A DNA stretch of 64,000 nucleotides from Roseobacter sinensis (GTDB taxonomy: Bacteria; Pseudomonadota; Alphaproteobacteria; Rhodobacterales; Rhodobacteraceae), in assembly GCF_025755255.1 (NCBI RefSeq), contig NZ_JALIEB010000012.1, positions 1-64,000 on the forward strand. The letters are read 5' to 3'. Shown piece after piece: positions 1 to 64,000 of this stretch. A program made the position numbers and the translations under genes. The notes under the pieces are model-generated. The model was not told the origin of the DNA. It made no database searches and worked only from the letters and a program-made list of their open reading frames with translations. How positions within the stretch are numbered: the first letter of the stretch is position 1; the number at the start of each line of letters is the position of its first letter.

Positions 1-116
1 GTTCTCCTCAAATTGCAGAAACACCCTGCAACCCTATCAAGAACCTGACCCAACTATCCGGTCAGCCCGATTACCCATGCTAAGTCCGGCGTGCGGACAT
101 CGAACGGAATTCAACA

Positions 117-150
117 TGGAAAAAAAGCGCAGCTTTAACGCTGCGCTTTT
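117..150 (-). terminator. Rho-independent terminator after the sugar-binding protein gene
   Basis: A 7-bp perfect stem (GCGCAGC, 127-133, with GCTGCGC, 140-146) and a 6-nt loop is flanked by A runs on the left and T runs on the right, so it can work in either direction. On the minus strand it lies just after the stop of the solute-binding protein gene. It could fully terminate that gene or attenuate read-through into permease genes beyond the window edge. Bases 1-116 show no gene I can support. Confidence 0.8.
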
Positions 151-166
151 ATTTGTCTGCAGTGCA

Positions 167-1795
167 TTACAGTCCCAGAGACGCCTTATACAATGCGATC
201 TGGTTGTCGCGTCCGATCTGGTCGGTGATCTTCTCCCAGGCGGCGGCGATGGCATCTGCCGTTTCCTGCGCCGATCCATACTGCCCCGCATAGCCCTTGG
301 CGAGCTCGTCTTCAGCCACCGAGTAGTACTGGAAGATGCCCGGAATGCGCGGCTCAATGGCGGCATTCGGATGGTTGTAGCTGTCCGCGTTCGAGCCGAG
401 GTAGTCTTCAATGAAGGCGCGGTCGTAGCCCGCCTCTTCCCACTCCTCGAACTGGAAGTGCGACTGGCGGTAGGGCTGGAAGCCGGAGGGGTATGCCGAG
501 GCCCAGAGCGACAGGTCCTTGCCGCCCAGATGCGCGGCTGCGGACCAGGCCGCCTTTTTCTTTGTTTCGTCGCCTTCGACGGTCGCCATCACGTAGATGC
601 CCCAGCCGATATAGGCCATATTGGGTGCTTCGTTGCGGGTGTCTTCCCATGCGCCTGCTTGCGCGTTGTAGACGCGGTCCGACGCCGGGTTGATGCCGAA
701 GCCGACCACGTCGCCCACCACGGACGTGTCGGAGGTGCGCGCCGAGGACCCCACGTCGCCCCACCACATGAGCATCGAACCCGTGCCCGCGAGGAATTGC
801 TGGAAGGCGGTGGTCCCTGGGTCCGCGTTGATCTGATCGGCGGGGTAGGCGCCCGCCTCGATCAGATCCATCACGTCCTGGATCGCCTGCACCCAGGCGG
901 GGTTGTTGATCATGGGTGTCATGGTGTCCGGGTCGAAGAGCCACGCGGGGGAATTGGGGTGCTTCGCGTAAGCTGCCGCGCGGTTTTCCAGGAAGTAGAA
1001 GCCAAAGCCGCCCCAGCCTTTGAGCGGGTCGAGATAGCCATGGGCAGGCAGGCCGGTCAGCGGGTCTTCCTTGCCGACAAGCTCCTTGGTGACTGCATTG
1101 ATCTCCTGCCAGGTGGTGGGCACCTCGGTGCCGCCGATGCCATCGGGCCCAAAGTAGTCCTTGCGATACGCAAACGTATGGCAATCGCCGTCAATGGAGA
1201 CGCGGTAGGTCTTGCCATCCCAGGTGCCGACGGGATCCTTCAGGTAGTCGACATAATCGTCCATGTCGATCTGCTCCTTGACCCAATCGGGCATCTCGGA
1301 GGCCATGCCACGGCCGAGCACGTCACCTTCAAAGGGCGCGCCCATCTCGATGATGTCGAAATCGACCGTGCCGGTGGCGATCGACTGCTGCAGCCGCGCG
1401 TTGTAGTCGGCCTGGGCGAGGTCGATCCAGTTGATCTTGGCGCCTGTGTAAGCCTCCCACGGCTTCAGGAAGCCGCGGAACAGGAAGTTGTGCAGGTTCT
1501 GGTTGTTGAGTCCCATGAAGGTGAGCTCGACACCCGCAAACTCTCCTTCAGCGACGTTCTCCTTGGTGGCACCGAGGCACATCTCGCCCACCTTCTGCCA
1601 GTCGCTGTCGGTCGGAGAACCCGCGCCCACACCGGGGATCTTCAGGATCTCGGCGCGCACATTGCCGTGGGCGTCAGCCCGCGCGGCCGCCTTCGGCATC
1701 ATGGCCACAGCACCCACTGCGGCGGTGCCCTGCAGCATCTGCCGCCGGTTCATCTTCTGTGCTGCGCGTATGTAATTGTAGAGCTCTACTTTCAT
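167..1795 (-). CDS. ABC transporter extracellular sugar-binding protein, Tat-exported
   Basis: A 542-residue periplasmic solute-binding protein of the large carbohydrate-binding class (family 1 type). The N-terminus carries a twin-arginine signal (NRRQML followed by a hydrophobic stretch and an Ala-rich cleavage region), so export of the folded protein by Tat is likely. The mature part has typical features of sugar-binding proteins (FDIIEMGAPFEGDVLGRG, a WWGDVG segment, many Trp/Tyr residues). I chose the ATG at 1795 because an AGGGAGG lies 6 nt upstream; an ATG two codons earlier abuts that site. It is divergent from an ABC ATPase of the sugar-importer class, and the permeases are not in the window, so they probably lie left of position 1. 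The sugar is unknown. Confidence 0.85.
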   Translation of the reverse strand: MKVELYNYIRAAQKMNRRQMLQGTAAVGAVAMMPKAAARADAHGNVRAEILKIPGVGAGSPTDSDWQKVGEMCLGATKENVAEGEFAGVELTFMGLNNQNLHNFLFRGFLKPWEAYTGAKINWIDLAQADYNARLQQSIATGTVDFDIIEMGAPFEGDVLGRGMASEMPDWVKEQIDMDDYVDYLKDPVGTWDGKTYRVSIDGDCHTFAYRKDYFGPDGIGGTEVPTTWQEINAVTKELVGKEDPLTGLPAHGYLDPLKGWGGFGFYFLENRAAAYAKHPNSPAWLFDPDTMTPMINNPAWVQAIQDVMDLIEAGAYPADQINADPGTTAFQQFLAGTGSMLMWWGDVGSSARTSDTSVVGDVVGFGINPASDRVYNAQAGAWEDTRNEAPNMAYIGWGIYVMATVEGDETKKKAAWSAAAHLGGKDLSLWASAYPSGFQPYRQSHFQFEEWEEAGYDRAFIEDYLGSNADSYNHPNAAIEPRIPGIFQYYSVAEDELAKGYAGQYGSAQETADAIAAAWEKITDQIGRDNQIALYKASLGL

Positions 1796-1912
1796 ATCCA
1801 TCCTCCCTGGATTGTCGTGTCGGTGGGCAGACGGCAGAGCGCATGTTTTTCGACCTGCATTCTGATGTGCAGCGCCAGGTGATCCCCCCACGAAGTCTCA
1901 CTATGATCGAGA

Positions 1913-1927
1913 TTGACCTCAAGTCAA
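1913..1927. promoter_or_regulatory. Small inverted repeat in the sugar-transport divergent promoter
   Basis: TTGAC and GTCAA are separated by 5 nt, giving a perfect 5-bp inverted repeat midway between the divergent solute-binding protein and ATPase genes. It could be an operator for a sugar regulator, but arms this short can arise by chance. The TTGAC could also be part of a -35 element. Confidence 0.25.
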
Positions 1928-2004
1928 CAAAGCCGTCGCGGCGGGCGTGGACAAGGCAAAATCCTTTCTCTAGCATCCACTTCCGAAGGCGGGGGAGGCG
2001 AGAC

Positions 2005-3054
2005 ATGGCCGGTGTCACCATTCAGGACATCACGAAATCCTACGGGGCTGTGCAGGTCATCCATGGGGTCAATGTCGAGATTGCCGACGGCGAATTCGTG
2101 GCACTCGTGGGGCCCTCCGGCTGTGGCAAATCCACGTTGCTGCGCATGATCGCGGGGCTCGAGCCGATCAACAGCGGGACCATCGCCATCGGGGATCGCG
2201 TGGTGAACAATCTGCCGCCGGCCGCGCGCGATATTGCCATGGTGTTCCAGACCTATGCGCTCTACCCACACAAATCGGTGGCCGAGAACATGGGATTTGC
2301 GCTGAAAGTGGCCAAGACCGACAAGGCCGAGATTGCGCGGCGCGTGCGGGAGGCTGCCGAGATCCTGAGCCTGACGGAGTATCTGGACCGCAAGCCGCGG
2401 CATCTGTCGGGCGGGCAGCGACAGCGGGTGGCCATGGGGCGCGCGATCGTGCGCGACCCGCAAGTGTTTCTCTTTGACGAGCCCTTGTCGAACCTCGATG
2501 CCAAGCTGCGCATCCAGATGCGCACCGAGATCAAGGAACTGCACCAGCGGCTCAAGACCACCACCGTCTTCGTCACCCATGATCAGATCGAGGCGATGAC
2601 GCTCGCGGACCGGATCGTGGTGATGCAGGCGGGACGGATCGAACAGATCGGCACACCGCTGGAGCTTTACGACAACCCGGCCAACGAGTTCGTGGCGACC
2701 TTCATCGGCGCGCCGTCCATGAACCTGATGGAGGCGACCCTGAAGACCGGTGTCATCGATCTGAGCGGCCATGACGTACCGTACCCCGGGAGTGCGGCCT
2801 CGGGGCCTGCGCGATTGGGCGTTCGCCCCGAACACCTCAGCCTCGTCGGCGAAGGCGAGGGCCTGCCGATGCAGGTGAAGGTGGTGGAGCCCACAGGGTC
2901 GGAGACTATGGTCTTCCTCACCTTTGCCGGGCAGGACATCACGGCGGTCTTCCGGGACCGACATGCCTTCGCACCGGGGCAGACCATCCATCTCGCGCCC
3001 GATCCGGACCATCTGCATTGCTTCGATGCGGCCACAGGGCAGCGGATCGGGTAA
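2005..3054 (+). CDS. ABC transporter ATP-binding protein, sugar type (UgpC/MsmK-like)
   Basis: A 349-residue cytoplasmic ATPase of the carbohydrate-uptake class 1 transporters. It has Walker A GPSGCGKST near residue 40, a Q-loop (MVFQTYALYP), the signature LSGGQRQRVAMGRA, Walker B VFLFDEP, an H-loop (FVTHDQ), and a C-terminal regulatory TOBE-type region with the usual FIGAPSMN hinge. The ATG at 2005 is preceded by GGGGGAGG at good spacing, so the much longer open frame upstream is not used. It probably energises the transporter served by the divergent binding protein and leads the operon with the SGNH hydrolase, mutarotase and kinase genes. Confidence 0.9.
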   Translation: MAGVTIQDITKSYGAVQVIHGVNVEIADGEFVALVGPSGCGKSTLLRMIAGLEPINSGTIAIGDRVVNNLPPAARDIAMVFQTYALYPHKSVAENMGFALKVAKTDKAEIARRVREAAEILSLTEYLDRKPRHLSGGQRQRVAMGRAIVRDPQVFLFDEPLSNLDAKLRIQMRTEIKELHQRLKTTTVFVTHDQIEAMTLADRIVVMQAGRIEQIGTPLELYDNPANEFVATFIGAPSMNLMEATLKTGVIDLSGHDVPYPGSAASGPARLGVRPEHLSLVGEGEGLPMQVKVVEPTGSETMVFLTFAGQDITAVFRDRHAFAPGQTIHLAPDPDHLHCFDAATGQRIG

Positions 3055-3059
3055 CGCCA

Positions 3060-3710
3060 GTGCCCGCCCGCGCCATACTCTGTTTCGGCGACAGCAATAC
3101 CCATGGGAGTTGTGCGATGCGCGACCCCGGCGACCGGCGGCGCCATCCGCGGGCGCTGCGCTGGCCGACCGTGATGGCCGCGGCACTTGGACCGGATTGG
3201 GACGTGATCGCCGAAGGGCATCCCGGGCGCACGGCTGTTTTTGACGACCCCATCGAGGGGCCGCACAAAAACGGGCAGGCTGCGCTGCCGGTGCTTCTCG
3301 AAAGCCATCGCCCCCTGGATCTGGTGATCGTGATGCTGGGCACGAACGATCTCAAGGCGCGGTTCGGCCAGTCGGCCCATGATGTGGTGTTGGGCCTGCA
3401 GCGGCTCGCGTTGGATATTGCACGCTGGGACAGCGGGCCCGGCGATGCTGCGCCACCGGTTCTGATGGTCGCGCCGGCCTGCGTGAAGCCCGCGGGTGTC
3501 CTCGCGGAGACCTTCGCGGGCGCCCAGGCCAAATCGGCGGAACTGCCTGATCTTCTCTGTGCTGCGGCTGCGCGGCATGGATGGTACTTCACCGATGTCA
3601 ACGCGGTGGCCGAGGTCGACCCGCTCGACGGTGTGCATCTCTCGGCCGAGGCGCATGCGGCCGTTGGCGTGGCACTCGGCGATACTGTGTTAAGTATTTT
3701 CAACGACTGA
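3060..3710 (+). CDS. SGNH/GDSL-family hydrolase
   Basis: A 216-residue esterase-like protein with the SGNH blocks in order: GDSN near the N-terminus (catalytic Ser), the Gly of block II, GTND (block III), and DGVHLS near the C-terminus (catalytic Asp and His). No signal peptide is evident, so it is probably cytoplasmic. The start is taken as the GTG at 3060, five bases after the ATPase stop and giving the usual short N-terminus before GDSN; an in-frame start at 3018 inside the ATPase gene is less likely. The sugar-uptake context suggests it removes acyl groups from an imported carbohydrate, but the substrate is not visible in the sequence. Confidence 0.8.
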   Translation: MPARAILCFGDSNTHGSCAMRDPGDRRRHPRALRWPTVMAAALGPDWDVIAEGHPGRTAVFDDPIEGPHKNGQAALPVLLESHRPLDLVIVMLGTNDLKARFGQSAHDVVLGLQRLALDIARWDSGPGDAAPPVLMVAPACVKPAGVLAETFAGAQAKSAELPDLLCAAAARHGWYFTDVNAVAEVDPLDGVHLSAEAHAAVGVALGDTVLSIFND

Positions 3711-3729
3711 TCCAGGAGGGATGCAAGAC

Positions 3730-4179
3730 ATGCTCAAAGGACTAGACCCGATCCTGAATGCGGATGTGCTTTATGCACTGCGCGCCATGGGCCATGGCGA
3801 TGACCTGATCATTGCCGACACCAACTTTCCGTCCAGCAGCGTGGCGCGCAGCACCGTGCTGGGGCAGGTCTTGCGCATCGACCGCCCGGCCGCCGAGGTG
3901 ATGCGCGCGGTGCTGTCGGTCTACCCGATCGACACCTTCGTCGAGGATGCGGCCGCGCGCATGGAGGTGGTGGGCGAGCCGGACAGCATCCTCCCCGTTA
4001 TGCAGGAGGTTCAGGCGGAGATCGACGCCGTCGACGGACCGAAGATGCTGGGGATCGAGCGCTTTGCCTTCTACGAGCGTGCCAAGAAAGCCTATGCGGT
4101 GATCCAGACGGGCGAGCGTCGCTTCTACGGATGTTTCGCGCTGCGCAAGGGTGTCGTGCCGCCGGATGCGGACAGCTAG
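3730..4179 (+). CDS. RbsD/FucU-family sugar mutarotase
   Basis: A 149-residue cytoplasmic protein of the RbsD/FucU family, which interconverts anomers or ring forms of ribose or fucose. Family features seen: the early MGHGDDLIIADTNFP segment with the active-site His and Asp, and the C-terminal Tyr-rich stretch (FAFYERAKKAYAVIQTGERRFYGCF). The ATG at 3730 has GGAGGG 9 nt upstream; the ATG at 3721 abuts that site. It follows the SGNH hydrolase and precedes a ribokinase-family kinase, so the imported sugar is probably ribose-like or a deoxysugar. The sequence does not separate RbsD from FucU activity. Confidence 0.85.
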   Translation: MLKGLDPILNADVLYALRAMGHGDDLIIADTNFPSSSVARSTVLGQVLRIDRPAAEVMRAVLSVYPIDTFVEDAAARMEVVGEPDSILPVMQEVQAEIDAVDGPKMLGIERFAFYERAKKAYAVIQTGERRFYGCFALRKGVVPPDADS

Positions 4180-4182
4180 GGC

Positions 4183-5091
4183 ATGGGCAAGGTTGTCATA
4201 CTCGGGGTCTTCGTGGCCGATACGGCATATCGTGCGGATCGGATGCCGCGGATGGGCGAGACGATCCTCGGCCTGAGCTTTGCGCTGGGACCGGGCGGGA
4301 AGGGCTCGAACCAGGCGGTGGCCTGCGCGAAGGTCGGCGCCGACACGCATATGATATCGAAGCTGGGACAGGACGATTTCGCGACACTGGCGCTCGATAC
4401 GTGGGCAGGCGCGGGCGTCACGCCCCATGTGGACCAGGTGGCGGACAGCTACACGGGTGCTGCCTATATCTTCATCGAGGAAAGCTCCGGCGACAATGCC
4501 ATCATCATCGCGCCGGGGGCAGCGGCACTGATCGGGGCGGAGGATATCGGTGCGCGGGCCGATCTGATCCGCAGCGCAGATGTCTTCGTGACCCAACTCG
4601 AGCAGCCGATGCCCGCCGCGCTGCGGGCGCTGGAGATCGCGCGCGCCGGGGGTGTGACCACCATTCTGAATCCGGCACCGGCCGCAGAGCTGCCCGACGG
4701 CATGCTGGCGCTCTGCGATTACGTGACGCCGAACGAGACCGAATGCGAAGCCTTGACCGGCGTGACAGTGGACAGCGCGACGGATGCGGCGCGGGCCTGT
4801 GATGTGCTGCGCGCGCTTGGGGTCGGAACGCCAATCATCACCATGGGCGCCCAGGGCGCTTATCTCGATGGTCACGGGCTGGTCCCCGCCTTCGATGCCG
4901 GCCCGGTCGTCGAGACGACGGGCGCGGGCGACGCCTTCAACGGCGGCTTTGCGGCGGCGCTGGCAGAGGGCAAGCCCGCGCTCGAGGCGGTCCGGATCGG
5001 CTGTGCCACGGCGGCCATCTCGGTGACCCGCCCGGGAACGGCGCCGGCCATGCCGGATCGGGCCGAGGTCGACGCTCTTCTGGACGGCTAG
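4183..5091 (+). CDS. rbsK: Ribokinase (PfkB family)
   Basis: A 302-residue cytoplasmic sugar kinase of the PfkB family. It shows the N-terminal sugar-binding motif GPGGKGSNQAVACAKVG, the NPAPA and PNETE motifs typical of ribokinases, and the C-terminal signature TTGAGDAFNGGFAAALAEG containing the anion hole and catalytic Asp. The gene starts three bases after the mutarotase stop and is the last gene of the sugar operon. It overlaps the convergent modC end by 4 bp. The expected reaction is ATP-dependent phosphorylation of ribose or a close analogue at O5. Ribokinase is the best family match, but the true substrate follows the transporter, which is unknown. Confidence 0.85.
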   Translation: MGKVVILGVFVADTAYRADRMPRMGETILGLSFALGPGGKGSNQAVACAKVGADTHMISKLGQDDFATLALDTWAGAGVTPHVDQVADSYTGAAYIFIEESSGDNAIIIAPGAAALIGAEDIGARADLIRSADVFVTQLEQPMPAALRALEIARAGGVTTILNPAPAAELPDGMLALCDYVTPNETECEALTGVTVDSATDAARACDVLRALGVGTPIITMGAQGAYLDGHGLVPAFDAGPVVETTGAGDAFNGGFAAALAEGKPALEAVRIGCATAAISVTRPGTAPAMPDRAEVDALLDG

Positions 5092-6194
5092 GCTGCACCG
5101 CCGGAGGTAGGCTGATCTCCGATGGCGTCGCGCGCGACCGAGACGGCCTTGAGCACCGCGAAGACCCGCGCGCCGGGCGCAAGCGACAGCGCCTCGGCAG
5201 AGCGGCGGGTGATACGCGCCAGCAGCGCAGCCTCCCCGAGCGCCAGTTGCACCAGCACGCCCGGGCCTGCCCCGAACCGCAGCTCCTTCACCGTGACCTC
5301 GAGCACGTTCAGCGCGGAGATCCCGTCGGGACGTGTGGTTGCAAGCATGACGTCCTGCGCTTCGATCCAGACCCGCACCGATGTGCCCGGGGCCTGATCG
5401 ACCCGCGGCAGCAGCAAGGTAACCCCTGCGGCGTCAAGCGCACTCAGCCCGTCGGGGTGATGCGCGGCGACGCGCGCCTCGAGCATGGCGCCTGCCGCGC
5501 GCACCCCCAGCGGGGTGACCGCCGGGTCGCTTAACACATCCGCCGCAGGCCCCTGCCGGGCGACCCGTCCGGCATCGAGTGCGACCACCGTGGTCGCGAT
5601 CCGCGCGACTTCGCTGGCCGCATGGCTGACGTAGAGGATCGGCACGGAGATCTCGTCGCGCAGCCGCTCGAAATAGGGCAGGATCTCGGCCTTGCGCTGC
5701 TCGTCCAGTGCTGCCAGCGGCTCATCCGCGAGGATGATCCGGGGGCTGGCAAGGAGTGCGCGGCCGATGGCGACCCGCTGCCGCTCGCCGCCCGAAAGAT
5801 GCCCGGGCCTGCGCCGCAGCAGATGCTCGATGCCGAGGAGTGCCAGGATCCGGTCCAGATCGGCGCGCGGTGCACCGGCCGGGGCGAACCAGCGCCCATA
5901 GAGCAGGTTCTGCCGTACGGTGAGATGGGGGAACAGCCGCGCGTCCTGGAAGATGTAGCCGACCCTGCGCCGGTGTGGGGCAATGCACTGGCCCTGCGCG
6001 CTGTCGAAAAGCACCGTGTCGTCACAGACGATCCGCCCGGCGCGGGGGCGCAGAAGACCTGCGACCGCGTTCACGATTGTCGATTTGCCCGCACCTGAGC
6101 GCCCGAAAAGCACGGTGATGCCGGACGGGGCCTCGAAGGCGATGTCCAGGTCGAAGCCCTCGAACCCGTGCTGTAGCGAGACCGAGAGCGTCAT
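5088..6194 (-). CDS. modC: Molybdate ABC transporter ATP-binding protein ModC
   Basis: A 368-residue ATPase with Walker A GRSGAGKST, signature LSGGERQRVAIGRALL, Walker B IILADEP and a C-terminal Mop/TOBE domain (about residues 290-360), the arrangement typical of ModC. Its ATG overlaps the modB stop by 4 bp (ATGA), so the two are translationally coupled. The Mop domain binds molybdate or tungstate and mediates feedback inhibition in known ModC proteins. This is the last gene of modABC; it converges on the ribokinase gene with a 4-bp overlap. No ModE-type regulator gene is adjacent. Confidence 0.92.
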   Translation of the reverse strand: MTLSVSLQHGFEGFDLDIAFEAPSGITVLFGRSGAGKSTIVNAVAGLLRPRAGRIVCDDTVLFDSAQGQCIAPHRRRVGYIFQDARLFPHLTVRQNLLYGRWFAPAGAPRADLDRILALLGIEHLLRRRPGHLSGGERQRVAIGRALLASPRIILADEPLAALDEQRKAEILPYFERLRDEISVPILYVSHAASEVARIATTVVALDAGRVARQGPAADVLSDPAVTPLGVRAAGAMLEARVAAHHPDGLSALDAAGVTLLLPRVDQAPGTSVRVWIEAQDVMLATTRPDGISALNVLEVTVKELRFGAGPGVLVQLALGEAALLARITRRSAEALSLAPGARVFAVLKAVSVARDAIGDQPTSGGAA

Positions 6195-6886
6195 GTGCCG
6201 CGCACCGTGCCCGCGGCCCGCCGGGCGATCCATTCCGACAGCAAAAGTGCGGCCATCGCGATGACGACCGAGACAATCACCAGCCGCCAGGCCGAGGTTT
6301 CCGCACCTGGCACCTGCAGGAAGGCGTAAATCGCCGTGGGCACGGTTTGCGTCTGTCCGGGGATGTTCGAGACAAAGGTGATCGTGGCGCCGAACTCTCC
6401 CATGGCCTTGGCAAAGGCGAGGATCGCACCTGCGACCACGCCGGGCAGGATCAGGGGCAGGGTCACGGTCAGGAATACCCAGGCCCGTGACGCGCCCAAC
6501 GTCGCCGCGGCCTCTTCCAGCCGTGGGTCCACGGCCTCGATCGAGAGGCGCATGGCCCGCACCATGAGCGGGAAGGCCATGACCGCAGCGGCCAGTGCCG
6601 CGCCGGTCCAGCGGAATGCCACCCCAAGACCTGCGGCCTCCAGCGCGCTGCCGAGGGCCGCCTGCGGCCCGAAGCTGACCAGCAGCAGGTAGCCCGTGAC
6701 CACGGGGGGCAAGACCAGCGGCAGATGCACCAGCCCGTTGAGCAGCTGCTTGCCCGGAAACTGCTTGCGCGCGAGCAGATAGGCGACCCACAGCCCGAGC
6801 GGCAGGCTGACGGTCGTGGCCCAGAACGAAACCTTCAGCGACAGGCTGACGGCGCGCCATTCCTCTGGACCGAGCCAATCGCTCAT
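6191..6886 (-). CDS. modB: Molybdate ABC transporter permease ModB
   Basis: A 231-residue inner-membrane permease with about five hydrophobic segments and the ATPase-coupling EAA loop (EEAAATLGASRAWVFLTVTLPLILPG). The neighbouring sequence (LPLVLPPVVTGYLLL and GEFGATITFVSNIPGQTQT) is characteristic of ModB. It overlaps modA upstream and modC downstream by 4 bp each. Together with the divergently used tungstate transporter at 33.4-35.7 kb, the organism has two distinct oxyanion importers in this window. Confidence 0.92.
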   Translation of the reverse strand: MSDWLGPEEWRAVSLSLKVSFWATTVSLPLGLWVAYLLARKQFPGKQLLNGLVHLPLVLPPVVTGYLLLVSFGPQAALGSALEAAGLGVAFRWTGAALAAAVMAFPLMVRAMRLSIEAVDPRLEEAAATLGASRAWVFLTVTLPLILPGVVAGAILAFAKAMGEFGATITFVSNIPGQTQTVPTAIYAFLQVPGAETSAWRLVIVSVVIAMAALLLSEWIARRAAGTVRGT

Positions 6887-7665
6887 GCGCCGCCGCCCGG
6901 AACGAGGAAGCCGTGCTCGCGCAGATGCGCGCGCGCGGTGTCCGTTTGCAGAAAGGCCAGAAAGGAGCGGGCCGCCGGGGTGCCGCCGCCTGCGACGAGA
7001 GCGGCGGGGTAGGTGATGCGCGGGTGGCTTTCTGGCGGAAACTCGGCCAGCACCGCCACACGCGGCTCGGCCATGGCGTCGGTAGCATAGACCACGCCGA
7101 AGGCCGCGGCACCGGTGGCGACGAGGGCAAGCGCCGCCCGGACGTTGTCGGTTTGCGCCACCTGCGATGCGACCTTGTCCCAGAGGCCAAGGTGCGACAA
7201 GGCCGCTTTGCCGTAGATGCCAGCGGGCACCGCATCGACGAGCGCCATGGCAATCCGCCCTTGAGACAGCCGCGCACCAAGCTCCTCGGCGGTGGCGGCA
7301 ACCGGTGCGAGCGCGTCCTGCGTCACGATCACAAGCCGGTTGCTTGCGATCTCGACCCGGCTATCGGCTTCGATGGCATTGCGCGCCTCCAACCAGTCCA
7401 TCCAGTCGGCGCTTGCGGAGATCATGATATCGGCCGGGGCGCCGAGCGAAATCTGCCGGGCCAGCGCCGAGCTGCCCGCATAGGAAACGACGACGTCTTC
7501 CTCCGAAACCGCCGAAAAAGCGGTGACGATGTCGTCGAGGGCTGTCTTCAGGCTCGCGGCTGCAAAGACCGTGACGGGTTCGGCCCCTGCGGAGGTACCG
7601 ATCGACCACAGGCTCAGGCTCAGCGCCGCCGCCCACCGGCTCAGACGAGATCCTAGCCCGCCCAT
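6883..7665 (-). CDS. modA: Molybdate-binding periplasmic protein ModA
   Basis: A 260-residue exported binding protein with a signal peptide of about 27 residues (ending near TSAGAEP). The mature start VTVFAAASLKTALDDI and the segments SYAGSSALARQI and GAPADIMISAS are hallmark ModA sequences that line the molybdate site. GGAGG lies 4 nt before the ATG. First gene of modABC. The 209 bp upstream, shared with a divergent DNA glycosylase gene, should hold the promoter; I see no clear ModE-type palindrome there. Confidence 0.92.
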   Translation of the reverse strand: MGGLGSRLSRWAAALSLSLWSIGTSAGAEPVTVFAAASLKTALDDIVTAFSAVSEEDVVVSYAGSSALARQISLGAPADIMISASADWMDWLEARNAIEADSRVEIASNRLVIVTQDALAPVAATAEELGARLSQGRIAMALVDAVPAGIYGKAALSHLGLWDKVASQVAQTDNVRAALALVATGAAAFGVVYATDAMAEPRVAVLAEFPPESHPRITYPAALVAGGGTPAARSFLAFLQTDTARAHLREHGFLVPGGGA

Positions 7666-7874
7666 GGATCCTCCGGCAGAGGTCGGGCGAAGGGTATCGG
7701 ATCAAAGTTCCGGGGTGAAGTGCCGCGCGTCATGAGATCACAGTGTTGCACCGCCACGCAGGTTGCAAGGGGCGGCGCGCGCGCGATTTCCGCACAACCC
7801 GCTGTGCTTGATTTATCGTTCCGACGTCGGCGCGTTTCGGCTAGGGTCCTGTCCCAGTCGGAAGGAGGGCCGCC

Positions 7875-8543
7875 ATGCGCAGCTTGCAAGATATCCTCGC
7901 TATCAGCGTCGAGCGCAAAGGTTCGGAGGAGGCGATCTTGGACGGGATCACGCCACCGCGGAGCGCGGAGGCGTTGCGCGCCTGCCCGGATGACCGCTGG
8001 CTTGCAGCCATGACGCGGTCGATCTTCAACGCGGGGTTCAACTGGAAGGTGGTCGACAGCATGTGGCCGGGGTTCGAGACGGCCTTCCGGGGGTTCGACC
8101 CGGCGGCCTGCGCGATGATGGATGACGCCTGGTTCGACAGCCTGGTCACCGACACCTCGATCGTGCGGCACGGTCCCAAAATCCGCGCCGTGCAGGAAAA
8201 CGCTGTCTATCTGCAGACCCAGGCGGACACGCATGGAGGGTATGGCGCCTTCATCGCCGGGTGGCCGCCGGATCGCTTCGCGGATCTGTTGGCACATCTC
8301 AAGGCCGAGGGCACCCGGCTCGGCGGCGCCACGGGCCAGTACTTTCTGCGGTCGATGGGTGTGGACGGGTTCATTCTCTCCCGCGATGTGGTGGCCCGCC
8401 TGATCGCCGAAGGCGTGATCGACAAACCGCCGACCTCGAAAAGCGCCATGCAGGCGGTTCAGGCGGCGTTTTCCGCGTGGCATCGCAGTTCCGGCCGCCC
8501 CCTGACCGAGATCAGCCGGATCCTCGCGACGAGCATCGGCTAG
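7875..8543 (+). CDS. DNA-3-methyladenine glycosylase I-like protein
   Basis: A 222-residue cytoplasmic protein resembling DNA-3-methyladenine glycosylase I-type base-excision enzymes by overall helical pattern and segments such as FNAGFNWKVVDSMWPGFETAF and GQYFLRSMGVDGFILSRDVV. The classical Tag zinc-site Cys/His pattern is not obvious, so it is a divergent member. The ATG at 7875 has AAGGAGGG at good spacing. It runs divergently from modA and converges with arsJ (4-bp overlap). It probably stands alone as a repair gene; the exact lesion removed is uncertain. Confidence 0.65.
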   Translation: MRSLQDILAISVERKGSEEAILDGITPPRSAEALRACPDDRWLAAMTRSIFNAGFNWKVVDSMWPGFETAFRGFDPAACAMMDDAWFDSLVTDTSIVRHGPKIRAVQENAVYLQTQADTHGGYGAFIAGWPPDRFADLLAHLKAEGTRLGGATGQYFLRSMGVDGFILSRDVVARLIAEGVIDKPPTSKSAMQAVQAAFSAWHRSSGRPLTEISRILATSIG

Positions 8544-9805
8544 GCGTTCTGGGCCGTCAGCGGCCTTGCGATCACGCGCAGCCGCGCGGCCCCCAGCGCG
8601 CTGAGCGCCAGAAGCACAGCCGCCGTCCCCAGGCAGAGCGGCAGGCCACCGATCTGGTAGCTTGCGCCGGAGAGCACGGTGCCCAGCAGCCGGCCCGCCG
8701 CGTTGGCCATGTAGTAAAACCCCACATCCATCGTGACCCGCGCACCGCTGCTGAAGGCCAGAATCAGGTAGGAATGCAGCGCCGAGTTCACCGCAAAGAC
8801 CGCGCCGAACACCAAGAGCCCGACAATCAGCGTGACCGTCAGCCAAGTCGCCGGCTCCTGTGCGATGAGGCTCAGCATTGCCAGACCGGCCGGGATGACA
8901 ATCAGAGCCGAGACCCATCGGCGGGCGTCGCAGATGATCTCGGCTTCGGGCCGTTCCCTGGCCTTGAGCAGCTTCGGGGCCGCGGCTTGCACCGCACCGT
9001 AGAGGATGATCCACAACGCCATGAAGCTGCCGATGGTGAAGAAGGCCGCGCGGTTGCCTTCTGTCGTGCCGTCCGAGAGCACCGCATAGAAATAGATCGG
9101 GATGCCGACGACGAACCAGACGTCGCGGGCGGCGAAGAGGAACACACGGGCAAAGCTCAGCCAGTTCACATTGGCGTTCTTGGAGAAGACCTCGCGGAAC
9201 TTCGCATCCTTGCGGCCGGTGGGCAGCCCGGCAGGCATCTTCCAGACAATGACCGCGAGGATCACCGCCAGCATCGCCGCCATGCCAAGCACCGCGCCCG
9301 TCAGCCCCACCCAGCCCAGCAGGAGCGCACCGATCAGAAACCCCAGGCCCTTCACCGCGTTCTTCGAGCCGGTGAGAAGGGCGACCCAGCGAAAGAGCCC
9401 ACCCTGCTCGGAGGGGGCCAGCAGCTTCACCGCGGATTTCGCGCTCATCTTCGAAAGGTCCTTGGCCACGCCAGATGCGCCCTGCACGGCCATCACGAAG
9501 ACGACCGAGGCGGCGACGGTCCAGGACGGGTCAAGTTGGGCAAGCGCGATCAGCGCCGCGACCTGCAGCGCCAGCCCGGCATAAAGCGTCGAGGTCAGCC
9601 CAAAGCGCGCGGCGATCCAACCCGCGCTCAGGTTGGTGACCACGCCCGCAATCTCGTAAAGGACAAAGAGATAGGCCAGCTGCACCGGCGAAAAGCCCAA
9701 CGTATGGAAGTGCAGCAACACCAGCATGCGCAGGGCGCCATCGGTCAGCATGAAGGCCCAATAGGCCGCCGTCACTGCCACATAGGCCACGCCCGCGCGT
9801 TGCAT
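8540..9805 (-). CDS. arsJ: Organoarsenical efflux MFS transporter ArsJ
   Basis: A 421-residue major-facilitator-type membrane protein with about 12 hydrophobic segments. It follows a GAPDH gene by two bases in an operon with an ArsR-ArsC fusion. That is the known arsJ setting: GAPDH makes 1-arseno-3-phosphoglycerate from arsenate and glyceraldehyde-3-phosphate, and ArsJ exports it, after which it breaks down outside. The identification rests on the gene pair together with the sequence type (LTDGALRMLVLLHFHTLGF near the N-terminus). The ATG at 9805 was chosen because upstream in-frame sequence overlaps the GAPDH gene. Confidence 0.88.
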   Translation of the reverse strand: MQRAGVAYVAVTAAYWAFMLTDGALRMLVLLHFHTLGFSPVQLAYLFVLYEIAGVVTNLSAGWIAARFGLTSTLYAGLALQVAALIALAQLDPSWTVAASVVFVMAVQGASGVAKDLSKMSAKSAVKLLAPSEQGGLFRWVALLTGSKNAVKGLGFLIGALLLGWVGLTGAVLGMAAMLAVILAVIVWKMPAGLPTGRKDAKFREVFSKNANVNWLSFARVFLFAARDVWFVVGIPIYFYAVLSDGTTEGNRAAFFTIGSFMALWIILYGAVQAAAPKLLKARERPEAEIICDARRWVSALIVIPAGLAMLSLIAQEPATWLTVTLIVGLLVFGAVFAVNSALHSYLILAFSSGARVTMDVGFYYMANAAGRLLGTVLSGASYQIGGLPLCLGTAAVLLALSALGAARLRVIARPLTAQNA

Positions 9806-9807
9806 CC

Positions 9808-10806
9808 TCAGAGGCTCCCGCCGACCATGAGGGCCACGTCCACCAGCCGGTTGGCATAGCCCCATTCGTTGTCATACCAGACGTAGACCTTTAGCTGCGT
9901 GCCGTTGACGACCATGGTCGAAGGCGCATCGATGATGCCGGAGCGCGGGTCGTTGGTGTAATCGGTGCTGACCAGCGGGCGGGTCTCGTAGCCGAGAATG
10001 CCGTTCAATTCGCCTTCGGCTGCGGCTTTGAAGAGGGCGTTGACCTCTTCGACGGTGGTCTCGCGCTCCAGCTCAAAGACGCAATCCGTCAGCGAGGCGT
10101 TCAGCAGCGGTACGCGCACGGCATGGCCGTTCAGACGGCCCGTGAGTTCGGGGTAGATCAGCGTGATCGCCGTTGCGCTGCCCGTCGTCGTGGGGATCAG
10201 CGAATTCAGCGCAGACCGCGCACGGCGCATGTCCTTCGCCGGGCGGTCCACGATGGTTTGCGTGTTGGTCACATCATGAATCGTCGTGATGGAGCCGTGC
10301 TTGATCCCCAGATTTTCATGCACGACCTTCACCACCGGCGCGATGCAGTTGGTGGTGCAGCTCGCTGCCGTCACGATCTGGTGCTGCGCGGGGTCGTAGA
10401 TGTCGTGATTGACCCCATAGACGATGTTCGTGGTCGGGCCGTCCTTGATGGGGGCAGAGACCACCACTTTTTTCACACCAGCTGCGAAGTAGGGCGCGAG
10501 CGCGGCTTCACTCTTGAAGGCCCCGGTGCAGTCGATCACCACATCGACACCGTCCAAGGGCAGGGTGCCCAGATCGCGCGTGCCATGCACCGGCAGCCGC
10601 ACACCGTCGATGGTGATGCTGTCCCCATCCGCGCTGAAGGCGGCGGCCCAGCGGCCGTGCACCGTATCGAACTCCAGCAGATGCGCATGCATTGCCGGGT
10701 CGCCCACCGCATCGTTGATCCAGGCGATCTTGGCACCCCGCTCCAGCAGCGGGCGCAGGGCGAGTTTTCCGATCCGGCCCAAACCGTTCAGCGCGTAAGT
10801 GGTCAT
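9808..10806 (-). CDS. Glyceraldehyde-3-phosphate dehydrogenase of the arsenate operon
   Basis: A 332-residue NAD(P)-binding dehydrogenase with the Rossmann start [15 protein letters not shown], the catalytic loop [10 protein letters not shown] (nucleophilic Cys) and a C-terminal [14 protein letters not shown] motif. It lies between an ArsR-ArsC fusion gene (4-bp overlap) and arsJ, so it is most likely the arsenate-detoxifying GAPDH that uses arsenate in place of phosphate, rather than the glycolytic copy. The N-terminal segment ([32 protein letters not shown]) is typical of this subgroup. Confidence 0.88.
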
Positions 10807-11639
10807 GCAGGGGTTCCTTCCAGGTGGTCTTGGCCGAGGGTGTCCACGGCCGCCTGCAGGGAGATTGCGTCAAGTGTCTCGATGGGCAACGCGGCAAAGG
10901 CCTTGAGCCGGTTGCGCAGCAGCCCATAGGTCTGCTGGAAAGCGAGCCTTTTTTCGGCGAGGCTGCCTGTCGCCTTCACCGGGTCCGGCAGGCCCCAGTG
11001 GGCGCTGATCGGCTGGCCGTCCCATGGTGGGCATTCCTCATTGGCGGCCTGATCGCAGACAGTGAAGACAAAATCCATGCGGGGGCTCTCGGGCTTCTGA
11101 AACTCCGACGTATGCTTGGCGTGTAACATCGTGACGTCATGTCCCTTGCCCTTCAGCATCTCGATCGCCAGCGGGTTCAGCCGAGAGGCGGGTTTGGTCC
11201 CGGCGGAGTAGGCAGTGAACCGTGTCGCATCCACGTCCCGCAAGATCGCTTCGGCAAAGATCGACCGGGCGGAGTTGCCGGTGCAGATGAAAAGCACGTT
11301 GTAGGTCGTATCGGTCATCGGTGGTGCTCCTTTGATCAGAGGAGGGCACAGCTCGGGCCGGCCCCGGCAACAGTCGACAAAGAGAAAGTCGATCAGCTCG
11401 GCGGCCGCCGCGGTGTTGGCGCAGTAGCGCAGCGAGGTGCCTTCTCGTCGCTGCCTGATCAGGCCCGCGTCGGTCAGCGCGGCGAGATAGACCGAGGTTG
11501 TGGAGGCCTTGAGCTCCAAGATACCCGCGATCTCACCGGCGCGCAGCTGGTCGGGGTACCGGCGCATCAGCAGCCGGAAGACGGCCAGCCGCTGTGGATG
11601 GCTAAGCGTGGACAGGCGCGTGATCGACTCTTCTTCCAT
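10803..11639 (-). CDS. Fused ArsR-type regulator and arsenate reductase (ArsR-ArsC)
   Basis: A 278-residue two-domain protein. Residues 1 to about 100 form an ArsR/SmtB winged helix ([42 protein letters not shown]) ending in a Cys-rich segment (C90, C91, C98) that could bind arsenite. Residues from about 112 to 278 form a low-molecular-weight-phosphatase-type arsenate reductase with the P-loop CTGNSARS (C119 nucleophile), the general-acid Asp in GLPDP (D219), and further Cys at 195 and 203. The same polypeptide would sense arsenical and reduce arsenate. It is the first gene of the operon with GAPDH and arsJ. No in-frame stop or frameshift separates the domains. Confidence 0.88.
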
Positions 11640-11660
11640 ATTTCATGAATATATGAAATA
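11639..11660. promoter_or_regulatory. Putative ArsR operator over the arsR-arsC start
   Basis: A perfect 8-bp inverted repeat, TATTTCAT and ATGAAATA with a 6-bp centre. Its left end reaches the start codon of the ArsR-ArsC gene. ArsR-family repressors commonly bind such AT-rich repeats to autoregulate their operon. Binding here would block both transcription and access to the start region. Confidence 0.65.
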
Positions 11661-11687
11661 GCAAATGGCGCAAGTGCTTCCTTGAAG

Positions 11688-11851
11688 CATCCAGCCTTCA
11701 ACCTGAGACACAGCGCTTCGATCAGAGCGCCCGCGCAACAGGCCCTGTTGCGCCGCGCTGTCCCGCCCCCCGTCAAACCCAAGGTTCGCCCTCGGCCAAA
11801 CGGGCGGCGCTTCAATAGAGCTGTTGGATGTCTCAGGTTGAAAGCCGGATG
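11688..11851. repeat. 164-bp element with 23-bp inverted-repeat ends and an internal palindrome
   Basis: The ends (11688-11710 and 11829-11851) are inverted copies of 23 bp with two mismatches. Inside lies a second perfect palindrome (11733-11753, ten-base arms around one base: GCGCAACAGG/CCTGTTGCGC). No coding sequence is credible within it. The build resembles a MITE or a remnant of a small insertion sequence; no clear target duplication is visible at the edges. It lies between the arsenate operon promoter and the end of the TRAP-Usp operon. The remaining intergenic bases up to 11929 show nothing I can name. Confidence 0.6.
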
Positions 11852-11929
11852 CGATCATCGCTGGGTGTGGTGCCCAGCCATTGTCGGGTACAAATGATCA
11901 CCTCTGGAGAGACGGCGTAGAAGCGGGTG

Positions 11930-11962
11930 CAAAAAAGAAACGCGCCCGGTTGCGGACGCGCT
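11930..11962 (-). terminator. Rho-independent terminator of the TRAP-Usp operon
   Basis: On the minus strand a GC-rich stem (CGCGTCC with GGGCGCG, one G-U pair) is followed by TTTC and then T6, about 25-55 bases after the uspA-like stop. It closes the TAXI TRAP-universal stress operon. Confidence 0.7.
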
Positions 11963-11986
11963 CAAGTCAACGGTCTTTGAACACCA

Positions 11987-12421
11987 CTACGGGCGCACCA
12001 CATGAACGCTGCAATTGGAGTGCCGCACCACGCGGGCGGCATTGGGCCCCAGCAGGTAGTCCTTAAAGTCCGGCTTATGCGCGCCGATCACGATGAGCCC
12101 GCAATCGGTCTCGCGCGCGACATGCAGGATCTCCTCATAGGCCTTGCCGGTCGCCACCACATGCCGGACCATCGCGTCGACATCGGCCCCGATGGCGGCA
12201 GTCACCTCATCGCTGAGCAACTGGCGCGCCTCGGCTACGGCTCTTTCGTGGTGATCCTGCTCGAAGAAGCTGCCGACGATGCTTTCGCCGAAGTCCGGCA
12301 CGACCGTCATGACATCGAGCGTCGCCCCATCAAGGTCCGCCAGCTTCTTGGCCACGCGGAGAACGTCGGCGTCCTGACCCTTGTGGCTGACGTCGATGGC
12401 GCAGAGAACGGGGCGGCTCAT
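11987..12421 (-). CDS. Universal stress protein (UspA family), TRAP-linked
   Basis: A 144-residue cytoplasmic protein of the UspA fold, with the N-terminal VLCAIDVSHKG strand-loop, the LIVIGAHKP segment, and the C-terminal nucleotide-loop-like GPNAARVVRHSNCSVHVVRP. Its ATG overlaps the TRAP permease stop by 4 bp, so expression is coupled to the transporter. Usp proteins coupled to TRAP transporters (for example TeaD) can bind ATP and modulate transport, so a regulatory role on this TRAP system is a reasonable inference. Confidence 0.88.
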   Translation of the reverse strand: MSRPVLCAIDVSHKGQDADVLRVAKKLADLDGATLDVMTVVPDFGESIVGSFFEQDHHERAVAEARQLLSDEVTAAIGADVDAMVRHVVATGKAYEEILHVARETDCGLIVIGAHKPDFKDYLLGPNAARVVRHSNCSVHVVRP

Positions 12422-15030
12422 GCTGTGGCTCCTTCGGGTGTGTCTTCCTTGCCCATGCGGCCGCGCTGCAGCAGCACCACGAGACCGAGCAGCAGGGCTG
12501 GCAGGAAGATCAACTCCTTCGGCATCTGATCGGCAGGTGCTTTGACCTCCTTGATAGTCACGAACGCATCGCCATAGAAGTCATAGGCCTGGAAGGTCTC
12601 CGCATAGGGCGTGCCGAAGAGCGGTTCTTCCAGCACGATCTGATCCCCTTCCTCCAGCGTCAGCAGGCCGAAAGTATCCATCCGCGTGCCAGGCGCCTCA
12701 TCCCCGATGGCGACGAGCAGCGTGGTTTCGGTGATCTCGCCGGTGTCGAAGTCCGGTCCGCTGACCACCACGCGGAACTCGCGTCCTGCCGGGGCTTCTT
12801 CAACCTTCTCGGCGAACTGCTGCGGCGCGATGTCTTCGAACGGCGGCTGGATGCGGTTCATGAAGAAATCCGGCCGGAAGAGCGCGAAGGCGATGAAGAT
12901 CAGCACGATGCTCTCGTAGATCCGGTTGCGGGTCAGGAAGTAGCCCATGGTGCCCGCGGTGAAGACCAGGATTGCTATGGTCGCGGTGATGAACACGAGT
13001 ATCCCCTGCGCCCATCCCACGTCGATCAACAGCAGATCGGTGTTGAAGATGAACACGAAGGGCAGAGCGACCGTGCGCAGGCTGTAGAAAAACGCGATAA
13101 ACCCTGTGCGGATCGCATCCCCGCCCGAGACGGCAGCGGCGGCGAAACTCGCAAGCCCCACTGGCGGCGTCACATCCGCCATGATCCCGAAGTAGAACAC
13201 GAAGAGGTGCACGGCGATCAGCGGCACAATCAGCCCCGATTGCGCACCCAGTTCCACAACCACGCCCGCCATCAGCGAGGAGACCACGATGTAGTTCGCC
13301 GTGGTGGGCAGGCCCATGCCGAGGATGAGGCTGAGGAGCCCCACCATGATCAGCATCAGCACCAACCGCCCGCCGGAGAGGAACTCCACCAGATCGGCCA
13401 TGACCTGACCCACACCGGTCAGTGTCACGGTGCCCACGATCACACCGGCGGTCGCCGTCGCGAGGCCGATGCCGATCATATTGCGCGCGCCGTCGATGAG
13501 ACCCTGCAGCAGGTCTACGACACCATCTCTGAAGGCGTTGGCCATGTCGTTCTCGCCCCGGAAGATGGACTTCAGCGGCTTCTGGGTCAGCAGGATCACG
13601 AACAATAATATCGTGGCCCAGAAGGCCGAGAGGCCGGGGGATTTCTGCTCGATCATCAGGAAGTAGACCAACACGATGATCGGCAGCAGGAAGTAGAGGC
13701 CCGCCTTGTAGATCTCACCCACCACGGGCAGTTCGATTTCCTCGGCGTTGGGGTCATCGGGCTCCAGATCCGGCACCTTGGCCGCGAAAAAAAGCAAGAT
13801 GGCATAGGCGAGGAACACGAGGCCTGAGAGCAGCAGGCCAGAGTTTGGCAGTGCCGAGGTGATCCAGCGCACGGGGTATTGTACGCCGTAGCAGAGTAGC
13901 GCGAAGCCCACGAAGAAGGCCGCCATGCCGCCGATGGTCTTGCCCATCGAAACAACGCGGTTGCCCAGCGTCGGCATGTTGTTCTTCACCGCCTCCAGAT
14001 GCACGATGTACACGAGCGCAATATAGGAAATCGCGGCCGGCAGGAAGGCGTGGGTGATCACCTCGACGTAGGAGATGCCCACGTATTCCACCATCAGGAA
14101 GGCCGCAGCGCCCATGACGGGCGGCATGATCTGACCATTCACCGACGAGGCCACCTCGACCGCGCCGCCTTTCTCAGACGAAAAGCCCACGCGCTTCATC
14201 AGCGGGATGGTGAAGGTGCCGGTAGTGACCACATTGGCGATGGACGACCCGGAGATGAGGCCGGTCGCAGCCGACCCCACAACAGCGGCTTTCGCCGGGC
14301 CGCCGCGCAGGTGACCGAGTGCACCAAAGGCCATTTTGATGAAGTAGTTGCCCGCGCCCGCCTTATCGAGCAGGGCACCGAAGAGCACGAAGAGGAACAC
14401 GAATTTCGTCGAGACGCCCAAGGCGATGCCAAAGACCCCTTCGGAGGTGATCCACATATGGCTCATCGCTTTCTGCAGCGAGGCGCCTTTCCAGCGGATC
14501 ACGTCCGGCACAGCTTGCGAGGAGCCAAAGAAGACATAAAGCAGGAAGATCGTGGCGATGATCGCCATTGCGGGGCCAAGCGCGCGGCGCGCACCTTCAA
14601 AAAGGATGATCAAGCCCACAAGCGCAAACCACTTGTCGGTGTCATCGGCCAGGCCGCCGGAATTCACGATCTTGTCGTAGAAGATATAGCCGTAGAGCGC
14701 GATGAAGGTGCCCGCGAGCGCCAAGATCCAATCATGGATCGGGATGTAGTGGCGCGGGCTGGATTTCAGCATCGGGTAGGCCATGAAGGCCAGGAAAATG
14801 GCAAAGGCCAGGTGGATCTGCCGCGAGTTGTTGATGACCGAGCCGGGCAGCAGCTGGTTCGACAGCGGTGACGCCAGCATGACCTGAAACAGCGACCAGA
14901 CGATGGCGACAATGGCCAGAAAGGTACCCACGGACCCGGCGGGGTTTCGGGCCCCGGCGTCAGAGGACGAGACGAGGTCCTGAAGTTCTTCTTCGGTCAG
15001 CGCACGGCCACCGCTGGTCTTATCTGTCAT
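12418..15030 (-). CDS. TRAP transporter fused 4TM/12TM permease, TAXI type, with DUF3394-like tail
   Basis: An 870-residue inner-membrane protein joining the small (DctQ-like) and large (DctM-like) permease parts, as is usual for TAXI-family TRAP systems. The large-subunit hallmark GSAATGLISGSSIANVVTTGTFTIPLMKR lies in the middle, and ILGMGLPTTANYIVVSSLMA follows. After the last transport helices comes an extra C-terminal region (about residues 720-870) with two hydrophobic segments around a soluble beta-rich part, matching the DUF3394-type extension as I recall it. The ATG at 15030 has AGGGAGA upstream. It follows the binding-protein gene after a stem-loop and is coupled to a Usp gene. Confidence 0.9.
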   Translation of the reverse strand: MTDKTSGGRALTEEELQDLVSSSDAGARNPAGSVGTFLAIVAIVWSLFQVMLASPLSNQLLPGSVINNSRQIHLAFAIFLAFMAYPMLKSSPRHYIPIHDWILALAGTFIALYGYIFYDKIVNSGGLADDTDKWFALVGLIILFEGARRALGPAMAIIATIFLLYVFFGSSQAVPDVIRWKGASLQKAMSHMWITSEGVFGIALGVSTKFVFLFVLFGALLDKAGAGNYFIKMAFGALGHLRGGPAKAAVVGSAATGLISGSSIANVVTTGTFTIPLMKRVGFSSEKGGAVEVASSVNGQIMPPVMGAAAFLMVEYVGISYVEVITHAFLPAAISYIALVYIVHLEAVKNNMPTLGNRVVSMGKTIGGMAAFFVGFALLCYGVQYPVRWITSALPNSGLLLSGLVFLAYAILLFFAAKVPDLEPDDPNAEEIELPVVGEIYKAGLYFLLPIIVLVYFLMIEQKSPGLSAFWATILLFVILLTQKPLKSIFRGENDMANAFRDGVVDLLQGLIDGARNMIGIGLATATAGVIVGTVTLTGVGQVMADLVEFLSGGRLVLMLIMVGLLSLILGMGLPTTANYIVVSSLMAGVVVELGAQSGLIVPLIAVHLFVFYFGIMADVTPPVGLASFAAAAVSGGDAIRTGFIAFFYSLRTVALPFVFIFNTDLLLIDVGWAQGILVFITATIAILVFTAGTMGYFLTRNRIYESIVLIFIAFALFRPDFFMNRIQPPFEDIAPQQFAEKVEEAPAGREFRVVVSGPDFDTGEITETTLLVAIGDEAPGTRMDTFGLLTLEEGDQIVLEEPLFGTPYAETFQAYDFYGDAFVTIKEVKAPADQMPKELIFLPALLLGLVVLLQRGRMGKEDTPEGATA

Positions 15031-15103
15031 TGTGCTGTCTCCCTGACGTGCCACGGTTTTTTTGAGGTGTGGCTTATGTCGTGTGGTGCCCGTTGGTGGG
15101 CGT

Positions 15104-15127
15104 CAGAGGGCGGCGCACCGCCCTCTG
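15104..15127 (-). terminator. Intercistronic stem-loop between TRAP binding protein and permease
   Basis: A perfect 10-bp stem (CAGAGGGCGG with CCGCCCTCTG) with a 4-nt loop lies between the binding-protein stop and the permease start. There is no T run on the minus strand, so it is more likely an mRNA-stabilising or attenuating element that keeps binding-protein levels above permease levels. Confidence 0.55.
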
Positions 15128-15145
15128 GTTCGGCATCGGATCAGA

Positions 15146-16114
15146 TTATTCGATCCAGCCTTTTTCCTTGTAGTACTTCTCGGCACCCGGATGCAGCGGC
15201 GCCGACAGGCCGGCTGTGGCCATTTCTTCCGCTGTCAGGTTGGCAAAGGCCGGGTGCAGTTTCTTGAAATCTTCGAAGTTGTCGAAGACCGCCGAGACAA
15301 CCGCGTAAACCGCGTCTTCCGACACAGCCGCCGACGTCACGAAGGTTGCGCCCACACCGAATGTGGCCACGTCAGCATCGGTGCCGCGATACATGCCGCC
15401 GGGGATCTTGGCGGAGCGGTAGTAGGAGTTATCACCGATCAGCGCGTCGATTTCCGCGCCGGAGACTTCAACCAGCACGGAATCGCAGGCGGTTGTGGCT
15501 TCCTGGATCGAACCGGAGGGGTGCCCAACGGTGTAGATCATCGCGTCGATCTGGTTGTCGCAGAGCGCCGCAGACTGCTCTGCCGCCTTCAGCTCGGACG
15601 CCAGAGCCAGATCGGACATCTCCCAGCCCATCTTCTCCATGACCACTTCCATGGTGCCACGCTGGCCGGAGCCGGGGTTGCCGATATTGACCCGCTTGCC
15701 TTTCAGATCGGCAAAGCTGCTGATGCCGGCATCGGCACGGGCGACAACGGTGAAGGGCTCCGGGTGCACCGAGAAGACCGCGCGCAGGTCCTCGAAGGGA
15801 CCCTGTTCCTCGAACTGCGATGTGCCGTTGTAGGCATGGTACTGCCAGTCGGACTGCGCCACGCCGAACTCCAACTCGCCCGCGCGGATGGTGTTGATGT
15901 TGTAGACCGAGCCGCCGGTCGATTCGACCGAGCAGCGGATGCCGTGCTCTTTCCGGCCCTTGTTCACCAGGCGGCAGATCGCGCCACCGGTGGGGTAGTA
16001 GACCCCGGTGACACCACCCGTTCCGATGGTGATGAACTCTTCGGCCATGGCCACCGGCGCGGTCAGAACCGCGACCGCCGCACCCGCGACCGTAAGCTTC
16101 AATCCTTTGAACAT
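15146..16114 (-). CDS. TAXI-family TRAP transporter solute-binding protein
   Basis: A 322-residue periplasmic protein with a signal peptide of about 24 residues ending in AMA-EE. The mature start [26 protein letters not shown] is the TAXI-family signature, and the middle contains [23 protein letters not shown]. The ATG has AAGGGAG upstream. It serves the fused permease encoded next in the operon. Known TAXI proteins bind glutamate or 2-oxoglutarate-like dicarboxylates, but most are uncharacterised; the substrate here is unknown. The neighbouring divergent aminotransferase hints at an amino acid or oxoacid. Confidence 0.92.
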
Positions 16115-16541
16115 AGTTTTCTCCCTTATTTGGATTATGGATCGTTTATCAGCCGTCCCGCACTGGTTGTAAACGGCGGTTGCTGTGTTCCAGCTTCGCG
16201 ACTTCGGGCCTAAGGTCGATGCCTCTGCCCGCCCCAGGCCCGTCCTGGCGTGGTGCGGTGCACCAAAGCGCGTGCCACATGTCGCCCCAAGTCGCTCGGG
16301 CGTATGTTGCGAGGACCGGCTCGGCGTGCCCCGTTACATGGCCGTGCAGGCGTGTCGCGGGCCGGTTTAACCCGCCGCCGCCTGCGCCCAAGCACGATGA
16401 TGTTCTGCCATCCAGTCGTCCGGTCACGCATGCCCCCCAAGCCATCGTGAATCCTGTCGTGATGAAGTCGTCCGTTCCAGCGCATTGTCGACACGGGCTC
16501 CATATGCTTCACAATTGGCAGCGAAACGGGGGAGATTCCCA
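16115..16541. other. Intergenic region between TRAP binding protein and aminotransferase
   Basis: 427 bp between two divergent genes. Open frames here have no family character and poor codon pattern. The region should hold both promoters and any operator for the TRAP operon, but no clear inverted repeat or promoter stood out by eye. Confidence 0.5.
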
Positions 16542-17858
16542 ATGTCACACGTCTTTGCAAGGCACTCTAAAACCGATCTTCGGCGTGCGTCTATAGGTAA
16601 AGGTACGTACCTCTATGACGCTGATGGAAAAGAGTATTTCGATGGATCGGGCGGGGCCGCGGTCTCCTGTCTTGGGCACGGCGACCCGGATGTGATCGCC
16701 GCGATCCAGGCGCAGGTGGCGCAGCTGGCCTATGCACATACCAGCTTTTTCACCTCCGAGCCGGCGGAAGAGCTGGCGGATCGCCTCGTCGCAGAGGCCC
16801 CCGGCGCGCTCGACAAGGTCTATTTCGTCTCCGGCGGATCCGAGGCGGTTGAGGCGGCGCTGAAGCTTGCCCGGCAGTACTTCGTCGAGATCGGCCAGCC
16901 GGAGCGGCGCCACTTCGTTGCCCGGCGGCAGAGCTATCACGGCAACACGCTCGGGGCCTTGGCCACCGGTGGCAATGTGTGGCGCAAGCAGGCCTTCGCG
17001 CCGATCATGGTCGAGACCTCTTTGATTTCTCCCTGCTATGCCTATCGTGGGCAGGACGAGGGCGAGAGCGCTTTCGACTACGGCCAGCGCGTCGCCAACG
17101 AGTTGGAAGAGGAGTTGCAGCGGCTGGGTCCCGAAACGGTCATCGGTTTTGTGGCCGAACCGGTCGTCGGTGCGACACTGGGTGCCGTGCCGCCCGTCGA
17201 GGGCTACTTCAAGCGCATCCGCGAGATCTGCGACCAATACGGCATCCTGCTGATCCTCGATGAGGTCATGTGCGGGATGGGCCGCACCGGCACGCTCTTC
17301 GCGCATGAGCAGGAAGGCATCACGGCGGATATCGTCACCATAGCCAAGGGGTTGGGTGCGGGGTATCAGCCCATTGGGGCCATGATGTGCACGGACAGCA
17401 TCCACCAGGCCATCGCGGAGGGATCCGGTTTCTTCCAGCACGGGCACACGTACATCGGCCACCCGACCGCCTGTGCGGCGGGCAATGCTGTGCTGAAGAA
17501 ACTGACCGGCGGGTTGGTGCAACGTTGTGCCGTGATGGGGGAGAAACTGCAGTCGGCCCTGCAGTCGGAATTCGGCCAGCATCCGCACATCGGCGATGTG
17601 CGTGGGCGCGGGCTCTTCCGCGGGCTCGAGATCGTCGAGGATCGTGCAACGAAAAAGCCCTTCGATCCGGCGAAGGGCATCAACAAGACCATCAAGCAGA
17701 CCGCAATGTCGAACGGCCTTGCCTGCTACCCGATGGGCGGCACGGTGGACGGGCGGCAGGGGGACCACGTGCTGCTGGCGCCCCCCTTTATCCTCGAAGA
17801 CCACCACATCGACGAGATCGTCACGAAGCTGAAGACCACCTTCGACGTCGTCCTCTGA
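16542..17858 (+). CDS. Class III (PLP-dependent) aminotransferase
   Basis: A 438-residue cytoplasmic enzyme of the class III aminotransferase family. Seen: the substrate/cofactor segment VSGGSEAVEAALKLARQY, SYHGNTLGAL, the pyridine-N-binding Asp in LLILDEVMCGMGRTG (D240), the Schiff-base Lys in VTIAKGLGAGYQPIGA (K269), and a C-terminal PPFILEDHHIDEIV. The ATG at 16542 has GGGGGAG 7 nt upstream. It is divergent from the TAXI TRAP operon. Related enzymes transfer amino groups from omega-amino acids, amines or taurine-like donors to pyruvate or 2-oxoglutarate; the donor cannot be read from the sequence. Confidence 0.88.
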   Translation: MSHVFARHSKTDLRRASIGKGTYLYDADGKEYFDGSGGAAVSCLGHGDPDVIAAIQAQVAQLAYAHTSFFTSEPAEELADRLVAEAPGALDKVYFVSGGSEAVEAALKLARQYFVEIGQPERRHFVARRQSYHGNTLGALATGGNVWRKQAFAPIMVETSLISPCYAYRGQDEGESAFDYGQRVANELEEELQRLGPETVIGFVAEPVVGATLGAVPPVEGYFKRIREICDQYGILLILDEVMCGMGRTGTLFAHEQEGITADIVTIAKGLGAGYQPIGAMMCTDSIHQAIAEGSGFFQHGHTYIGHPTACAAGNAVLKKLTGGLVQRCAVMGEKLQSALQSEFGQHPHIGDVRGRGLFRGLEIVEDRATKKPFDPAKGINKTIKQTAMSNGLACYPMGGTVDGRQGDHVLLAPPFILEDHHIDEIVTKLKTTFDVVL

Positions 17859-17864
17859 GCGATC

Positions 17865-18653
17865 TCATTCGAGCTTGAAGCCGATGGCGCGGATGAAGGC
17901 ACCGAAGTCGGTGCGCTGTGGGGCGGCATACATCCGGGCCTTCGCCTCGGACCAGCCCGGCCCCTCCGCCCTATCGAGGCGGCGGGTGTCGTAGGCGGTG
18001 ACGTGAGCCTGGGTGCAGTCGTCGAAGTGGTTGTGGTGCACGGTCGCGGCAAGCGGCAACCGGGCGCTGACGCGTTGCGGGCCTGCGGGGTGGCCAACGG
18101 CCATCGCCGCGACGGGGAACACGTGATCGGGCAGGCGCAGCAGATCCCTGACCTCCGGAAGATGGTTGCGGATCGTGCTGATCGGGCAGCACCCAAGGCC
18201 TGCGGCTTCCGCGGCCGCGAGGAAGGTCGCGAGTGCGATCCCTGCATCGAGGCTGGCGTTGAAGAAGGCATCCAGATGATCATTCGGGAAGGGTTGGCCG
18301 TGCCACGCCTGGATCTGCCGTTGCCGGCGGTTATTGGCGAGAAACACGACCATGGAGGGGGCCTCGGCGATCCACTGCTGAGCGGCGAGCAGTGACTTCA
18401 GGGCTGCGCGCAGATCGGCGTCCGTGACGATCAGGATATCGCGCTGCTGCAGATCGCTTTTGGAGGGCGCCGACAGGGCCGCGGCGCAGAGTGTCTCAAG
18501 CAGGTCGAGATCGACGGTCCGATCGTTGAAATGTCGGCAGGAGGCCCGCCCCGCCAGCCGTTTCAGCGCGGCGTTGTCTGCGAGCTCTGCCGGCACCCGC
18601 GGCGTATCGCCGAACCGCTTTGAGAAGAGCGCGGGCAAGGACGCATCAGCCAT
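17865..18653 (-). CDS. Nitroreductase-family FMN oxidoreductase
   Basis: A 262-residue NADH/NADPH-dependent flavoenzyme of the nitroreductase fold, with the N-terminal FMN-contact segment LAGRASCRHFNDRTVD, SAPSKSDLQQRDILIV, and GLGCCPISTIRNHLPEV near the middle. It converges with the aminotransferase gene (6-bp gap) and is divergent from the fumarate-reductase-like operon. No substrate can be inferred. Its start codon lies over an in-frame ATG of the divergent reading frame, which is one reason I place the iron-sulfur subunit start further downstream. Confidence 0.85.
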   Translation of the reverse strand: MADASLPALFSKRFGDTPRVPAELADNAALKRLAGRASCRHFNDRTVDLDLLETLCAAALSAPSKSDLQQRDILIVTDADLRAALKSLLAAQQWIAEAPSMVVFLANNRRQRQIQAWHGQPFPNDHLDAFFNASLDAGIALATFLAAAEAAGLGCCPISTIRNHLPEVRDLLRLPDHVFPVAAMAVGHPAGPQRVSARLPLAATVHHNHFDDCTQAHVTAYDTRRLDRAEGPGWSEAKARMYAAPQRTDFGAFIRAIGFKLE

Positions 18654-18728
18654 GGCAGGGACCCTGCGTTTTGAAAGCTATTCTTACGGAAATCATAAGA
18701 ACATATTCCTTCTCGTTAGGTATTCCGG

Positions 18729-18739
18729 TGGTTATACCA
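18729..18739. promoter_or_regulatory. TGGT-N3-ACCA palindrome before the fumarate-reductase-like operon
   Basis: TGGTTATACCA has perfect TGGT/ACCA arms around three bases, about 40 bp before the likely start of the operon in an AT-richer stretch. This arrangement resembles operators of FadR-type GntR regulators, but no such gene is in the window. Confidence 0.35.
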
Positions 18740-18777
18740 TAGGCCCAACGGGAACAGTCACAAGACAGGACGCCGGT

Positions 18778-19509
18778 TTGGGTCGTGATAGCGATGTTTT
18801 GCAGGTGTCGGTCTGGCGTGGAGCATCCGCGCAGGGCCGCTATCGCACCTATGAGGTTCCGGCCCAGGAGAACCAGACCGTTCTGGATGTCGTCTCCTGG
18901 ATTCAGCACTATGCGGATGCGTCGCTGACCTATCGGTTTGCCTGTCGGGTTGGTATGTGCGGCTCCTGTGCGATGATGGTCAATGATCAGCCGCGCTGGA
19001 CCTGCCGGACCCACGTGAGAAAGGTCGTGAAGGAGGGAAAGGTGCGCATCGGGCCGTTGCGGAACCTGCCGGTGATCAAGGACCTGGCCACCGACATGGA
19101 TCCGTTCTTCGACAAATGGGTGACCGCAGGTGGGGTGCATGCGCCGAGTGCCACGCGGGACGAGCCGATCCCGCCTGTGAACCCCGAGGAAACCGCCCGC
19201 CTGGAAGCCAGCGCGGGGATCGAATGCATCAACTGCGCGATATGCTACGCGGCCTGTGACACCGTGGCAGGCAATCCCGACTACTTGGGCCCCGCCGCGC
19301 TGCAACGCGCCTGGACCCTGCTGAACGACGGCAAACACGGCGCGCGCGACCAGATCCTCGATGCCGTCTCAGGCACCGGAGGGTGCCACAATTGTCATTC
19401 GATGGGGAGTTGCACGGCCTTTTGCCCGAACGACCTCGACCCGATGTCCGCCATCGCTGGGCTGAAACGCGAGACAGCGCGCACCTTTTTCCGCAGGAGG
19501 CGCGGCTGA
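18778..19509 (+). CDS. Succinate dehydrogenase/fumarate reductase-like iron-sulfur subunit
   Basis: A 243-residue electron-transfer subunit. The N-terminal ferredoxin domain holds the [2Fe-2S] ligands in FACRVGMCGSCAMMVND and a later Cys (PRWTC). The C-terminal domain has CINCAICYAACD and CHNCHSMGSCTAFCPNDLDP for the [4Fe-4S] and third clusters. The start is uncertain: I prefer the TTG at 18778 (AGGA 7 nt upstream), giving normal family length. In-frame alternatives are the ATG at 18652, which would add an unusual 42 residues over the promoter region, and the GTG at 18805. It is the first gene of a B-C-D-A operon. Confidence 0.85.
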   Translation: MGRDSDVLQVSVWRGASAQGRYRTYEVPAQENQTVLDVVSWIQHYADASLTYRFACRVGMCGSCAMMVNDQPRWTCRTHVRKVVKEGKVRIGPLRNLPVIKDLATDMDPFFDKWVTAGGVHAPSATRDEPIPPVNPEETARLEASAGIECINCAICYAACDTVAGNPDYLGPAALQRAWTLLNDGKHGARDQILDAVSGTGGCHNCHSMGSCTAFCPNDLDPMSAIAGLKRETARTFFRRRRG

Positions 19510-19850
19510 TGCTCGACCTGCGCCTCTACATGCTCCAGCGGATCACCGCCCTGATCATGGCGCCGCTGACGCTTGGCCACATCGCGGTGATGATCTACGC
19601 GGTGCAGGGCGGGCTGACGGCAGAGGAGATCTTGGGGCGCACGCAGGGCTCCATCTTCTGGTTTCTGTTCTACGGCAGCTTCGTGCTGGCGGTGTCGCTG
19701 CATGCCGCAATCGGCCTGCGGGTGATCCTGCACGAGACGCTTGGCCTTGGCGGCTGGGCGCTGCGCGCGGCCACGTGGGGCATTGCCTTTCTCCTGCTGG
19801 CGATGGGGGGTCAGGCCGTGATCGCGGTCACCTGGAGCGGGGGGGCATGA
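19509..19850 (+). CDS. Succinate dehydrogenase/fumarate reductase-like membrane anchor 1
   Basis: A 113-residue membrane protein with three hydrophobic segments and His residues in TLGHIAVMIYAV and LAVSLHAAIGLRVILHE that could hold heme b, as in SdhC/FrdC-type anchors. Its ATG overlaps the stop of the iron-sulfur subunit by one base (TGATG). Two separate anchors (this and the next gene) imply a heme-bearing, quinone-reactive membrane complex. Confidence 0.8.
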   Translation: MLDLRLYMLQRITALIMAPLTLGHIAVMIYAVQGGLTAEEILGRTQGSIFWFLFYGSFVLAVSLHAAIGLRVILHETLGLGGWALRAATWGIAFLLLAMGGQAVIAVTWSGGA

Positions 19851-20185
19851 GGCCTGCGCGCGCACATCCGCTGTGGCTCGCCTTCGTGCTGCACCGGGTC
19901 TCCGGTCTTGCGCTGGCCCTCTTCCTGCCGCTGCACTTTTGGGTGCTGTCGCTGGCGCTGACCCAACCGGAGCGATTGAACCGGTTTCTCAGCTTCACGG
20001 AGCAACCCATTGCGAAGCTGGCGGAATTCGGCCTGGTCTTCCTGCTGGCCGTGCACATGTTCGGCGGGCTTCGATTGATTGCGCTGGAGTGGCTGCCCTG
20101 GTCAGCGCCGCAGAAGACACTGGCCGCCGGCGCCGTGAGCGTGGCGGCCCTCATTTCTGGCGCGTTCTTCTTGCAGGTGGTGTGA
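19847..20185 (+). CDS. Succinate dehydrogenase/fumarate reductase-like membrane anchor 2
   Basis: A 112-residue membrane protein with three hydrophobic segments. The N-terminal LWLAFVLHRVSGLALALFLPLHFWVL matches the SdhC/SdhD-type quinone-site helix (the HRxSG motif), and a later His (LLAVHMFGGLRLIALE) may ligate heme. It overlaps the previous gene by 4 bp (ATGA). With the other anchor it should fix the catalytic subunits to the cytoplasmic face of the inner membrane. Confidence 0.8.
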   Translation: MRPARAHPLWLAFVLHRVSGLALALFLPLHFWVLSLALTQPERLNRFLSFTEQPIAKLAEFGLVFLLAVHMFGGLRLIALEWLPWSAPQKTLAAGAVSVAALISGAFFLQVV

Positions 20186-20187
20186 GG

Positions 20188-21939
20188 ATGCAGATCGACC
20201 GGCATGACACGGATATCCTGATCCTCGGCACCGGTGGCGCGGGGCTCTTTGCGGCACTTCACGCCCAGCAAGCCGCGCCGGAGGGCACGAAGATCACCAT
20301 TGCGGTGAAGGGGCTGATCGGCAAATGCGGCTGCACGCGGATGGTGCAGGGTGGCTACAACGTGGCCCTGGGCGGTGGCGATACGGTCGAGCGCCATTTC
20401 ATGGACACGATCGAGGGTGGCAAGTGGCTGCCCAACCAGGACATGGCCTGGCGGCTGTGCGAACAGGCGGTCGTGCGCATCCGCGAGCTGGAAAACGAGA
20501 TCGGCTGCTTCTTTGACCGCAACCCGGACGGCACGCTTCACCAGAAGGCCTTCGCCGGACAGACGGCGGATCGCACGGTGCACAAGGGCGATCTGACCGG
20601 CATCGAGATCATCAACCGGCTGATGGAGCAGGTGTTGAGCCGCCCGGTCGAGAAGCTGCAGGAGCACCGGGCGGTGGGGCTGATCCCCACGAAAGACGGC
20701 GGCGCGCTCGCGGGTGTGCTGATGATCGACATGCGCACCGGGCGCTTTCGCTTCGTGCGCGCCAAGACGGTGCTGATGGCCACGGGTGGCGGGCCGACCA
20801 TGTACAAGTATCACACGCCGTCGGGTGACAAGACGATGGACGGGCTCGCCATGGCGCTGCGGGTGGGCCTGCCGCTTCGCGACATGGAGATGGTGCAGTT
20901 CCACCCCACGGGCCTGCTGGCCGGCCCGCAGAGCCGCATGACCGGAACGGTGCTGGAAGAGGGCCTGCGGGGCGCAGGTGGGCAGTTGCTGAACGCCGCC
21001 GGTCAGCGCTTCATGTTCGACTATGACGCCAAGGGCGAACGCGCAACGCGCGATGTGGTTAGCCGCGGCATCTACGCCGAGATGCGCAAGAGTAATGACC
21101 CGGATCAGGTCGGCATGTTCATCTCCATGGCACACCTCGGGCCGGAGAACGTGCGCGCCAAGTTCAAGGGCATGGTGAAGCGCTGCGCGGACAGCGGCTT
21201 TGACCTCGCCGCTGGTTTGGTCGAGGTTGTGCCGACCGCGCATTACTTCATGGGTGGTGTGGTGGTTGACGTGGATACGCGCACGGCGCTGGAAGGGCTC
21301 TATGTGGCCGGAGAGGATGCGGGCGGGGCCCATGGATCGAACCGCCTCGGTGGCAACGGTGTGGCCAATTCCACCGTCTACGGCGGCATCGCCGGGGATA
21401 CCATGGGCGCTGACATCCGCAGCATGGGTGCCTTGCGCGATCCGGATGAAGACGTGCTCGCGGCGGAACTGGCCCGCGCGACCCGACCGCTCGGCCGAGC
21501 GGCAGATCTGGTCCAGCCGCTGCGCAACCGGCTTCAGGAGGCGATGTGGGAGGACGTGGGCGTGATGCGCACCGCGGCAGGCATGCGCCGCGGGTTGGAG
21601 CGGGTTGCCGCCATCCGCGACGAGCTGATGCAGGTCGGCGTGGCCGCGGACAACCTGGCCTTCAACCTCACCTGGCATGACTGGCTGAACATGGCGAGCC
21701 TATGCGATGTCTCGGAGGTGATCGCCAAGGCCGGGCTGGCCCGTGAAAACTCTCGCGGCGCGCATTACCGCGAGGATTTCCCCGACGCAGGCGCCATGGA
21801 AGAGTCGTATTTTACCGTCGCCCGGCAACAGGGAAATGACGTGAGCGTCACCCGCGAAGCCGTTGATTTCTCAATCGTTCGCCCCGGTGAGACCATCCTG
21901 CCGGAGGGCGAGCCCGAAACCCTGGTGGCAGCACAATGA
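20188..21939 (+). CDS. Succinate dehydrogenase/fumarate reductase-like flavoprotein subunit
   Basis: A 583-residue FAD enzyme with the dinucleotide motif ILGTGGAGLFAALHA, the dicarboxylate-site motifs EMVQFHPTG and PTAHYFMGGVVVD, and VAGEDAGGAHGSNRLGGNGVANS. At the position where canonical SdhA/FrdA proteins carry the flavin-linking His (SHT), this protein reads GCT (C49), so covalent FAD is not expected. The C-terminal domain carries ARENSRGAHYREDFP. The ATG follows the anchor stop by two bases. It should catalyse succinate/fumarate-type redox chemistry, possibly on a substituted succinate; direction and substrate are not set by sequence alone. Confidence 0.87.
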   Translation: MQIDRHDTDILILGTGGAGLFAALHAQQAAPEGTKITIAVKGLIGKCGCTRMVQGGYNVALGGGDTVERHFMDTIEGGKWLPNQDMAWRLCEQAVVRIRELENEIGCFFDRNPDGTLHQKAFAGQTADRTVHKGDLTGIEIINRLMEQVLSRPVEKLQEHRAVGLIPTKDGGALAGVLMIDMRTGRFRFVRAKTVLMATGGGPTMYKYHTPSGDKTMDGLAMALRVGLPLRDMEMVQFHPTGLLAGPQSRMTGTVLEEGLRGAGGQLLNAAGQRFMFDYDAKGERATRDVVSRGIYAEMRKSNDPDQVGMFISMAHLGPENVRAKFKGMVKRCADSGFDLAAGLVEVVPTAHYFMGGVVVDVDTRTALEGLYVAGEDAGGAHGSNRLGGNGVANSTVYGGIAGDTMGADIRSMGALRDPDEDVLAAELARATRPLGRAADLVQPLRNRLQEAMWEDVGVMRTAAGMRRGLERVAAIRDELMQVGVAADNLAFNLTWHDWLNMASLCDVSEVIAKAGLARENSRGAHYREDFPDAGAMEESYFTVARQQGNDVSVTREAVDFSIVRPGETILPEGEPETLVAAQ

Positions 21940-21952
21940 AAGGATAAACTAG

Positions 21953-22306
21953 ATGGAGTGGGTTCTTGGAGTCTTAACGGCGGTAGTTGTTGCATATTTT
22001 ACCGCGCTGTTTGCCGCGAAGAACGAGAAACAGCGAATACGCGAAGAATTGAAGCTCGAGCACGCCGTGGAAACAGCGATTACTCAGTTGTTAGATAAGC
22101 AGGGTTGGGAGTTGCGGAGCTTCGATACCATCAAGCGCCATGTTCGGGGCTTTGATGATGATACTCTTCGGCAGTATCTTGTCCGCGCTGGCGCTATCGC
22201 TTTCGACGATCAGACACGTCGAAGCGAGGGCCCAGGTAAGGTTGAACGTTGGGGCCTATTGAAGAACAACATAGAAAGGCTACACCGAGCCGATGATCCC
22301 GATTAG
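21953..22306 (+). CDS. Small membrane-anchored protein with a possible winged-helix domain
   Basis: A 117-residue protein of no family I can name. It has one N-terminal hydrophobic segment (about residues 3-22), a charged helix, and a C-terminal region (ELRSFDTIKRHVRGFDDDTLRQYLVRAGAI and WGLLKNN) that reads like a winged helix. AAAGGA lies 8 nt before the ATG. It is AT-richer than its neighbours and sits between the flavoprotein and the dehydratase alpha gene, overlapping the latter by 14 bp. It may have been acquired into the operon. A regulatory or stability role is possible but unsupported. Confidence 0.7.
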   Translation: MEWVLGVLTAVVVAYFTALFAAKNEKQRIREELKLEHAVETAITQLLDKQGWELRSFDTIKRHVRGFDDDTLRQYLVRAGAIAFDDQTRRSEGPGKVERWGLLKNNIERLHRADDPD

Positions 22307-23249
22307 TCTCATCGAAAGCACGGCCCAGACGCTCATGGACAAGGCTGCCATCGAGATCCCGCAGGACTATCTCGACGGGCTCAAGGCCGCGGCTGCGACG
22401 GAAGACGGGGATCTGTCGTCCTTCGTGCTCAAGGCGATGCTGGACAACTACGAGGCCGCGAAGGAGGATCGCCGGGCGATGTGCGGCGACACCGGCGTGC
22501 CGCGCTGGTTCGTGAAGCTGGGCAATGACGCCCGGATTGAAGGGGGCTTCGTGGCACTTGAGGCGGCACTGCGGCGCGCAACGGCCCATGCCACCGCGTC
22601 GGTTCCGCTGCGGCCCAACCGGGTGCATCCGCTCTGGCGGACGGATCACAACAACAACGTCGGGATCGGCGCGCCGGAGATCGAATATGGGTTCGAGCCC
22701 GAGGGCGAGTGGATTGATCTCATCACCGTGCACAAGGGCGGGCTTTTCGGTACCGACTATCGGATGCTGTTTCCCTCGGATGGCATTGAAGGGATCAAGC
22801 GCTTCTACCTCGACAGTCTGGTGGCGTTCGGCAAACGGGGTCTGGCATGTCAGCCCGCGATCATCGGCATCGGTTTGGGGGGCTCCAAGGACACCTGCAT
22901 GGTGCTGGGCAAACGCGCGTCGATCCTGCGTACCGTCGGCAGCCGCAATGCTGACCCGAAGATCGCGGCGATGGAGGATGAGTTCAAGGAGCTTGGCAAC
23001 TCGATCGGTATGGGAGCCATGGGATTTGTCGGCAAAAACATGGTGATAGACTGCAACATTGAAGTCGGTTATTGCCACACGGGTGGCATGCAGATGTCGG
23101 TGCATGCCTTTTGCCTGTCGTCGCGCCGGGCGGTCGCCCGGCTCTTCCCGGACGGGCGGGTGGAGCATCGGACGGACCCGGATTGGTTTACACCTTACCA
23201 GCGCCGCGAGACCGTCGAATGGGATCCTGTACAGGAGGCGGCCGAATGA
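22293..23249 (+). CDS. Class I fumarase/tartrate dehydratase alpha subunit
   Basis: A 318-residue subunit of the iron-sulfur hydro-lyase family (fumarase A N-terminal part, TtdA). The three likely [4Fe-4S] cluster Cys are visible: C64 in MCGDTGVP, C186 in ACQPAIIGIGLGG and C261 in GYCHTGGMQ. It acts with the beta subunit encoded next (4-bp overlap). The family interconverts fumarate and malate, or dehydrates L-tartrate, mesaconate-type or related acids. Placement directly behind a fumarate-reductase-like complex suggests that the two work in sequence on the same dicarboxylate skeleton. Confidence 0.88.
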   Translation: MIPISLIESTAQTLMDKAAIEIPQDYLDGLKAAAATEDGDLSSFVLKAMLDNYEAAKEDRRAMCGDTGVPRWFVKLGNDARIEGGFVALEAALRRATAHATASVPLRPNRVHPLWRTDHNNNVGIGAPEIEYGFEPEGEWIDLITVHKGGLFGTDYRMLFPSDGIEGIKRFYLDSLVAFGKRGLACQPAIIGIGLGGSKDTCMVLGKRASILRTVGSRNADPKIAAMEDEFKELGNSIGMGAMGFVGKNMVIDCNIEVGYCHTGGMQMSVHAFCLSSRRAVARLFPDGRVEHRTDPDWFTPYQRRETVEWDPVQEAAE

Positions 23250-23914
23250 AGATTCGCGAAGTCATATTGTCAACCACCCCCACTGCGGAGGCGGTGGCGG
23301 ATTTGCGGCTGGGCGATATCGTCTACCTCGACGGACTGATCTACACGGCCCGCGAAGGGGTCTACATGCGCGCGCTGGAGCAGAAAGCCAACATCCCCAT
23401 GGAACTGCCGTCGCAGAGCGCGGCCAACTTCCACTGCTCACCTGCTGCGGTGATCCGTGAGGATGGCTCCTTCGATCTCGGGGCCGTCACCGCCACGGCC
23501 AGCTTCCGCTTCGCCAAATGGCTGCCGGAGTGGATTGCGAAGACCGGCGCGCGGCTGATCATCGGAAAAGGTGGCATGTCGTCAAAGGATTACAAGGAGT
23601 ATTTCGTGCCGAACGGCGCGGTGTACCTCTCGACCGTCGGTTACGGCACCGGGGCCCTGCTCGGCCGCGGGGTCGAGACCGTCGAGGCGGTGCATTGGCA
23701 TGAGGAACTCGGCATCGCGCAGGCCATGTGGGTGATCCGGGCCCGCCGCATGGGCCCCTTCATCGTCGCGTCGAACCTTGACGGCGAGTGCCTTTTCGAG
23801 CGCGAGAACGCCAAGATCGCCGAGAACCTGGACCGGGTCTACGAAGGCACCAAGCCGGCCGTTCTGAAGCGCTACGGCGAGACCGATGACCGCTCGGACG
23901 AGGTCATCGGCTAG
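23246..23914 (+). CDS. Class I fumarase/tartrate dehydratase beta subunit
   Basis: A 222-residue subunit matching the fumarase C-terminal domain/TtdB. Typical segments: LRLGDIVYLDGLIYTARE (swivel domain start), GPVT-like AAVIREDGSFDLGAVTATAS, IIGKGGMSSKDYKEYF (substrate loop with KGGM) and a TVGYGTGALL region. The ATG overlaps the alpha-subunit stop (ATGA). It converges on the TSUP gene with a 4-bp overlap. With the alpha subunit it completes a heteromeric oxygen-sensitive dehydratase. Confidence 0.88.
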   Translation: MKIREVILSTTPTAEAVADLRLGDIVYLDGLIYTAREGVYMRALEQKANIPMELPSQSAANFHCSPAAVIREDGSFDLGAVTATASFRFAKWLPEWIAKTGARLIIGKGGMSSKDYKEYFVPNGAVYLSTVGYGTGALLGRGVETVEAVHWHEELGIAQAMWVIRARRMGPFIVASNLDGECLFERENAKIAENLDRVYEGTKPAVLKRYGETDDRSDEVIG

Positions 23915-24654
23915 AGCACTTCGCGCAACAGCAGCACTGTGCCCGAGAGGAAGCAGACCGCGATGAGCAGTCGGCGAAAGACCGCGTCGTCCAGCCGCTT
24001 GAACACCGCGATGCCCACCTGGGCGGCCACCAGGGCGGTGGGCAGGGCGACGCAGATATGAAGCAGCGTTTGCGCGTGGTACGCGCCGTTCCAGGCCAGC
24101 ATCGCCGCGGTCAGCCCCAGTACGGTCACGTTGAAGGGCTGCAGCACGGCGCGGGTTTCGTACCGCGGCCAGGCCCGCATCGAACACCACATGGTGGGCA
24201 GCGCGCCAGAGAGCGAAGCGGCCCCGCCAAGCACGCCCGAGAAAAAGCCCACCGTGCAGTCGATCACCGGCGTGGGTCGGTCGATCCGCGGCAGGGTGCG
24301 GCGCAGGGTGAAGAAGCCGCCATACAGGATCAGAAAAAAAGCGATCAGCAGCTTCAGCATCGAGACGTCGATCTGTTTCAACGATGCGATGCCCAAGGGA
24401 ATTCCAAAGGTTGCGGGCAGCAGGAACCGCGCCAGGCGTCGCGGGTTCTGAGCGATCGCGTGGCGCACGATCCAAAGCCCTTGAAGCCCGCTGACGACCG
24501 AGATCACCACCGTGATCGCCACCGCCTCGACTGCGGGCATGATGGTCAGAAAGAACCCCAGGGCAAAAAGCGAGGTCCCAAAGCCCGCGAGCCCGTTGAT
24601 GAACCCGCCCGCGATGGCACCGATGACCAGATAGAAGATCTCGTATCCCGTCAC
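23911..24654 (-). CDS. TSUP-family membrane transporter (TauE/SafE type)
   Basis: A 247-residue inner-membrane protein with about eight hydrophobic segments and the paired family motifs (GFINGLAGFGTSLFALGFF near the start, FFSGVLGGAASLSGALPTMW in the second half). TSUP proteins export or import sulfite, sulfonates or organic acids. The start is the GTG at 24654, overlapping the LysR stop (GTGA), so the two genes are coupled. In this context it may export an anion released or formed by the dicarboxylate pathway. Confidence 0.82.
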   Translation of the reverse strand: MTGYEIFYLVIGAIAGGFINGLAGFGTSLFALGFFLTIMPAVEAVAITVVISVVSGLQGLWIVRHAIAQNPRRLARFLLPATFGIPLGIASLKQIDVSMLKLLIAFFLILYGGFFTLRRTLPRIDRPTPVIDCTVGFFSGVLGGAASLSGALPTMWCSMRAWPRYETRAVLQPFNVTVLGLTAAMLAWNGAYHAQTLLHICVALPTALVAAQVGIAVFKRLDDAVFRRLLIAVCFLSGTVLLLREVL

Positions 24655-25562
24655 GCAGGCGGCCCGCTCTCGGCCGCCTCGCCGAAGGCTCCGATCTCGA
24701 CGGACTTCAGACAAACGCTGTGCAGGGCCTTGAGAACCGGGGTGCGGACCGTGTCGCGGGGAAAGGCGAGGCCAAGCCTGCGCACGGGCGCATCCGGGCC
24801 CAGCGACAGGCGTTTGAGCGGCAGCGGGCTGTTGGTCTGCACCGCGCGTCGCGGGGCGATGGCCACGCCGAGCTTGGCGAAGACCATGCTGGAAATCGCC
24901 TCGAGCCCATCGAGCTCCATCGCCTCGGTCACGCGGATGCCCTTCTTTTGCAACCAGCTTTCGATCATATGTCCCACAACCGCATCGCGGTTGAAGCGGA
25001 TGAACGGGTAGGTGGTCAGCAAATGAAACGGATCGTCGCTATCGATGTCTTGTGAGGCGAGCAGCTGCAAAGGCTCCTCGGCGATGTCGAGAAAGTCGAG
25101 CCGCGCGGGCAGCAGATACGGGCGCGTGACGATGGCCGCATCGAGCGCACCGCGTTCGAGTTGCGAGACCAGCTGGTTGCTGAGCCCGGGGAAAAGCCGG
25201 ACCCGGACTTGCGGATAGGCGCTGACCAGCATCGAGATGGCCGAGGGCACCATCGTCGTCAGCGTCGTGGGCAGCGCACCAAGCGAGACCTCGCCGCTCA
25301 CCCCGCTTTCGCCGAGAACCGAGGGCAGCATCTGGTCGTAGGCCTGCACGACCTCGCGGGCCTTCAGAACCAGCGCGCGGCCCAGCGGTGTCAGCTCGGG
25401 GGTGCGCCGCGAGCGATCAAAGAGCTGGAGCCCCCAACGCTCTTCGAGGCCACGCATCTGCTGGCTGACGGCGGCGTGGGTGATGTGAACGGCATTCGCA
25501 GCGGCACTGAAGGTCTTGTGATCGTAGACGGCGATCAGTGTCCGAAGCGTGCGTATCGACAT
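24651..25562 (-). CDS. LysR-family transcriptional regulator
   Basis: A 303-residue regulator with an N-terminal helix-turn-helix (LRTLIAVYDHKTFSAAANAVHITHAAVSQQMRGLE) and a LysR-type effector domain. It is divergent from the TTT transporter genes, so control of that transporter and of the TSUP gene is the natural inference. The effector is probably the transported carboxylate. The divergent promoter holds a GTAAT-N5-ATTAC repeat that could be its site. Confidence 0.9.
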   Translation of the reverse strand: MSIRTLRTLIAVYDHKTFSAAANAVHITHAAVSQQMRGLEERWGLQLFDRSRRTPELTPLGRALVLKAREVVQAYDQMLPSVLGESGVSGEVSLGALPTTLTTMVPSAISMLVSAYPQVRVRLFPGLSNQLVSQLERGALDAAIVTRPYLLPARLDFLDIAEEPLQLLASQDIDSDDPFHLLTTYPFIRFNRDAVVGHMIESWLQKKGIRVTEAMELDGLEAISSMVFAKLGVAIAPRRAVQTNSPLPLKRLSLGPDAPVRRLGLAFPRDTVRTPVLKALHSVCLKSVEIGAFGEAAESGPPA

Positions 25563-25603
25563 GATCGGGAGAGAGCCTTGCTTAAGAGTGCCTTACTGGC
25601 GGT

Positions 25604-25618
25604 GTAATTTATTATTAC
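25604..25618. promoter_or_regulatory. Candidate LysR-type operator
   Basis: GTAAT and ATTAC form a perfect 5-bp inverted repeat with a 5-bp AT-only centre, giving the T-N11-A spacing known for LysR sites. It lies between the divergent lysR and tctC genes, about 40 bp before the lysR start. Confidence 0.5.
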
Positions 25619-25713
25619 TTCTATAAAGCATGTCTTAAGGTTACCTATTGTCAAGGGTGCCGTCGGCTTGGCCCGGAACGGTCCGGAAACAAGAGACGAC
25701 TGGGAGGAATAGG

Positions 25714-26688
25714 ATGACATTCAAGACACTCGGCGCGATCTGCGCCTTGAGCCTGGGCCTGGCCGGGGCCGCGATGGCGGAGTATCCGGAACGGCCGATC
25801 AACATGGTGATCCCCTATGGGGCCGGCGGGGCGACGGATATTTCGGCCCGCACGATTGCCGAGCCGTTGGGCGCCGCGGTCGGCAAACCGCTGGTCATGG
25901 CGAACGTCACGGGGGCGGGCGGGGCGACCGGCTCGGTTGCGGTGCAGAACGCGAATGCGGACGGTTACACCATGCTCTTTGCACGCGTGGGCTCGCATTC
26001 AGTGAACCCGGCGATGAAGGCAACGCTGCCCTATACGCTCGAGGACTTCCGTTTTGTCACGGTCTACGAGATCAACCCGTTCGCTTGCGTGGTCTCTGCC
26101 AATTCTGATCTCGCGTCGATGGAGGACGTGCTGGCCAGGGCCCAGGCGGGTGAGTTGAGTTTCTCCTCCTCGGGGGTCGGCTCCGGGCCGCACCTTGCGG
26201 CGGCCATGGTGCTCGATGCGTTCGGGCTTGAGGATGCGGCCAATGCTGCGACACATATCCCGCAGCAGGGCGGTGGCGCTGCGGCCACGGCGGTTCTGAA
26301 CGGGACGGCGGATTTTCTCTGCACCAACAGCTCGGCCCTGGCGGGGTTTGTGGCGAACGGCCAGATGCGCGCGCTTATGGTGACCACGGCCGAGCCGGTG
26401 GCTGGCTTTGACGCGCCGACGGCAGCCTCTCTTGGGCATCCCGAGCTGGAGCAGATGGTTGGCTGGACCGGCATTGCCGGGCCGGCTGGCTTGCCCGATG
26501 ACGTTGCAGCCAAATGGGCCGAGTGGATGGAGGCCGCTGCTGCGGACGCCGATTTCGTCGAAAAGATGGAGGCGCGCGGATCGATCATTCGGGTCATGGC
26601 ACCCGAAGAGGCGAATGATTTCATCCAGACTCAATATGAGACCTTCCGCAAACTTGTTGACGATCTGGGCATGAGGATTGAAGGCTAG
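25714..26688 (+). CDS. Tripartite tricarboxylate transporter binding protein (TctC/Bug)
   Basis: A 324-residue periplasmic binding protein with a signal peptide of about 22 residues (ending AAMA-EYP). It carries the Bug-family start YPERPINMVIPYGAGGATDISART with the two substrate-carboxylate loops, and GSHSVNP/VSSSGVGSGPH-type segments. The ATG at 25714 has GGGAGGA upstream. It is the first gene of a TctC-TctB-TctA set and is followed by a stem-loop, consistent with higher expression of the binding protein. Known ligands of the family are citrate, tartrate, glutamate and other carboxylates; the dehydratase nearby favours a C4 dicarboxylate. Confidence 0.9.
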   Translation: MTFKTLGAICALSLGLAGAAMAEYPERPINMVIPYGAGGATDISARTIAEPLGAAVGKPLVMANVTGAGGATGSVAVQNANADGYTMLFARVGSHSVNPAMKATLPYTLEDFRFVTVYEINPFACVVSANSDLASMEDVLARAQAGELSFSSSGVGSGPHLAAAMVLDAFGLEDAANAATHIPQQGGGAAATAVLNGTADFLCTNSSALAGFVANGQMRALMVTTAEPVAGFDAPTAASLGHPELEQMVGWTGIAGPAGLPDDVAAKWAEWMEAAAADADFVEKMEARGSIIRVMAPEEANDFIQTQYETFRKLVDDLGMRIEG

Positions 26689-26717
26689 GTCTATCGCCTT
26701 GAAATCCGGACAGAGGT

Positions 26718-26747
26718 CGCCGGGCGATGCAAGCGCCCGGCGTTTTT
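26718..26747 (+). terminator. Attenuating terminator between tctC and tctB
   Basis: A perfect 9-bp GC stem (CGCCGGGCG with CGCCCGGCG), 7-nt loop, then T5. It lies about 30 bp after the tctC-like stop. Because tctB and tctA follow without another promoter that I can see, it probably acts as a partial terminator that sets the binding protein to permease ratio. Confidence 0.75.
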
Positions 26748-26775
26748 GGTCGGGCGCCACGGGGGAGGAGAGCGG

Positions 26776-27267
26776 ATGACAGAGCGACAGGTGCAGATGC
26801 GTCTTGGGATCGGCGCGCTTTTGGCTGCGCTCTTTCTTGGGCTTTACGCCATTCCCGCATGGGTGTCTTCGCCGAGTAATGTGGGCAACGTTGTCCTGTC
26901 GCCGTTGTTCTGGCCCTATGCGCTGGCGGGGTTGACGGGTCTGACGGGCTTCGGGCTGATCTTTTCCGGTTTTCGGTCGGACCGGGACGGCGCACCCCTG
27001 GGTGAGCCGGACGGGGAGGCCGGTGCGGCATGGGTCCGCTTGGCTGCCATGGCAGTGATCATGGGGCTGACGATGCTGCTGCTGCCGCGCCTTGGAATGG
27101 TCCTCACCTCGATGCTGGTGTTCGTATCGACGGCGTTCCTCGTGCGCACGCGGCACCGGATCACTGCGGTGGTCTGCGCGGTATTGGTGCCACTGGTGCT
27201 CTATGCCTTCTTTGCCCATGTGGCCGGGGTCGCGATCCCGCAGGGCGATGTTCTGAGGCTGCCGTGA
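26776..27267 (+). CDS. Tripartite tricarboxylate transporter small permease (TctB)
   Basis: A 163-residue membrane protein with four hydrophobic segments, the TctB pattern, including the P-rich SPLFWPYALAG loop. The ATG at 26776 has GGGGGAGGAG upstream. It overlaps the large permease gene by 4 bp. Confidence 0.85.
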   Translation: MTERQVQMRLGIGALLAALFLGLYAIPAWVSSPSNVGNVVLSPLFWPYALAGLTGLTGFGLIFSGFRSDRDGAPLGEPDGEAGAAWVRLAAMAVIMGLTMLLLPRLGMVLTSMLVFVSTAFLVRTRHRITAVVCAVLVPLVLYAFFAHVAGVAIPQGDVLRLP

Positions 27268-28778
27268 GCTTTGTCGACAGCATCGCCGCCGGGCTCAGCC
27301 TGGTGGGCAACATCGAAGCCTTTCTGGCGCTGTTTCTGGGCGTGGCCATCGGGGTGATCGGCGGGGCGATCCCGGGCATGTCGGCGACCATGGCCGTGGC
27401 GCTGACGCTGCCGTTCACCTTCGCGATGCAGCCGATCACCGGCATCCTGCTGCTTTTGGGCGTCTACAAGGGCGGCATCTTCGGCGGGGCGATCCCGGCG
27501 ATCCTGATCAAGACGCCCGGAACGCCCGCATCCTCTGCCACCATCCTCGACGGCTACCCGATGGCCGAGAAGGGCGAAGCGGGCCGCGCGCTCGGCATGG
27601 CGCTCTGGGCCTCCTGCACGGCGGATGTGATCTCGAACCTCTCGCTCATTCTCTTCGCCGGGTGGCTTGCCTCCTTCGCGCTGAGCTTCGGGCCGCCGGA
27701 GTTCTTCACCCTGATCCTCTTCTCCCTGACCATCATCGCGGGTGTCTCGGGCGAGAGCCTGCTGCGCGGCGCGCTCTCGGCGCTGCTGGGTCTGTTGTTG
27801 GCGACCATCGGGCTCGACCTGGTCTACGGGACCAACCGTTTCACCTTTGGCGATCCGAACATGATGGGCGGGCTGAACTTCATCGCCGTGCTCATCGGGC
27901 TCTTCGCGATCCCCGAAATCCTCGCCATGGTCTGGCACCCGACCGCCCATGTGGGCAAGGCGCGTCGCCTTGGCAAGAACTGGGTGAGTTTCGCCGAGTA
28001 TCGCCGCAGCTTCAAATCCATCGTGCGGGGCAGCTTCATCGGTGTGTTTCTGGGCTCGATCCCCGGCATCGGCGCCGCACCGTCGGCCTTCCTGAGCTAT
28101 TCCGAAGCGCGCAGGACGTCCAAGAACCGCGAGAATTTCGGGAAGGGCGAGATTGAGGGCGTGGCTGCGTCCGAGGCGGGCAACAACGGTGTGGCGGGGG
28201 CCACGCTGATCCCGCTTCTGGCGCTTGGCGTGCCGGGGGATGTGATCACCGCCATCATCATCGGCGCCTTCATGATCCATGGGCTGCAGCCCGGCCCGAT
28301 GATGTTCATCCTGAACGTGGATATCATCTACGGCCTCTTTATCGGGCTGATCGTGAGCTCGGTCTTCCTGTTCGTGATCGGATCGGTGGCGATCCGAGGC
28401 TTCAAATATGTGGCCGATGTACCCAAGCGGATCCTGATCCCCGCGGTGCTGGTGCTCTGCATCTACGGGGTCTTCGCGGTCAACAACAACATCTTCGACG
28501 TGGGCGTGATGTTCGTGATGGGCTGGGTCGGGTTTCTGATGATGCGTTTTCACATCCCCGCGGCGCCCTTCCTGATCGCCTTCATCCTCGGCCCCTTGCT
28601 GGAGGACAACTTCCGCCAGTCCATGCTCATGTCGGGCAGCGATCCTTCGATCCTGGTGCGGGGGCCGATTACCTGGTTCTTCTGGGCGATGACCTTTGTG
28701 ACCATCATCGCCATTGTCCGCGCGGGCGTGCGCGCTGTCAGAACCGGCCCCGCATTCGGCCAAAAGCCCGAAGGGTGA
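27264..28778 (+). CDS. Tripartite tricarboxylate transporter large permease (TctA)
   Basis: A 504-residue inner-membrane protein with about 11-12 hydrophobic segments. TctA signatures: GVIGGAIPGMSATMAVALTLPFTF near the N-terminus, YKGGIFGGAIPAILIKTPGTPAS, and GSIPGIGAAPSAFLSYSEARR with EAGNNGVAGATLIPLLALGVPGD. The start is the GTG at 27264, which overlaps the tctB stop (GTGA). It completes the TTT transporter, which uses the proton or sodium gradient. Confidence 0.9.
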   Translation: MSFVDSIAAGLSLVGNIEAFLALFLGVAIGVIGGAIPGMSATMAVALTLPFTFAMQPITGILLLLGVYKGGIFGGAIPAILIKTPGTPASSATILDGYPMAEKGEAGRALGMALWASCTADVISNLSLILFAGWLASFALSFGPPEFFTLILFSLTIIAGVSGESLLRGALSALLGLLLATIGLDLVYGTNRFTFGDPNMMGGLNFIAVLIGLFAIPEILAMVWHPTAHVGKARRLGKNWVSFAEYRRSFKSIVRGSFIGVFLGSIPGIGAAPSAFLSYSEARRTSKNRENFGKGEIEGVAASEAGNNGVAGATLIPLLALGVPGDVITAIIIGAFMIHGLQPGPMMFILNVDIIYGLFIGLIVSSVFLFVIGSVAIRGFKYVADVPKRILIPAVLVLCIYGVFAVNNNIFDVGVMFVMGWVGFLMMRFHIPAAPFLIAFILGPLLEDNFRQSMLMSGSDPSILVRGPITWFFWAMTFVTIIAIVRAGVRAVRTGPAFGQKPEG

Positions 28779-28923
28779 GCTTCGGCTGCCGGTGGCGCGC
28801 AGAAACCACATCGGCCGCAATTCGCCGACCCTCGGCGGCAAAATCTGAAATTGTGATTTGGTCCTGAGTGCGAAATGCGTGCACGTTTCGGAGAGACGCC
28901 AAGATGACCGGAGCGCCAGGGAC

Positions 28924-29301
28924 ATGAACCAAGCCGAAGCCATCCTCATGGGCCTGCGCATCTGGGGCAGCATCGGCGCGGTGGTTGCCGCGATTTTCCT
29001 GACCATCGGCATGGACCGGATCGATGAAGACGCGCGCGAGGCCTACATTTTTCGACCGCTGCTCATTCCTGGGGTCCTGGTGATCTGGCCGCTGGTGCTC
29101 TGGCGCTGGTACCTCTACGAGGGCGGCCGTGACCAGTGGGCGCGCCGATATGACCCGCCCCGCCGCGCCCATTTCGCGGTGGGTTGGCTTTTGCCCATCG
29201 GGATCTGTCTGATCATCCTTGCGGGTCTGAGCCAGCGTCAGACCTGGCCGGCCGATCTCGCGCCGGTCCAGCTCTCTGCCCCGGCGGAGGTGAGCCAATG
29301 A
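28924..29301 (+). CDS. Small membrane protein of the Rieske-ThDP cluster
   Basis: A 125-residue protein with three hydrophobic segments (about residues 8-27, 45-60 and 85-103) and a charged cytoplasmic loop. I recognise no family. The ATG at 28924 follows a GGAG-poor leader (CCAGGGAC). It is the first of five overlapping genes and overlaps the next by 4 bp. A structural role in a membrane redox complex is an inference from its position only. Confidence 0.75.
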   Translation: MNQAEAILMGLRIWGSIGAVVAAIFLTIGMDRIDEDAREAYIFRPLLIPGVLVIWPLVLWRWYLYEGGRDQWARRYDPPRRAHFAVGWLLPIGICLIILAGLSQRQTWPADLAPVQLSAPAEVSQ

Positions 29302-30356
29302 GCGTCAAGTACATCCCCGTGCAGTGGAATGCGAACAAGTACATCTACGATGCGGTGATGCTGCTGGGGGTGGGGTTGTTTCTCTACGTGTTCCTCTACG
29401 CGGCTCCCGGAATTCTCAGTCACGAGCGCCCGATCAACAGCCAAGTTCACACTGCGCGCGCCTTCGGGGCCTGCGCCTTCGTCATGCTCACGGTGATCCT
29501 CTGCATCGGACCTCTGGCGCGGCTCGATCCGCGGTTTCTGCCGCTCTTGTACAACCGCCGGCACTTCGGTGTGATGACCGCCTTCGTGGCGATCACCCAC
29601 GCGGGCTACATCGTGGATTGGTACTTTGCCTTCTCGGCTTCCAACAAGTACGAAGCCCTGCTTTTTGCAAACACGAGTTACGGCCAGCTCGCAGGCTTTC
29701 CGTTCGAGGCTTTCGGCATCTTCGCGCTCTTCACGCTGATCCTGCTGGCGGCGACGAGCCATGACTTCTGGATGAAATTCCTCAGCCCGCCGGTCTGGAA
29801 GCGCATCCACTACCTGATCTATCCCGCCTATCTTGCGGTGGTGGCGCATGTCTCTTTCGGCATCCTGCAGGACCAGCAGAACCACGCCTTCACGGCGATC
29901 TTCATTGGCGGTGCGGCGGCGGTGGGGGCCCTGCATCTGCTTGCGGCCCTGAAAGACCGCCGGACGGACGCGGCGCTCAAGGCCGACGCCGCCGACTGGG
30001 TACCTGTCTGCGATGTCTCCGAGATGAAGGACGGGTTTGCCAAGATCAAGCTCTTGGCCAATGGCGAGCGGGTTGCGGTCTATCTCAATGAAGGCAAGCT
30101 GAGCGCGATCTCCAATGCCTGCGCGCATCAGAACGGGCCGCTGGGCGAGGGGCGCATCATCGACTGTCTGGTGACCTGTCCCTGGCACGGGTTTCAGTAC
30201 GACGTGACCAACGGGCGCTCGCCTGCCCCCTTCACCGAAAAGATCCCGACCTACAATCTGAAGCTCAAGGGCACCGCTGTACTGGTCCATCCACAGGCCA
30301 ATGTGCCCGGTACCTATGTTGAACCGGTGCCTGTGCCGCAGGGAGGTCCGTCATGA
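29298..30356 (+). CDS. Ferric-reductase-like membrane protein with C-terminal Rieske domain
   Basis: A 352-residue protein. Residues 1 to about 220 hold about six hydrophobic segments with His at 51, 101, 155, 171 and 184, resembling the ferric reductase/MsrQ-type di-heme membrane domain. Residues from about 233 to 335 form a Rieske ferredoxin-like domain with ligands C275/H277 (CAHQNGPLG) and C294/H297 (CPWHGFQYD). A heme-bearing membrane segment joined to a Rieske domain suggests electron passage between a soluble partner and quinone or another membrane carrier. It overlaps both neighbours by 4 bp (ATGA), so it should be made together with the Rieske-ThDP enzyme. Confidence 0.85.
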   Translation: MSVKYIPVQWNANKYIYDAVMLLGVGLFLYVFLYAAPGILSHERPINSQVHTARAFGACAFVMLTVILCIGPLARLDPRFLPLLYNRRHFGVMTAFVAITHAGYIVDWYFAFSASNKYEALLFANTSYGQLAGFPFEAFGIFALFTLILLAATSHDFWMKFLSPPVWKRIHYLIYPAYLAVVAHVSFGILQDQQNHAFTAIFIGGAAAVGALHLLAALKDRRTDAALKADAADWVPVCDVSEMKDGFAKIKLLANGERVAVYLNEGKLSAISNACAHQNGPLGEGRIIDCLVTCPWHGFQYDVTNGRSPAPFTEKIPTYNLKLKGTAVLVHPQANVPGTYVEPVPVPQGGPS

Positions 30357-31111
30357 GCGAGAAGGACAGCTTCTTCGTTGGCTATCTGCCCGCCCCGAAG
30401 GCGCTGCGGGGGCTGTTGCTGGCGGTCTGCGTCCTGTTCGTCTCGGGACTTGCAGGGTTCGGATTGGCGCTTGGCGTCGCCCAGGACGATCCGGGGGATG
30501 GCGCCTTTCGCTTCGACTACGGGCGCCAGACCGTGACGGGGGTGGTCGAACTCACACCCTATCCGCTTCTGCGGGTGACCGAAGGCAATGAGCAGATCCC
30601 GGCGGGGCACACGCTGATGCTCGCAGGCGGCGGCAAGACCAACGTGGAGGATCGCGCGATCCCGCTGGAGGGGCAGCTCGCACAGGTTTCCGGTGTGATG
30701 TTGCAGCGGGGCGCGCTCGACATGTTGCAACTGCGCGGCGGTACCAATGGGATACAGGCAGCGGAAGGCGCAGCGCCCGAGATGGAGACGATCCCCCTTG
30801 GCCGCTGGAAGCTCGCCGGTGAGATCTGCGACGGCAAATGCCTCGCAGGTGCGATGCGCCCGGGGCGCGGGCTGGCGCACAAGGCCTGCGCCAACCTCTG
30901 CCTGCTGGGCAAGGTGCCGCCTGTCTTTGTCTCGACCCAGCCGGTGGACGGCTCGGAGTATCTGCTTGTCACCGGGCCGGATGGCGGGCATCTGCCCGAG
31001 ATCGCATACCACTACGTGGCGCAATATGTGTCGCTCGAAGGTGAGGTCGAGCGGCGGGGCGACCTGCTGGTGCTGCGCATGGACCCTGACACGCTGGAGG
31101 TCTTGCCGTGA
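30353..31111 (+). CDS. Membrane-anchored protein with C-x3-C...H-x2-C-x3-C signature
   Basis: A 252-residue protein with one N-terminal membrane segment (about residues 18-42) and a mostly soluble, probably periplasmic remainder. A conserved-looking patch holds C159, C163, H176, C179 and C183 (EICDGKCLAGAMRPG and LAHKACANLCLLGKVPP), which could bind a metal or cofactor. I cannot name the family with certainty. It overlaps the genes on either side by 4 bp. In the cluster it could be an electron carrier, a metallochaperone or an assembly factor. Confidence 0.75.
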   Translation: MSEKDSFFVGYLPAPKALRGLLLAVCVLFVSGLAGFGLALGVAQDDPGDGAFRFDYGRQTVTGVVELTPYPLLRVTEGNEQIPAGHTLMLAGGGKTNVEDRAIPLEGQLAQVSGVMLQRGALDMLQLRGGTNGIQAAEGAAPEMETIPLGRWKLAGEICDGKCLAGAMRPGRGLAHKACANLCLLGKVPPVFVSTQPVDGSEYLLVTGPDGGHLPEIAYHYVAQYVSLEGEVERRGDLLVLRMDPDTLEVLP

Positions 31112-31392
31112 TCCGCCGCATTCTGATGCTTGGTCTCGTTGCAGTGCTCGCCACGGCTTTCTTCTACCTCTCCCGCTTTTGGTATCTCTCGCTCTGGGAC
31201 AGGCCGGGGTTGTTGGGGTGGGAGGCCTTGCGCCCGCAGGGTGGCTTGGTCGGCCAATGGCTGCGCGGGACGAATGCGGCGCCGTTCGAATTGCTGATCT
31301 GGGCGCTGGGGTGTTTCGGGGTTCTGAGCCTCGTCCAGAAACTCTATGATGTGCTGAGCAAGCCACCCGAGACCGGAGAGCCACATGAGTGA
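31108..31392 (+). CDS. Small two-helix membrane protein of the Rieske-ThDP cluster
   Basis: A 94-residue protein with an N-terminal and a C-terminal hydrophobic segment (about residues 5-30 and 59-80) separated by a short polar part with conserved-looking Trp/Gly/Pro. It starts at a GTG that overlaps the previous stop (GTGA) and runs 8 bp into the ThDP enzyme gene. No family recognised. It is probably a subunit or anchor of the same membrane assembly. Confidence 0.7.
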   Translation: MIRRILMLGLVAVLATAFFYLSRFWYLSLWDRPGLLGWEALRPQGGLVGQWLRGTNAAPFELLIWALGCFGVLSLVQKLYDVLSKPPETGEPHE

Positions 31393-33364
31393 CGCATCCC
31401 TCGACTGGATCCGTGTCGGGCACACCGACGATCTGCCTGAGGGCCGGGTCAAGACGGTCACCGCGCGCACCACCTCGATCTGCCTGGTGCATTTCGATGG
31501 GCAATGGGCGGCCATGAACAACCACTGCCCGCATCAGCGCGGCCCGCTGGGCGAAGGCTCGATCGAAAAGGGCATCGATGACAAATGCTGGATCCGCTGC
31601 CCGTGGCACGGCTGGGATTTCGACCCGCTGACCGGCAAACCGCCCGGCGGGCATGAAGACACCGGGCAGCAGATGTATCCCGTGGACATCCGCGACAGCG
31701 AAATCTTCGTCGGGATCGCGCCCGAGCCGCCGCATGAGCGCACGGTCACGGATGTCATGGTCGAGACGCTGACCAACTGGGGGGTGCAATCCGTCTTCGG
31801 GATGGTGGGGCATTCGAACCTCGGGCTTTCCGACGCGATCCGGCGGGCCGTTGTGGATGGCCGGATGTCGTATTTCGGCATCCGACATGAAGGTGCCGCG
31901 GCCTTCGCCGCATCGGCCTACGGTAAGCTCACCGGCACACCCGCGGTGTGCCTGACCATTGCAGGGCCGGGGGCCACCAACTTGCTCACCGGGCTCTGGG
32001 ACGCGAAGGTGGACCGCGCGCCGGTGCTGGCAATGACGGGCCAAGTGCAGACCCAGGTGATGGGGCCGGGGGCCTTCCAGGACATCGACCTTCTGTCGGC
32101 GTTTGAGGCGGTGACCCGCTTTTCACAGCCCGTTCTCGACAGCTCCAACCACGCAGAGCTGGCCTCGCTGGCCTGCAAGACGGCGATTGTCGAGCAGAAC
32201 GTGGCGCATCTGATCTTCCCCGACGATGTACAGACGAACCCCTCGGACAAACCCGCAAGCGGCCCCGAGGGGCGTATTTCCGCCGCCCCGGTCACGCCGG
32301 CGCAAAGCGAGATCGAGAGGGTGGCCGAGATGCTGCGGGCAGCCAAACGCCCGATCATCGTTGTGGGTCATGGCGCGTACCCTGTTCGCGGCCAGATCGC
32401 TGCGCTCGCCAAAGCCCTCGGCGCGCCGGTGCTGACGACCTTCAAGGCCAAGGGGCTGGTGCCGGACGATCATACCTGTGCCGCGGGCGTGCTGGGGCGC
32501 TCGGGCACGCCGATCGCAAGTTGGTTCATGAACGAGGCGGACCTGATCCTGGCCCTCGGGACAAGCTTTTCGAACCACACCGGGATCGAGCGCAGCAAGA
32601 CCATCATCCAGGTCGATCACGAGCGGATGCAGCTCGGCAAGTTCCATCCCGTGGCGCTGCCGGTCTGGGGGGATGTGGGCGCCTTCTGCACAGCTCTTCG
32701 GGATGTGCCTTGCACGCATCCGGAGGCCGAGGACCAGATCACCGAACTGGCCGAGCGCTGGGCGATCTGGCGGCGTGAAAAGCAGCACCGGCTGCAGGAG
32801 GACGCGGGGCGTGGCGTCCATTCCTTCGCGATCTTCGATGTGCTGGGCCAATTGGTGCCGGAGAACACCATCTTCGCGGTGGATGTCGGCAACAACACCT
32901 ATTCCTTCGGCCGCTATCTGGAAACAAAAGGCCGCCAGCGGGTCCTGATGTCGGGCTATCTCGGCTCCATCGGCTTTGGCCTGCCCGCCGCCATGGGCGC
33001 CTGGGCCGCCACGCAGGACAAGGACGATCTGAAGGGCTGCAAGGTGGTGTCGATCTCCGGCGATGGCGGCTTTGGGCAGTACCCGATGGAGTTCACCACG
33101 GCGGTGAAGTACGGCATGGATCTCACCCATATCCTGCTGCACAACGGCGAGCTGGGGAAGATCTCGAAAGAGCAGCGTTCGGGCGAGTGGCCGGTCTGGG
33201 AAACGGATCTGCACAACCCCGGCTTTGCCGCTTTTGCACGCCTTTGCGGCGGCTACGGCGTGAAGGTCACCGAGCCGGATGATCTGCAAGCCGCGATCCG
33301 CGATGCGCTGGCGCATAAGGGCCCCGCGCTGGTGGAGATCATGACCGACGCAGAGCTTGTCTGA
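31385..33364 (+). CDS. Rieske [2Fe-2S] domain fused to a ThDP-dependent pyruvate-oxidase-like enzyme
   Basis: A 659-residue fusion. Residues 1 to about 110 are a Rieske domain with C48/H50 (CPHQRGPLG) and C72/H75 (CPWHGWDF). Residues from about 118 to 659 have the three-domain layout of pyruvate oxidase/acetolactate synthase-type enzymes: ThDP-activating Glu169 in RHEGAAAFAASAYGKLTG, a central Rossmann-like domain, and the ThDP-Mg motif GDGGF (559-563) with N587. The expected chemistry is decarboxylation or oxidation of a 2-oxo acid or related substrate. The attached Rieske cluster suggests that electrons leave one at a time to the Rieske/heme membrane partner encoded upstream. The substrate is unknown. 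There is no frameshift at the domain junction. Confidence 0.88.
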   Translation: MSDASLDWIRVGHTDDLPEGRVKTVTARTTSICLVHFDGQWAAMNNHCPHQRGPLGEGSIEKGIDDKCWIRCPWHGWDFDPLTGKPPGGHEDTGQQMYPVDIRDSEIFVGIAPEPPHERTVTDVMVETLTNWGVQSVFGMVGHSNLGLSDAIRRAVVDGRMSYFGIRHEGAAAFAASAYGKLTGTPAVCLTIAGPGATNLLTGLWDAKVDRAPVLAMTGQVQTQVMGPGAFQDIDLLSAFEAVTRFSQPVLDSSNHAELASLACKTAIVEQNVAHLIFPDDVQTNPSDKPASGPEGRISAAPVTPAQSEIERVAEMLRAAKRPIIVVGHGAYPVRGQIAALAKALGAPVLTTFKAKGLVPDDHTCAAGVLGRSGTPIASWFMNEADLILALGTSFSNHTGIERSKTIIQVDHERMQLGKFHPVALPVWGDVGAFCTALRDVPCTHPEAEDQITELAERWAIWRREKQHRLQEDAGRGVHSFAIFDVLGQLVPENTIFAVDVGNNTYSFGRYLETKGRQRVLMSGYLGSIGFGLPAAMGAWAATQDKDDLKGCKVVSISGDGGFGQYPMEFTTAVKYGMDLTHILLHNGELGKISKEQRSGEWPVWETDLHNPGFAAFARLCGGYGVKVTEPDDLQAAIRDALAHKGPALVEIMTDAELV

Positions 33365-33444
33365 CCGGATTGCAGAGCGCGCACCCATGCCTTAGGACGG
33401 TGCAACTGAACTAAGACCGCGTGGCAGATGAACCGGCCTGAGAC

Positions 33445-34149
33445 ATGAACGATATCTACGACGGGCTGGTGTCGGCGTTCTGGCTGGTTGTGACCCTTGA
33501 TGCGGACCTGCTGGAGATTTCCCTGCGCTCGCTGCAGGTGAGCCTGAGCGCGCTGGTGATTGCGTCGGCCATTGCGCTGCCGCTTGGCACCTTCCTCGCG
33601 ATCCGGCGGTTCCGGTACCGGCGGCTGACCATTTCGGTCCTGAACGCGCTGATGGGATTGCCGCCGGTTGTGGTTGGCCTGATCGTCTATATACTTCTGT
33701 CCCGCTCGGGGCCCTTCGGTGTTCTGGGGCTGCTGTTCACCCCCACCGCAATGATCATCGCGCAGGTGATCATCATCACGCCCCTGATCGCCTCGATCAC
33801 CCATCAGGCCATGCGCGAGCTTTGGGCGGAGTACCATGATCTGCTGATCTCGCTGAACACCAGTGGCTGGCAGCGGATCAAGACGCTGATCTGGGACGGC
33901 CGGCGCAACCTGCTCACCGCCTCTCTCGCAGGGTTTGGGCGTGGGATCGGCGAGGTCGGTGCCATCATGATCGTGGGCGGCAACATCGACAACGCCACGC
34001 GTGTCCTGACCACCGCAATCGCGCTCGAGACGGGAAAGGGCGATTTCGCCCTCGCCCTGGCGCTGGGGTTTGTGCTGATCGCACTGGCCATCGGGATCAA
34101 CATCAGCATCCACTGGTTGTCGCGGACCGAACGGGAGGGCCGCTGGTGA
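33445..34149 (+). CDS. tupB: Tungstate ABC transporter permease TupB
   Basis: A 234-residue inner-membrane permease with about five hydrophobic segments and the coupling loop ending in RGIGEVGAIMIVGGNIDNATRVLTTAI, a TupB-type sequence. It precedes the ATPase gene with a 4-bp overlap. The gap from the ThDP gene is 80 bp without a visible terminator, so co-transcription with the Rieske-ThDP cluster is possible. Confidence 0.88.
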   Translation: MNDIYDGLVSAFWLVVTLDADLLEISLRSLQVSLSALVIASAIALPLGTFLAIRRFRYRRLTISVLNALMGLPPVVVGLIVYILLSRSGPFGVLGLLFTPTAMIIAQVIIITPLIASITHQAMRELWAEYHDLLISLNTSGWQRIKTLIWDGRRNLLTASLAGFGRGIGEVGAIMIVGGNIDNATRVLTTAIALETGKGDFALALALGFVLIALAIGINISIHWLSRTEREGRW

Positions 34150-34859
34150 GCACCATCCTTCCGCTGACCATGACGAATGTGGCCGTGCGCCGGCGTGGCA
34201 AGCGCCTGCTGGGCCCGGTCGACCTGGAGGTCGGTGGCCTTGGCCTGACGATCATCATCGGGCCCAACGGCAGCGGCAAGACCACCCTGCTGCGCGCGAT
34301 GCATGGCGTTGAGCGGCTAAGTGCCGGGGCCGTGCGCTGGTCGGTTTCGGAAGAGGAGGCGCGGCACCGGCAGGCCTATGTGTTCCAGACGCCGATCATG
34401 CTGCGCCGGTCGGTGGCGGACAATCTGCGCTATCCGCTGCAGTTGCTCGGCGCCCCGCGTGCCGAGGTGTCGCGCCGGGTCAACGACTGGCTGGCGCGGA
34501 TCGGGCTGGAAGAGCGCGCGAGCCTGCAGGCCACGCGCCTCTCCGGCGGCGAAAAGCAGCGGCTGGCGGTCGCCCGCGCGCTGATCCGCAGGCCCGACGT
34601 ACTGTTTCTCGACGAGCCTTGCGCCAACCTCGACGGCGCCTCAACCCGCGCCATCGAGGCTTTGCTGCGGACGGCTCTCGATGAAAAAACCCGCATCATC
34701 ATGACGACGCATGATCTGGGTCAAGCCAGGCGGCTGGCCAGCGATGCTATCTTCATGCTGCACGGCATGGTGCATGAAACGGGCGCCGCCGAGCGTTTCT
34801 TCGGCACGCCGCGCACTGACGAACTGCAGGCGTTTTTCAGAGGAGATATCATCGCATGA
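34146..34859 (+). CDS. tupC: Tungstate ABC transporter ATP-binding protein TupC
   Basis: A 237-residue ATPase with Walker A GPNGSGKTT, signature LSGGEKQRLAVARALI, Walker B VLFLDEP and an H-loop (TTHDLGQA). It lacks the C-terminal Mop domain seen in the modC product, as is typical of TupC. The start is a GTG overlapping the tupB stop; the next gene overlaps by 4 bp. Confidence 0.88.
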   Translation: MSTILPLTMTNVAVRRRGKRLLGPVDLEVGGLGLTIIIGPNGSGKTTLLRAMHGVERLSAGAVRWSVSEEEARHRQAYVFQTPIMLRRSVADNLRYPLQLLGAPRAEVSRRVNDWLARIGLEERASLQATRLSGGEKQRLAVARALIRRPDVLFLDEPCANLDGASTRAIEALLRTALDEKTRIIMTTHDLGQARRLASDAIFMLHGMVHETGAAERFFGTPRTDELQAFFRGDIIA

Positions 34860-35662
34860 TCCCCCGCATTCTCGCTGTCTTGGCTGCGCTGACGCTGGGC
34901 ATGGCCGCTCTTGCGGAAGAGATGAAAATGGCGGTGACCACGTCGTTTGAGAACTCCGGTCTTGCGGATGTGCTGCTGCCCGCGATCAAGGAGGATTTGG
35001 GGCTCGACGTGCAGTTGCTCGTCGTGGGCACCGGGCAGGCGCTGCGGCTGGGGCAGGCGGGGGATGTGGACGCGATCCTTGTGCATTCGCGCGCGGCGGA
35101 AGAGGCCTTCTTGGTCGAGGGCTACGGCACCCATCGGCGCGAGATCATGTACAATGACTTCGTCTTGATCGGGCCGGCGGCTGATCCGGCGGGGATTGCC
35201 GAGGCTGGCTCTGCCATCGACGCCTTGCGACGGATCGGCACGGCCGAGCCCGCCTTTGTCAGCCGCGGTGACGACAGCGGCACGCACAAGAAAGAGCGCG
35301 CGCTTTGGGCAGAGGCCGGATTGAGCCCCGACACGTTTGGTGCGTGGTACCGGGAAGTGGGCGCGGGCATGGGCGCGAGCCTGAACACTGCCGCTGGGCT
35401 CGACGCCTATATCCTCGCGGACCGCGCCAGCTGGCTGAACTTCGGCAACAAGGGCGGGCTCGCGCTGCTCTATGCGGGCGATCCGGCGCTCTTCAACCAA
35501 TACGCCTTCCTCGCAGTGAACCCCGAGCGACACCCCCATGTGCGCAACGACCTGGCGGTGCAGCTCGAAAACTGGCTCACCGGCCCGCGCGCAGCAGAAC
35601 TGATCAATGGCTATACCATCAACGGCGAGACGCTGTTTATCTTCAACGCCAAATCTCAGTAG
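34856..35662 (+). CDS. tupA: Tungstate-binding periplasmic protein TupA
   Basis: A 268-residue exported binding protein with a signal peptide of about 20 residues (ending AALA-EE). The oxyanion-site motifs TTSFENSGLADVLLP and SRGDDSGTHKKE are the TupA hallmarks, differing from the ModA pattern. It is the last gene of tupBCA. High-affinity tungstate uptake points to a tungstoenzyme such as a W-formate dehydrogenase, whose accessory genes are at 58.7-64 kb. Confidence 0.9.
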   Translation: MIPRILAVLAALTLGMAALAEEMKMAVTTSFENSGLADVLLPAIKEDLGLDVQLLVVGTGQALRLGQAGDVDAILVHSRAAEEAFLVEGYGTHRREIMYNDFVLIGPAADPAGIAEAGSAIDALRRIGTAEPAFVSRGDDSGTHKKERALWAEAGLSPDTFGAWYREVGAGMGASLNTAAGLDAYILADRASWLNFGNKGGLALLYAGDPALFNQYAFLAVNPERHPHVRNDLAVQLENWLTGPRAAELINGYTINGETLFIFNAKSQ

Positions 35663-35930
35663 GGCGGCGGGGCCTGTCGTATTTTTTGGCTGTCTGGTTG
35701 AAATGGCTGCGTTGAGCCCAACTTGAGCTTTCGTCGGCGTGCAGCGAATGACCGAAACCCGATTGAGTTTTCCAAGCGATCGGGATAATTTTTGACGGCA
35801 GCCTTGCTCGGGCCTCCCCCCTCCACTGGGGCAGCATCAGTCATGCGGAGCGATACCAATTCGAACCTAACCTGTTCGAGCAAGCGCATAAGGAGGGATT
35901 GCGGACACCGCTCGTGGAAGGAGGTTCAAG

Positions 35931-36644
35931 ATGAGACTGTCATCACCAATCTACGCACTCAAGCGTCAAGCAAAATTGCTGGCACGTGACAACGATATTA
36001 GGCTCCACGCGGCACTGAACCAAATTGCCACCAAAGAGGGCTTCAATGATTGGAGCCACTTGGCGTCCAGTCACTCCAAAGCGACACCAGCAAAGGAAAT
36101 CATGAGCCAGTTCAATCCAGGCGATATGATGCTTATCGGTGCGCGCCCCGGCCACGGTAAGACCCTTCTTGGATTGGAACTGACTGCGCTGGCAGAGAAG
36201 AACAATCGCGCAGGCTATGTTTTCTCCTTGGACTACAATGAAGCCGATGTCTGGGACCGGTTTGAAAAACTCGGTTTCGATCCGAAGGAACATAACCGTT
36301 CAATCGTCGTTGATACCTCGGACGATATCTGTGCGGCACATATCATTGAACGCATCAGCAATGCGCCGGATCGTGCATTCGCCGTTGTCGATTACATGCA
36401 GCTCTTGGATCAAAAGCGAAGCAACCCTCCGCTTGATGAACAAGTCCGGGCACTTAAGAGATTTGCAACCGAGCGAGGGGCGATTGTTGTCGTGATCTCA
36501 CAGATCGACCGTGCTTTTGAGCTGACTTCAACTGACATGCCAAGCATTGAGGACATACGGCTGCCAAACCCCGTCGATCTGTCACTTTTCGATAAGCGAT
36601 GTTTCCTTAATGACGGCCAAGTTCAACTAGCGACGGCAGCCTAA
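35931..36644 (+). CDS. Small DnaB/RecA-like ATPase with short N-terminal domain
   Basis: A 237-residue protein. Residues 1 to about 45 (LKRQAKLLARDNDIRLHAALNQIATKEGFNDWSHLAS) form a short helical module similar to one found at the N-termini of certain alphaproteobacterial glyoxalase-like proteins. The rest is a RecA-type ATPase with Walker A GARPGHGKT, Walker B FAVVDYMQLLD and a VVVISQIDR strand, as in DnaB-type helicases but far shorter. AAGGAGG lies 6 nt upstream. It is AT-richer than its neighbours and opens the mobile region. The role is unknown; a plasmid or phage replication remnant or a nucleic-acid-dependent regulator is possible. Confidence 0.75.
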   Translation: MRLSSPIYALKRQAKLLARDNDIRLHAALNQIATKEGFNDWSHLASSHSKATPAKEIMSQFNPGDMMLIGARPGHGKTLLGLELTALAEKNNRAGYVFSLDYNEADVWDRFEKLGFDPKEHNRSIVVDTSDDICAAHIIERISNAPDRAFAVVDYMQLLDQKRSNPPLDEQVRALKRFATERGAIVVVISQIDRAFELTSTDMPSIEDIRLPNPVDLSLFDKRCFLNDGQVQLATAA

Positions 36645-36824
36645 CACTGGTTAAACCTGCTTTGCGGAAGTTCGTTGAAGGTCCGCGAAGTCCGCCTACC
36701 TACCATCCGTGCGCCTCGCAGCTAAGATCTCAAAAGGGCCCACACTTGCCAAACTGCCAAAGTGCAACGAATTTCGGCTGTGGTGCGACGTTCTTCGATT
36801 GTAGAACCAAAGCAGAATGCAGGG

Positions 36825-36849
36825 TTCAAGTGCTAAACTGGCACTTGAA
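36825..36849. repeat. Inverted repeat downstream of the AraC-family gene
   Basis: TTCAAGTGC and GCACTTGAA form a perfect 9-bp stem with a 7-nt loop, about 80 bases after the AraC-gene stop (minus strand). It may help end either converging transcript. The remainder of 36645-36927 shows no gene I can support. Confidence 0.4.
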
Positions 36850-36927
36850 AACTATGACGCGCGAAACGGGGCCGCCATTCACTTTCACGGAACCAATAGC
36901 GGACTGGTTCTTGAGCCGCTGGCTCTC

Positions 36928-38184
36928 TCAGTTTCGCATTGCGGCGGGCGTGGTGCGGAAGATCTTGCGCATTACGACGGTCATATGAGCCTGACTGGAA
37001 AAGCCGGCTGTGAAGGCGATCTCGGCCAGTGGGTCTGCGGTGCCAATGATGAGATCGCGGGCATACTCCGCGCGACGGCGCAGAATGAAGGCGTAAGGTG
37101 TCTCGCCGATCATCGATCGAAAAACGGCTGAGAAATGAGAGGAAGACAAGCAAGCCGCATCGGCGAGCTGGGCAATAGACAGATCGGCCTCACAGAGCCG
37201 TGTTTCGATCAGATCGATGGCACGATCAATTTCCTTACGCTGGCTGGCGCGGCTCCAACGGGCGATCTCGCCATCGATGTCCCCATCAGGGATGGAAAAA
37301 CTCGCGATCCCGCGGGCGGCAATTGCCAGCGAAATGGCTTCGACGGTGAGGCGATCACTCGGCGTCTTTGAGTGCGTCGCATGCATCAAATACTGGATAC
37401 CCGCCCGCGCAAGATCGGCAGCCACTCTGTCTATCCGGTAGCCATGCACGGTCCTGCGCCACGTCGTGGAAACCTCCGCGGCCTCAGTCCACTTGTTCAG
37501 CGTCCCATCGTCGACCTCAAGGACGCACCCGGGCAAGGAATTGGTCACGCGCAATCTGATATCGGTTCCAGCCGGGAAGAATCCGATCACGTCGGACTTC
37601 GCGACCGAACGACTATATCGGTCAGAATTGATCGCCATCTCATGGGGTGTATGGGCCAGGTTCACATCGAATGTATTCATCGAGAGACAATGCTTGATAT
37701 CACAGGTGCCTGGCGGCAGCAGGAGAAGCCGCATGTTGCCCAGGTCTATCTCTTGCGCCATTGGCGGCATCCGACGATCGGATCTCGCCTTATGGGCGTT
37801 GTTGACCACCATTGACATGACCCAGCACCTAATGTGTTTCTGGTCGTACTCAATCTGTGCATCGAAGCGTCGATGCCATCTCAGCAAGTCTTCGCTCAGC
37901 TGAGTATGACCAAGTCGGCGTGCCACATCTGCTAGATCTCGCAAGGTGTGACGCTGATCTTCAATGCCGCGCAGAAATTGTTCCGGACTCGCTCCAAACG
38001 CCTTGGCAGGTTCAGAGAGGGCTGCCAGATCACGGGCTGTATCGTGCAGGAGCCCGCGCCACAGGCTGAGCTTTGGATCACGCTGATCGGGATCAACATT
38101 GGCCATCCGAAAATAAAGCGCTGAGGACAATACGAAAGCGCAGCTGAGTTGTTCATCGAGGTCGGTCGAGGAGAGTGTCGTCAT
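36928..38184 (-). CDS. AraC-family transcriptional regulator
   Basis: A 418-residue protein with a C-terminal AraC-type double helix-turn-helix (LSIAQLADAACLSSSHFSAVFRSMIGETPYAFILRRR, then LAEIAFTAGFSSQAHMTVVMRKIFRTTP). The N-terminal 300 residues contain a beta-rich sensor part (LLLLPPGTCDIKHCLSMNTFDVNLAHTPHEM) without a family I can name. It is divergent from an isochorismatase-like gene, which is the likely target. Confidence 0.88.
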   Translation of the reverse strand: MTTLSSTDLDEQLSCAFVLSSALYFRMANVDPDQRDPKLSLWRGLLHDTARDLAALSEPAKAFGASPEQFLRGIEDQRHTLRDLADVARRLGHTQLSEDLLRWHRRFDAQIEYDQKHIRCWVMSMVVNNAHKARSDRRMPPMAQEIDLGNMRLLLLPPGTCDIKHCLSMNTFDVNLAHTPHEMAINSDRYSRSVAKSDVIGFFPAGTDIRLRVTNSLPGCVLEVDDGTLNKWTEAAEVSTTWRRTVHGYRIDRVAADLARAGIQYLMHATHSKTPSDRLTVEAISLAIAARGIASFSIPDGDIDGEIARWSRASQRKEIDRAIDLIETRLCEADLSIAQLADAACLSSSHFSAVFRSMIGETPYAFILRRRAEYARDLIIGTADPLAEIAFTAGFSSQAHMTVVMRKIFRTTPAAMRN

Positions 38185-38425
38185 GAGATCCTCTGAGTTG
38201 CTGCGGGATCATGACAGGCTCTCTCTCACCGGGTCTTTCACATTTCGCTGATAGGCGAACAGAAACAATTCGCCTCGAACCGCGACGCATATCCACAGTT
38301 GGTTTGGTGCGAGGCGCACGAGCGTAGCAATCTATAAGCCGATCATGGCTTACTGAAAGACCCGCCTAAATGGCGCGGCGATATTGAAGTCACGTACTTC
38401 ATCGTCAGCGACACAGGATACTTCC

Positions 38426-39109
38426 ATGACCCTTCCCAGCTCCGAACTGACCCCAGACAACTGCGTTTTCTTGATGATCGACCACCAGGTCGGTCTCATG
38501 CAGTTCCTGTCCTCGATCGACCCGATGCTTCTGAAGAACAACATCCTGGGCCACGCCAAAACGGCGAAGGCCATGGACATCCCCGTCATCATGGGGACCA
38601 GTTGGCCGGACGGACCGAACGGACCAACCATGCCCGAACTCAAGGCGATCTTTCCCGATGTCGATGTCATCGACCGGCCCTTCGTCAATTTCTGGAACGA
38701 CGATGCGTCTCGGAAGGCCGTGGAGGCAACAGCGCGCCAGAAGCTCGTGATCTCGGGCCTTGCCACCGAGGTCTGTGCTGCCTTCCCGGCGATCTCTGCC
38801 TTGCGCGACGGCTATGAGGTCTACGTCGTGATCGATGCATCGGCGGATTTCAATCCGCTCATCACCCAGGTCACGGTAACCCGTCTGGCGGCAGCGGGAG
38901 TGATTGTCACCACGTGGGTCGCTGTGCTGGCCGAGTTGGCTGCGAACACTCAAGTCAACGGCCAGCATATCGGCAAGCTCCTCAGTGAGCATATGGGCCA
39001 GTATCAGGCCGCGATGAACAACTTTCTCGGCACCGCCGTCCATGCCGACGAAGTGCGGCGGGCCGTGGGCCTGACGGGACAGCCGCCCATCCCCATGGCC
39101 GCTGAATAA
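38426..39109 (+). CDS. Isochorismatase-family cysteine hydrolase
   Basis: A 227-residue hydrolase with the family's catalytic triad pattern: Asp in FLMIDHQVGLM, Lys-bearing central strand, and Cys in SGLATEVCAAFPAISAL. The ATG at 38426 has AGGA 7 nt upstream; an in-frame start at 38384 is weaker. Proteins of this family close to AraC regulators are often induced by isatin-like compounds or amides; the substrate is not known. It probably stands alone, under control of the divergent AraC protein. Confidence 0.85.
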   Translation: MTLPSSELTPDNCVFLMIDHQVGLMQFLSSIDPMLLKNNILGHAKTAKAMDIPVIMGTSWPDGPNGPTMPELKAIFPDVDVIDRPFVNFWNDDASRKAVEATARQKLVISGLATEVCAAFPAISALRDGYEVYVVIDASADFNPLITQVTVTRLAAAGVIVTTWVAVLAELAANTQVNGQHIGKLLSEHMGQYQAAMNNFLGTAVHADEVRRAVGLTGQPPIPMAAE

Positions 39110-39295
39110 ATACACGTCAGAGCGTTGTGCCGCGACCTTGAACGCGGTGCAGTGCTGCCGAATGTGCATCGGTCGACGGGGACGGATTGGTCGGACCCTT
39201 GGAACAAAAAACGTAGTCCCAGCGTGGGCAGTTCCATATGCGCGCTTTGATAACGGCGGCTCCGTCCGCATCACAGCCATCAATGTGCCTTGCAG

Positions 39296-40585
39296 CTAAG
39301 GTCCGGGATGATGAAGGTTTTTCCGACGCGGGCCATTGCGCGTGATTTCGGTCGGGACTGACTGTGGCCGCGTTGACAAACCTCTCAGCGAGGAAGCGGC
39401 CTGCCTCCGGGGTCGTGCGCGGGATCGCGGAGCCTCACCACGCCTGAACGTCTCGATGATGCACAGTGGGCTGCCACAATTGGGGCATAGCTCTCGCAAT
39501 GTCAGCGGGACGATCTCGGCACTGGGTGCGTCTTCTTGCGCGGCCGCTTCTGCTCCAAGCAATGTGCGGATCTTCGCGATGTTGACCTTGCGCGCGGCGC
39601 TTGCCAGTAGGCCGTAATGGCGGATGCGCTGGAAGCCATCTGGGAGGACATGGATCAGGAAGCGGCGGATGAACTCGTGTGTGTCGAGCCGCATGACCTT
39701 CGTGCGATCCCCGGACTTTATGCGGTAGTCTTTCCAGCGGAACGCCACGGTGTCGGCATCGGCGCTGACGAGACGGCTCTTTGAGATCGCGACCCGGTGG
39801 GTATATCGGCTTAGATAGGCGAGCACAGCCTCGGGACCGCCGGAGGGCGGTTTGGCGTAGACCACCCATTCGGTTTTGCGGAACGGAGCCAGCCAATCCG
39901 CGAAGGTATCAGCATCCGCCAAACCTTCGATGGCACCGAAGAAGGTCAGCTTGCCGGTGCAGTGCAACACCTCGAGCCCGTCAATGAACAGGCGCCGGAA
40001 CAACCGTGATAGGACCCGCACATGCAAAAAGAACCCCGGCTTGCAGGTGACCCAGTTGGAGCCGTTTGGCGACGGCCCGCCACCCGGTACGATCATGTGG
40101 AGGTGGGGATGGTGGGTCATTGCTGATCCCCAGGTGTGCAAGACGCCGGTCATGCCGACGCGCGCGCCCATGCGTTCGGGATCGGCAGCGATGGTCATCA
40201 CGGTCTCGGCCGATGCCTTGAACAGCAGCCCATAGATCGCCCGCTTGTTGCAATAGGCGATGTGGGCGATCTCGGCGGGCAGCGTGAAGACCAGATGGAC
40301 ATACTCCAAGCGCAGCAGGTCCGCCGCCCGCGCTGCCATCCAATCCCTTGCCGCCGGGCCCTGACATTTGGGGCAGTGCCGGTTCATGCAGCTGTGGTAG
40401 GCAATGTGTTGGTGATTGCACTTGGCGCAGGCTGCCACATGCCCACCGAGCGCCTTGGTCCTACAGGCTTCAATAGCCGACACTACCTTGAGCTGCCCGA
40501 GCCTCAGATACCCTGCGTTTGCCCGTCGGTAGGCAGGTGCATGAGCCCGGAAGATGCCAGCAACCTCCAGCGCGTGCCGTGGCAC
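39296..40585 (-). CDS. IS91-family transposase
   Basis: A 429-residue rolling-circle-type transposase. It has an N-terminal zinc-binding region (CAKCNHQHIAYHSCMNRHCPKCQ), the HHPHLHMIVPGGG HUH-like motif, and the Tyr in LSRYTHRVAISKSRL. A C-terminal CPNCGSPL finger precedes a basic tail. The reading frame is intact, so the element may still be active. It lies directly after a degenerate tyrosine recombinase, a pairing common in IS91-like elements. Confidence 0.88.
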   Translation of the reverse strand: MPRHALEVAGIFRAHAPAYRRANAGYLRLGQLKVVSAIEACRTKALGGHVAACAKCNHQHIAYHSCMNRHCPKCQGPAARDWMAARAADLLRLEYVHLVFTLPAEIAHIAYCNKRAIYGLLFKASAETVMTIAADPERMGARVGMTGVLHTWGSAMTHHPHLHMIVPGGGPSPNGSNWVTCKPGFFLHVRVLSRLFRRLFIDGLEVLHCTGKLTFFGAIEGLADADTFADWLAPFRKTEWVVYAKPPSGGPEAVLAYLSRYTHRVAISKSRLVSADADTVAFRWKDYRIKSGDRTKVMRLDTHEFIRRFLIHVLPDGFQRIRHYGLLASAARKVNIAKIRTLLGAEAAAQEDAPSAEIVPLTLRELCPNCGSPLCIIETFRRGEAPRSRARPRRQAASSLRGLSTRPQSVPTEITRNGPRRKNLHHPGP

Positions 40586-40602
40586 GCCGCGCGCCCGTCA
40601 GG

Positions 40603-41500
40603 TCACATCCTGGATGTGCTCGAACGGGCTGGCAACGTTGCGCGCAGCGTCTTGGTGGCGACGTAGGTGTATCGTGCCACCGTGGTCAGCTTGGCATCGC
40701 CAAGCAGCACCTGGATCATACGGACATCCGTATCGGCCTCCAACAAATGCGTGGCGAAGCTGTGCCGGACAGAATGCAATGTCGCAGCCTTCTTGATCCC
40801 GGCCATGCATTGCCCGGCAGGCGATTGCGAAGCAATCTGCCGAGAGGGGCCTTCGCCGAGTTGAAGGCGCGGCTCAAAGAGCGCGGCGACAAAGGCGCGA
40901 CCCGACTTTGCCCTAAAAACAGCCAGCCTTGTGGGCGCGCCTCGCGCCAGTAGTCACGTAAGAGTTCCAGCAACGACGGCGACAACATCACATCGCGATC
41001 CTTGCCACCTTTGCCCCGTTCGACATGGATCAGCATACGGTCGCTGTCTATGTCCCCCACCTTCAGGTTGGTCACTTCAGATGCCCGCTGCCCTGCGCCA
41101 TAGCCGATGCCAAGTGCCGCCGGTACTTGAGACCTGGCCCCGGTGCAGACGACAAAATCGCCGACACCTCTTCGAAGCTCAGCACAATCGGCAGCTTCCT
41201 CGCCTCTGTGCAGAACTGCATGTACTTCTTCATGCCCTCGCGGTTGCATGTCATGCCGAAAAAGAACCGCAGCGCAGTGATCCGCGCATCATAGACCGAC
41301 GGCGTGACCCCGGTATCGGTCACATGAAGCTGATAGGCGCGAAGTTCATCGGGCGTCGCCGTGTCCGGCGCCCGCCCCAGAAACGCAGTGAAATCCTTCA
41401 GCGCACGGATGTGCGCCTTCTGCGATGTCTCCACCATCCCGCGAATGCGCATGTCCTCGATCATCCGCGCACGCAGCGAGCTCATCTTCTCCTGCGTCAT
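40603..41500 (-). pseudogene. Tyrosine recombinase (XerC/D-like), frameshifted
   Basis: Three reading frames together encode one phage-integrase-type recombinase. The N-terminal SAM-like domain runs from 41500 (IRGMVETSQKAHIRALKDFTAFLG). A single-base loss near 41119 shifts to a frame with GYGAGQRASEVTNLKVGDID and a catalytic Arg region. A palindromic insert of about 44 bp (40807-40850) shifts again before [28 protein letters not shown] and the Tyr in [13 protein letters not shown]. All catalytic blocks are recognisable, but no single frame makes the protein. The decay looks recent. Confidence 0.85.
40807..40850. repeat. Palindromic insert inside the recombinase pseudogene
   Basis: About 44 bp with no counterpart in related recombinases interrupts the gene between the AFNSAK and MAGIKKAA segments. 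It contains a long stem: CGGCAGGCGATTGC (40815-40828), a GAA loop, and GCAATCTGCCG (40832-40842). This is the build of a REP- or RPE-like short palindromic element. Confidence 0.6.
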
Positions 41501-41838
41501 GGGAACCTGCTGTCCGATTGAGAAAGCTCAATCGTCAGGCAGGCCGCTCACATCGCAAAATCCGCAGGCCCCCGGGATCAGTCACAACGCCAGCAACAAG
41601 CACCAATGCCGCGAGAGCGGCTTAGTCCTGGAGCCCAATTCGGTCATTACACTTCCTCACTGCGCGTGCTCGCAGCACAAAAAATTGCCGCACGCGTGCA
41701 AACTTCATTGCTACCAAGCAGCGGGAGACCCGGTCATTGGTGCAGCCGCGTCGCAGAAAAGCAAGCTTTCGCTGCGGCTGCGCCAATGTCGGTCTTCAAA
41801 GATGTGCTTGAACGGGACGGCCTGTGAGGCACTTAGTA
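41501..41838. other. Intergenic region between the IS91-like element and the YHYH gene
   Basis: 338 bp with no supportable gene. The first part may contain the terminal sequence of the IS91-like element. The only open frames are short and lack a family signal or ribosome binding site. Confidence 0.45.
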
Positions 41839-42648
41839 TCAGCCGCTGTCACCCCGCGGGGGTCGATTGCCGTCGCTCCTTGGAGGTCGTTCCCCCTCAA
41901 CCGGTGCGGGCCGGTCACCGCGTCCACCGAAAAAATCGTCCGAGACAGTGCCTTTGAAGCAACGTGGAAAGAACGGATAAGTATGGGTTACATAATAAAC
42001 GTATTGCCCGTTGAGCATACCTCCGTTGCATTCATCCAGATCACCTGAACCCGCTACGAATTCGTAATCCTGCACATAAGTGCCGTCGTGTGCGCCGCCG
42101 GGGCCAGACTCGCGCACGCCGCTCTTCAGTTGCCAAGATGATTGCACCTGGTCGCCCAAATAGTGGATTTCGAATCCGTCAGCGGCGTAGCCAAAGAGCG
42201 TGTCGTCCAGCCCGCTTGTCACTGCGGAGGGAATGCCGTGATAGTGGTAGTATCCATCGCCGTCTACATGGCCGTTCTGGGCATCCATGATCAGCCCGCC
42301 GATGCCCTCCACGTTCCACCCCGAACTTGGATCGCGCGAATACCCACGCTCGGATGACGCATCATAGTATTCTGCGGTACCTGGGCGCAGCGGGATACCT
42401 GTGACTGTGATGCCGGAAATACGCGCCCTCCGGGTGATGGTATCAGTCAGCTCAGGAGTGGCATCCATGCAAAACCTATGGTCCTGTTCAACGACCACCG
42501 CACCCTCCCGCCATGGACCTGTTTCATGATCGGGTACGCCATCGGATTCGATGCAGCGCTGATCCCCCTCCACAGTGATGGTCATATGTGCTTGAACCGC
42601 ACTTCCGGTGAAAAGCGATAGAGCGAGTGTGATGCCGAGCGTCTTCAT
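41839..42648 (-). CDS. YHYH domain-containing exported protein (copy 1)
   Basis: A 269-residue exported protein with a signal peptide of about 20 residues (SLFTGSAVQA-HM). The YHYH motif (DGDGYYHYHGIP) is followed by GYAADGFEIH and a conserved HDGTYVQDYEFVAGSGDLDECNGG and FFPRCFKG region, the pattern of YHYH-type metal-binding-like periplasmic proteins. The C-terminus is a Pro/Arg/Gly-rich tail. GGAGGG lies 4 nt before the ATG at 42648. A second YHYH protein is encoded 3.7 kb away beyond the two-component genes. Function is unknown; a role in metal or envelope stress is inferred from the neighbours. Confidence 0.82.
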   Translation of the reverse strand: MKTLGITLALSLFTGSAVQAHMTITVEGDQRCIESDGVPDHETGPWREGAVVVEQDHRFCMDATPELTDTITRRARISGITVTGIPLRPGTAEYYDASSERGYSRDPSSGWNVEGIGGLIMDAQNGHVDGDGYYHYHGIPSAVTSGLDDTLFGYAADGFEIHYLGDQVQSSWQLKSGVRESGPGGAHDGTYVQDYEFVAGSGDLDECNGGMLNGQYVYYVTHTYPFFPRCFKGTVSDDFFGGRGDRPAPVEGERPPRSDGNRPPRGDSG

Positions 42649-42994
42649 AGTGCCCTCCGATTGCTTGCCTAAAAGTCTTACGGGCGGGACCGTTGTTTCC
42701 GTCGCTTTACCTGTTGACTGGTAGAGGCGGGTGTTCCGTCTCTTGCACCAATGCGCAGCCTTGAAATCGCACCTTTCGACGGATATGGATTGGATCTCGA
42801 GCGCTCTATCCGACAGGAAGGCGACGTTCGCCACGCCACAAAAAATCGGTAAAGCCGGGCCAGAACCGCCCAATGTGCACGCGGAAACCATGCGTTCAGT
42901 TGGCTTCGACAAATGGGCGCTAAACCCATTGTACGGTCGCACTGTCAGCGCGGCGCTGATGACTGTGCGTCGAGGGAAAATCGGAGGGCACACC
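42649..42994. other. Gene-free stretch before the integrase remnant
   Basis: 346 bp that holds the promoter side of the YHYH gene and probably old insertion-sequence debris. No protein family is recognisable in any frame and no clear terminal inverted repeat was found by eye. Confidence 0.4.
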
Positions 42995-43335
42995 ATGCCA
43001 AGAGTCCAACTTCCCGCTGTGACCGCAAAACCAAGGGCTTGGAACAAGGGCGCATCACCGGTCAGAAACGACCGCTGCTGCCCAAGCAGGTCTGGGCAAT
43101 CTGCGCGCGGCTCGAACTTGCCCGCAGTCTTCGCGACCTGGCTTTGTTCAACGTTGCAATCGACAGTGAATTGCGCGGCTGTGATCTTCTCAAACTTGCT
43201 GTCGCTGATCTGGTCAAAGATGACCGAGTGCCAGAGCGGGCGTCTGTGATCCAGGGTAAACCCAAGCGACCAGTTCAATTCGAACCGACCAAAAACACGC
43301 GACATCCTGTCCAAACATTGTGGAGTAGCTCAATT
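42995..43335 (+). pseudogene. Truncated phage-type integrase remnant
   Basis: The start is good (GGAGG 8 nt before the ATG at 42995; PRVQLPAVTAKPRAWNKG), then a one-base loss near 43052 shifts to the frame that reads GRITGQKRPLLPKQVWAI, LRDLALFNVAIDSELRGCDLLKLAVADL and ERASVIQGKPKRPVQFEPT. This is the N-terminal part of a common alphaproteobacterial tyrosine integrase including the catalytic-Arg region; the rest, with the His and Tyr blocks, is missing. It marks a second mobile event next to the IS91-like element. Confidence 0.75.
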
Positions 43336-43435
43336 CAAAGCTTAGATAGGATCTCCTGTTTGCTTCCCTCGTTCCGTATCGGAGTCTTCATTCCCTGTTT
43401 CCAGAGACAGTTCATCGCCCCAGTCTGCGGGCTGT

Positions 43436-44773
43436 TCATAATGACAGGGGGAGCCGTATCGTGGCTCGCAGTCCGGCAGCGGGCAGATTCGACAGGGTGA
43501 CGGTGCCCCCATGGGCGGCGACCACGTCGCGCACGATGGCCAGTCCGAGCCCTGCACCACCGGTGTGCATGTTGCGGCTGTCGTCGCCACGCACAAAAGG
43601 GTCAAAGACCTCCGCGAGTTTGTCTTCTCGGATACCGGGACCGTCGTCATCAATAGTAATCACAGCCATATCTGCATCGCAGGTCATCGCCACGCGGGCC
43701 GCGTGCCCGTATTGCAGGGCATTGTCGATGAGATTCCCGATGGCACGGCCGAGTGCGACCGGACGGCCGCGAACCAGGGCAGACTCCCCAGCGGCAAAGG
43801 AGAGGTCACGTTCTGCGCATGCGCGTTGCAGCACTTGGCCAAGATCGACCTCGCGCAGAGGCTCGCTCTCGCCGGTTCCGCGGGCGTAGGCGACCAGCCC
43901 GTCCGCCATGACTGTCATCTCATCAAGCGTGCGGATCATTGGGTCACCGTCTTCGGGCTCGAGCATTTCTGCACGAATGCGTAGGCTGGTGATCGGTGTG
44001 CGCAGATCATGGCCCACCGCAGCAAGCATCTGCATGCGCTCGGCATCGAAGCGGGCAATGCGGGCTTGCATGTCATTGAAGGCGGCCGCGGCGTCACGGA
44101 TCTCGCGCGGCCCGCCGGCATTGACCTTCGCCATCCTATCGCCGCGGCCTGCGGCACGGGCCGCATCGGCCAGGTCGGTCAGCGGGCGTGTCAGGCGGCG
44201 AACGAAGATCAGGCCGACAGCCAGCAGTGCTGCAAGCGACAGGGCGAGGATCAACAGGAACGCGCCTTCTTCGATCCACGGAGGTGCAGGTCTCTTGCCA
44301 CGTGACCGAATGTTGAGCCACTGCGCCCCCTCGCCGTCTGCGACAGCCAGGCGCACAGAGGCGGCGACGGCTTCTCGTTTGCCGCCTTTCCGATGATCGG
44401 GCTGAACGCGGATGGCGACTCGCGCATCGCGCTCGTCCAGCGCCTCCGCCAATGCGGTCGCGAGCGCGAGCGCCCGCGGCTCATCGGGTTGAGTTGTGAC
44501 GAGCGGCGTCGGGTCGACCGTGACTTCGGAGGACCGGGTCGAGGCCGCATTCGCCAGGCCCGGGCGCGCGCTCGGCATGGCAGCTTCCAAGGCTGGCACT
44601 AGTGAAACAATCCGCTCTTCCTCACGCGCGATCAGCGCGGCCTGATCCAGGCGATTCCGCTCGTAGGACAAGACGGCTAGTGCGAGCAGATTTGCGCTCA
44701 CCAATGAGACGGTGAGAAGCAGTGCAAAGCGCCCCGCGATGCCGTCAGGCAAAAGTCTTCGCAGCGAGATCAA
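43436..44773 (-). CDS. Sensor histidine kinase
   Basis: A 445-residue inner-membrane kinase with two membrane segments (about residues 12-35 and 155-178) around a periplasmic sensor, a HAMP domain (VRRLTRPLTDLADAARAAGRGD), the phospho-acceptor His in AVGHDLRTPITSLRIR, and ATP-binding N, G1 and G2 boxes (NLIDNALQYG, DDDGPGI, GGAGLGLAI). The start is taken as the TTG at 44773, which overlaps the response-regulator stop (TTGA); an ATG at 44815 would overlap by 46 bp and add an Arg-rich stretch. It pairs with the regulator encoded just upstream. Confidence 0.88.
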   Translation of the reverse strand: MISLRRLLPDGIAGRFALLLTVSLVSANLLALAVLSYERNRLDQAALIAREEERIVSLVPALEAAMPSARPGLANAASTRSSEVTVDPTPLVTTQPDEPRALALATALAEALDERDARVAIRVQPDHRKGGKREAVAASVRLAVADGEGAQWLNIRSRGKRPAPPWIEEGAFLLILALSLAALLAVGLIFVRRLTRPLTDLADAARAAGRGDRMAKVNAGGPREIRDAAAAFNDMQARIARFDAERMQMLAAVGHDLRTPITSLRIRAEMLEPEDGDPMIRTLDEMTVMADGLVAYARGTGESEPLREVDLGQVLQRACAERDLSFAAGESALVRGRPVALGRAIGNLIDNALQYGHAARVAMTCDADMAVITIDDDGPGIREDKLAEVFDPFVRGDDSRNMHTGGAGLGLAIVRDVVAAHGGTVTLSNLPAAGLRATIRLPLSL

Positions 44774-45483
44774 ACGAGGTCCACCTCTGCGGCGAGCCGG
44801 TAGCCTCCGCCCCATTCGGTGACGATCAACCGGGGCGCGGAGGGATCGGCCTCGATCTTGCGGCGCAATCGGCTGATGCTATTGTCGATGGCCCGGTCGT
44901 ATGCTTTGGCGTCGCGGCCCGCTGTCAGGTCAAGCAGACGGTCGCGCGACATGACGGTTTGCGGGTGATCGAGCAGCACGCCCAGGAGGCGGCTTTCCCC
45001 AGATGTTAAGGCCACGGTGCGGCCGTCAGAATGCGCCACTGATTGGGCATCCGCGTCATGTGACCATGGTCCGAACTGCCGTATACCTGTGGTCACCTTC
45101 GGTGCTGGCGGCGGGCGGCGGCGCAACACGGCCCGGATGCGCGCGACAAGCTCGCGCGGGTTGAACGGTTTGACAACATAGTCATCGGCGCCAAGCTCCA
45201 GCCCCACGATCCGATCTGTTTCGTCCGCCATTGCCGTCAGGAGGATCACTGGTGGCCCGTCGCGGGCGACCAACCAACGGCAGAGGCTAAGCCCGTCCTC
45301 ACCCGGCATCATCACGTCGAGCACCACTAGAGCCGGCGCACTGTCTTCTAGCAAAGCGCGCGCCTCGGCGGCGCTGGCAGCCAGCTGTGTTCGCAGACCC
45401 TGCCTCCGCAGATACTTGTCCAGCGGTTCGCGTATGTCGCGGGCGTCGTCCACGATCATCACTTGAGGGGCCGTCTGATCCAT
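44770..45483 (-). CDS. OmpR-family response regulator
   Basis: A 237-residue regulator with a receiver domain (acidic pair in MIVDDARD, phospho-Asp in LVVLDVMMPGEDG, Lys in DYVVKPFNPRE) and a C-terminal winged helix (LTSGESRLLGVLLDHPQTVMSRDRLLDLTAGRDAK). The ATG at 45483 has CAGGAGA 4 nt upstream. It leads the kinase operon and is divergent from the EF-hand gene, with TGTCGC boxes between them as probable binding sites. Confidence 0.9.
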   Translation of the reverse strand: MDQTAPQVMIVDDARDIREPLDKYLRRQGLRTQLAASAAEARALLEDSAPALVVLDVMMPGEDGLSLCRWLVARDGPPVILLTAMADETDRIVGLELGADDYVVKPFNPRELVARIRAVLRRRPPPAPKVTTGIRQFGPWSHDADAQSVAHSDGRTVALTSGESRLLGVLLDHPQTVMSRDRLLDLTAGRDAKAYDRAIDNSISRLRRKIEADPSAPRLIVTEWGGGYRLAAEVDLV

Positions 45484-45558
45484 GGTGTCTCCTGTATCGG
45501 CGCGGCAGTGTGCCTCTTCTAGCGGCACCCGGACCCCTCTCCGAGTCTAGGCATCGTT

Positions 45559-45627
45559 TCGTTTGTCGCAATCTGTATCAGCGTCTGCGATTGCGACAGC
45601 TAGCGACAAACGAGCTCTGCCAGCGAC
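45559..45627. promoter_or_regulatory. Cluster of TGTCGC boxes between regulator and EF-hand genes
   Basis: Four or more copies of TGTCGC or its complement lie within 70 bp. They are arranged as nested perfect inverted repeats: TCGTTTGTCGC (45559-45569) with GCGACAAACGA (45603-45613), and TGTCGCAATC (45564-45573) with GATTGCGACA (45589-45598), plus a GCGACA near 45622. This is a strong candidate for the binding region of the adjacent response regulator. Confidence 0.65.
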
Positions 45628-45708
45628 ACACCTTTCTGGCACGACATGTCCATATGGAAATCAGCCGAGGCGCGGGGCGTCTCGATTTCCAAGGAAAGGA
45701 CACACAGA

Positions 45709-46239
45709 ATGAAACGAGCGAAACTACTCGCCGTGACCACACTGGCCCTGAGCGTAGCCGGCGTTGGTGCGGTGATCGCCACTGCGCAGGATCAAGTCCC
45801 AGGCGCGTCCGCCGGGGCCGCTGAAGCCAGGATGACCCAGGCCGAGTATCGCGGGGCCCATGACAGCAAGCGCAAGCGCGGGCACCGAGGCGGCATGCGC
45901 GGCGGCGAGATGCTGCGCGATGTCTTTGATGCGGCGGATGCGGATGGCGATGGTGCCGTCACTCCAGAGGAGATCGAGGCCTATCGCACCGCTCTGGTGA
46001 CAGAGGTGGATGCCTCAGGCGACGGTGCCTTGTCGATCGAAGAGTTCGACACGCTTTACCGCAGCCTCACCCGTTCGCGGATGGTTGATGCCTTCCAGAG
46101 ACTCGACGCGAATGGCGATGGGCAGATTGCACCCGAAGAAATGGACCGCAGGGTCGCGCGCCTTGTCGAGCGGCTGGACCGCGACGGTGACGGGATATTG
46201 ACGCTGCAACGACGGGGTCAACCAGCCGAGCAAGAGTAA
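45709..46239 (+). CDS. Exported EF-hand calcium-binding protein
   Basis: A 176-residue exported protein with a signal peptide of about 27 residues. A basic linker (SKRKRGHRGGMRGG) is followed by four EF-hand loops: DADGDGAVTPEE, DASGDGALSIEE, DANGDGQIAPEE and a last one, DRDGDGIL, that ends near the C-terminus. GGA lies 8 nt before the ATG at 45709. It is divergent from the two-component genes, so it is probably their direct target. A periplasmic Ca-dependent sensing or buffering role is inferred. Confidence 0.85.
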   Translation: MKRAKLLAVTTLALSVAGVGAVIATAQDQVPGASAGAAEARMTQAEYRGAHDSKRKRGHRGGMRGGEMLRDVFDAADADGDGAVTPEEIEAYRTALVTEVDASGDGALSIEEFDTLYRSLTRSRMVDAFQRLDANGDGQIAPEEMDRRVARLVERLDRDGDGILTLQRRGQPAEQE

Positions 46240-46320
46240 CCAGCGGCGGGGTAGTGCACGCCGCCCCTGTCGCCGTCAAGTGGCTGTCTGGCAGCCGTCC
46301 AGGAACCAGAAGGACACCAG

Positions 46321-47316
46321 ATGCAGAGAGGATGTGTGCTGACGTCGAAACTTCTGAGGCTTGTGCTCCTGTCGGCTGCTGCGAGTATCAGCACGGGCGC
46401 AGCGCTCGCGCATGAGGCGCAGGAGCATTGCGCGGCGGTGATTGCATCGGTTGAGGAGGCCGGGTTTTCCGAAAACGTCGAGGTCACCTGCGAGAACGGC
46501 GTCGCTGTTATCTCGTCCAATGTCTATCCGGACCACGAGGTGATGACCGGTATCGTGGGGACCAATGAGCAGGTCCCGATACCTGCACCGTATTATGACG
46601 CGCCGATCCCATTGGAGCCCGTGCTGGGCGCGACGCCCCAGACACGTGACGGGGCTTTGGGAGTGGCGGTGAACGGTGTGCCCATCTTCGACTACATCGG
46701 TGGCGGCAAGATGACGCAGGAGGCCCTTTACCATCACCAGACCCAGCACGGCACGCTGCAGACCCAGCAACTTGATGCGTGCGGCGGTCATGCCGGAAGG
46801 GGTGATGACTATCATTATCATGTCAAACCGGTGTGCATGATCGCCCAGATGGAGAACGCAGCGCATGATCCAATCATCGGCTGGGCGTTCGACGGCTTCC
46901 CGATCTATGGCGACGGCAACCCGGATGGCGGCGAAATTGCAGATGGGGCGCTGGATGTCTGCAACGGCCAACGCCATGAGACGTTTGGCCATCGGTATCA
47001 CACCTCGGAGGGTGCGCCCTACATCGTGCAATGTCTCATGGGCGAGGTTGCCGATGTCCGCGCGCTGCCGCGGGTCACCCCGTTGGTCGATGCCGCCTCG
47101 AGCCGCCCCATCGCGCCAGGCCGACCGCCCCGGGGTGGTGTGGAAAACCTGGTTCTGACCAAACGTGCGGACGGCACCCACAACATGGACTACCGCTACC
47201 GCGGCGATGGCTACTACATCCGGTATCGCCCATCGGACAGAGCTGGCTGCTACGTCTTTGAGACGCGCACGGTCACCAATGGCGGCCAGGTCACGATGGG
47301 CGAGTATTGCCGATGA
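46321..47316 (+). CDS. YHYH domain-containing exported protein (copy 2)
   Basis: A 331-residue protein with a signal peptide of about 30 residues (AALA-HEAQEHC). The YHYH signature is GRGDDYHYHVKPVC, followed by IIGWAFDGFPIYGDGNPDGG and a HNMDYRYRGDGYYIRY segment. AGAAGGA precedes the ATG. It lies between the EF-hand gene and a second periplasmic protein, and is related to the YHYH protein at 41.8-42.6 kb. The molecular role of YHYH proteins is not established as far as I know. Confidence 0.85.
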   Translation: MQRGCVLTSKLLRLVLLSAAASISTGAALAHEAQEHCAAVIASVEEAGFSENVEVTCENGVAVISSNVYPDHEVMTGIVGTNEQVPIPAPYYDAPIPLEPVLGATPQTRDGALGVAVNGVPIFDYIGGGKMTQEALYHHQTQHGTLQTQQLDACGGHAGRGDDYHYHVKPVCMIAQMENAAHDPIIGWAFDGFPIYGDGNPDGGEIADGALDVCNGQRHETFGHRYHTSEGAPYIVQCLMGEVADVRALPRVTPLVDAASSRPIAPGRPPRGGVENLVLTKRADGTHNMDYRYRGDGYYIRYRPSDRAGCYVFETRTVTNGGQVTMGEYCR

Positions 47317-47389
47317 CCCGTTGGACGTCTTCGCCGGTGGAGGCCGTGCCCGCTTTACTTAACTCACTCCAAAAAGGGAGAAAGCACTG

Positions 47390-48034
47390 ATGCACAGCCT
47401 CATCGCAGTCCTTCTGAGCCTGAACGTCGTGCCAGCCCTTGCAGAGCCCCGCACGATTACGGCGGACATCTGGACCGACAACTGGTTCGAGATGTGGGTG
47501 AACGGGACCAAGGTGATTGAAGACAGCGTTCCGATCACGACCGAGCGGTCCTTCAACGCCGAAACGGTGCGGTTCACGGTGGAGCTGCCAATGATCGTCG
47601 CCATCAAGGCGATGGATTTCAAGGAAAACGATAGTGGCCTCGAATACATCGGCTCGCGGCGGCAGCAGATGGGGGATGGTGGCCTGATCGCCCAGTTCGT
47701 GGATGCGGAGACAGGCGAAAGTGTCGCTGTGACGGATAGCTCGATGCGATGCCTCGTCGTGCATCACGCGCCAATCGACCGGTCCTGTGAGAGTTCCAGC
47801 AATCCCGTCGCGGGCGAGGGTGCCTGCGCGTTTGAGATGGCCGATGAACCGGAAGGCTGGACCGATCCGGGCTTTGACGCATCGGATTGGCCGCAAGCCA
47901 CCCAGCATACTGCGGGCGCGGTTGACCCCAATGGTGGCTATGACGCCGTGCGCTGGTCGGAGACGGCCCGATTCGTCTGGGGGCCTGATCTTGAGCGGGA
48001 CAACACCGTCCTATGCCGTGCGGCCATCGACTAA
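47390..48034 (+). CDS. Exported protein with galactose-binding-like features
   Basis: A 214-residue exported protein with a signal peptide of about 18 residues. The mature protein is beta-rich with paired motifs (ITADIWTDNWFEMWVNGTKV and WTDPGFDASDWPQATQHTAG) that resemble the jelly-roll domain of glycosidases or lectins. Cys pairs suggest disulfides. It has AAGGGAG upstream and follows the YHYH gene by about 70 bp. No enzymatic motif is visible; binding of a ligand or partner in the periplasm is the most that can be said. Confidence 0.75.
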   Translation: MHSLIAVLLSLNVVPALAEPRTITADIWTDNWFEMWVNGTKVIEDSVPITTERSFNAETVRFTVELPMIVAIKAMDFKENDSGLEYIGSRRQQMGDGGLIAQFVDAETGESVAVTDSSMRCLVVHHAPIDRSCESSSNPVAGEGACAFEMADEPEGWTDPGFDASDWPQATQHTAGAVDPNGGYDAVRWSETARFVWGPDLERDNTVLCRAAID

Positions 48035-48071
48035 CGGCCTGATGCGCATTTATTCAGCTGGGGAGGTTAAC

Positions 48072-48224
48072 ATGAGACCAGGCCATCACGTGACAGAACG
48101 GGTGATCTCTCTCCCCATGCGACTGCGGAAAAGTTGCGCTCGGGGTTCCGGGTGTCGCAGCGCCCGTTCGCTTGAACGAAACCGCTCTGCGGCCCCGTCG
48201 GACCTGCGATGGGGGTGCAGATGA
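48072..48224 (+). CDS. Possible short leader ORF coupled to the efflux adaptor gene
   Basis: A 50-codon open frame starts at an ATG with GGGGAGG 5 nt upstream, the best ribosome site in this interval. It ends in a TGA that overlaps the likely adaptor ATG at 48221 (ATGA). The product is Arg- and Ser-rich, with no family. The arrangement suggests translational coupling or a leader peptide that controls the efflux genes, but chance is possible. Confidence 0.35.
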   Translation: MRPGHHVTERVISLPMRLRKSCARGSGCRSARSLERNRSAAPSDLRWGCR

Positions 48225-49459
48225 CCTTTGCACGGCAGCTTCTGCTTACGCTTGGTTTGGTCTCTTGTTCCAGCCTCGTGGCGGCGCACTACTCTCCAAA
48301 TTTCAACACGACCCTCGGTGGGCTCGGGCTTCCCACACGATTGTTGGACGCTATCGCCAAAGAAGATAGTGAGGCGCAGAGCGCCCAACGAGAGCGGCCA
48401 CCGCGCGGGCAGGGCAGAGGACAGGCCGCGATCGTGACCACGGCGGTCGTGACGACGGCAGCGCTCAGCGACACAGCACAAGCCATTGGTACGAGTGAGG
48501 CGCTGCGCTCGGTCTCGGTTGTACCATTCGGCGGTGGTGTGCTGACCGATGTCTTGGTCGCGTCTGGAGATATGGTTGCCGCTGGTGATCTGCTCGCGCG
48601 GCTGGAATCTGATGCGGAGCAAGTCGCGCGTGACCGGGCGGCTGTGGCTCTTCGGCTCGCTGAGACTGAATACACACGTTACGAAAGCCTCGCTCGCTCT
48701 AATGTTGCATCTCAGACGGAACTGGAATCACTCAGGGCCGCCCGCGACGATGCCGAGCTTGCGCTGCGCGAGGCTGAGGTGGCGCTGCAGCGCCGCTCGA
48801 TCTTTTCGCCGATTGGCGGTGTTGTTGGCATCGTGCCCGTCGAGGTCGGCGATTACGTCACAACCGAAACCGAAATTGCCATGGTCGACGACCGATCTCA
48901 GGTTTTGGTCGACTTCTGGCTGCCAGAGCGATTTGTCGGAATGCTGGCGCTGAGCCAGCAGGTCACCGCCACTTCGCTTGCCCTCGAGCGCGCTCAATTC
49001 ACGGGCGAGGTCAATGCAATCGGCAGCCGAGTGCAAACGGACAGCCGAACGATCCAGGTACGGGCGCTCATCGACAACCGAAATGATCTCATCCGCCCGG
49101 GCATGTCCTTCAGCATAGAGATGACGTTTGACGGTGACAGCTATCCGGCTGTCGATCCGCTCGCTGTCAACTGGGACGGCGACGGCGCGTATGTCTGGGT
49201 CGTGGCAGATGGTGTTGCCACCCGCACGGCTGCACGGATCGTGCAGCGCAACGCCGATACCGTTTTGATCGTATCGGACCTAGAGGCCGGGGCGCAGGTT
49301 GTCACAGAAGGCGGGTTGAACGTGCGGGACGGGGCGGCGGTTACCTTGCATGGGAACGTCTCGCCGAACGGCATTGCAGTTCGGCGAGATGCGGATGGCC
49401 CTAGCTCGTCTCCATCCGCCCCTTCGCGCATCGGGGAGGACGCTGATGGCCGAGGATAG
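48221..49459 (+). CDS. RND efflux periplasmic adaptor protein
   Basis: A 412-residue membrane-fusion protein. The N-terminus has a hydrophobic signal with a lipobox-like LVSC, so it may be a lipoprotein. A biotinyl/lipoyl-like hairpin (LTDVLVASGDMVAAGDLLARL), a short coiled coil (about 140-190) and the second lipoyl half with SPIGGVVGIVPVEVGDYV follow, then beta-barrel and membrane-proximal parts. The ATG at 48221 is preferred because it overlaps the leader ORF stop; an in-frame ATG at 48209 is possible. It overlaps the pump gene by 14 bp. Confidence 0.88.
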   Translation: MTFARQLLLTLGLVSCSSLVAAHYSPNFNTTLGGLGLPTRLLDAIAKEDSEAQSAQRERPPRGQGRGQAAIVTTAVVTTAALSDTAQAIGTSEALRSVSVVPFGGGVLTDVLVASGDMVAAGDLLARLESDAEQVARDRAAVALRLAETEYTRYESLARSNVASQTELESLRAARDDAELALREAEVALQRRSIFSPIGGVVGIVPVEVGDYVTTETEIAMVDDRSQVLVDFWLPERFVGMLALSQQVTATSLALERAQFTGEVNAIGSRVQTDSRTIQVRALIDNRNDLIRPGMSFSIEMTFDGDSYPAVDPLAVNWDGDGAYVWVVADGVATRTAARIVQRNADTVLIVSDLEAGAQVVTEGGLNVRDGAAVTLHGNVSPNGIAVRRDADGPSSSPSAPSRIGEDADGRG

Positions 49460-52400
49460 ATCCCCGGCGCATACGTCGGACATGACGGCGCTTTTTGTAC
49501 GCCGGCCGGTTCTGGCCCTCGTTGTTAACATGCTGATCCTTGTCTGCGGTCTCGCCGCGCTGTCCGGGGTCGCGATCCGGGAACTGCCCGAAGTGGACAG
49601 CCCAACGATAACGATCAGGACCTCTTACTCTGGCGCATCGGCAGAAACGATGGACCAGGAGGTTACCGGCATCGTGGAATCCGCCGCTGCGCAGGTGCCG
49701 GGTGTCAAATCCATGTCCTCCTCCTCGTCCTACGAGGAAAGCCGTGTGACCGTCGAGTTCACCACCAGCACCGATCTGAATGTGGCGGCCTCTGACCTGC
49801 GGGACGAGATCGGCCGGATCGGCAACAGCCTGCCCGACGAGATCGACGATGATCCGACGATCATAAAGGCGGACGCAGATGCGGAGCCGATCATGCGGCT
49901 GGCGGTGACCTCCGCGACGATGGAAATCGACACGATGACCGATCTTGTCGATGACGAGGTGGTTGATCGCCTCTCTGCCGTCGAAGGCGTTGCCGAAGTC
50001 GAGGTCTATGGCGAACGGGAACAGACCTTTCTGATCGACATCGATCAGGCGCAGCTCGCGACGCGCGGTCTGACGGTGGCAGATGTGATAGAGGCGCTGG
50101 ACGATATGGCGCTGGATGTGCCCGCCGGGTCTCTGGAAAGCCGGGCTCAGGATTTTGCGGTGCGGGCCACGGCGTCTCTCCGCACACCGGCGGACTTCGA
50201 TCGCCTGATTGTCGCCGACAATGTCCGGCTCGCCGATATCGCGGTCGTGACCCTTGGGCCGGATGCAGAGTCCTCGGTGCTGCTGACAAATGGCCGTCCG
50301 GGGCTCGGGCTCAGCATAATCCGGCAGGCCGGGTCGAACACGCTTAGTATCTCAAACAGCGTACATGATGTGGTCGCTGATCTGCAGAAGACCGTACCAG
50401 ACGAGGTTGAGATCGCAGTGACAAGCGACGACGCGACCTTCATCAACGGCTCGATTGTGGAGGTGGTGAAATCACTTGGTCTGGCCATCGCGATTGTGAT
50501 CGCGGTGATCTATGTCTTCTTGCGGAACCTGCGCGCGACGCTGATCCCCGCGCTGACGCTGCCGGTCGCATTGATCGGGACGGTTGGTGGAATCTGGCTG
50601 GCGGGCTTCTCGATCAACATCCTCACGCTGCTGGCGCTGGTTCTGGCGACCGGCATGGTGGTCGATGACGCCATCGTCGTGCTGGAAAACATCGTCAAGA
50701 AGCGCGATGCGGGCATGCCTGTCCGGGCTGCCGCGGTGCGCGGCACGCGTGAAGTCTTCTTTGCGGTCATCACCACGACCGCCACGCTGGCCGCGGTATT
50801 TGTGCCGCTTTCCTTCCTGCCGGGGACATCGGGAGCCCTCTTCCGGGAGTTCGGCTTTGTCCTCGCCATGGCGGTGACCATCTCATCCTTTGTGGCGCTG
50901 TCGCTCTGTCCCATGCTGGCCTCGCGTCTGCTGTCGACGCACGCGCCCGCGGCTGAGAACGCGCCGACCGGCTTTTTCGAGCGGATCGGGGCTTGGGGCA
51001 GTCGCGGATATGCGGTCGTTTTGCGCTCTTGTCTCGCGGCGCCCCTGGTCGTGATCGCCCTTGCGGCGGTCTGTTCTGGCATGGCCTGGGTCACCTACGG
51101 GACCTTGGAGGAGGAGCTGACCCCACCCGAAGATCGCGCAGTCGTGCTGTTGCGGATCAACGCGCCGGAGGGTGTCAGCCTCGCCTATATGGAGAGCCAG
51201 CAGCGCAAGATAGAGACGCTTCTCCAGCCGTTTCGGGACCGCGGCGAGGTCGAGAACATCTTCTCCATCGTCGGCCGTGGCGGCAGCAACGAGGGGCGCA
51301 TGGTCATGACCCTGGCCCCGTGGGACGAACGGGAGCGCGTCCAGAGCGAGATTGTTGCCGAGATGAACCAGCTGATTACCGCCGTGAACGGTGTCCGGGC
51401 CTTTGTCATTCAGCCTAATTCGCTGGGTATCAGGGGCGGCGGGCAGGGGCTGAGGATGGCAGTGACCGGCACCGATTATGGTGTCCTGGAAACCGCCGCC
51501 ACGGCGCTGTTGGCGGAGTTGGAGAAAGATCCCGATATGGGACGGATCCGACTGTCCTATGGGTCCACGCAACCGCAGATCCTCATCGACGTTGACCGCG
51601 AACGGGCAGAGGATCTGGGCATCGATATCGGGGGGCTGTCCGACGCTATGCGCGCCCTGCTGGACGGGAACGAGGTCGGCGAGGTGTTTGTCAACGGCGA
51701 TGCAATCCCGGTGCGGCTGGTCTCGACCCTACAGCCCGTTGATGATTCGACCGATCTGGAGAATATCTTCCTGAAGGCGTCCGACGACCGGATTGTGCCG
51801 ATGTCGTCCATCGTGTCGGTCCAAGAAGTGGCCGTGTCCCCATCGCTTGACCGAGAGCAACAGCTGCGCGCGATTACCATTTCTACCGAACTATCCGAAG
51901 ATGTGGCGCTGCGCGACGGGATCGAGCGGGTTCGGGCCGCGGCCGACAACATTTTGCCCGCCGACGTTGGGCTGATCCCACTGTCAGAGGCTGCGACGCT
52001 CGACGAGACATCCAGTGGTCTTGATATGGTATTCGGGTTCGCAATTGTGATTGTCATCCTGGTCCTGGCGGCCCAGTTTGAGAGTTTTCTGAGCAGTCTC
52101 ATCATCGTGGGAACCGTTCCGCTGGGCCTTGCCTGCGCTGTCTACGCGCTGGCCCTCACCGGCATTAGCCTAAATGTTTACAGTCAGATCGGGCTGGTTC
52201 TTCTGGTCGGCATCATGGCCAAGAACGGCATCCTGATCGTCGAGTTCGCAAACCAGTTACGGGACAGGGGTCTGAGCGTCCGCGACGCGATTGAGCGCGC
52301 GGCGCGGCAACGTCTGCGTCCGGTTATGATGACGATGATCTCAACCGTGCTGGGAGGTCTGCCGCTGGTGCTCTCTTCGGGCGCGGGGGCCGAAGCGCGG

Positions 52401-52550
52401 ATCTCGATTGGCTGGGTCATCGTCGGTGGGCTGGGTCTGGCGACATTGGCCACCCTCTTCGTGACACCGGTTGTCTACAGGCTGCTGGCCGGGTTCTCCA
52501 AACCACAGGCTGACGAGATGAGGCGTCTCGAAGCGGAGCTGGCCTCGTGA
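49446..52550 (+). CDS. RND efflux pump permease (AcrB/HAE-1 type)
   Basis: A 1034-residue inner-membrane pump with the duplicated RND layout: one helix, a large periplasmic loop, then six helices, repeated twice. The proton-relay region in TM4 reads GMVVDDAIVVLENIVKKRD with the paired Asp. The second half contains GLVLLVGIMAKNGILIVEFANQLRD. GGGGAGGA precedes the ATG at 49446, 14 bp inside the adaptor gene. No outer-membrane factor gene is adjacent, so a TolC-type channel encoded elsewhere is needed. The substrates are unknown; nearby two-component genes suggest an inducible envelope-stress or metal response. Confidence 0.9.
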   Translation: MAEDRSPAHTSDMTALFVRRPVLALVVNMLILVCGLAALSGVAIRELPEVDSPTITIRTSYSGASAETMDQEVTGIVESAAAQVPGVKSMSSSSSYEESRVTVEFTTSTDLNVAASDLRDEIGRIGNSLPDEIDDDPTIIKADADAEPIMRLAVTSATMEIDTMTDLVDDEVVDRLSAVEGVAEVEVYGEREQTFLIDIDQAQLATRGLTVADVIEALDDMALDVPAGSLESRAQDFAVRATASLRTPADFDRLIVADNVRLADIAVVTLGPDAESSVLLTNGRPGLGLSIIRQAGSNTLSISNSVHDVVADLQKTVPDEVEIAVTSDDATFINGSIVEVVKSLGLAIAIVIAVIYVFLRNLRATLIPALTLPVALIGTVGGIWLAGFSINILTLLALVLATGMVVDDAIVVLENIVKKRDAGMPVRAAAVRGTREVFFAVITTTATLAAVFVPLSFLPGTSGALFREFGFVLAMAVTISSFVALSLCPMLASRLLSTHAPAAENAPTGFFERIGAWGSRGYAVVLRSCLAAPLVVIALAAVCSGMAWVTYGTLEEELTPPEDRAVVLLRINAPEGVSLAYMESQQRKIETLLQPFRDRGEVENIFSIVGRGGSNEGRMVMTLAPWDERERVQSEIVAEMNQLITAVNGVRAFVIQPNSLGIRGGGQGLRMAVTGTDYGVLETAATALLAELEKDPDMGRIRLSYGSTQPQILIDVDRERAEDLGIDIGGLSDAMRALLDGNEVGEVFVNGDAIPVRLVSTLQPVDDSTDLENIFLKASDDRIVPMSSIVSVQEVAVSPSLDREQQLRAITISTELSEDVALRDGIERVRAAADNILPADVGLIPLSEAATLDETSSGLDMVFGFAIVIVILVLAAQFESFLSSLIIVGTVPLGLACAVYALALTGISLNVYSQIGLVLLVGIMAKNGILIVEFANQLRDRGLSVRDAIERAARQRLRPVMMTMISTVLGGLPLVLSSGAGAEARISIGWVIVGGLGLATLATLFVTPVVYRLLAGFSKPQADEMRRLEAELAS

Positions 52551-52584
52551 GCCTTTTGCCCAAATCTCAGGCCCCGCGACATCC

Positions 52585-52602
52585 CGGTTGCCCGAGCAAC
52601 CG
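52585..52602. repeat. Stem-loop between RND pump and cytochrome b561 genes
   Basis: A perfect 7-bp stem (CGGTTGC with GCAACCG) and 4-nt loop about 35 bp after the pump stop. No T run follows, so it is a weak terminator candidate or an mRNA-processing site. Confidence 0.35.
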
Positions 52603-52637
52603 CACGCCAACGCACCTTGAGAAGCGGAGATGAGACT

Positions 52638-53216
52638 ATGCGATATGACCGCATTTCACGACTGAACCACTGGATTGTCGCTGTCGCGATGATCGGCATG
52701 CTACTCTTCGGTCTCTACCTCGCATACGGCGGACTCGAACGCGAGGCGCGCAGGCCATTGATCGGCCTCCATCGCTCGATCGGTATCCTCGTGCTGATCT
52801 ACGGCGCATGGCGTGTGACTTGGCGCGTTGTTCGGGGTTTTCCAGACTCGGTGTCCGACATGCCGCGCTGGCAGCGTCGACTGTCGACAGGGGTGCATTG
52901 GAGCCTGCTGGCCGGGATTTTGATCATGCCGCTCTCCGGCATCGGCTTCACGATCTTTCGCGGACGTGACCTCGACGTGTTCGGCTGGGTCGCAATCCCT
53001 GCTGCCGCAGAAGTGCCTTGGATCGTGTCGCTGTCATCCGGCCTCCACCACTACGTGGGCCTTGGTCTTTGCGCCCTCGTCGTCCTGCATGTCGCCGCGG
53101 CGCTCAAGCATCATCTGTGGGACAAGGACGAGACGCTGACACGCATGATCTGGGGTCGCGCGCCCGCAGACGAGCACAGATCTGCAGCTGCACAGATGCC
53201 TATAGACGAAGGATAA
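52638..53216 (+). CDS. Cytochrome b561-family protein
   Basis: A 192-residue membrane protein with four hydrophobic segments and heme-ligand His candidates in RLNHWIVAV, IGLHRSIGIL, GVHWSLLAG, and LHHYVGLGLCALVVLHVAAALKHH. It matches the bacterial cytochrome b561 (CybB-like) family that moves electrons from quinol to soluble acceptors, or reduces superoxide. The ATG at 52638 is preferred over a TTG at 52617. It follows the RND genes and may be expressed separately. Confidence 0.85.
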   Translation: MRYDRISRLNHWIVAVAMIGMLLFGLYLAYGGLEREARRPLIGLHRSIGILVLIYGAWRVTWRVVRGFPDSVSDMPRWQRRLSTGVHWSLLAGILIMPLSGIGFTIFRGRDLDVFGWVAIPAAAEVPWIVSLSSGLHHYVGLGLCALVVLHVAAALKHHLWDKDETLTRMIWGRAPADEHRSAAAQMPIDEG

Positions 53217-53310
53217 GGTTTGAACAGCCAGTTCACCTCGAAGCGCGCATTGATCAGGCCGCAGTATCTGAACGTGCAACACCCACCACCGACCAAACGG
53301 GAGATTATCT

Positions 53311-54198
53311 ATGAACCGAATGACCGCCAAAGACTTTGATCAGGAGCTGCTTGATCTTTATGATTTCTATGCGCACGGAAAGATCACGAAGCGTGAGTTT
53401 CTGGATCGTGCTGGCAAGTTTGCGGTTGGCGGCATGACGGCCGCAGCCCTTCTCAATATGCTCAGCCCGAACTACGCGCTGGCGCAGCAGGTGTCGTTCA
53501 ACGATCCTGACATTCACGCCGACTACATCACTTATCCCTCGCCAAATGGAACAGGGGATGTGCGTGGCTATCTGGTACGCCCCGCCGAGGTCGAAGAGCC
53601 GCTTCCCGCCGTTCTGGTGATTCACGAAAACCGCGGCCTGAACCCCTACATTGAGGACGTGGCGCGCCGGGTGGCAAAGGCGCGATACATGGCTTTGGCG
53701 CCCGATGGGCTGACGTCCATCGGCGGCTACCCCGGGAACGATGCTGACGGTCGCGAGCTTCAGCGCACCGTTGATCCGGTGGCGTTGATGAACGACTTCT
53801 TTGCGGGTTTCGAGCATCTGCTCGCGCGCCACGACAGCACCGGCAAGGTTGGCGCCGTGGGCTTCTGCTACGGCGGTGGCGTCGTCGGCGCAATCGCCGT
53901 GGCTTACCCGGAACTAGCCGCTGGTGTCCCGTTTTACGGGCGGCAACCTGCATCGGAGGATGTTCCGAAGATCGAAGCGCCACTCTTGATCCACATGGGC
54001 GCGCTCGACGAGCGCATCAATGCAGGCTGGCCAGATTTCGAGGCAGCTTTGCAAGCCAGTGACAAACTGTACGAAGCCCATATCTACGAAGGCGCGAACC
54101 ACGGGTTCCACAACGACAGCACGCCCCGCTATGACGAGGCCATGGCTCAATTGGCCTGGGACCGGACAATCGCCTGGTTCAACAGCTATCTGTCCTGA
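53311..54198 (+). CDS. Dienelactone hydrolase-family protein (YghX-like), exported
   Basis: A 295-residue alpha/beta hydrolase. The N-terminal region (DFYAHGKITKREFLDRAGKFAVGGMTAAALLNML) resembles a Tat-type signal (lacking the second Arg) as in YghX proteins. The catalytic Cys is in VGFCYGGG, Asp in HMGALDERIN, and His in EGANHGFHND. It probably acts in or near the periplasm on lactone- or ester-type substrates. It follows the cytochrome gene by about 95 bp. Confidence 0.85.
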   Translation: MNRMTAKDFDQELLDLYDFYAHGKITKREFLDRAGKFAVGGMTAAALLNMLSPNYALAQQVSFNDPDIHADYITYPSPNGTGDVRGYLVRPAEVEEPLPAVLVIHENRGLNPYIEDVARRVAKARYMALAPDGLTSIGGYPGNDADGRELQRTVDPVALMNDFFAGFEHLLARHDSTGKVGAVGFCYGGGVVGAIAVAYPELAAGVPFYGRQPASEDVPKIEAPLLIHMGALDERINAGWPDFEAALQASDKLYEAHIYEGANHGFHNDSTPRYDEAMAQLAWDRTIAWFNSYLS

Positions 54199-54325
54199 TG
54201 CTCCATCGTCGGTTTCATGGCTCGCGTCCTCATGGGCTCGACGTAGCGCGGGCCTCAAAGTACAGCAGAGACCTCGGCGCGCCGCTGATTTCTATTCCTT
54301 TCACGTCGGACGTGACTGGCGGACC

Positions 54326-54368
54326 GCACAGCCATCTGGCGGGCGCCTGGCCCGCCAGATGGCTGTGC
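54326..54368. repeat. Perfect 19-bp inverted repeat with 5-nt loop
   Basis: The arms 54326-54344 and 54350-54368 are exact reverse complements. It is a very strong GC-rich hairpin 130 bp after the dienelactone hydrolase stop, without a T run. It may end transcription, or be the residue of a mobile element beside the gene-deletion scar that follows. Confidence 0.7.
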
Positions 54369-54432
54369 GCTGGCGGACGGCTCACGCGCCGCGGCGAAAC
54401 TCGCACCACGGGGCACAGACAAGAAACCTGAC

Positions 54433-54467
54433 ATGCGCCTGCTGCTGATAGAAGATGAGAGACGCCT
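54433..54467 (+). pseudogene. 5' remnant of a response regulator gene
   Basis: Only the first dozen codons (MRLLLIEDERRL) of an OmpR-type response regulator survive, with the acidic residues of the receiver start. The frame then runs into unrelated sequence and stops within 8 codons. It directly joins a MipA 3' remnant, indicating a deletion. Confidence 0.6.
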
Positions 54468-54713
54468 TACGCCGATGCGTTCTATGGTGTGAGCGCTCAG
54501 GATGCCCTGACCTCGTCATTTGCAGCCTACGACGCCGGCTCCGGTTTCGAGCGTATGGGGATCGAATTACAAGCCTCTTTCGAGCTCACATCCCGCACCG
54601 CCCTGTTCCTCGGCGTCGAGCATTCTCAACTCTTGAGTGACGCGAAAGACAGTCCGATTTCTTTCGAAGACTCCCAGACCGAGATCTCGACCGGTGTGCT
54701 CTTTCGCTTCTGA
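54468..54713 (+). pseudogene. 3' remnant of a MipA/OmpV-family outer-membrane gene
   Basis: The frame reads YADAFYGVSAQDALTSSFAAYDAGSGF and then LLSDAKDSPISF and a terminal GVLFRF, which is the C-terminal beta-barrel end of MipA/OmpV proteins. About two thirds of the usual protein is missing, and there is no good start codon. It is the right-hand side of the deletion junction with the response-regulator start. Confidence 0.65.
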
Positions 54714-54778
54714 AGGACAGCCTACGCGACCGGATACGCACCTCACTCGATCCATCCTTACACGTTGGGAGAAACGAT

Positions 54779-56056
54779 ATGAAACCCGTTTGCTACACAC
54801 CGATTTTGGCCGGCTTGGTCGTTGTGGCCTTCTTCCTTTTGATTGACGAAGACCCGGACCGCACAAATCCGATTTCAGCCGAAGCTGAACCACTGGCCTC
54901 CATGATACTGCCAATGAGTCAAGTGTTGACTCTTGCACTTGTGAGCGACGCGGAAGGGCGGAAGACGCCGCTTCTGGTGACTGGAATATCCGAAGCCGAG
55001 ATTTTGGCAATCGACCTGTCTGAACATGGTGCGGGTCACACTGCAGATCTGCTCGGCGTTGTGAGTGACCTAGGAGAAAGCCAGCTTGCAGGCCTCTTTG
55101 CAGAAGCGGAAAAGAGCGGGGCAGCTGGGCTGGCCAAACCCTACGCTTTCGACGAACTATTATCCGTCACGGGTACAGGCCAACAGCACGTGGCATCGGG
55201 CACCAATTTCATCGAACATGCGCAAGAAACACAAAGCCAGACTGTGTTCAACTTTCCGAAGTTTGGCGGAGCGACGCCACCCGTCACAACCGTCGCATAT
55301 GACCACAGCATGTTGTTCGATTACGAAGTTGAGCTCTGCATGATCTTCGACCGCAACATCGCCTCAATGGATGACTTCGACGCTGCAACCAAAGGCCTGT
55401 TTCTCTGTGGTGATTTTACGGATCGCGCGGTCCTGTCGCGGATGATTGACGTCGACAACTTCGATTCTGGGTCCGGCTTCAGCGACGCAAAGAGCGGGCC
55501 AGACTTCTTTCCGGCAGGTGGCCTGCTCGTGATCCCAAAAGACTGGCGAAGTTTCGTTGGTGAAGAACGGATTGTAACCCTTCGCAATGGTCACCTGCGG
55601 CAGGATGCGCGCGGTGCTGAGATGATCCTAGATTTCCGTGAGTTGACTGAAAAGGTCCTGGCGGATGCGACCTCGACTCGTTTCTCGTATCAGGGCGACG
55701 CCCATCGGCTGATCGAGCATGGAAAAATCAGACAGGATCAGGTCCTGATGTCAGGCACACCGGAAGGCGTCATCTTTATGCCACCCACGTGGCGCCAAAT
55801 GACACGGGGGATCGTTCGATATGTGTTGTCAGGAACCTTTCTTGCAGCGACCACCGGGTACGAGTACGTGGTCGCTTACTTCATTCGAGATGAGTTGGAC
55901 GCCCAAAGGTTTCTCCTCCCCGATGAGCAGATCACCTATACATCCAGCTCGCTGGGGACGATCACCACGACAGTGGTTGTCGCCGGTGAAGATGCCGCCG
56001 GGTTGAGCGCCTCTGCAAAACCTACGGAGGACACGACGCAGACTAACCCTGGTTGA
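54779..56056 (+). CDS. FAH-family hydrolase with N-terminal membrane anchor
   Basis: A 425-residue protein of the fumarylacetoacetate hydrolase fold. The metal-site pattern is visible: FNFPKFGG, then FDYEVELCMIF with the paired Glu, GLFLCGDFTDRA, SGPDFFPAGGLLVI and LMSGTPEGVIF. Unusually, an N-terminal hydrophobic segment (about residues 8-22) suggests membrane anchoring or export, and a hydrophobic stretch (about 350-368, VRYVLSGTFLAATTGYEYVVAYFI) follows the catalytic part. The family cleaves C-C bonds or decarboxylates/hydrates beta-keto acids, normally in the cytoplasm. The substrate is unknown. Confidence 0.75.
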   Translation: MKPVCYTPILAGLVVVAFFLLIDEDPDRTNPISAEAEPLASMILPMSQVLTLALVSDAEGRKTPLLVTGISEAEILAIDLSEHGAGHTADLLGVVSDLGESQLAGLFAEAEKSGAAGLAKPYAFDELLSVTGTGQQHVASGTNFIEHAQETQSQTVFNFPKFGGATPPVTTVAYDHSMLFDYEVELCMIFDRNIASMDDFDAATKGLFLCGDFTDRAVLSRMIDVDNFDSGSGFSDAKSGPDFFPAGGLLVIPKDWRSFVGEERIVTLRNGHLRQDARGAEMILDFRELTEKVLADATSTRFSYQGDAHRLIEHGKIRQDQVLMSGTPEGVIFMPPTWRQMTRGIVRYVLSGTFLAATTGYEYVVAYFIRDELDAQRFLLPDEQITYTSSSLGTITTTVVVAGEDAAGLSASAKPTEDTTQTNPG

Positions 56057-56248
56057 CGAGACACGTCCATCAGGGCGCAGATATGCGTTCCAAATCTTGC
56101 GAAGGACCTGTGGAGGCGCAAATGAATGCCAAGCGCATGGCAGTGTTCCTTCATATCCTCCAGCAAGGCGGCGAAGCCGACAGCGGGCAAAGCCTTAGAC
56201 CATCTGAATGCCGAGTTTTCATAGACAAGAGAGACGGGAGTCTACCCA

Positions 56249-57277
56249 GTGAATTCCGTTAAAAATCATCGCATTGATGTTCAGCGTCGCGGCCCGCCAG
56301 ATGTGATGCACTGGTTGCCGCACTCGACAGCAGCGCCCGCGGCCGGCGAAGTGCGCGTCCGCGTCGAGGCGGCGGGTGTATCCGGCTACGATCTGATGAT
56401 ACGGGGCCATTGGTTTTTCGGGTTTACCAAGACGCCATATACGCCCGGCGAAGATCTGGTCGGTGTCGTGGATGCGGTCGGACCTGGCGTGACCCACTTC
56501 ACCATAGGCCAAAGGGTCGCCGGCTGGACTTTCGGACAAGGTGGCGGTTACTCCGAGATGGCCGTCCGCCCGGCTGAAACGCTGGTTCCAGTGCCCAATG
56601 GAGTTGATCCGGTCACAGCGGCTGCGATCATAACCAACTATCTCACGGCGTCGCTCGTGCTGGAGAAAACGGCCAAGGTGCAACCCGGCGAACGGGTCTT
56701 GATCAACGGTGCGGCGGGTGGCCTTGGTTCAGCGCTTTTGCAACTGGGCAACTTTGCCGGGTTCGAAATTTTCGGGACTGGGAGTGACAAATCCACTGAC
56801 TTCATTGCTGAGAATGGCGCTGTACCCATCAACTACAAAACCGAGAATTTTGTCGGTCGTATCCAAGATTTGACCGACGATGGGGTGGATGTCGTGATCG
56901 ATGTCGTTGGCGGACCCCGCCAACTCTGGCGATCAAGCCGATGCCTAAGACGTGGGGGACGGTTGGTGATGCTCGGAATGGCATCCATCTATGAATCCAG
57001 TGCAGCGATCATTCCGCTCAGCCTGTTGACCGCCGGCACGGTGGCGCTTTGGCCAAATGGCGTCAGTGTACCAATGTCGCCGAGTATGTTGAGCTTTCCG
57101 GCAAAGAACCTCGACTGGTACAGGGACACGCTGACGGACTTGTTGGAGAAGGCCGCAGCGGGTCGTCTACGGCCCGCCATTGCAGCAGAGATATCCATGC
57201 CCGAGGCACCCCAAGCACACGCGATGCTCGAAGCTGGTGGCCTGGTCGGCAAAGTCGTTTTGACCAACTCAAAATGA
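56249..57277 (+). CDS. Zinc-free MDR oxidoreductase (quinone oxidoreductase-like)
   Basis: A 342-residue NADPH-type medium-chain reductase. It shows the GroES-like N-terminal domain (GEVRVRVEAAGVSGYDLMIRG, PGEDLVGVVDAVGPGV) and the nucleotide-binding motif INGAAGGLGSALLQLGNFAG. The Cys/His zinc ligands of alcohol dehydrogenases are absent, as in the quinone oxidoreductase/enoyl reductase branch. It starts at a GTG (56249) with GGGAG upstream. It precedes a beta-lactamase-family gene by 18 bp, so they may form a small operon. Confidence 0.85.
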   Translation: MNSVKNHRIDVQRRGPPDVMHWLPHSTAAPAAGEVRVRVEAAGVSGYDLMIRGHWFFGFTKTPYTPGEDLVGVVDAVGPGVTHFTIGQRVAGWTFGQGGGYSEMAVRPAETLVPVPNGVDPVTAAAIITNYLTASLVLEKTAKVQPGERVLINGAAGGLGSALLQLGNFAGFEIFGTGSDKSTDFIAENGAVPINYKTENFVGRIQDLTDDGVDVVIDVVGGPRQLWRSSRCLRRGGRLVMLGMASIYESSAAIIPLSLLTAGTVALWPNGVSVPMSPSMLSFPAKNLDWYRDTLTDLLEKAAAGRLRPAIAAEISMPEAPQAHAMLEAGGLVGKVVLTNSK

Positions 57278-57295
57278 AGTCTGGGGCCATATCTG

Positions 57296-58186
57296 ATGAA
57301 CTCTCAGCCAATACACTGCCACTGGATAACCACCCAAAATCGCCAAGGCGGGGATAGCCCTGCCAAAGGCCTATTTCCCTATTGGAGCTTCACGAAGACC
57401 GCGATCTCCATTTGCGCGCTGAAGCTTGTGGAGGGCGCTCACTTGAGGCTCGACGCGCGGTTGCCGGGTCAGCCATTCAGCCTTCGTCAATTGCTTCAGC
57501 ACACATCGGGCCTGCCGGACTACGGGCCACTGAAGGTGTATCATGCAGCGGTTGCGCGCAAGGAGGAACCTTGGTCGCGCCAGGAGTTCCTGGATGCTGC
57601 CATGGCCCAAGGCATGCTTTTTGAGCCCGATCAAGGATGGTCCTATTCGAATATTGGCTACCGGTACATTCGCGAATTGATTGAAGAGACCACCGGGACG
57701 CCAATTGGCGGGGTGATTTCTGACTTGCTGTGTCGGCCATTGGGTCTATTGAGTGTGGAATATTGGGACACGCTCGAACAGTCGGCTTCTTTACATTGGG
57801 AGGCGGCCGAAGGCTACGATCCACGTTGGGTCTTTCATGGTTGCCTGATTGGCTCCGTTGCAGATGCGGCGCGTCTCTTGCACGCACTCTTCAACGGCGA
57901 GTTGCTTCGCTCGGGAACCTTGCGCGAAATGCTCAGTCGGTTTGTAGTCGGCGGACCAATTCCCGGGCGACCCTGGACGGAGTGCGGCTATGCGCTTGGC
58001 TTGATGTCTGGCGAGGTGGGCGGAGGCGGACAAGCGATCGGACATTCAGGGGGAGGGCCGTTCAGTGTCAACGCGGTCTACCACTTCCCGGACAGGCCGG
58101 ACCCCGTGACAGTGGCCTGTTTTACAAATGGGGAGGACGAAGGAGTAGCCGAGTTCGCGGCCACAAAAATTGCGCAGCAGGTCTGA
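57296..58186 (+). CDS. Serine beta-lactamase-family hydrolase
   Basis: A 296-residue protein of the class C beta-lactamase/penicillin-binding esterase family with the motifs in order: SFTK (SxxK, catalytic Ser near residue 31), YSN, and HSGGG near the C-terminus. It has no signal peptide, unlike periplasmic beta-lactamases, so it may be an intracellular esterase or peptidase. The N-terminus is shorter than usual, which may mean a truncated start. It is AT-richer than the core genes nearby. Confidence 0.8.
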   Translation: MNSQPIHCHWITTQNRQGGDSPAKGLFPYWSFTKTAISICALKLVEGAHLRLDARLPGQPFSLRQLLQHTSGLPDYGPLKVYHAAVARKEEPWSRQEFLDAAMAQGMLFEPDQGWSYSNIGYRYIRELIEETTGTPIGGVISDLLCRPLGLLSVEYWDTLEQSASLHWEAAEGYDPRWVFHGCLIGSVADAARLLHALFNGELLRSGTLREMLSRFVVGGPIPGRPWTECGYALGLMSGEVGGGGQAIGHSGGGPFSVNAVYHFPDRPDPVTVACFTNGEDEGVAEFAATKIAQQV

Positions 58187-58319
58187 GGCCTTGCCGCTTA
58201 GCTGGTCTATCCTTCCATTGCTTTGTGCCGCGTATGATTCCCCACCTTCGCTCAAGTTAAAACTCTTGACCCGCCTGCACCTAATCGGCTGTGCGTGGAA
58301 CTGTGTGAAAGGCCAGAGC

Positions 58320-58646
58320 ATGGCGAAACAACGAAAGTCTTATCATCTTGAGGTCAGCATTGACGATGAGATGACGAAGGAAAGAATGCTGGGAGTTGCA
58401 GAGCGCGCCGCAATGGCGACGGGATTGTACATTTTGCATATTGGAGGCCACTCGCGCGTAAAGTACCCCAACTCCGTTCATTGGCACTTCAAGAGAGACA
58501 AGAAGGAAGCCGGATTGATCGACGCCACCTTCTGGAAGGAAGGTGTAAAGTTCTGGCTGATTGTTCGAAACAATGAACCGCCATGGGTACATCAAACCGC
58601 ACCGCTACTTCGGAAAGCGCTGGAGAGCGAGTTATCCGCACTTTAG
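58320..58646 (+). CDS. Hypothetical protein
   Basis: A 108-residue soluble protein, fairly charged, with a predicted alpha/beta pattern (SYHLEVSIDDEMTKERMLGVAERAAMATGLYILHIGG, WHFKRDKKEAGLIDATFWKEGVKFWLIVRNNEP). No family recognised. The ATG at 58320 is preceded only by a weak site (AAAGGCCAGAGC). Lower GC than its neighbours and a coding-like composition support a real gene, probably acquired. It converges on the formate-dehydrogenase-associated operon. Confidence 0.6.
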   Translation: MAKQRKSYHLEVSIDDEMTKERMLGVAERAAMATGLYILHIGGHSRVKYPNSVHWHFKRDKKEAGLIDATFWKEGVKFWLIVRNNEPPWVHQTAPLLRKALESELSAL

Positions 58647-58720
58647 ACCGGACGCTCAATGGCAGCAATGTCCCGCATTTTACTTCTCACGTCTTGGCAT
58701 TTTTGCTGTTAAACGATGGT

Positions 58721-58742
58721 CACCGCGACGGTGGTTTTCGTT
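58721..58742 (+). terminator. Weak terminator between convergent genes
   Basis: CACCG and CGGTG form a 5-bp stem with a 3-nt loop, followed on the plus strand by GTTTTCGTTT. It lies between the hypothetical gene and the end of the DUF6505-like gene. Confidence 0.4.
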
Positions 58743-59236
58743 TAGTGCCCGTGCGGTTCCTCGTCCAATGAGCCGTGCACGGCGAACTGCTCGATCCCGG
58801 CCTCTTGCGGTTCGATCACGCGGTAGCTTTCCTTCACGCCCGCCTCGGTCAACTCGCGCGTCACCGTCAGCAGAGTGTTGAAGTCCTGATCCTCGCAAAG
58901 TGCCACCATCTGGTCGATCTCTTCCTCGGCCACGCCCATCGCCGCCTCGCGCGAGGGTGCGCCGTAGATGTCGACGAAGTGCTGCGCGAGCGCCTCGGCC
59001 AGTGCCGCGCGCTCGTTGGCCTCGATCTGGGTGACGGCGACGAAGCTCGTGCGCCCGAAGGTTTCCAGCCCCAACCAGCCGTTGGTGAAGGCCTGTTTGG
59101 CCTTGCCGACCAGATCGCCTTCGGACCAGTTGGAGAACTCGAAGCCACCCGAGATGCACCATTCGCCCGTGCGCGCCGGGCTGTGGAAGACGCGCGTGTC
59201 GCTGTCGTCGAAATGGATGGCGCGGGCGAGTTTCAT
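58742..59236 (-). CDS. DUF6505-like protein of the formate dehydrogenase cluster
   Basis: A 164-residue soluble protein (start MKLARAIHFDDSDTRVFHSPARTGEW) that I match from memory to the DUF6505 family found next to formate dehydrogenase genes in alphaproteobacteria. The C-terminus has a short His-rich end. Its ATG overlaps the stop of the ligase-like gene by 4 bp. It is the last gene of the minus-strand operon. The biochemical role is not known. Confidence 0.75.
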   Translation of the reverse strand: MKLARAIHFDDSDTRVFHSPARTGEWCISGGFEFSNWSEGDLVGKAKQAFTNGWLGLETFGRTSFVAVTQIEANERAALAEALAQHFVDIYGAPSREAAMGVAEEEIDQMVALCEDQDFNTLLTVTRELTEAGVKESYRVIEPQEAGIEQFAVHGSLDEEPHGH

Positions 59237-59937
59237 GGGGCGTCCTTGAGCATGCGTGTGAGCGGTATGATCTGTGCTCCGCCGGTCTGCTGCAAGAGCA
59301 AACCGAAGTCTTCGTCGACGCCCTGGAAGAGGCCGGTCTTCCCATCGACCGAGGTCTGCGCGCCGATACCATGCGCGAGGCCGGTCCATTCGGTGTGAAC
59401 GGGCCTCACCCCATCCTCCTCCCAGCGGTTGATCCAGACCAGCGTGTGCCGGATCCAGGAGTCGAGCAGGTCGATGGGGTCGACCGCGCCGCACCCTTCC
59501 GCAGCCAGCGTGGTCACATCCGGCGTGACACCGGTGTCTTTGGCGTCGGACGACAGCGTGAGCGTCAGTGCGACGACCATCCAGTCCGGCACAGCTTCGG
59601 GGGCGCGGGACGCAGCACTGATCTCGAGCCCGCCGCAGTGGGCGCCGTTCAGCTGCAGCCCGCCACCCCACTCCAGTTGCAGCGACACTTCCGGCGGCGC
59701 CAGCGTGCCGAAGGCGTTCTGAAACCCGATCCCGCAGAGGGGTAGCATGATCATGGCCTTGGTCAGGGGCACATCCGGCGCAAAGACAACCGCGGCGCGC
59801 AGCTGGTCCGGGGCGACATCATAGGTGACAAGCCCTGCGTCACAGCCCTTTTGCGCCTCGGCGCAGGCGGCTGCGAAAGGGTCTGCCCCGGCGGTGGCCA
59901 GCGCCGAGAACAGGGGAGGCAGCTCAGCTGGCCTCAT
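59233..59937 (-). CDS. Biotin/lipoate ligase-like protein with DUF4444-type C-terminus
   Basis: A 234-residue soluble protein whose first 180 residues follow the biotin/lipoate protein ligase fold (SLQLEWGGGLQLNGAHCGGLEI in place of the usual GRGR-type ligand motif) and whose C-terminus resembles the DUF4444 domain (GLAHGIGAQTSVDGKTGLFQGVDEDFGLLL). The standard biotin-binding residues are altered, so true ligase activity is doubtful. It overlaps the genes on both sides by 4 bp. Co-occurrence with formate dehydrogenase accessory genes suggests a maturation or attachment role. Confidence 0.72.
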   Translation of the reverse strand: MRPAELPPLFSALATAGADPFAAACAEAQKGCDAGLVTYDVAPDQLRAAVVFAPDVPLTKAMIMLPLCGIGFQNAFGTLAPPEVSLQLEWGGGLQLNGAHCGGLEISAASRAPEAVPDWMVVALTLTLSSDAKDTGVTPDVTTLAAEGCGAVDPIDLLDSWIRHTLVWINRWEEDGVRPVHTEWTGLAHGIGAQTSVDGKTGLFQGVDEDFGLLLQQTGGAQIIPLTRMLKDAP

Positions 59938-61001
59938 GCCTTGCCGTCAGCAATCAGCGCCTTGGCCATCGTCCGGAAGGCCCCGGCCTGCGCGCTGTCG
60001 GGCTTGGAGACAACGATGGGCGCGCCGCCGTCCGCGGCCATGCGGATGTCCAGATGCAGCGGGATTTCAGCTAGCAGCGGCACCTCCAGCTTCTCGGCCT
60101 CCTTCGCCACGCCGCCGTGGCCGAAGACATGCTCCTCATGGCCGCAGTTGGAGCAGATATGCGTCGACATATTCTCGATCATCCCGAGGATTGGCGTGCC
60201 CAGCTGGTTGAACATGTCGATGCCCTTGCGCGCATCGAGCAGCGCCACGTCCTGCGGGGTGGAGACGACGATGGCTCCGTCCACCTGTGCCTTCTGCGCC
60301 AATGTCATCTGCACGTCACCGGTGCCGGGCGGCAGATCGACGATCAAAACATCGAGCGCACCCCATTGCACCTGGCTCATCATCTGTTGCAGCGCGCCCA
60401 TGAGCATTGGCCCGCGCCAGACCACCGCCTGATCGTCATTGGTCATCAGCCCGATGGACATCATGGTGACGCCGAAGTTGCGCATCGGCAGGATCGTCTT
60501 GCCATCGGGCGAGGCCGGTCGCCCGGACACCCCGAGCATGCGCGGCTGCGACGGGCCGTAGACGTCCGCGTCCAGCAGGCCCACGCGCCTACCTTCCGCA
60601 GCCAGCGCACAGGCGAGATTGGCGGCGACCGTGGATTTGCCGACACCGCCCTTGCCCGAGGCAATGGCGAGAATGCGATCGATGCCCGGAATCTTCTGCG
60701 GGCCCGATGGGTCGGCGCGCTGCGGCTTGAGGTCCGGCGGCGCGGCGGGCGTGCTGTGCGCGGTCATCACAACCGAGACGCTGCCCACATCGGCAAGTGC
60801 CTTGACCACGGCCTCGGCGCTGGTCTGTACGTCAGCGTATTGTTCGGCCTGCGAGGGCGACACCTCGATCACGAAGCGCACATCGCCCGCATCACCGACC
60901 GTCAGCGCCTTGATCAGACCGGCGGAGACGATATCCGACCCGGAGAGCGGATCGGTGACCGTCTTCAGTGCGGCCAAAACGCTGTCTCGCGTGGGCGCCA
61001 T
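59934..61001 (-). CDS. Mrp/ApbC-family iron-sulfur carrier ATPase
   Basis: A 355-residue P-loop ATPase with an N-terminal MIP18-like domain (ALKTVTDPLSGSDIVSAGLI), the deviant Walker A ASGKGGVGKSTVAANLA, the switch LPPGTGDVQ, and the cluster-binding CxxC (HICSNCGHEE). It delivers Fe-S clusters to apo-proteins. The stop overlaps the next gene by 4 bp and the start abuts the DUF6494-like stop. In this operon it probably supplies clusters to the multi-cluster ferredoxin or to formate dehydrogenase. Confidence 0.9.
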   Translation of the reverse strand: MAPTRDSVLAALKTVTDPLSGSDIVSAGLIKALTVGDAGDVRFVIEVSPSQAEQYADVQTSAEAVVKALADVGSVSVVMTAHSTPAAPPDLKPQRADPSGPQKIPGIDRILAIASGKGGVGKSTVAANLACALAAEGRRVGLLDADVYGPSQPRMLGVSGRPASPDGKTILPMRNFGVTMMSIGLMTNDDQAVVWRGPMLMGALQQMMSQVQWGALDVLIVDLPPGTGDVQMTLAQKAQVDGAIVVSTPQDVALLDARKGIDMFNQLGTPILGMIENMSTHICSNCGHEEHVFGHGGVAKEAEKLEVPLLAEIPLHLDIRMAADGGAPIVVSKPDSAQAGAFRTMAKALIADGKA

Positions 61002-61208
61002 TCAGGTGGCACCCTCGTCACGGCCGGTGATCTGTCCCGTCACAACGTGCTCCAGATCGAGCCCGTCGACGGTCAGCACCACCTTGGCGGAAAAGCTCTT
61101 GCCGCGGGTGTCGCCCGCCTGACGCATCGCGTCTTCGATGGCCTGCTGCGAGGTCACACCGACCTGCTTGAGAAACTTGCGCATGGACATATTGAAATCG
61201 TCGCTCAT
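61002..61208 (-). CDS. DUF6494-like small protein
   Basis: A 68-residue soluble protein (MSDDFNMSMRKFLKQVGVTSQQAIEDAMRQA) matching my memory of the DUF6494 family that accompanies formate dehydrogenase accessory genes. GGAG precedes the ATG. It is directly upstream of the Mrp/ApbC gene and divergent from the cytochrome gene at 61308. Function unknown. Confidence 0.75.
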   Translation of the reverse strand: MSDDFNMSMRKFLKQVGVTSQQAIEDAMRQAGDTRGKSFSAKVVLTVDGLDLEHVVTGQITGRDEGAT

Positions 61209-61307
61209 GATCCGGCTCCTTCATGGGGTGGGGGTCTGGGGAAACTTGACGGCCTTGCGCGGGCGATTCTAGTCTGCCCTACTTGCCAAGGGGAGGAAAC
61301 TGCGGGC

Positions 61308-62039
61308 ATGCGGCACCTGCTGACGATCCTGCTGGGGATCTGGCTCGCACTGCCGGGCCGGGCGGAGGAGGCGCTGCGCCTCGCGGTGCCCGACGTGCTG
61401 GAGACCTCGGGTTTTGCGCAATACCTGGTGCCGCGCTTTGTTCTGAAGACCGGGGTGCGTATCACCCGTGTGGGCGAGGCGGAGCCTGCCGAGATGCGTT
61501 TCGTCACCGGCGACCGCGCGCTCTTCGAAGGGGTAGGCCAGCGCTGGGGCCTTGCGCACGAGGGTGACCCGCGCGCGGAACGCTTTGCCGACTGGTTGCG
61601 CTCGGAGATCGGGCGCAAGACGATCGAGAGCTTCACGGCCCCGGATGGCCGCGCATTTGTGGCCGTCAAACCGGGAGCGGTCACACCAGTTGCGCTCAGC
61701 TACGCGGGCGATCGTGCGGCGGGCGAGCGGCTGTCGCTGCAGCTCTGCGGGCGCTGCCATGTGATCAACGAAAGCAACCGAATGAATGGCATGGGCGCCA
61801 CGCCGTCCTTCGCCGTGCTGCGCGCGCTGACGGATTGGGACGACCGCTTTGCCACCTTCCATCTGCGCAATCCGCATCCCAGCTTCACGCAGATCGCCGA
61901 GGTCACCGAGCCGTTCGATCCGAGCTTGCCGCCGCCCATCGTGCCCCTGGAGATGACGCAGGCCGATCTGGAGGCGATCCTGGCTTATGTGTCCGGGCTC
62001 GACCCGGCGGATCTGGGGGCGCCGCTGCACGTTCAGTGA
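61308..62039 (+). CDS. c-type cytochrome with shrunken tungstate-binding-protein-like N-terminus
   Basis: A 243-residue exported protein (signal peptide about 1-19). Residues 20 to about 125 resemble the two ends of a TupA-type binding protein with the middle removed: LRLAVPDVLETSGFAQYLVPRF (compare the TupA TTSFENSGLADVLLP) and FADWLRSEIGRKTIESF (compare the TupA C-terminal helix). Residues from about 135 to 243 form a cytochrome c domain with CGRCH (C147, C150, H151) and M216 as the likely sixth ligand. GGGGAGG precedes the ATG. It overlaps the convergent ferredoxin gene by 7 bp. An electron carrier in the formate dehydrogenase system is plausible; whether it binds oxyanions is open. Confidence 0.75.
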   Translation: MRHLLTILLGIWLALPGRAEEALRLAVPDVLETSGFAQYLVPRFVLKTGVRITRVGEAEPAEMRFVTGDRALFEGVGQRWGLAHEGDPRAERFADWLRSEIGRKTIESFTAPDGRAFVAVKPGAVTPVALSYAGDRAAGERLSLQLCGRCHVINESNRMNGMGATPSFAVLRALTDWDDRFATFHLRNPHPSFTQIAEVTEPFDPSLPPPIVPLEMTQADLEAILAYVSGLDPADLGAPLHVQ

Positions 62040-63985
62040 TCCTTACGCTTGCTGAGGTAATCGTCCGTCGTCCGCACGGCCGGGCGCTCGCCGCCTGCAA
62101 AGGGATTGTTCTCCGAGTGATACTGCGCCTGGATGCGGCAGTTGTCGCACATCTGGATCATGCGCGCGGCCTGCGGGTTGGAAAACATCGCGTGCTTGCC
62201 CGCCAGCTTCTCCATGATCCGCTCGACCGTTGACTTCGAGCCGAAGAGGCTGCCGCACTCGACGCAGGCAAAGGGCTCTTCCTCATGCAGCACCCGCTGG
62301 GCAAGAGCCGCGTCGGTGAGGTTGAGCTGCGGCTGGAGCGTGATCGCCGTCTCGGGGCAGATATTGGCGCAGAGCCCGCATTGCAGGCAGGCATCCTCCT
62401 GAAACCGCAGCTGTGGCTTGTCTGGGTTGTCCCCCAGTGCCCCCGCCGGACATAGCGACACGCAGGAGAGGCAGAGCGTGCAGGCCTCCTGATCCAAAAG
62501 CAGGGCGCCATAGGGTGCTGTCTCGGGCAGGGGGAGAACCTCCGCCTCGGGCTGCAAGGCTTTCGCGGCGAGCCGCGTGACCTGACGGCGCGAGCCCAGC
62601 GGCAGGATCGGGTCGACGACGCTGGGGTCGCCGTCGTGATCGTAGAGAGCTGCGCTGAGCGCGTCGGGGTCGGTGAGGTCAAGGAGGCGCACGCGGGCGC
62701 CACCGGCGATCGCATTTGCCAGCTCGGTCTCTTGTTGCAGGACCGCCCGGTCACTGCGCGGCGCCAGAAGGATCGCGACATCGGCGAAGCCGCTGGCCAG
62801 CGCGGCGAGCATTTCCGCATGGCCGAAGCCCGCGAGTGCGGAGACGGCAAACGGGATCACATCGGCGGGCAGGCCGCGCCCGTAGCGCGCGCTGAGCGAG
62901 ATCATCTCCGCGCCATGCTCGTCCTGCACAAGGAGGCGCGGGTTCTGTCCGCCGGCGGCCCGGAAGCTGCGGGCGAGCGTATCGATCCGGGCAAAGAGTG
63001 TCGCGACGGGCGGGGCGTCATAGGTGATCGCGGCCGAGGGGCAGAGCGATGCGCAGGCCCCACAACCCGCACAGATCATCGGATCGATGGCGACATGCTC
63101 TCCGGCGGAGGTGATCGCGCCCGTCGGGCAGGCGTCGAGACATTTCGAGCAGGCCGGTTTTTCGGCTCGCGAATGGGCGCAGAGCGGCTCTTCCAGCCGG
63201 ACGTAGAGCGGCTTTTCGAAGGTGCCGATCAGCTGAGAGGCGTCGAGCACCGCCTTTGCCACGGCGCTCTGGCTGCCGGGATCGGCGCGCAGATACCCGT
63301 CGCGTTTCTCGGGCGCCGGGAAGAGGGACGGGCCGCCGCTCAGATCGAGGATCACATCACAATTGCTGAGTGCCCCGTCCTTCGGCGCGGTCCATGTAGC
63401 GCTGCCACGACCGCCGGCGACAGGTTCCTGGAAGCGATCTATGCGCAGGTCGAACTGGCCCAGGCTGCCCGTGACCCGGCGCAGCTCTCCGCAGACCACG
63501 TCGAAAGCGCCGCCCGGCGTGACCTCTTCCGGCGCAGACCGCAGCACGGTCACGGCGAGTATCCCGGCGAGGTTTTCAGCTGCCTGCTCGGCCACCTCTC
63601 CCGATCCGATGATCAAACAGGCGCCGGAGGAGACGATGTCGATGGTGCGCTCCGGCGGGCTTTCGAGCTGGGCCTCGGCCACGAGAGCCGCCATCTTGGC
63701 CGTCGCCTCCGCACCGTCATCGCTCCACCCCCCGCGATCCCTGAGGTCGACGAACTGCGGGTGCGCCGCCCCGATCTCATCGGCCAGGTCACGGAAGAGC
63801 GGGGCCTGCTGTTGGCAGGCCACCATGACGTCACCCTCGGCCAGATGCTCGGCGGTCTGCGCGATCTGCGACCCGCAGGCCTCTGTCATCATCTTGGAGC
63901 ATGCGACACCGGTGACGCCTGAAATCGCTTCAGGGTCAATCGCCTGACTGCCAAGGCAGTCACACACCACAAGTTTCTTCGCCAT
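62033..63985 (-). CDS. Multi-cluster 4Fe-4S ferredoxin-like protein of the formate dehydrogenase cluster
   Basis: A 650-residue cytoplasmic protein with at least four 4Fe-4S motifs: CSKCLDACP, CAGCGACASLCP, CTLCLSCVSLCP and CLQCGLCANICP, plus extra Cys pairs at the C-terminus (CVECGSLF and CDNCR) and in the first 40 residues. The N-terminal half has a domain that may contact a flavoprotein or hydrogenase-type partner. It matches the large ferredoxin encoded with formate dehydrogenase maturation genes in Rhodobacterales. It probably carries electrons between formate dehydrogenase and another donor/acceptor. The start ATG at 63985 is 15 bp from the window edge. Confidence 0.82.
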   Translation of the reverse strand: MAKKLVVCDCLGSQAIDPEAISGVTGVACSKMMTEACGSQIAQTAEHLAEGDVMVACQQQAPLFRDLADEIGAAHPQFVDLRDRGGWSDDGAEATAKMAALVAEAQLESPPERTIDIVSSGACLIIGSGEVAEQAAENLAGILAVTVLRSAPEEVTPGGAFDVVCGELRRVTGSLGQFDLRIDRFQEPVAGGRGSATWTAPKDGALSNCDVILDLSGGPSLFPAPEKRDGYLRADPGSQSAVAKAVLDASQLIGTFEKPLYVRLEEPLCAHSRAEKPACSKCLDACPTGAITSAGEHVAIDPMICAGCGACASLCPSAAITYDAPPVATLFARIDTLARSFRAAGGQNPRLLVQDEHGAEMISLSARYGRGLPADVIPFAVSALAGFGHAEMLAALASGFADVAILLAPRSDRAVLQQETELANAIAGGARVRLLDLTDPDALSAALYDHDGDPSVVDPILPLGSRRQVTRLAAKALQPEAEVLPLPETAPYGALLLDQEACTLCLSCVSLCPAGALGDNPDKPQLRFQEDACLQCGLCANICPETAITLQPQLNLTDAALAQRVLHEEEPFACVECGSLFGSKSTVERIMEKLAGKHAMFSNPQAARMIQMCDNCRIQAQYHSENNPFAGGERPAVRTTDDYLSKRKDH

Positions 63986-64000
63986 GCTCCCCCCTTGGCT

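Follow-up and report, generated by a model that had tools for sequence, protein, structure and literature searches.

The window (the whole stretch of DNA analysed, 64 kb) from Roseobacter sinensis holds five overlapping forward-strand open reading frames at 28924-33364, called A to E here, with successive overlaps of 4, 4, 4 and 8 bp (Table 1). The cluster is flanked by genes which we take to be TctCBA (25.6-28.8 kb) and TupBCA (33.4-35.7 kb), names read from the translations rather than from a family search. Families of A-E were assigned by a Pfam search with family cut-offs. The first-pass annotation had described five genes overlapping by 4-8 bp that form a membrane redox module with Rieske proteins at both ends; the ORF coordinates and Pfam confirm the overlaps and the domains claimed, and the domains of B and E support the module.

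Table 1. Features of the A-E cluster and its upstream region (window coordinates).
Feature	Position	Strand	Description
Upstream element TGTGATTTGG	28852..28861	+	possible promoter/operator of the operon; common to some relatives
Gene A	28924-29301	+	125 aa; small membrane protein, 3 predicted TM helices
Gene B	29298-30356	+	352 aa; ferric-reductase-domain heme protein with C-terminal Rieske domain
Rieske domain of B	29994..30254	+	residues 233-319; ligands C275, H277, C294, H297
Gene C	30353-31111	+	252 aa; one TM helix and a beta (OB-like) part
Conserved C/M/H site of C	30827..30901	+	C163, M168, H176, C179, C183 and D160
Gene D	31108-31392	+	94 aa, GTG start; small membrane protein, 2 predicted TM helices
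Gene E	31385-33364	+	659 aa; Rieske-ThDP enzyme, soluble
Rieske domain of E	31406..31642	+	residues 8-86; ligands C48, H50, C72, H75
ThDP (pyruvate-oxidase-like) part of E	31742..33340	+	residues 120-652

B matched the Pfam families Ferric_reduct (PF01794; 1.8e-11, 44.6 bits, cut-off 28) and Rieske (5e-16), the latter being its C-terminal domain, and no FAD/NAD(P)H dehydrogenase domain of the NOX/FRE type was found by Pfam. All 108 homologues share the CxH...CxxH Rieske ligands, and R87, H101, H171, H184 and H89 are likewise invariant. In the YedZ pattern an arginine replaces the first heme histidine and three further histidines remain (PMC3591440, excerpt); R87, H101, H171 and H184 of B were mapped onto this pattern by spacing alone rather than by joint alignment, and H89 is one invariant histidine more than the pattern calls for. 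Simple hydropathy gives five TM helices versus six long helices in an AlphaFold2 model of moderate confidence (pLDDT 76.5, pTM 0.61), and hydropathy, charge and the predicted helices place the Rieske domain on the cytoplasmic side. Fold comparison matched the membrane part weakly to STEAP2/1/4 and NOX5. The closest fold to the Rieske domain, judged by entry titles only, is the Rieske ferredoxin of carbazole 1,9a-dioxygenase, one matching solved entry being this ferredoxin in complex with its Rieske oxygenase. Against the curated MsrQ model B scored 31 bits, below the cut-off of 130, and no MsrP partner adjoins B, its immediate neighbours being A, C and D in nearly all loci and C having no Pfam family. 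B resembles MsrQ/YedZ, as well as STEAP and NOX/FRE, in its Ferric_reduct domain, may have YedZ-like heme residues (by spacing) and shares with them a likely job in transmembrane electron transfer. Most proteins related to its membrane domain are described as carrying electrons from one side of the membrane to the other (PMC3591440, excerpt). It differs from them in carrying a C-terminal Rieske domain where those have a flavin dehydrogenase or none, and in being encoded with A, C and D. A figure legend in the same source lists FRD with Rieske as bacterial architecture M4, for which FMN is named too, and the excerpts did not mention A, C, D, E or F alongside M4.

Pfam gave no family above its cut-off for A, C or D. 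A precedes B in 79/79 named loci and 26/28 others, and its R44 and W55 are present in all 106 aligned homologues. D lies 3' of C in 76/76 named loci and is recognisable by sequence in only 8/28 others; a small hydrophobic ORF stands 3' of C in 22/27 other loci. C is membrane-anchored, with its beta part probably in the periplasm (AlphaFold2 model, pLDDT 85.5). The residues of its Cys/Met/His site are invariant in 105/105 homologues, making this a candidate metal or redox site, and C159 is invariant among 39 homologues, not among the wider set of 105. No solved relative of C was found at E <= 0.001 by fold search or sequence profile. The fold-search match to a copper chaperone (SilF; E 0.16) is not evidence, and the best profile match to solved structures, Stage 0 sporulation protein, reached only 0.013 and was not taken as homology.

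E has no TM helix predicted by hydropathy and matched Rieske (2.3e-17) and three TPP_enzyme domains (each 3e-32 or better). Its Rieske ligands and residues E169, D560 and K592 are invariant in 64/64 homologues. The best match of known structure is E. coli PoxB (3eya, 3.2e-63), and E resembles the pyruvate oxidases in its full-length ThDP fold with the ThDP glutamate and GDG motif present. E differs from PoxB in having an N-terminal Rieske domain and in missing the C-terminal tail, the membrane-binding part of PoxB, since the alignment stops at PoxB residue 528 of 572 and E ends four residues further. PoxB F465 (numbering from the alignment) is replaced by the invariant K592, so the substrate of E is probably not plain pyruvate. 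E fell below the curated cut-offs for pyruvate oxidase NF006377 (372 of 742 bits) and NF006591 (301 of 792).

Relatives encode a third Rieske protein, F, with an N-terminal Rieske domain and an FMN glutamate-synthase-like barrel (PF01645, Glu_synthase, 4.5e-91). Its CxH...CxxH ligands are invariant in 57/57 aligned homologues (the short L047 copy left out), as are C451, C457 and C462 at [3Fe-4S] spacing. The barrel and these cysteines liken F to FMN glutamate synthase, from which it differs in its Rieske domain and in the glutaminase domain, which was not found (at 0.001 only Glu_synthase, Rieske and FMN_dh matched). F was not found in the R. sinensis genome, where the search gave only a 37% paralogue (residues 143-535) and two weaker matches. 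F homologues are about 70% identical over residues 132-535, and one has two CDGSH domains replacing Rieske. Excerpts of PMC5859297 list CDGSH with Glu_synthase and did not mention Rieske fused to Glu_synthase. Genes for pirin, GST and hemerythrin lie next to a CDGSH homologue of F.

Locus comparison used the best 80 of 335 loci, L108 being left out for its overlap with L024. Nearly every relative examined has the A-B-C order; this, with the four Rieske ligands unchanging across 108 homologues of B and 64 of E, shows that the arrangement is not chance. A, B, C and the two-helix protein D form a fixed core to which E is facultative: E lies directly 3' of the core in 33/71 relatives, F directly 5' of A in 36/74, and the complete F-A-B-C-D-E order occurs in 25/69 loci. 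The proposal that the five genes are the unit is therefore not supported; the wider system has F and often a cation/proton antiporter, N.

Co-occurrence was counted in a family draw of one genome per genus (n=218, own genome G000 left out; hypergeometric values ignore phylogeny). B and E occur together in 11 genomes (1.0 expected), E and F in 11 (1.0 expected) and B and F in 12 (1.6 expected). The first-pass annotation had named, as evidence against itself, genes occurring separately without co-occurrence. Separation was found, only 5 of the 11 genomes with both having B and E <=7 kb apart, but co-occurrence persists, B being present in 11 of 12 E genomes. A-B-C occurs without E or full-length F in 6/19 B genomes of the family draw and 8/14 of a class draw (the F of G450, split into two pieces, did not count as full-length), so the core must work with further partners or do something else.

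In G289, G399, G400, G438 and G495, F and E form a pair away from B. Both genes occur without B in G400 and, at the search threshold, on three haloarchaeal plasmids (56-61% identity), in regions with mercuric-reductase/lipoamide-dehydrogenase-like flavoproteins, DsrE, pirin, thioredoxin and GST-like genes. E occurs without B in six class-draw genomes, five of which have extra CDGSH domains fused to E (Fer4_19 too in four), while in the seven class-draw genomes with both E and B (own included) the E frame exceeds the E of this window by no more than 73 aa, as if a membrane partner and fused clusters were alternatives. G003, G400 and the haloarchaeal copies do not fit this, having no long frame and no B in the record or genome searched. 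Two neighbours of CDGSH-fused E (L184, L186; both from family f130) are dehydratases (IlvD/EDD), a hint that may point to 2-oxo acids.

Close tct and tup homologues adjoin the cluster in 10/79 named loci (L038-L047), whose titles all say Roseobacter; E is missing from four of them (L040, L042, L046, L047). The clue that the transporter neighbours mark oxidation of an imported carboxylate is therefore weak, and carboxylate/tungstate coupling was rejected, the close homologues being confined to these loci with or without E. Matches elsewhere are weak (tctA 33% in L109; tupC about 30% in many loci), the tupC values being as expected of any ABC ATPase. Among 19 proteins searched, neighbours of stand-alone F/E gave no common theme; they include two antiporters, one D homologue, PRPP synthase, beta-eliminating lyase, mandelate-racemase-like, ribonucleotide reductase, xylose-isomerase-like, CoA transferase, FBPase, PALP, aminotransferase, uracil glycosylase, methyltransferase, HI0933-like and hydrolases. 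A Rhizobium ThDP gene near A-B-C (L180) was rejected as an E orthologue (25% to E, without Rieske). DsbD/DsbA-like, peroxiredoxin-like and GST genes are found close to A-B-C in Rhizobium binae.

The upstream element occurs as a single exact copy in the window, with 6 matches at <=1 mismatch versus 3.26 expected. The pattern GTGATTTGG precedes A in L038-L042 (5/105 A upstreams) and precedes F in L043-L045, L052 and L071 (5/64 F upstreams); a looser form was found in 7/105 A, 6/64 F and 2/129 E upstreams. The background is about 0.009 per 260 nt.

Gene order, domains, invariant ligands and co-occurrence suggest, at somewhat less than an even chance, that A-B-C-D is a transmembrane electron carrier fed Rieske-to-Rieske by E (F elsewhere) and passing electrons via heme to C; we infer its membrane side, cofactor occupancy, Rieske-to-Rieske contact, direction, substrate and acceptor. 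It would be of the YedZ/STEAP/NOX kind, with a Rieske [2Fe-2S] domain replacing the flavin dehydrogenase, and the cytoplasmic Rieske domain of B would dock with those of partner enzymes. The R. sinensis partner would be E, a ThDP enzyme probably catalysing oxidative decarboxylation of a 2-oxo acid, joined in relatives by F, the FMN glutamate-synthase-like oxidoreductase. Electrons may leave the ThDP adduct, possibly by way of FAD, for the Rieske cluster of E and next that of B, then cross by heme b (H101/H184, with a possible second heme at H89/H171) and reach the Cys/Met/His site of C; C would hand them to a putative extracytoplasmic acceptor. Rieske-to-Rieske transfer, proposed earlier, is plausible because the Rieske domain of B most resembles ferredoxins that dock on Rieske oxygenases. 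Such transfer between two proteins would parallel the carbazole 1,9a-dioxygenase ferredoxin/oxygenase pair, except that neither B nor E is oxygenase-like and one partner is membrane-bound.

Alternatively, as the first-pass annotation had proposed, electrons of E (and F) could pass through the Rieske domain and heme of B to the quinone pool, in which case C and the small subunits would just build the quinone site. PoxB as top structure match, an NCBIfam relative named ubiquinone-dependent pyruvate dehydrogenase, and the listing of MsrPQ, the system of a B relative, with quinone (PMC9045290, excerpt) agree with this; it is nonetheless unlikely, as it leaves the invariant site of C unexplained and FRD proteins are described as moving electrons across the membrane (PMC3591440, excerpt). 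It is doubtful that E and F instead team up as enzymes using a soluble acceptor, perhaps during redox or electrophile stress, and are tied to A-B-C-D by co-regulation only: the F-E pairs apart from B and the genes around the haloarchaeal copies, the R. binae A-B-C and the CDGSH homologue of F fit such a role, but the operon union, the one-per-genus co-occurrence with B and the matching Rieske domains on E and B argue against it. Inward flow, from quinol or a periplasmic donor at C through B to its Rieske domain, which would reduce cytosolic E and F for reductive chemistry, is quite improbable: glutamate synthase, the relative of the F barrel, works reductively with electrons flowing from [3Fe-4S] to FMN, and Rieske ferredoxins are normally donors to Rieske oxygenases, but ThDP enzymes like pyruvate oxidase are, on balance, electron donors. 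FRD relatives, too, act outward (PMC3591440, excerpt).

It is possible, though on the unlikely side, that this is an undescribed modular respiratory or reductive system: Rieske plugs on two cytosolic enzymes whose chemistries are unrelated, E (a ThDP decarboxylase) and F (an FMN barrel), would fit the Rieske socket of B, the transmembrane heme protein, which would reduce C, a new kind of periplasmic Cys/Met/His metalloprotein. In some lineages that lack the membrane unit, CDGSH/4Fe-4S domains would take the place of plug or socket. The domain types are known, and ordinary MsrPQ (with quinone) and glutamate synthase are listed in PMC9045290 (excerpt). As the first-pass annotation had supposed, no description of the gene set or of the A-F combination was found in the portion of the open-access literature covered, outside which most subscription papers lie.

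To our knowledge, and partly from excerpts of PMC3591440 and PMC9045290, characterised transmembrane heme proteins of the NOX/STEAP/MsrQ group receive their electrons from flavins or quinols. If the proposal is true, a Rieske-fed branch, wired to two different Rieske-tagged enzymes, would add an input to this group; the enzymes themselves are common to Alphaproteobacteria and haloarchaea. Two uncharacterised enzyme families, Rieske-ThDP and Rieske-Glu_synthase, would be defined, and C would stand for a new family of candidate periplasmic metalloproteins. With its gene fusions, invariant sites and small operon, the proposed Rieske-fed system is directly testable.

Five genes lie on the forward strand of the window, and their positions and overlaps (4, 4, 4 and 8 bp) are as claimed in the first-pass annotation. 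Pfam searches bore out its domain assignments: B carries Ferric_reduct and Rieske domains, and in E three ThDP-enzyme domains come after a Rieske domain. No Pfam family scored above its cut-off for A, C or D, and the start codon of D is GTG. The host genome assembly totals 4.9 Mb over 77 contigs, and its closest named relatives are labelled Roseobacter, with B identities of at most 92% (GTDB contigs, best 80 of 335 relatives). The element GTGATTTGG lies 5' of A in five relatives (105 A upstream stretches) and 5' of F, a third Rieske protein with an FMN glutamate-synthase-like barrel, in five others (64 F stretches). Because of the upstream positions of TGTGATTTGG and GTGATTTGG, the consensus match suggests that the Roseobacter operon may start just 5' of its first gene, separately from the carboxylate transporter (tct) genes. 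A small stand-alone ORF 3' of the tungstate transporter genes is a candidate DnaB/RecA-type ATPase from reading its sequence.

Coordinates of the genes, elements and homologues discussed
Feature	Location	Strand	Remark
A	window 28924-29301	+	small membrane protein
B	window 29298-30356	+	heme protein with Rieske domain
C	window 30353-31111	+	membrane-anchored Cys/Met/His protein
D	window 31108-31392	+	small membrane protein
E	window 31385-33364	+	Rieske-ThDP enzyme
TGTGATTTGG	window 28852-28861	+	ends 62 bp 5' of A start; common to operon first-gene upstreams of ten relatives
Stand-alone ORF	window 35931-36644
F example	L043:6020-7630		536 aa; Rieske domain and glutamate-synthase FMN barrel
Decaying F	L047:2957-4470		Roseobacter MAG
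F homologue	L138:7335-8867		two CDGSH domains in place of Rieske; one copy tested
CDGSH-fused E homologue	L184:5988-8648	-	domains before Rieske-ThDP part
CDGSH-fused E homologue	L186:5558-8191	+	as above
CDGSH-fused E homologues	L185, L187, L182		as above

Homologues of B were found in 15 of 289 alphaproteobacterial genomes (1e-15) and in seven of 398 genomes of the phylum (1e-25), own genome included in both; all seven fall in its own class. GTDB contigs yielded 335 relatives, of which the best 80 were kept, giving 79 named loci after L108 was dropped; these are close relatives (identity at least 59%), and only loci with enough flank were counted. Among them, A lies directly upstream in 79/79, with C (77/77) and D (76/76) downstream. 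A further 28 loci have A in 26, C in 27 and D, by sequence, in eight, and of the 27 with C, 22 have a small hydrophobic ORF after it. Among plasmid records, five Rhizobium plasmids have matches to both B (1e-40) and C (1e-3), and no further record matches either. These neighbour counts and this sharing make A-B-C and a D-like protein the conserved unit. E is an optional member, and the five-gene unit proposed earlier is not supported. Three Rhizobium plasmids (L180, L181, L199) carry A-B-C-D-like genes. In each, a ThDP gene sits on the opposite strand some 3 kb upstream, and it is without Rieske by comparison (L180) or by length (L181, L199); DsbD/DsbA-like genes occur in L199 and CopD in L181 and L199.

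Within the named loci from the best 80 of 335, E is directly downstream on the same strand in 33/71, F directly upstream of A in 36/74, and both flank A-B-C-D in 25/69. Six more named loci, and also L026, have E on the upstream side, on either strand, at a distance of up to about 5.3 kb. N, a cation/proton antiporter gene (Na_H_Exchanger), stands in front of F in 16 of the named loci; where F is missing, N never takes that position (70 loci with sufficient flank). Adjacent E and F are found in 1/27 and 3/27 of the further loci, and N-F or F-E-N groups occur away from B in L125, L128, L192 and L193. A search of the own genome (completeness 99.58%) found no F; its one related hit was to the barrel, a paralogue at 37%. 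The decaying F of a Roseobacter MAG has lost part of the Rieske domain and has one cluster cysteine changed.

With one genome per genus of the family (219, own included), B was found in 20, E in 13 and F in 36 genomes, 18 of the last with full-length F including the Rieske part (G450, with F in two pieces, left out). With the own genome removed (n=218), 11 genomes share B and E (1.0 expected), 11 E and F (1.0 expected) and 12 B and F (1.6 expected), the p-values for co-occurrence ignoring phylogeny. In this draw, both E and full-length F are missing from 6/19 B genomes, 6/18 full-length F genomes lack B, and 9/11 genomes with both E and F have them no more than 7 kb apart. The F-E pair is away from B in G289, G399, G400, G438 and G495; no B was found in G400 at the search threshold used. 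In the class draw (n=288, own left out), B, E and full-length F are found in 14, 12 and seven genomes, every pair sharing six, and 8/14 B genomes lack both E and F.

E matched 157 plasmid records at 1e-60 (30 listed); among the matches listed, its Rieske part is covered in the best five of 157, four haloarchaeal (56-58% identity) and one Mycobacteroides (52%). F was full-length in 3/8 records at 1e-80, all three haloarchaeal and also with E (61% identity). No B was found on the haloarchaeal E/F plasmids at 1e-40 (plasmid records only). In Halorarius a sodium:proton antiporter, distant from N (29.5% over about 100 residues), follows E. On three haloarchaeal plasmids (L196-L198) F, with E close, lies amid genes for sulfur carriers and thiol redox proteins: in Halorubrum these are DsrE, TusA, rhodanese and YeeE/YedE, while a MerA-like gene is present in all three and pirin in two. 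In the class draw, E of five genomes without B has extra N-terminal Fe-S domains (CDGSH 5/5, Fer4_19 4/5); an IlvD/EDD dehydratase gene adjoins it in L184 and L186. Judged by length only, frames in G003, the sixth class-draw genome without B, and in the seven genomes with B exceed E by no more than 73 aa. A strict swap of membrane partner B for fused Fe-S domains is disfavored because the E copies of G400 and the haloarchaea also lack a long frame. A Rieske-less F homologue matches residues 132-535 at about 70% identity. The L138 homologue lies near pirin, GST and hemerythrin genes, in gene clusters common to L122 and L139.

The predicted structure of B has helices at 14-39, 48-76, 87-109, 136-152, 174-192 and 196-228, then a Rieske beta domain; all 108 sequences compared share R87, R88, H89, H101, H155, H171 and H184. 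In a Foldseek search, carbazole-dioxygenase ferredoxin matched the Rieske part (1.2e-6) and STEAP2 the membrane part (7.4e-4), which STEAP1, STEAP4 and NOX5 matched more weakly. C is predicted to form one helix, then mainly strands (pLDDT 85.5), with C163, M168, H176, C179 and C183 invariant in 105 sequences; its fold search gave weak matches, OB-fold proteins among them, and none at 0.001. Simple hydropathy and loop charge, a method that overlooked one B helix, predict the C-terminal Rieske domain of B to be cytoplasmic and the domain of C to be outside.

The first-pass annotation knew of no described system with this set, and our search of the open-access literature likewise found no paper describing it. 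Single pieces have been published: PMC3591440 has FRD (ferric reductase domain) with Rieske, and PMC5859297 has CDGSH together with Glu_synthase, Fer4_19 or Rieske. An outward chain from E through B to C is the most economical reading. E would oxidise a 2-oxo acid and pass electrons through its Rieske cluster to that of B, a Rieske-to-Rieske transfer with solved precedent in Rieske oxygenase systems (structure entry titles), and they would continue through the heme or hemes of B to C and exit on the outer side. The direction is suggested by analogy with the FRD superfamily, as described in PMC3591440. Quinone may instead be the acceptor, electron flow may be inward, or co-regulation alone may link the genes. 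In E, the residues E169, D411, D560 and K592 are invariant in 64 sequences, haloarchaeal and Mycobacteroides copies included. Because K592 replaces F465 of PoxB (pairwise alignment) and lysine is absent from this position in each of five own-genome ThDP paralogues, the substrate specificity of E is probably other than pyruvate.
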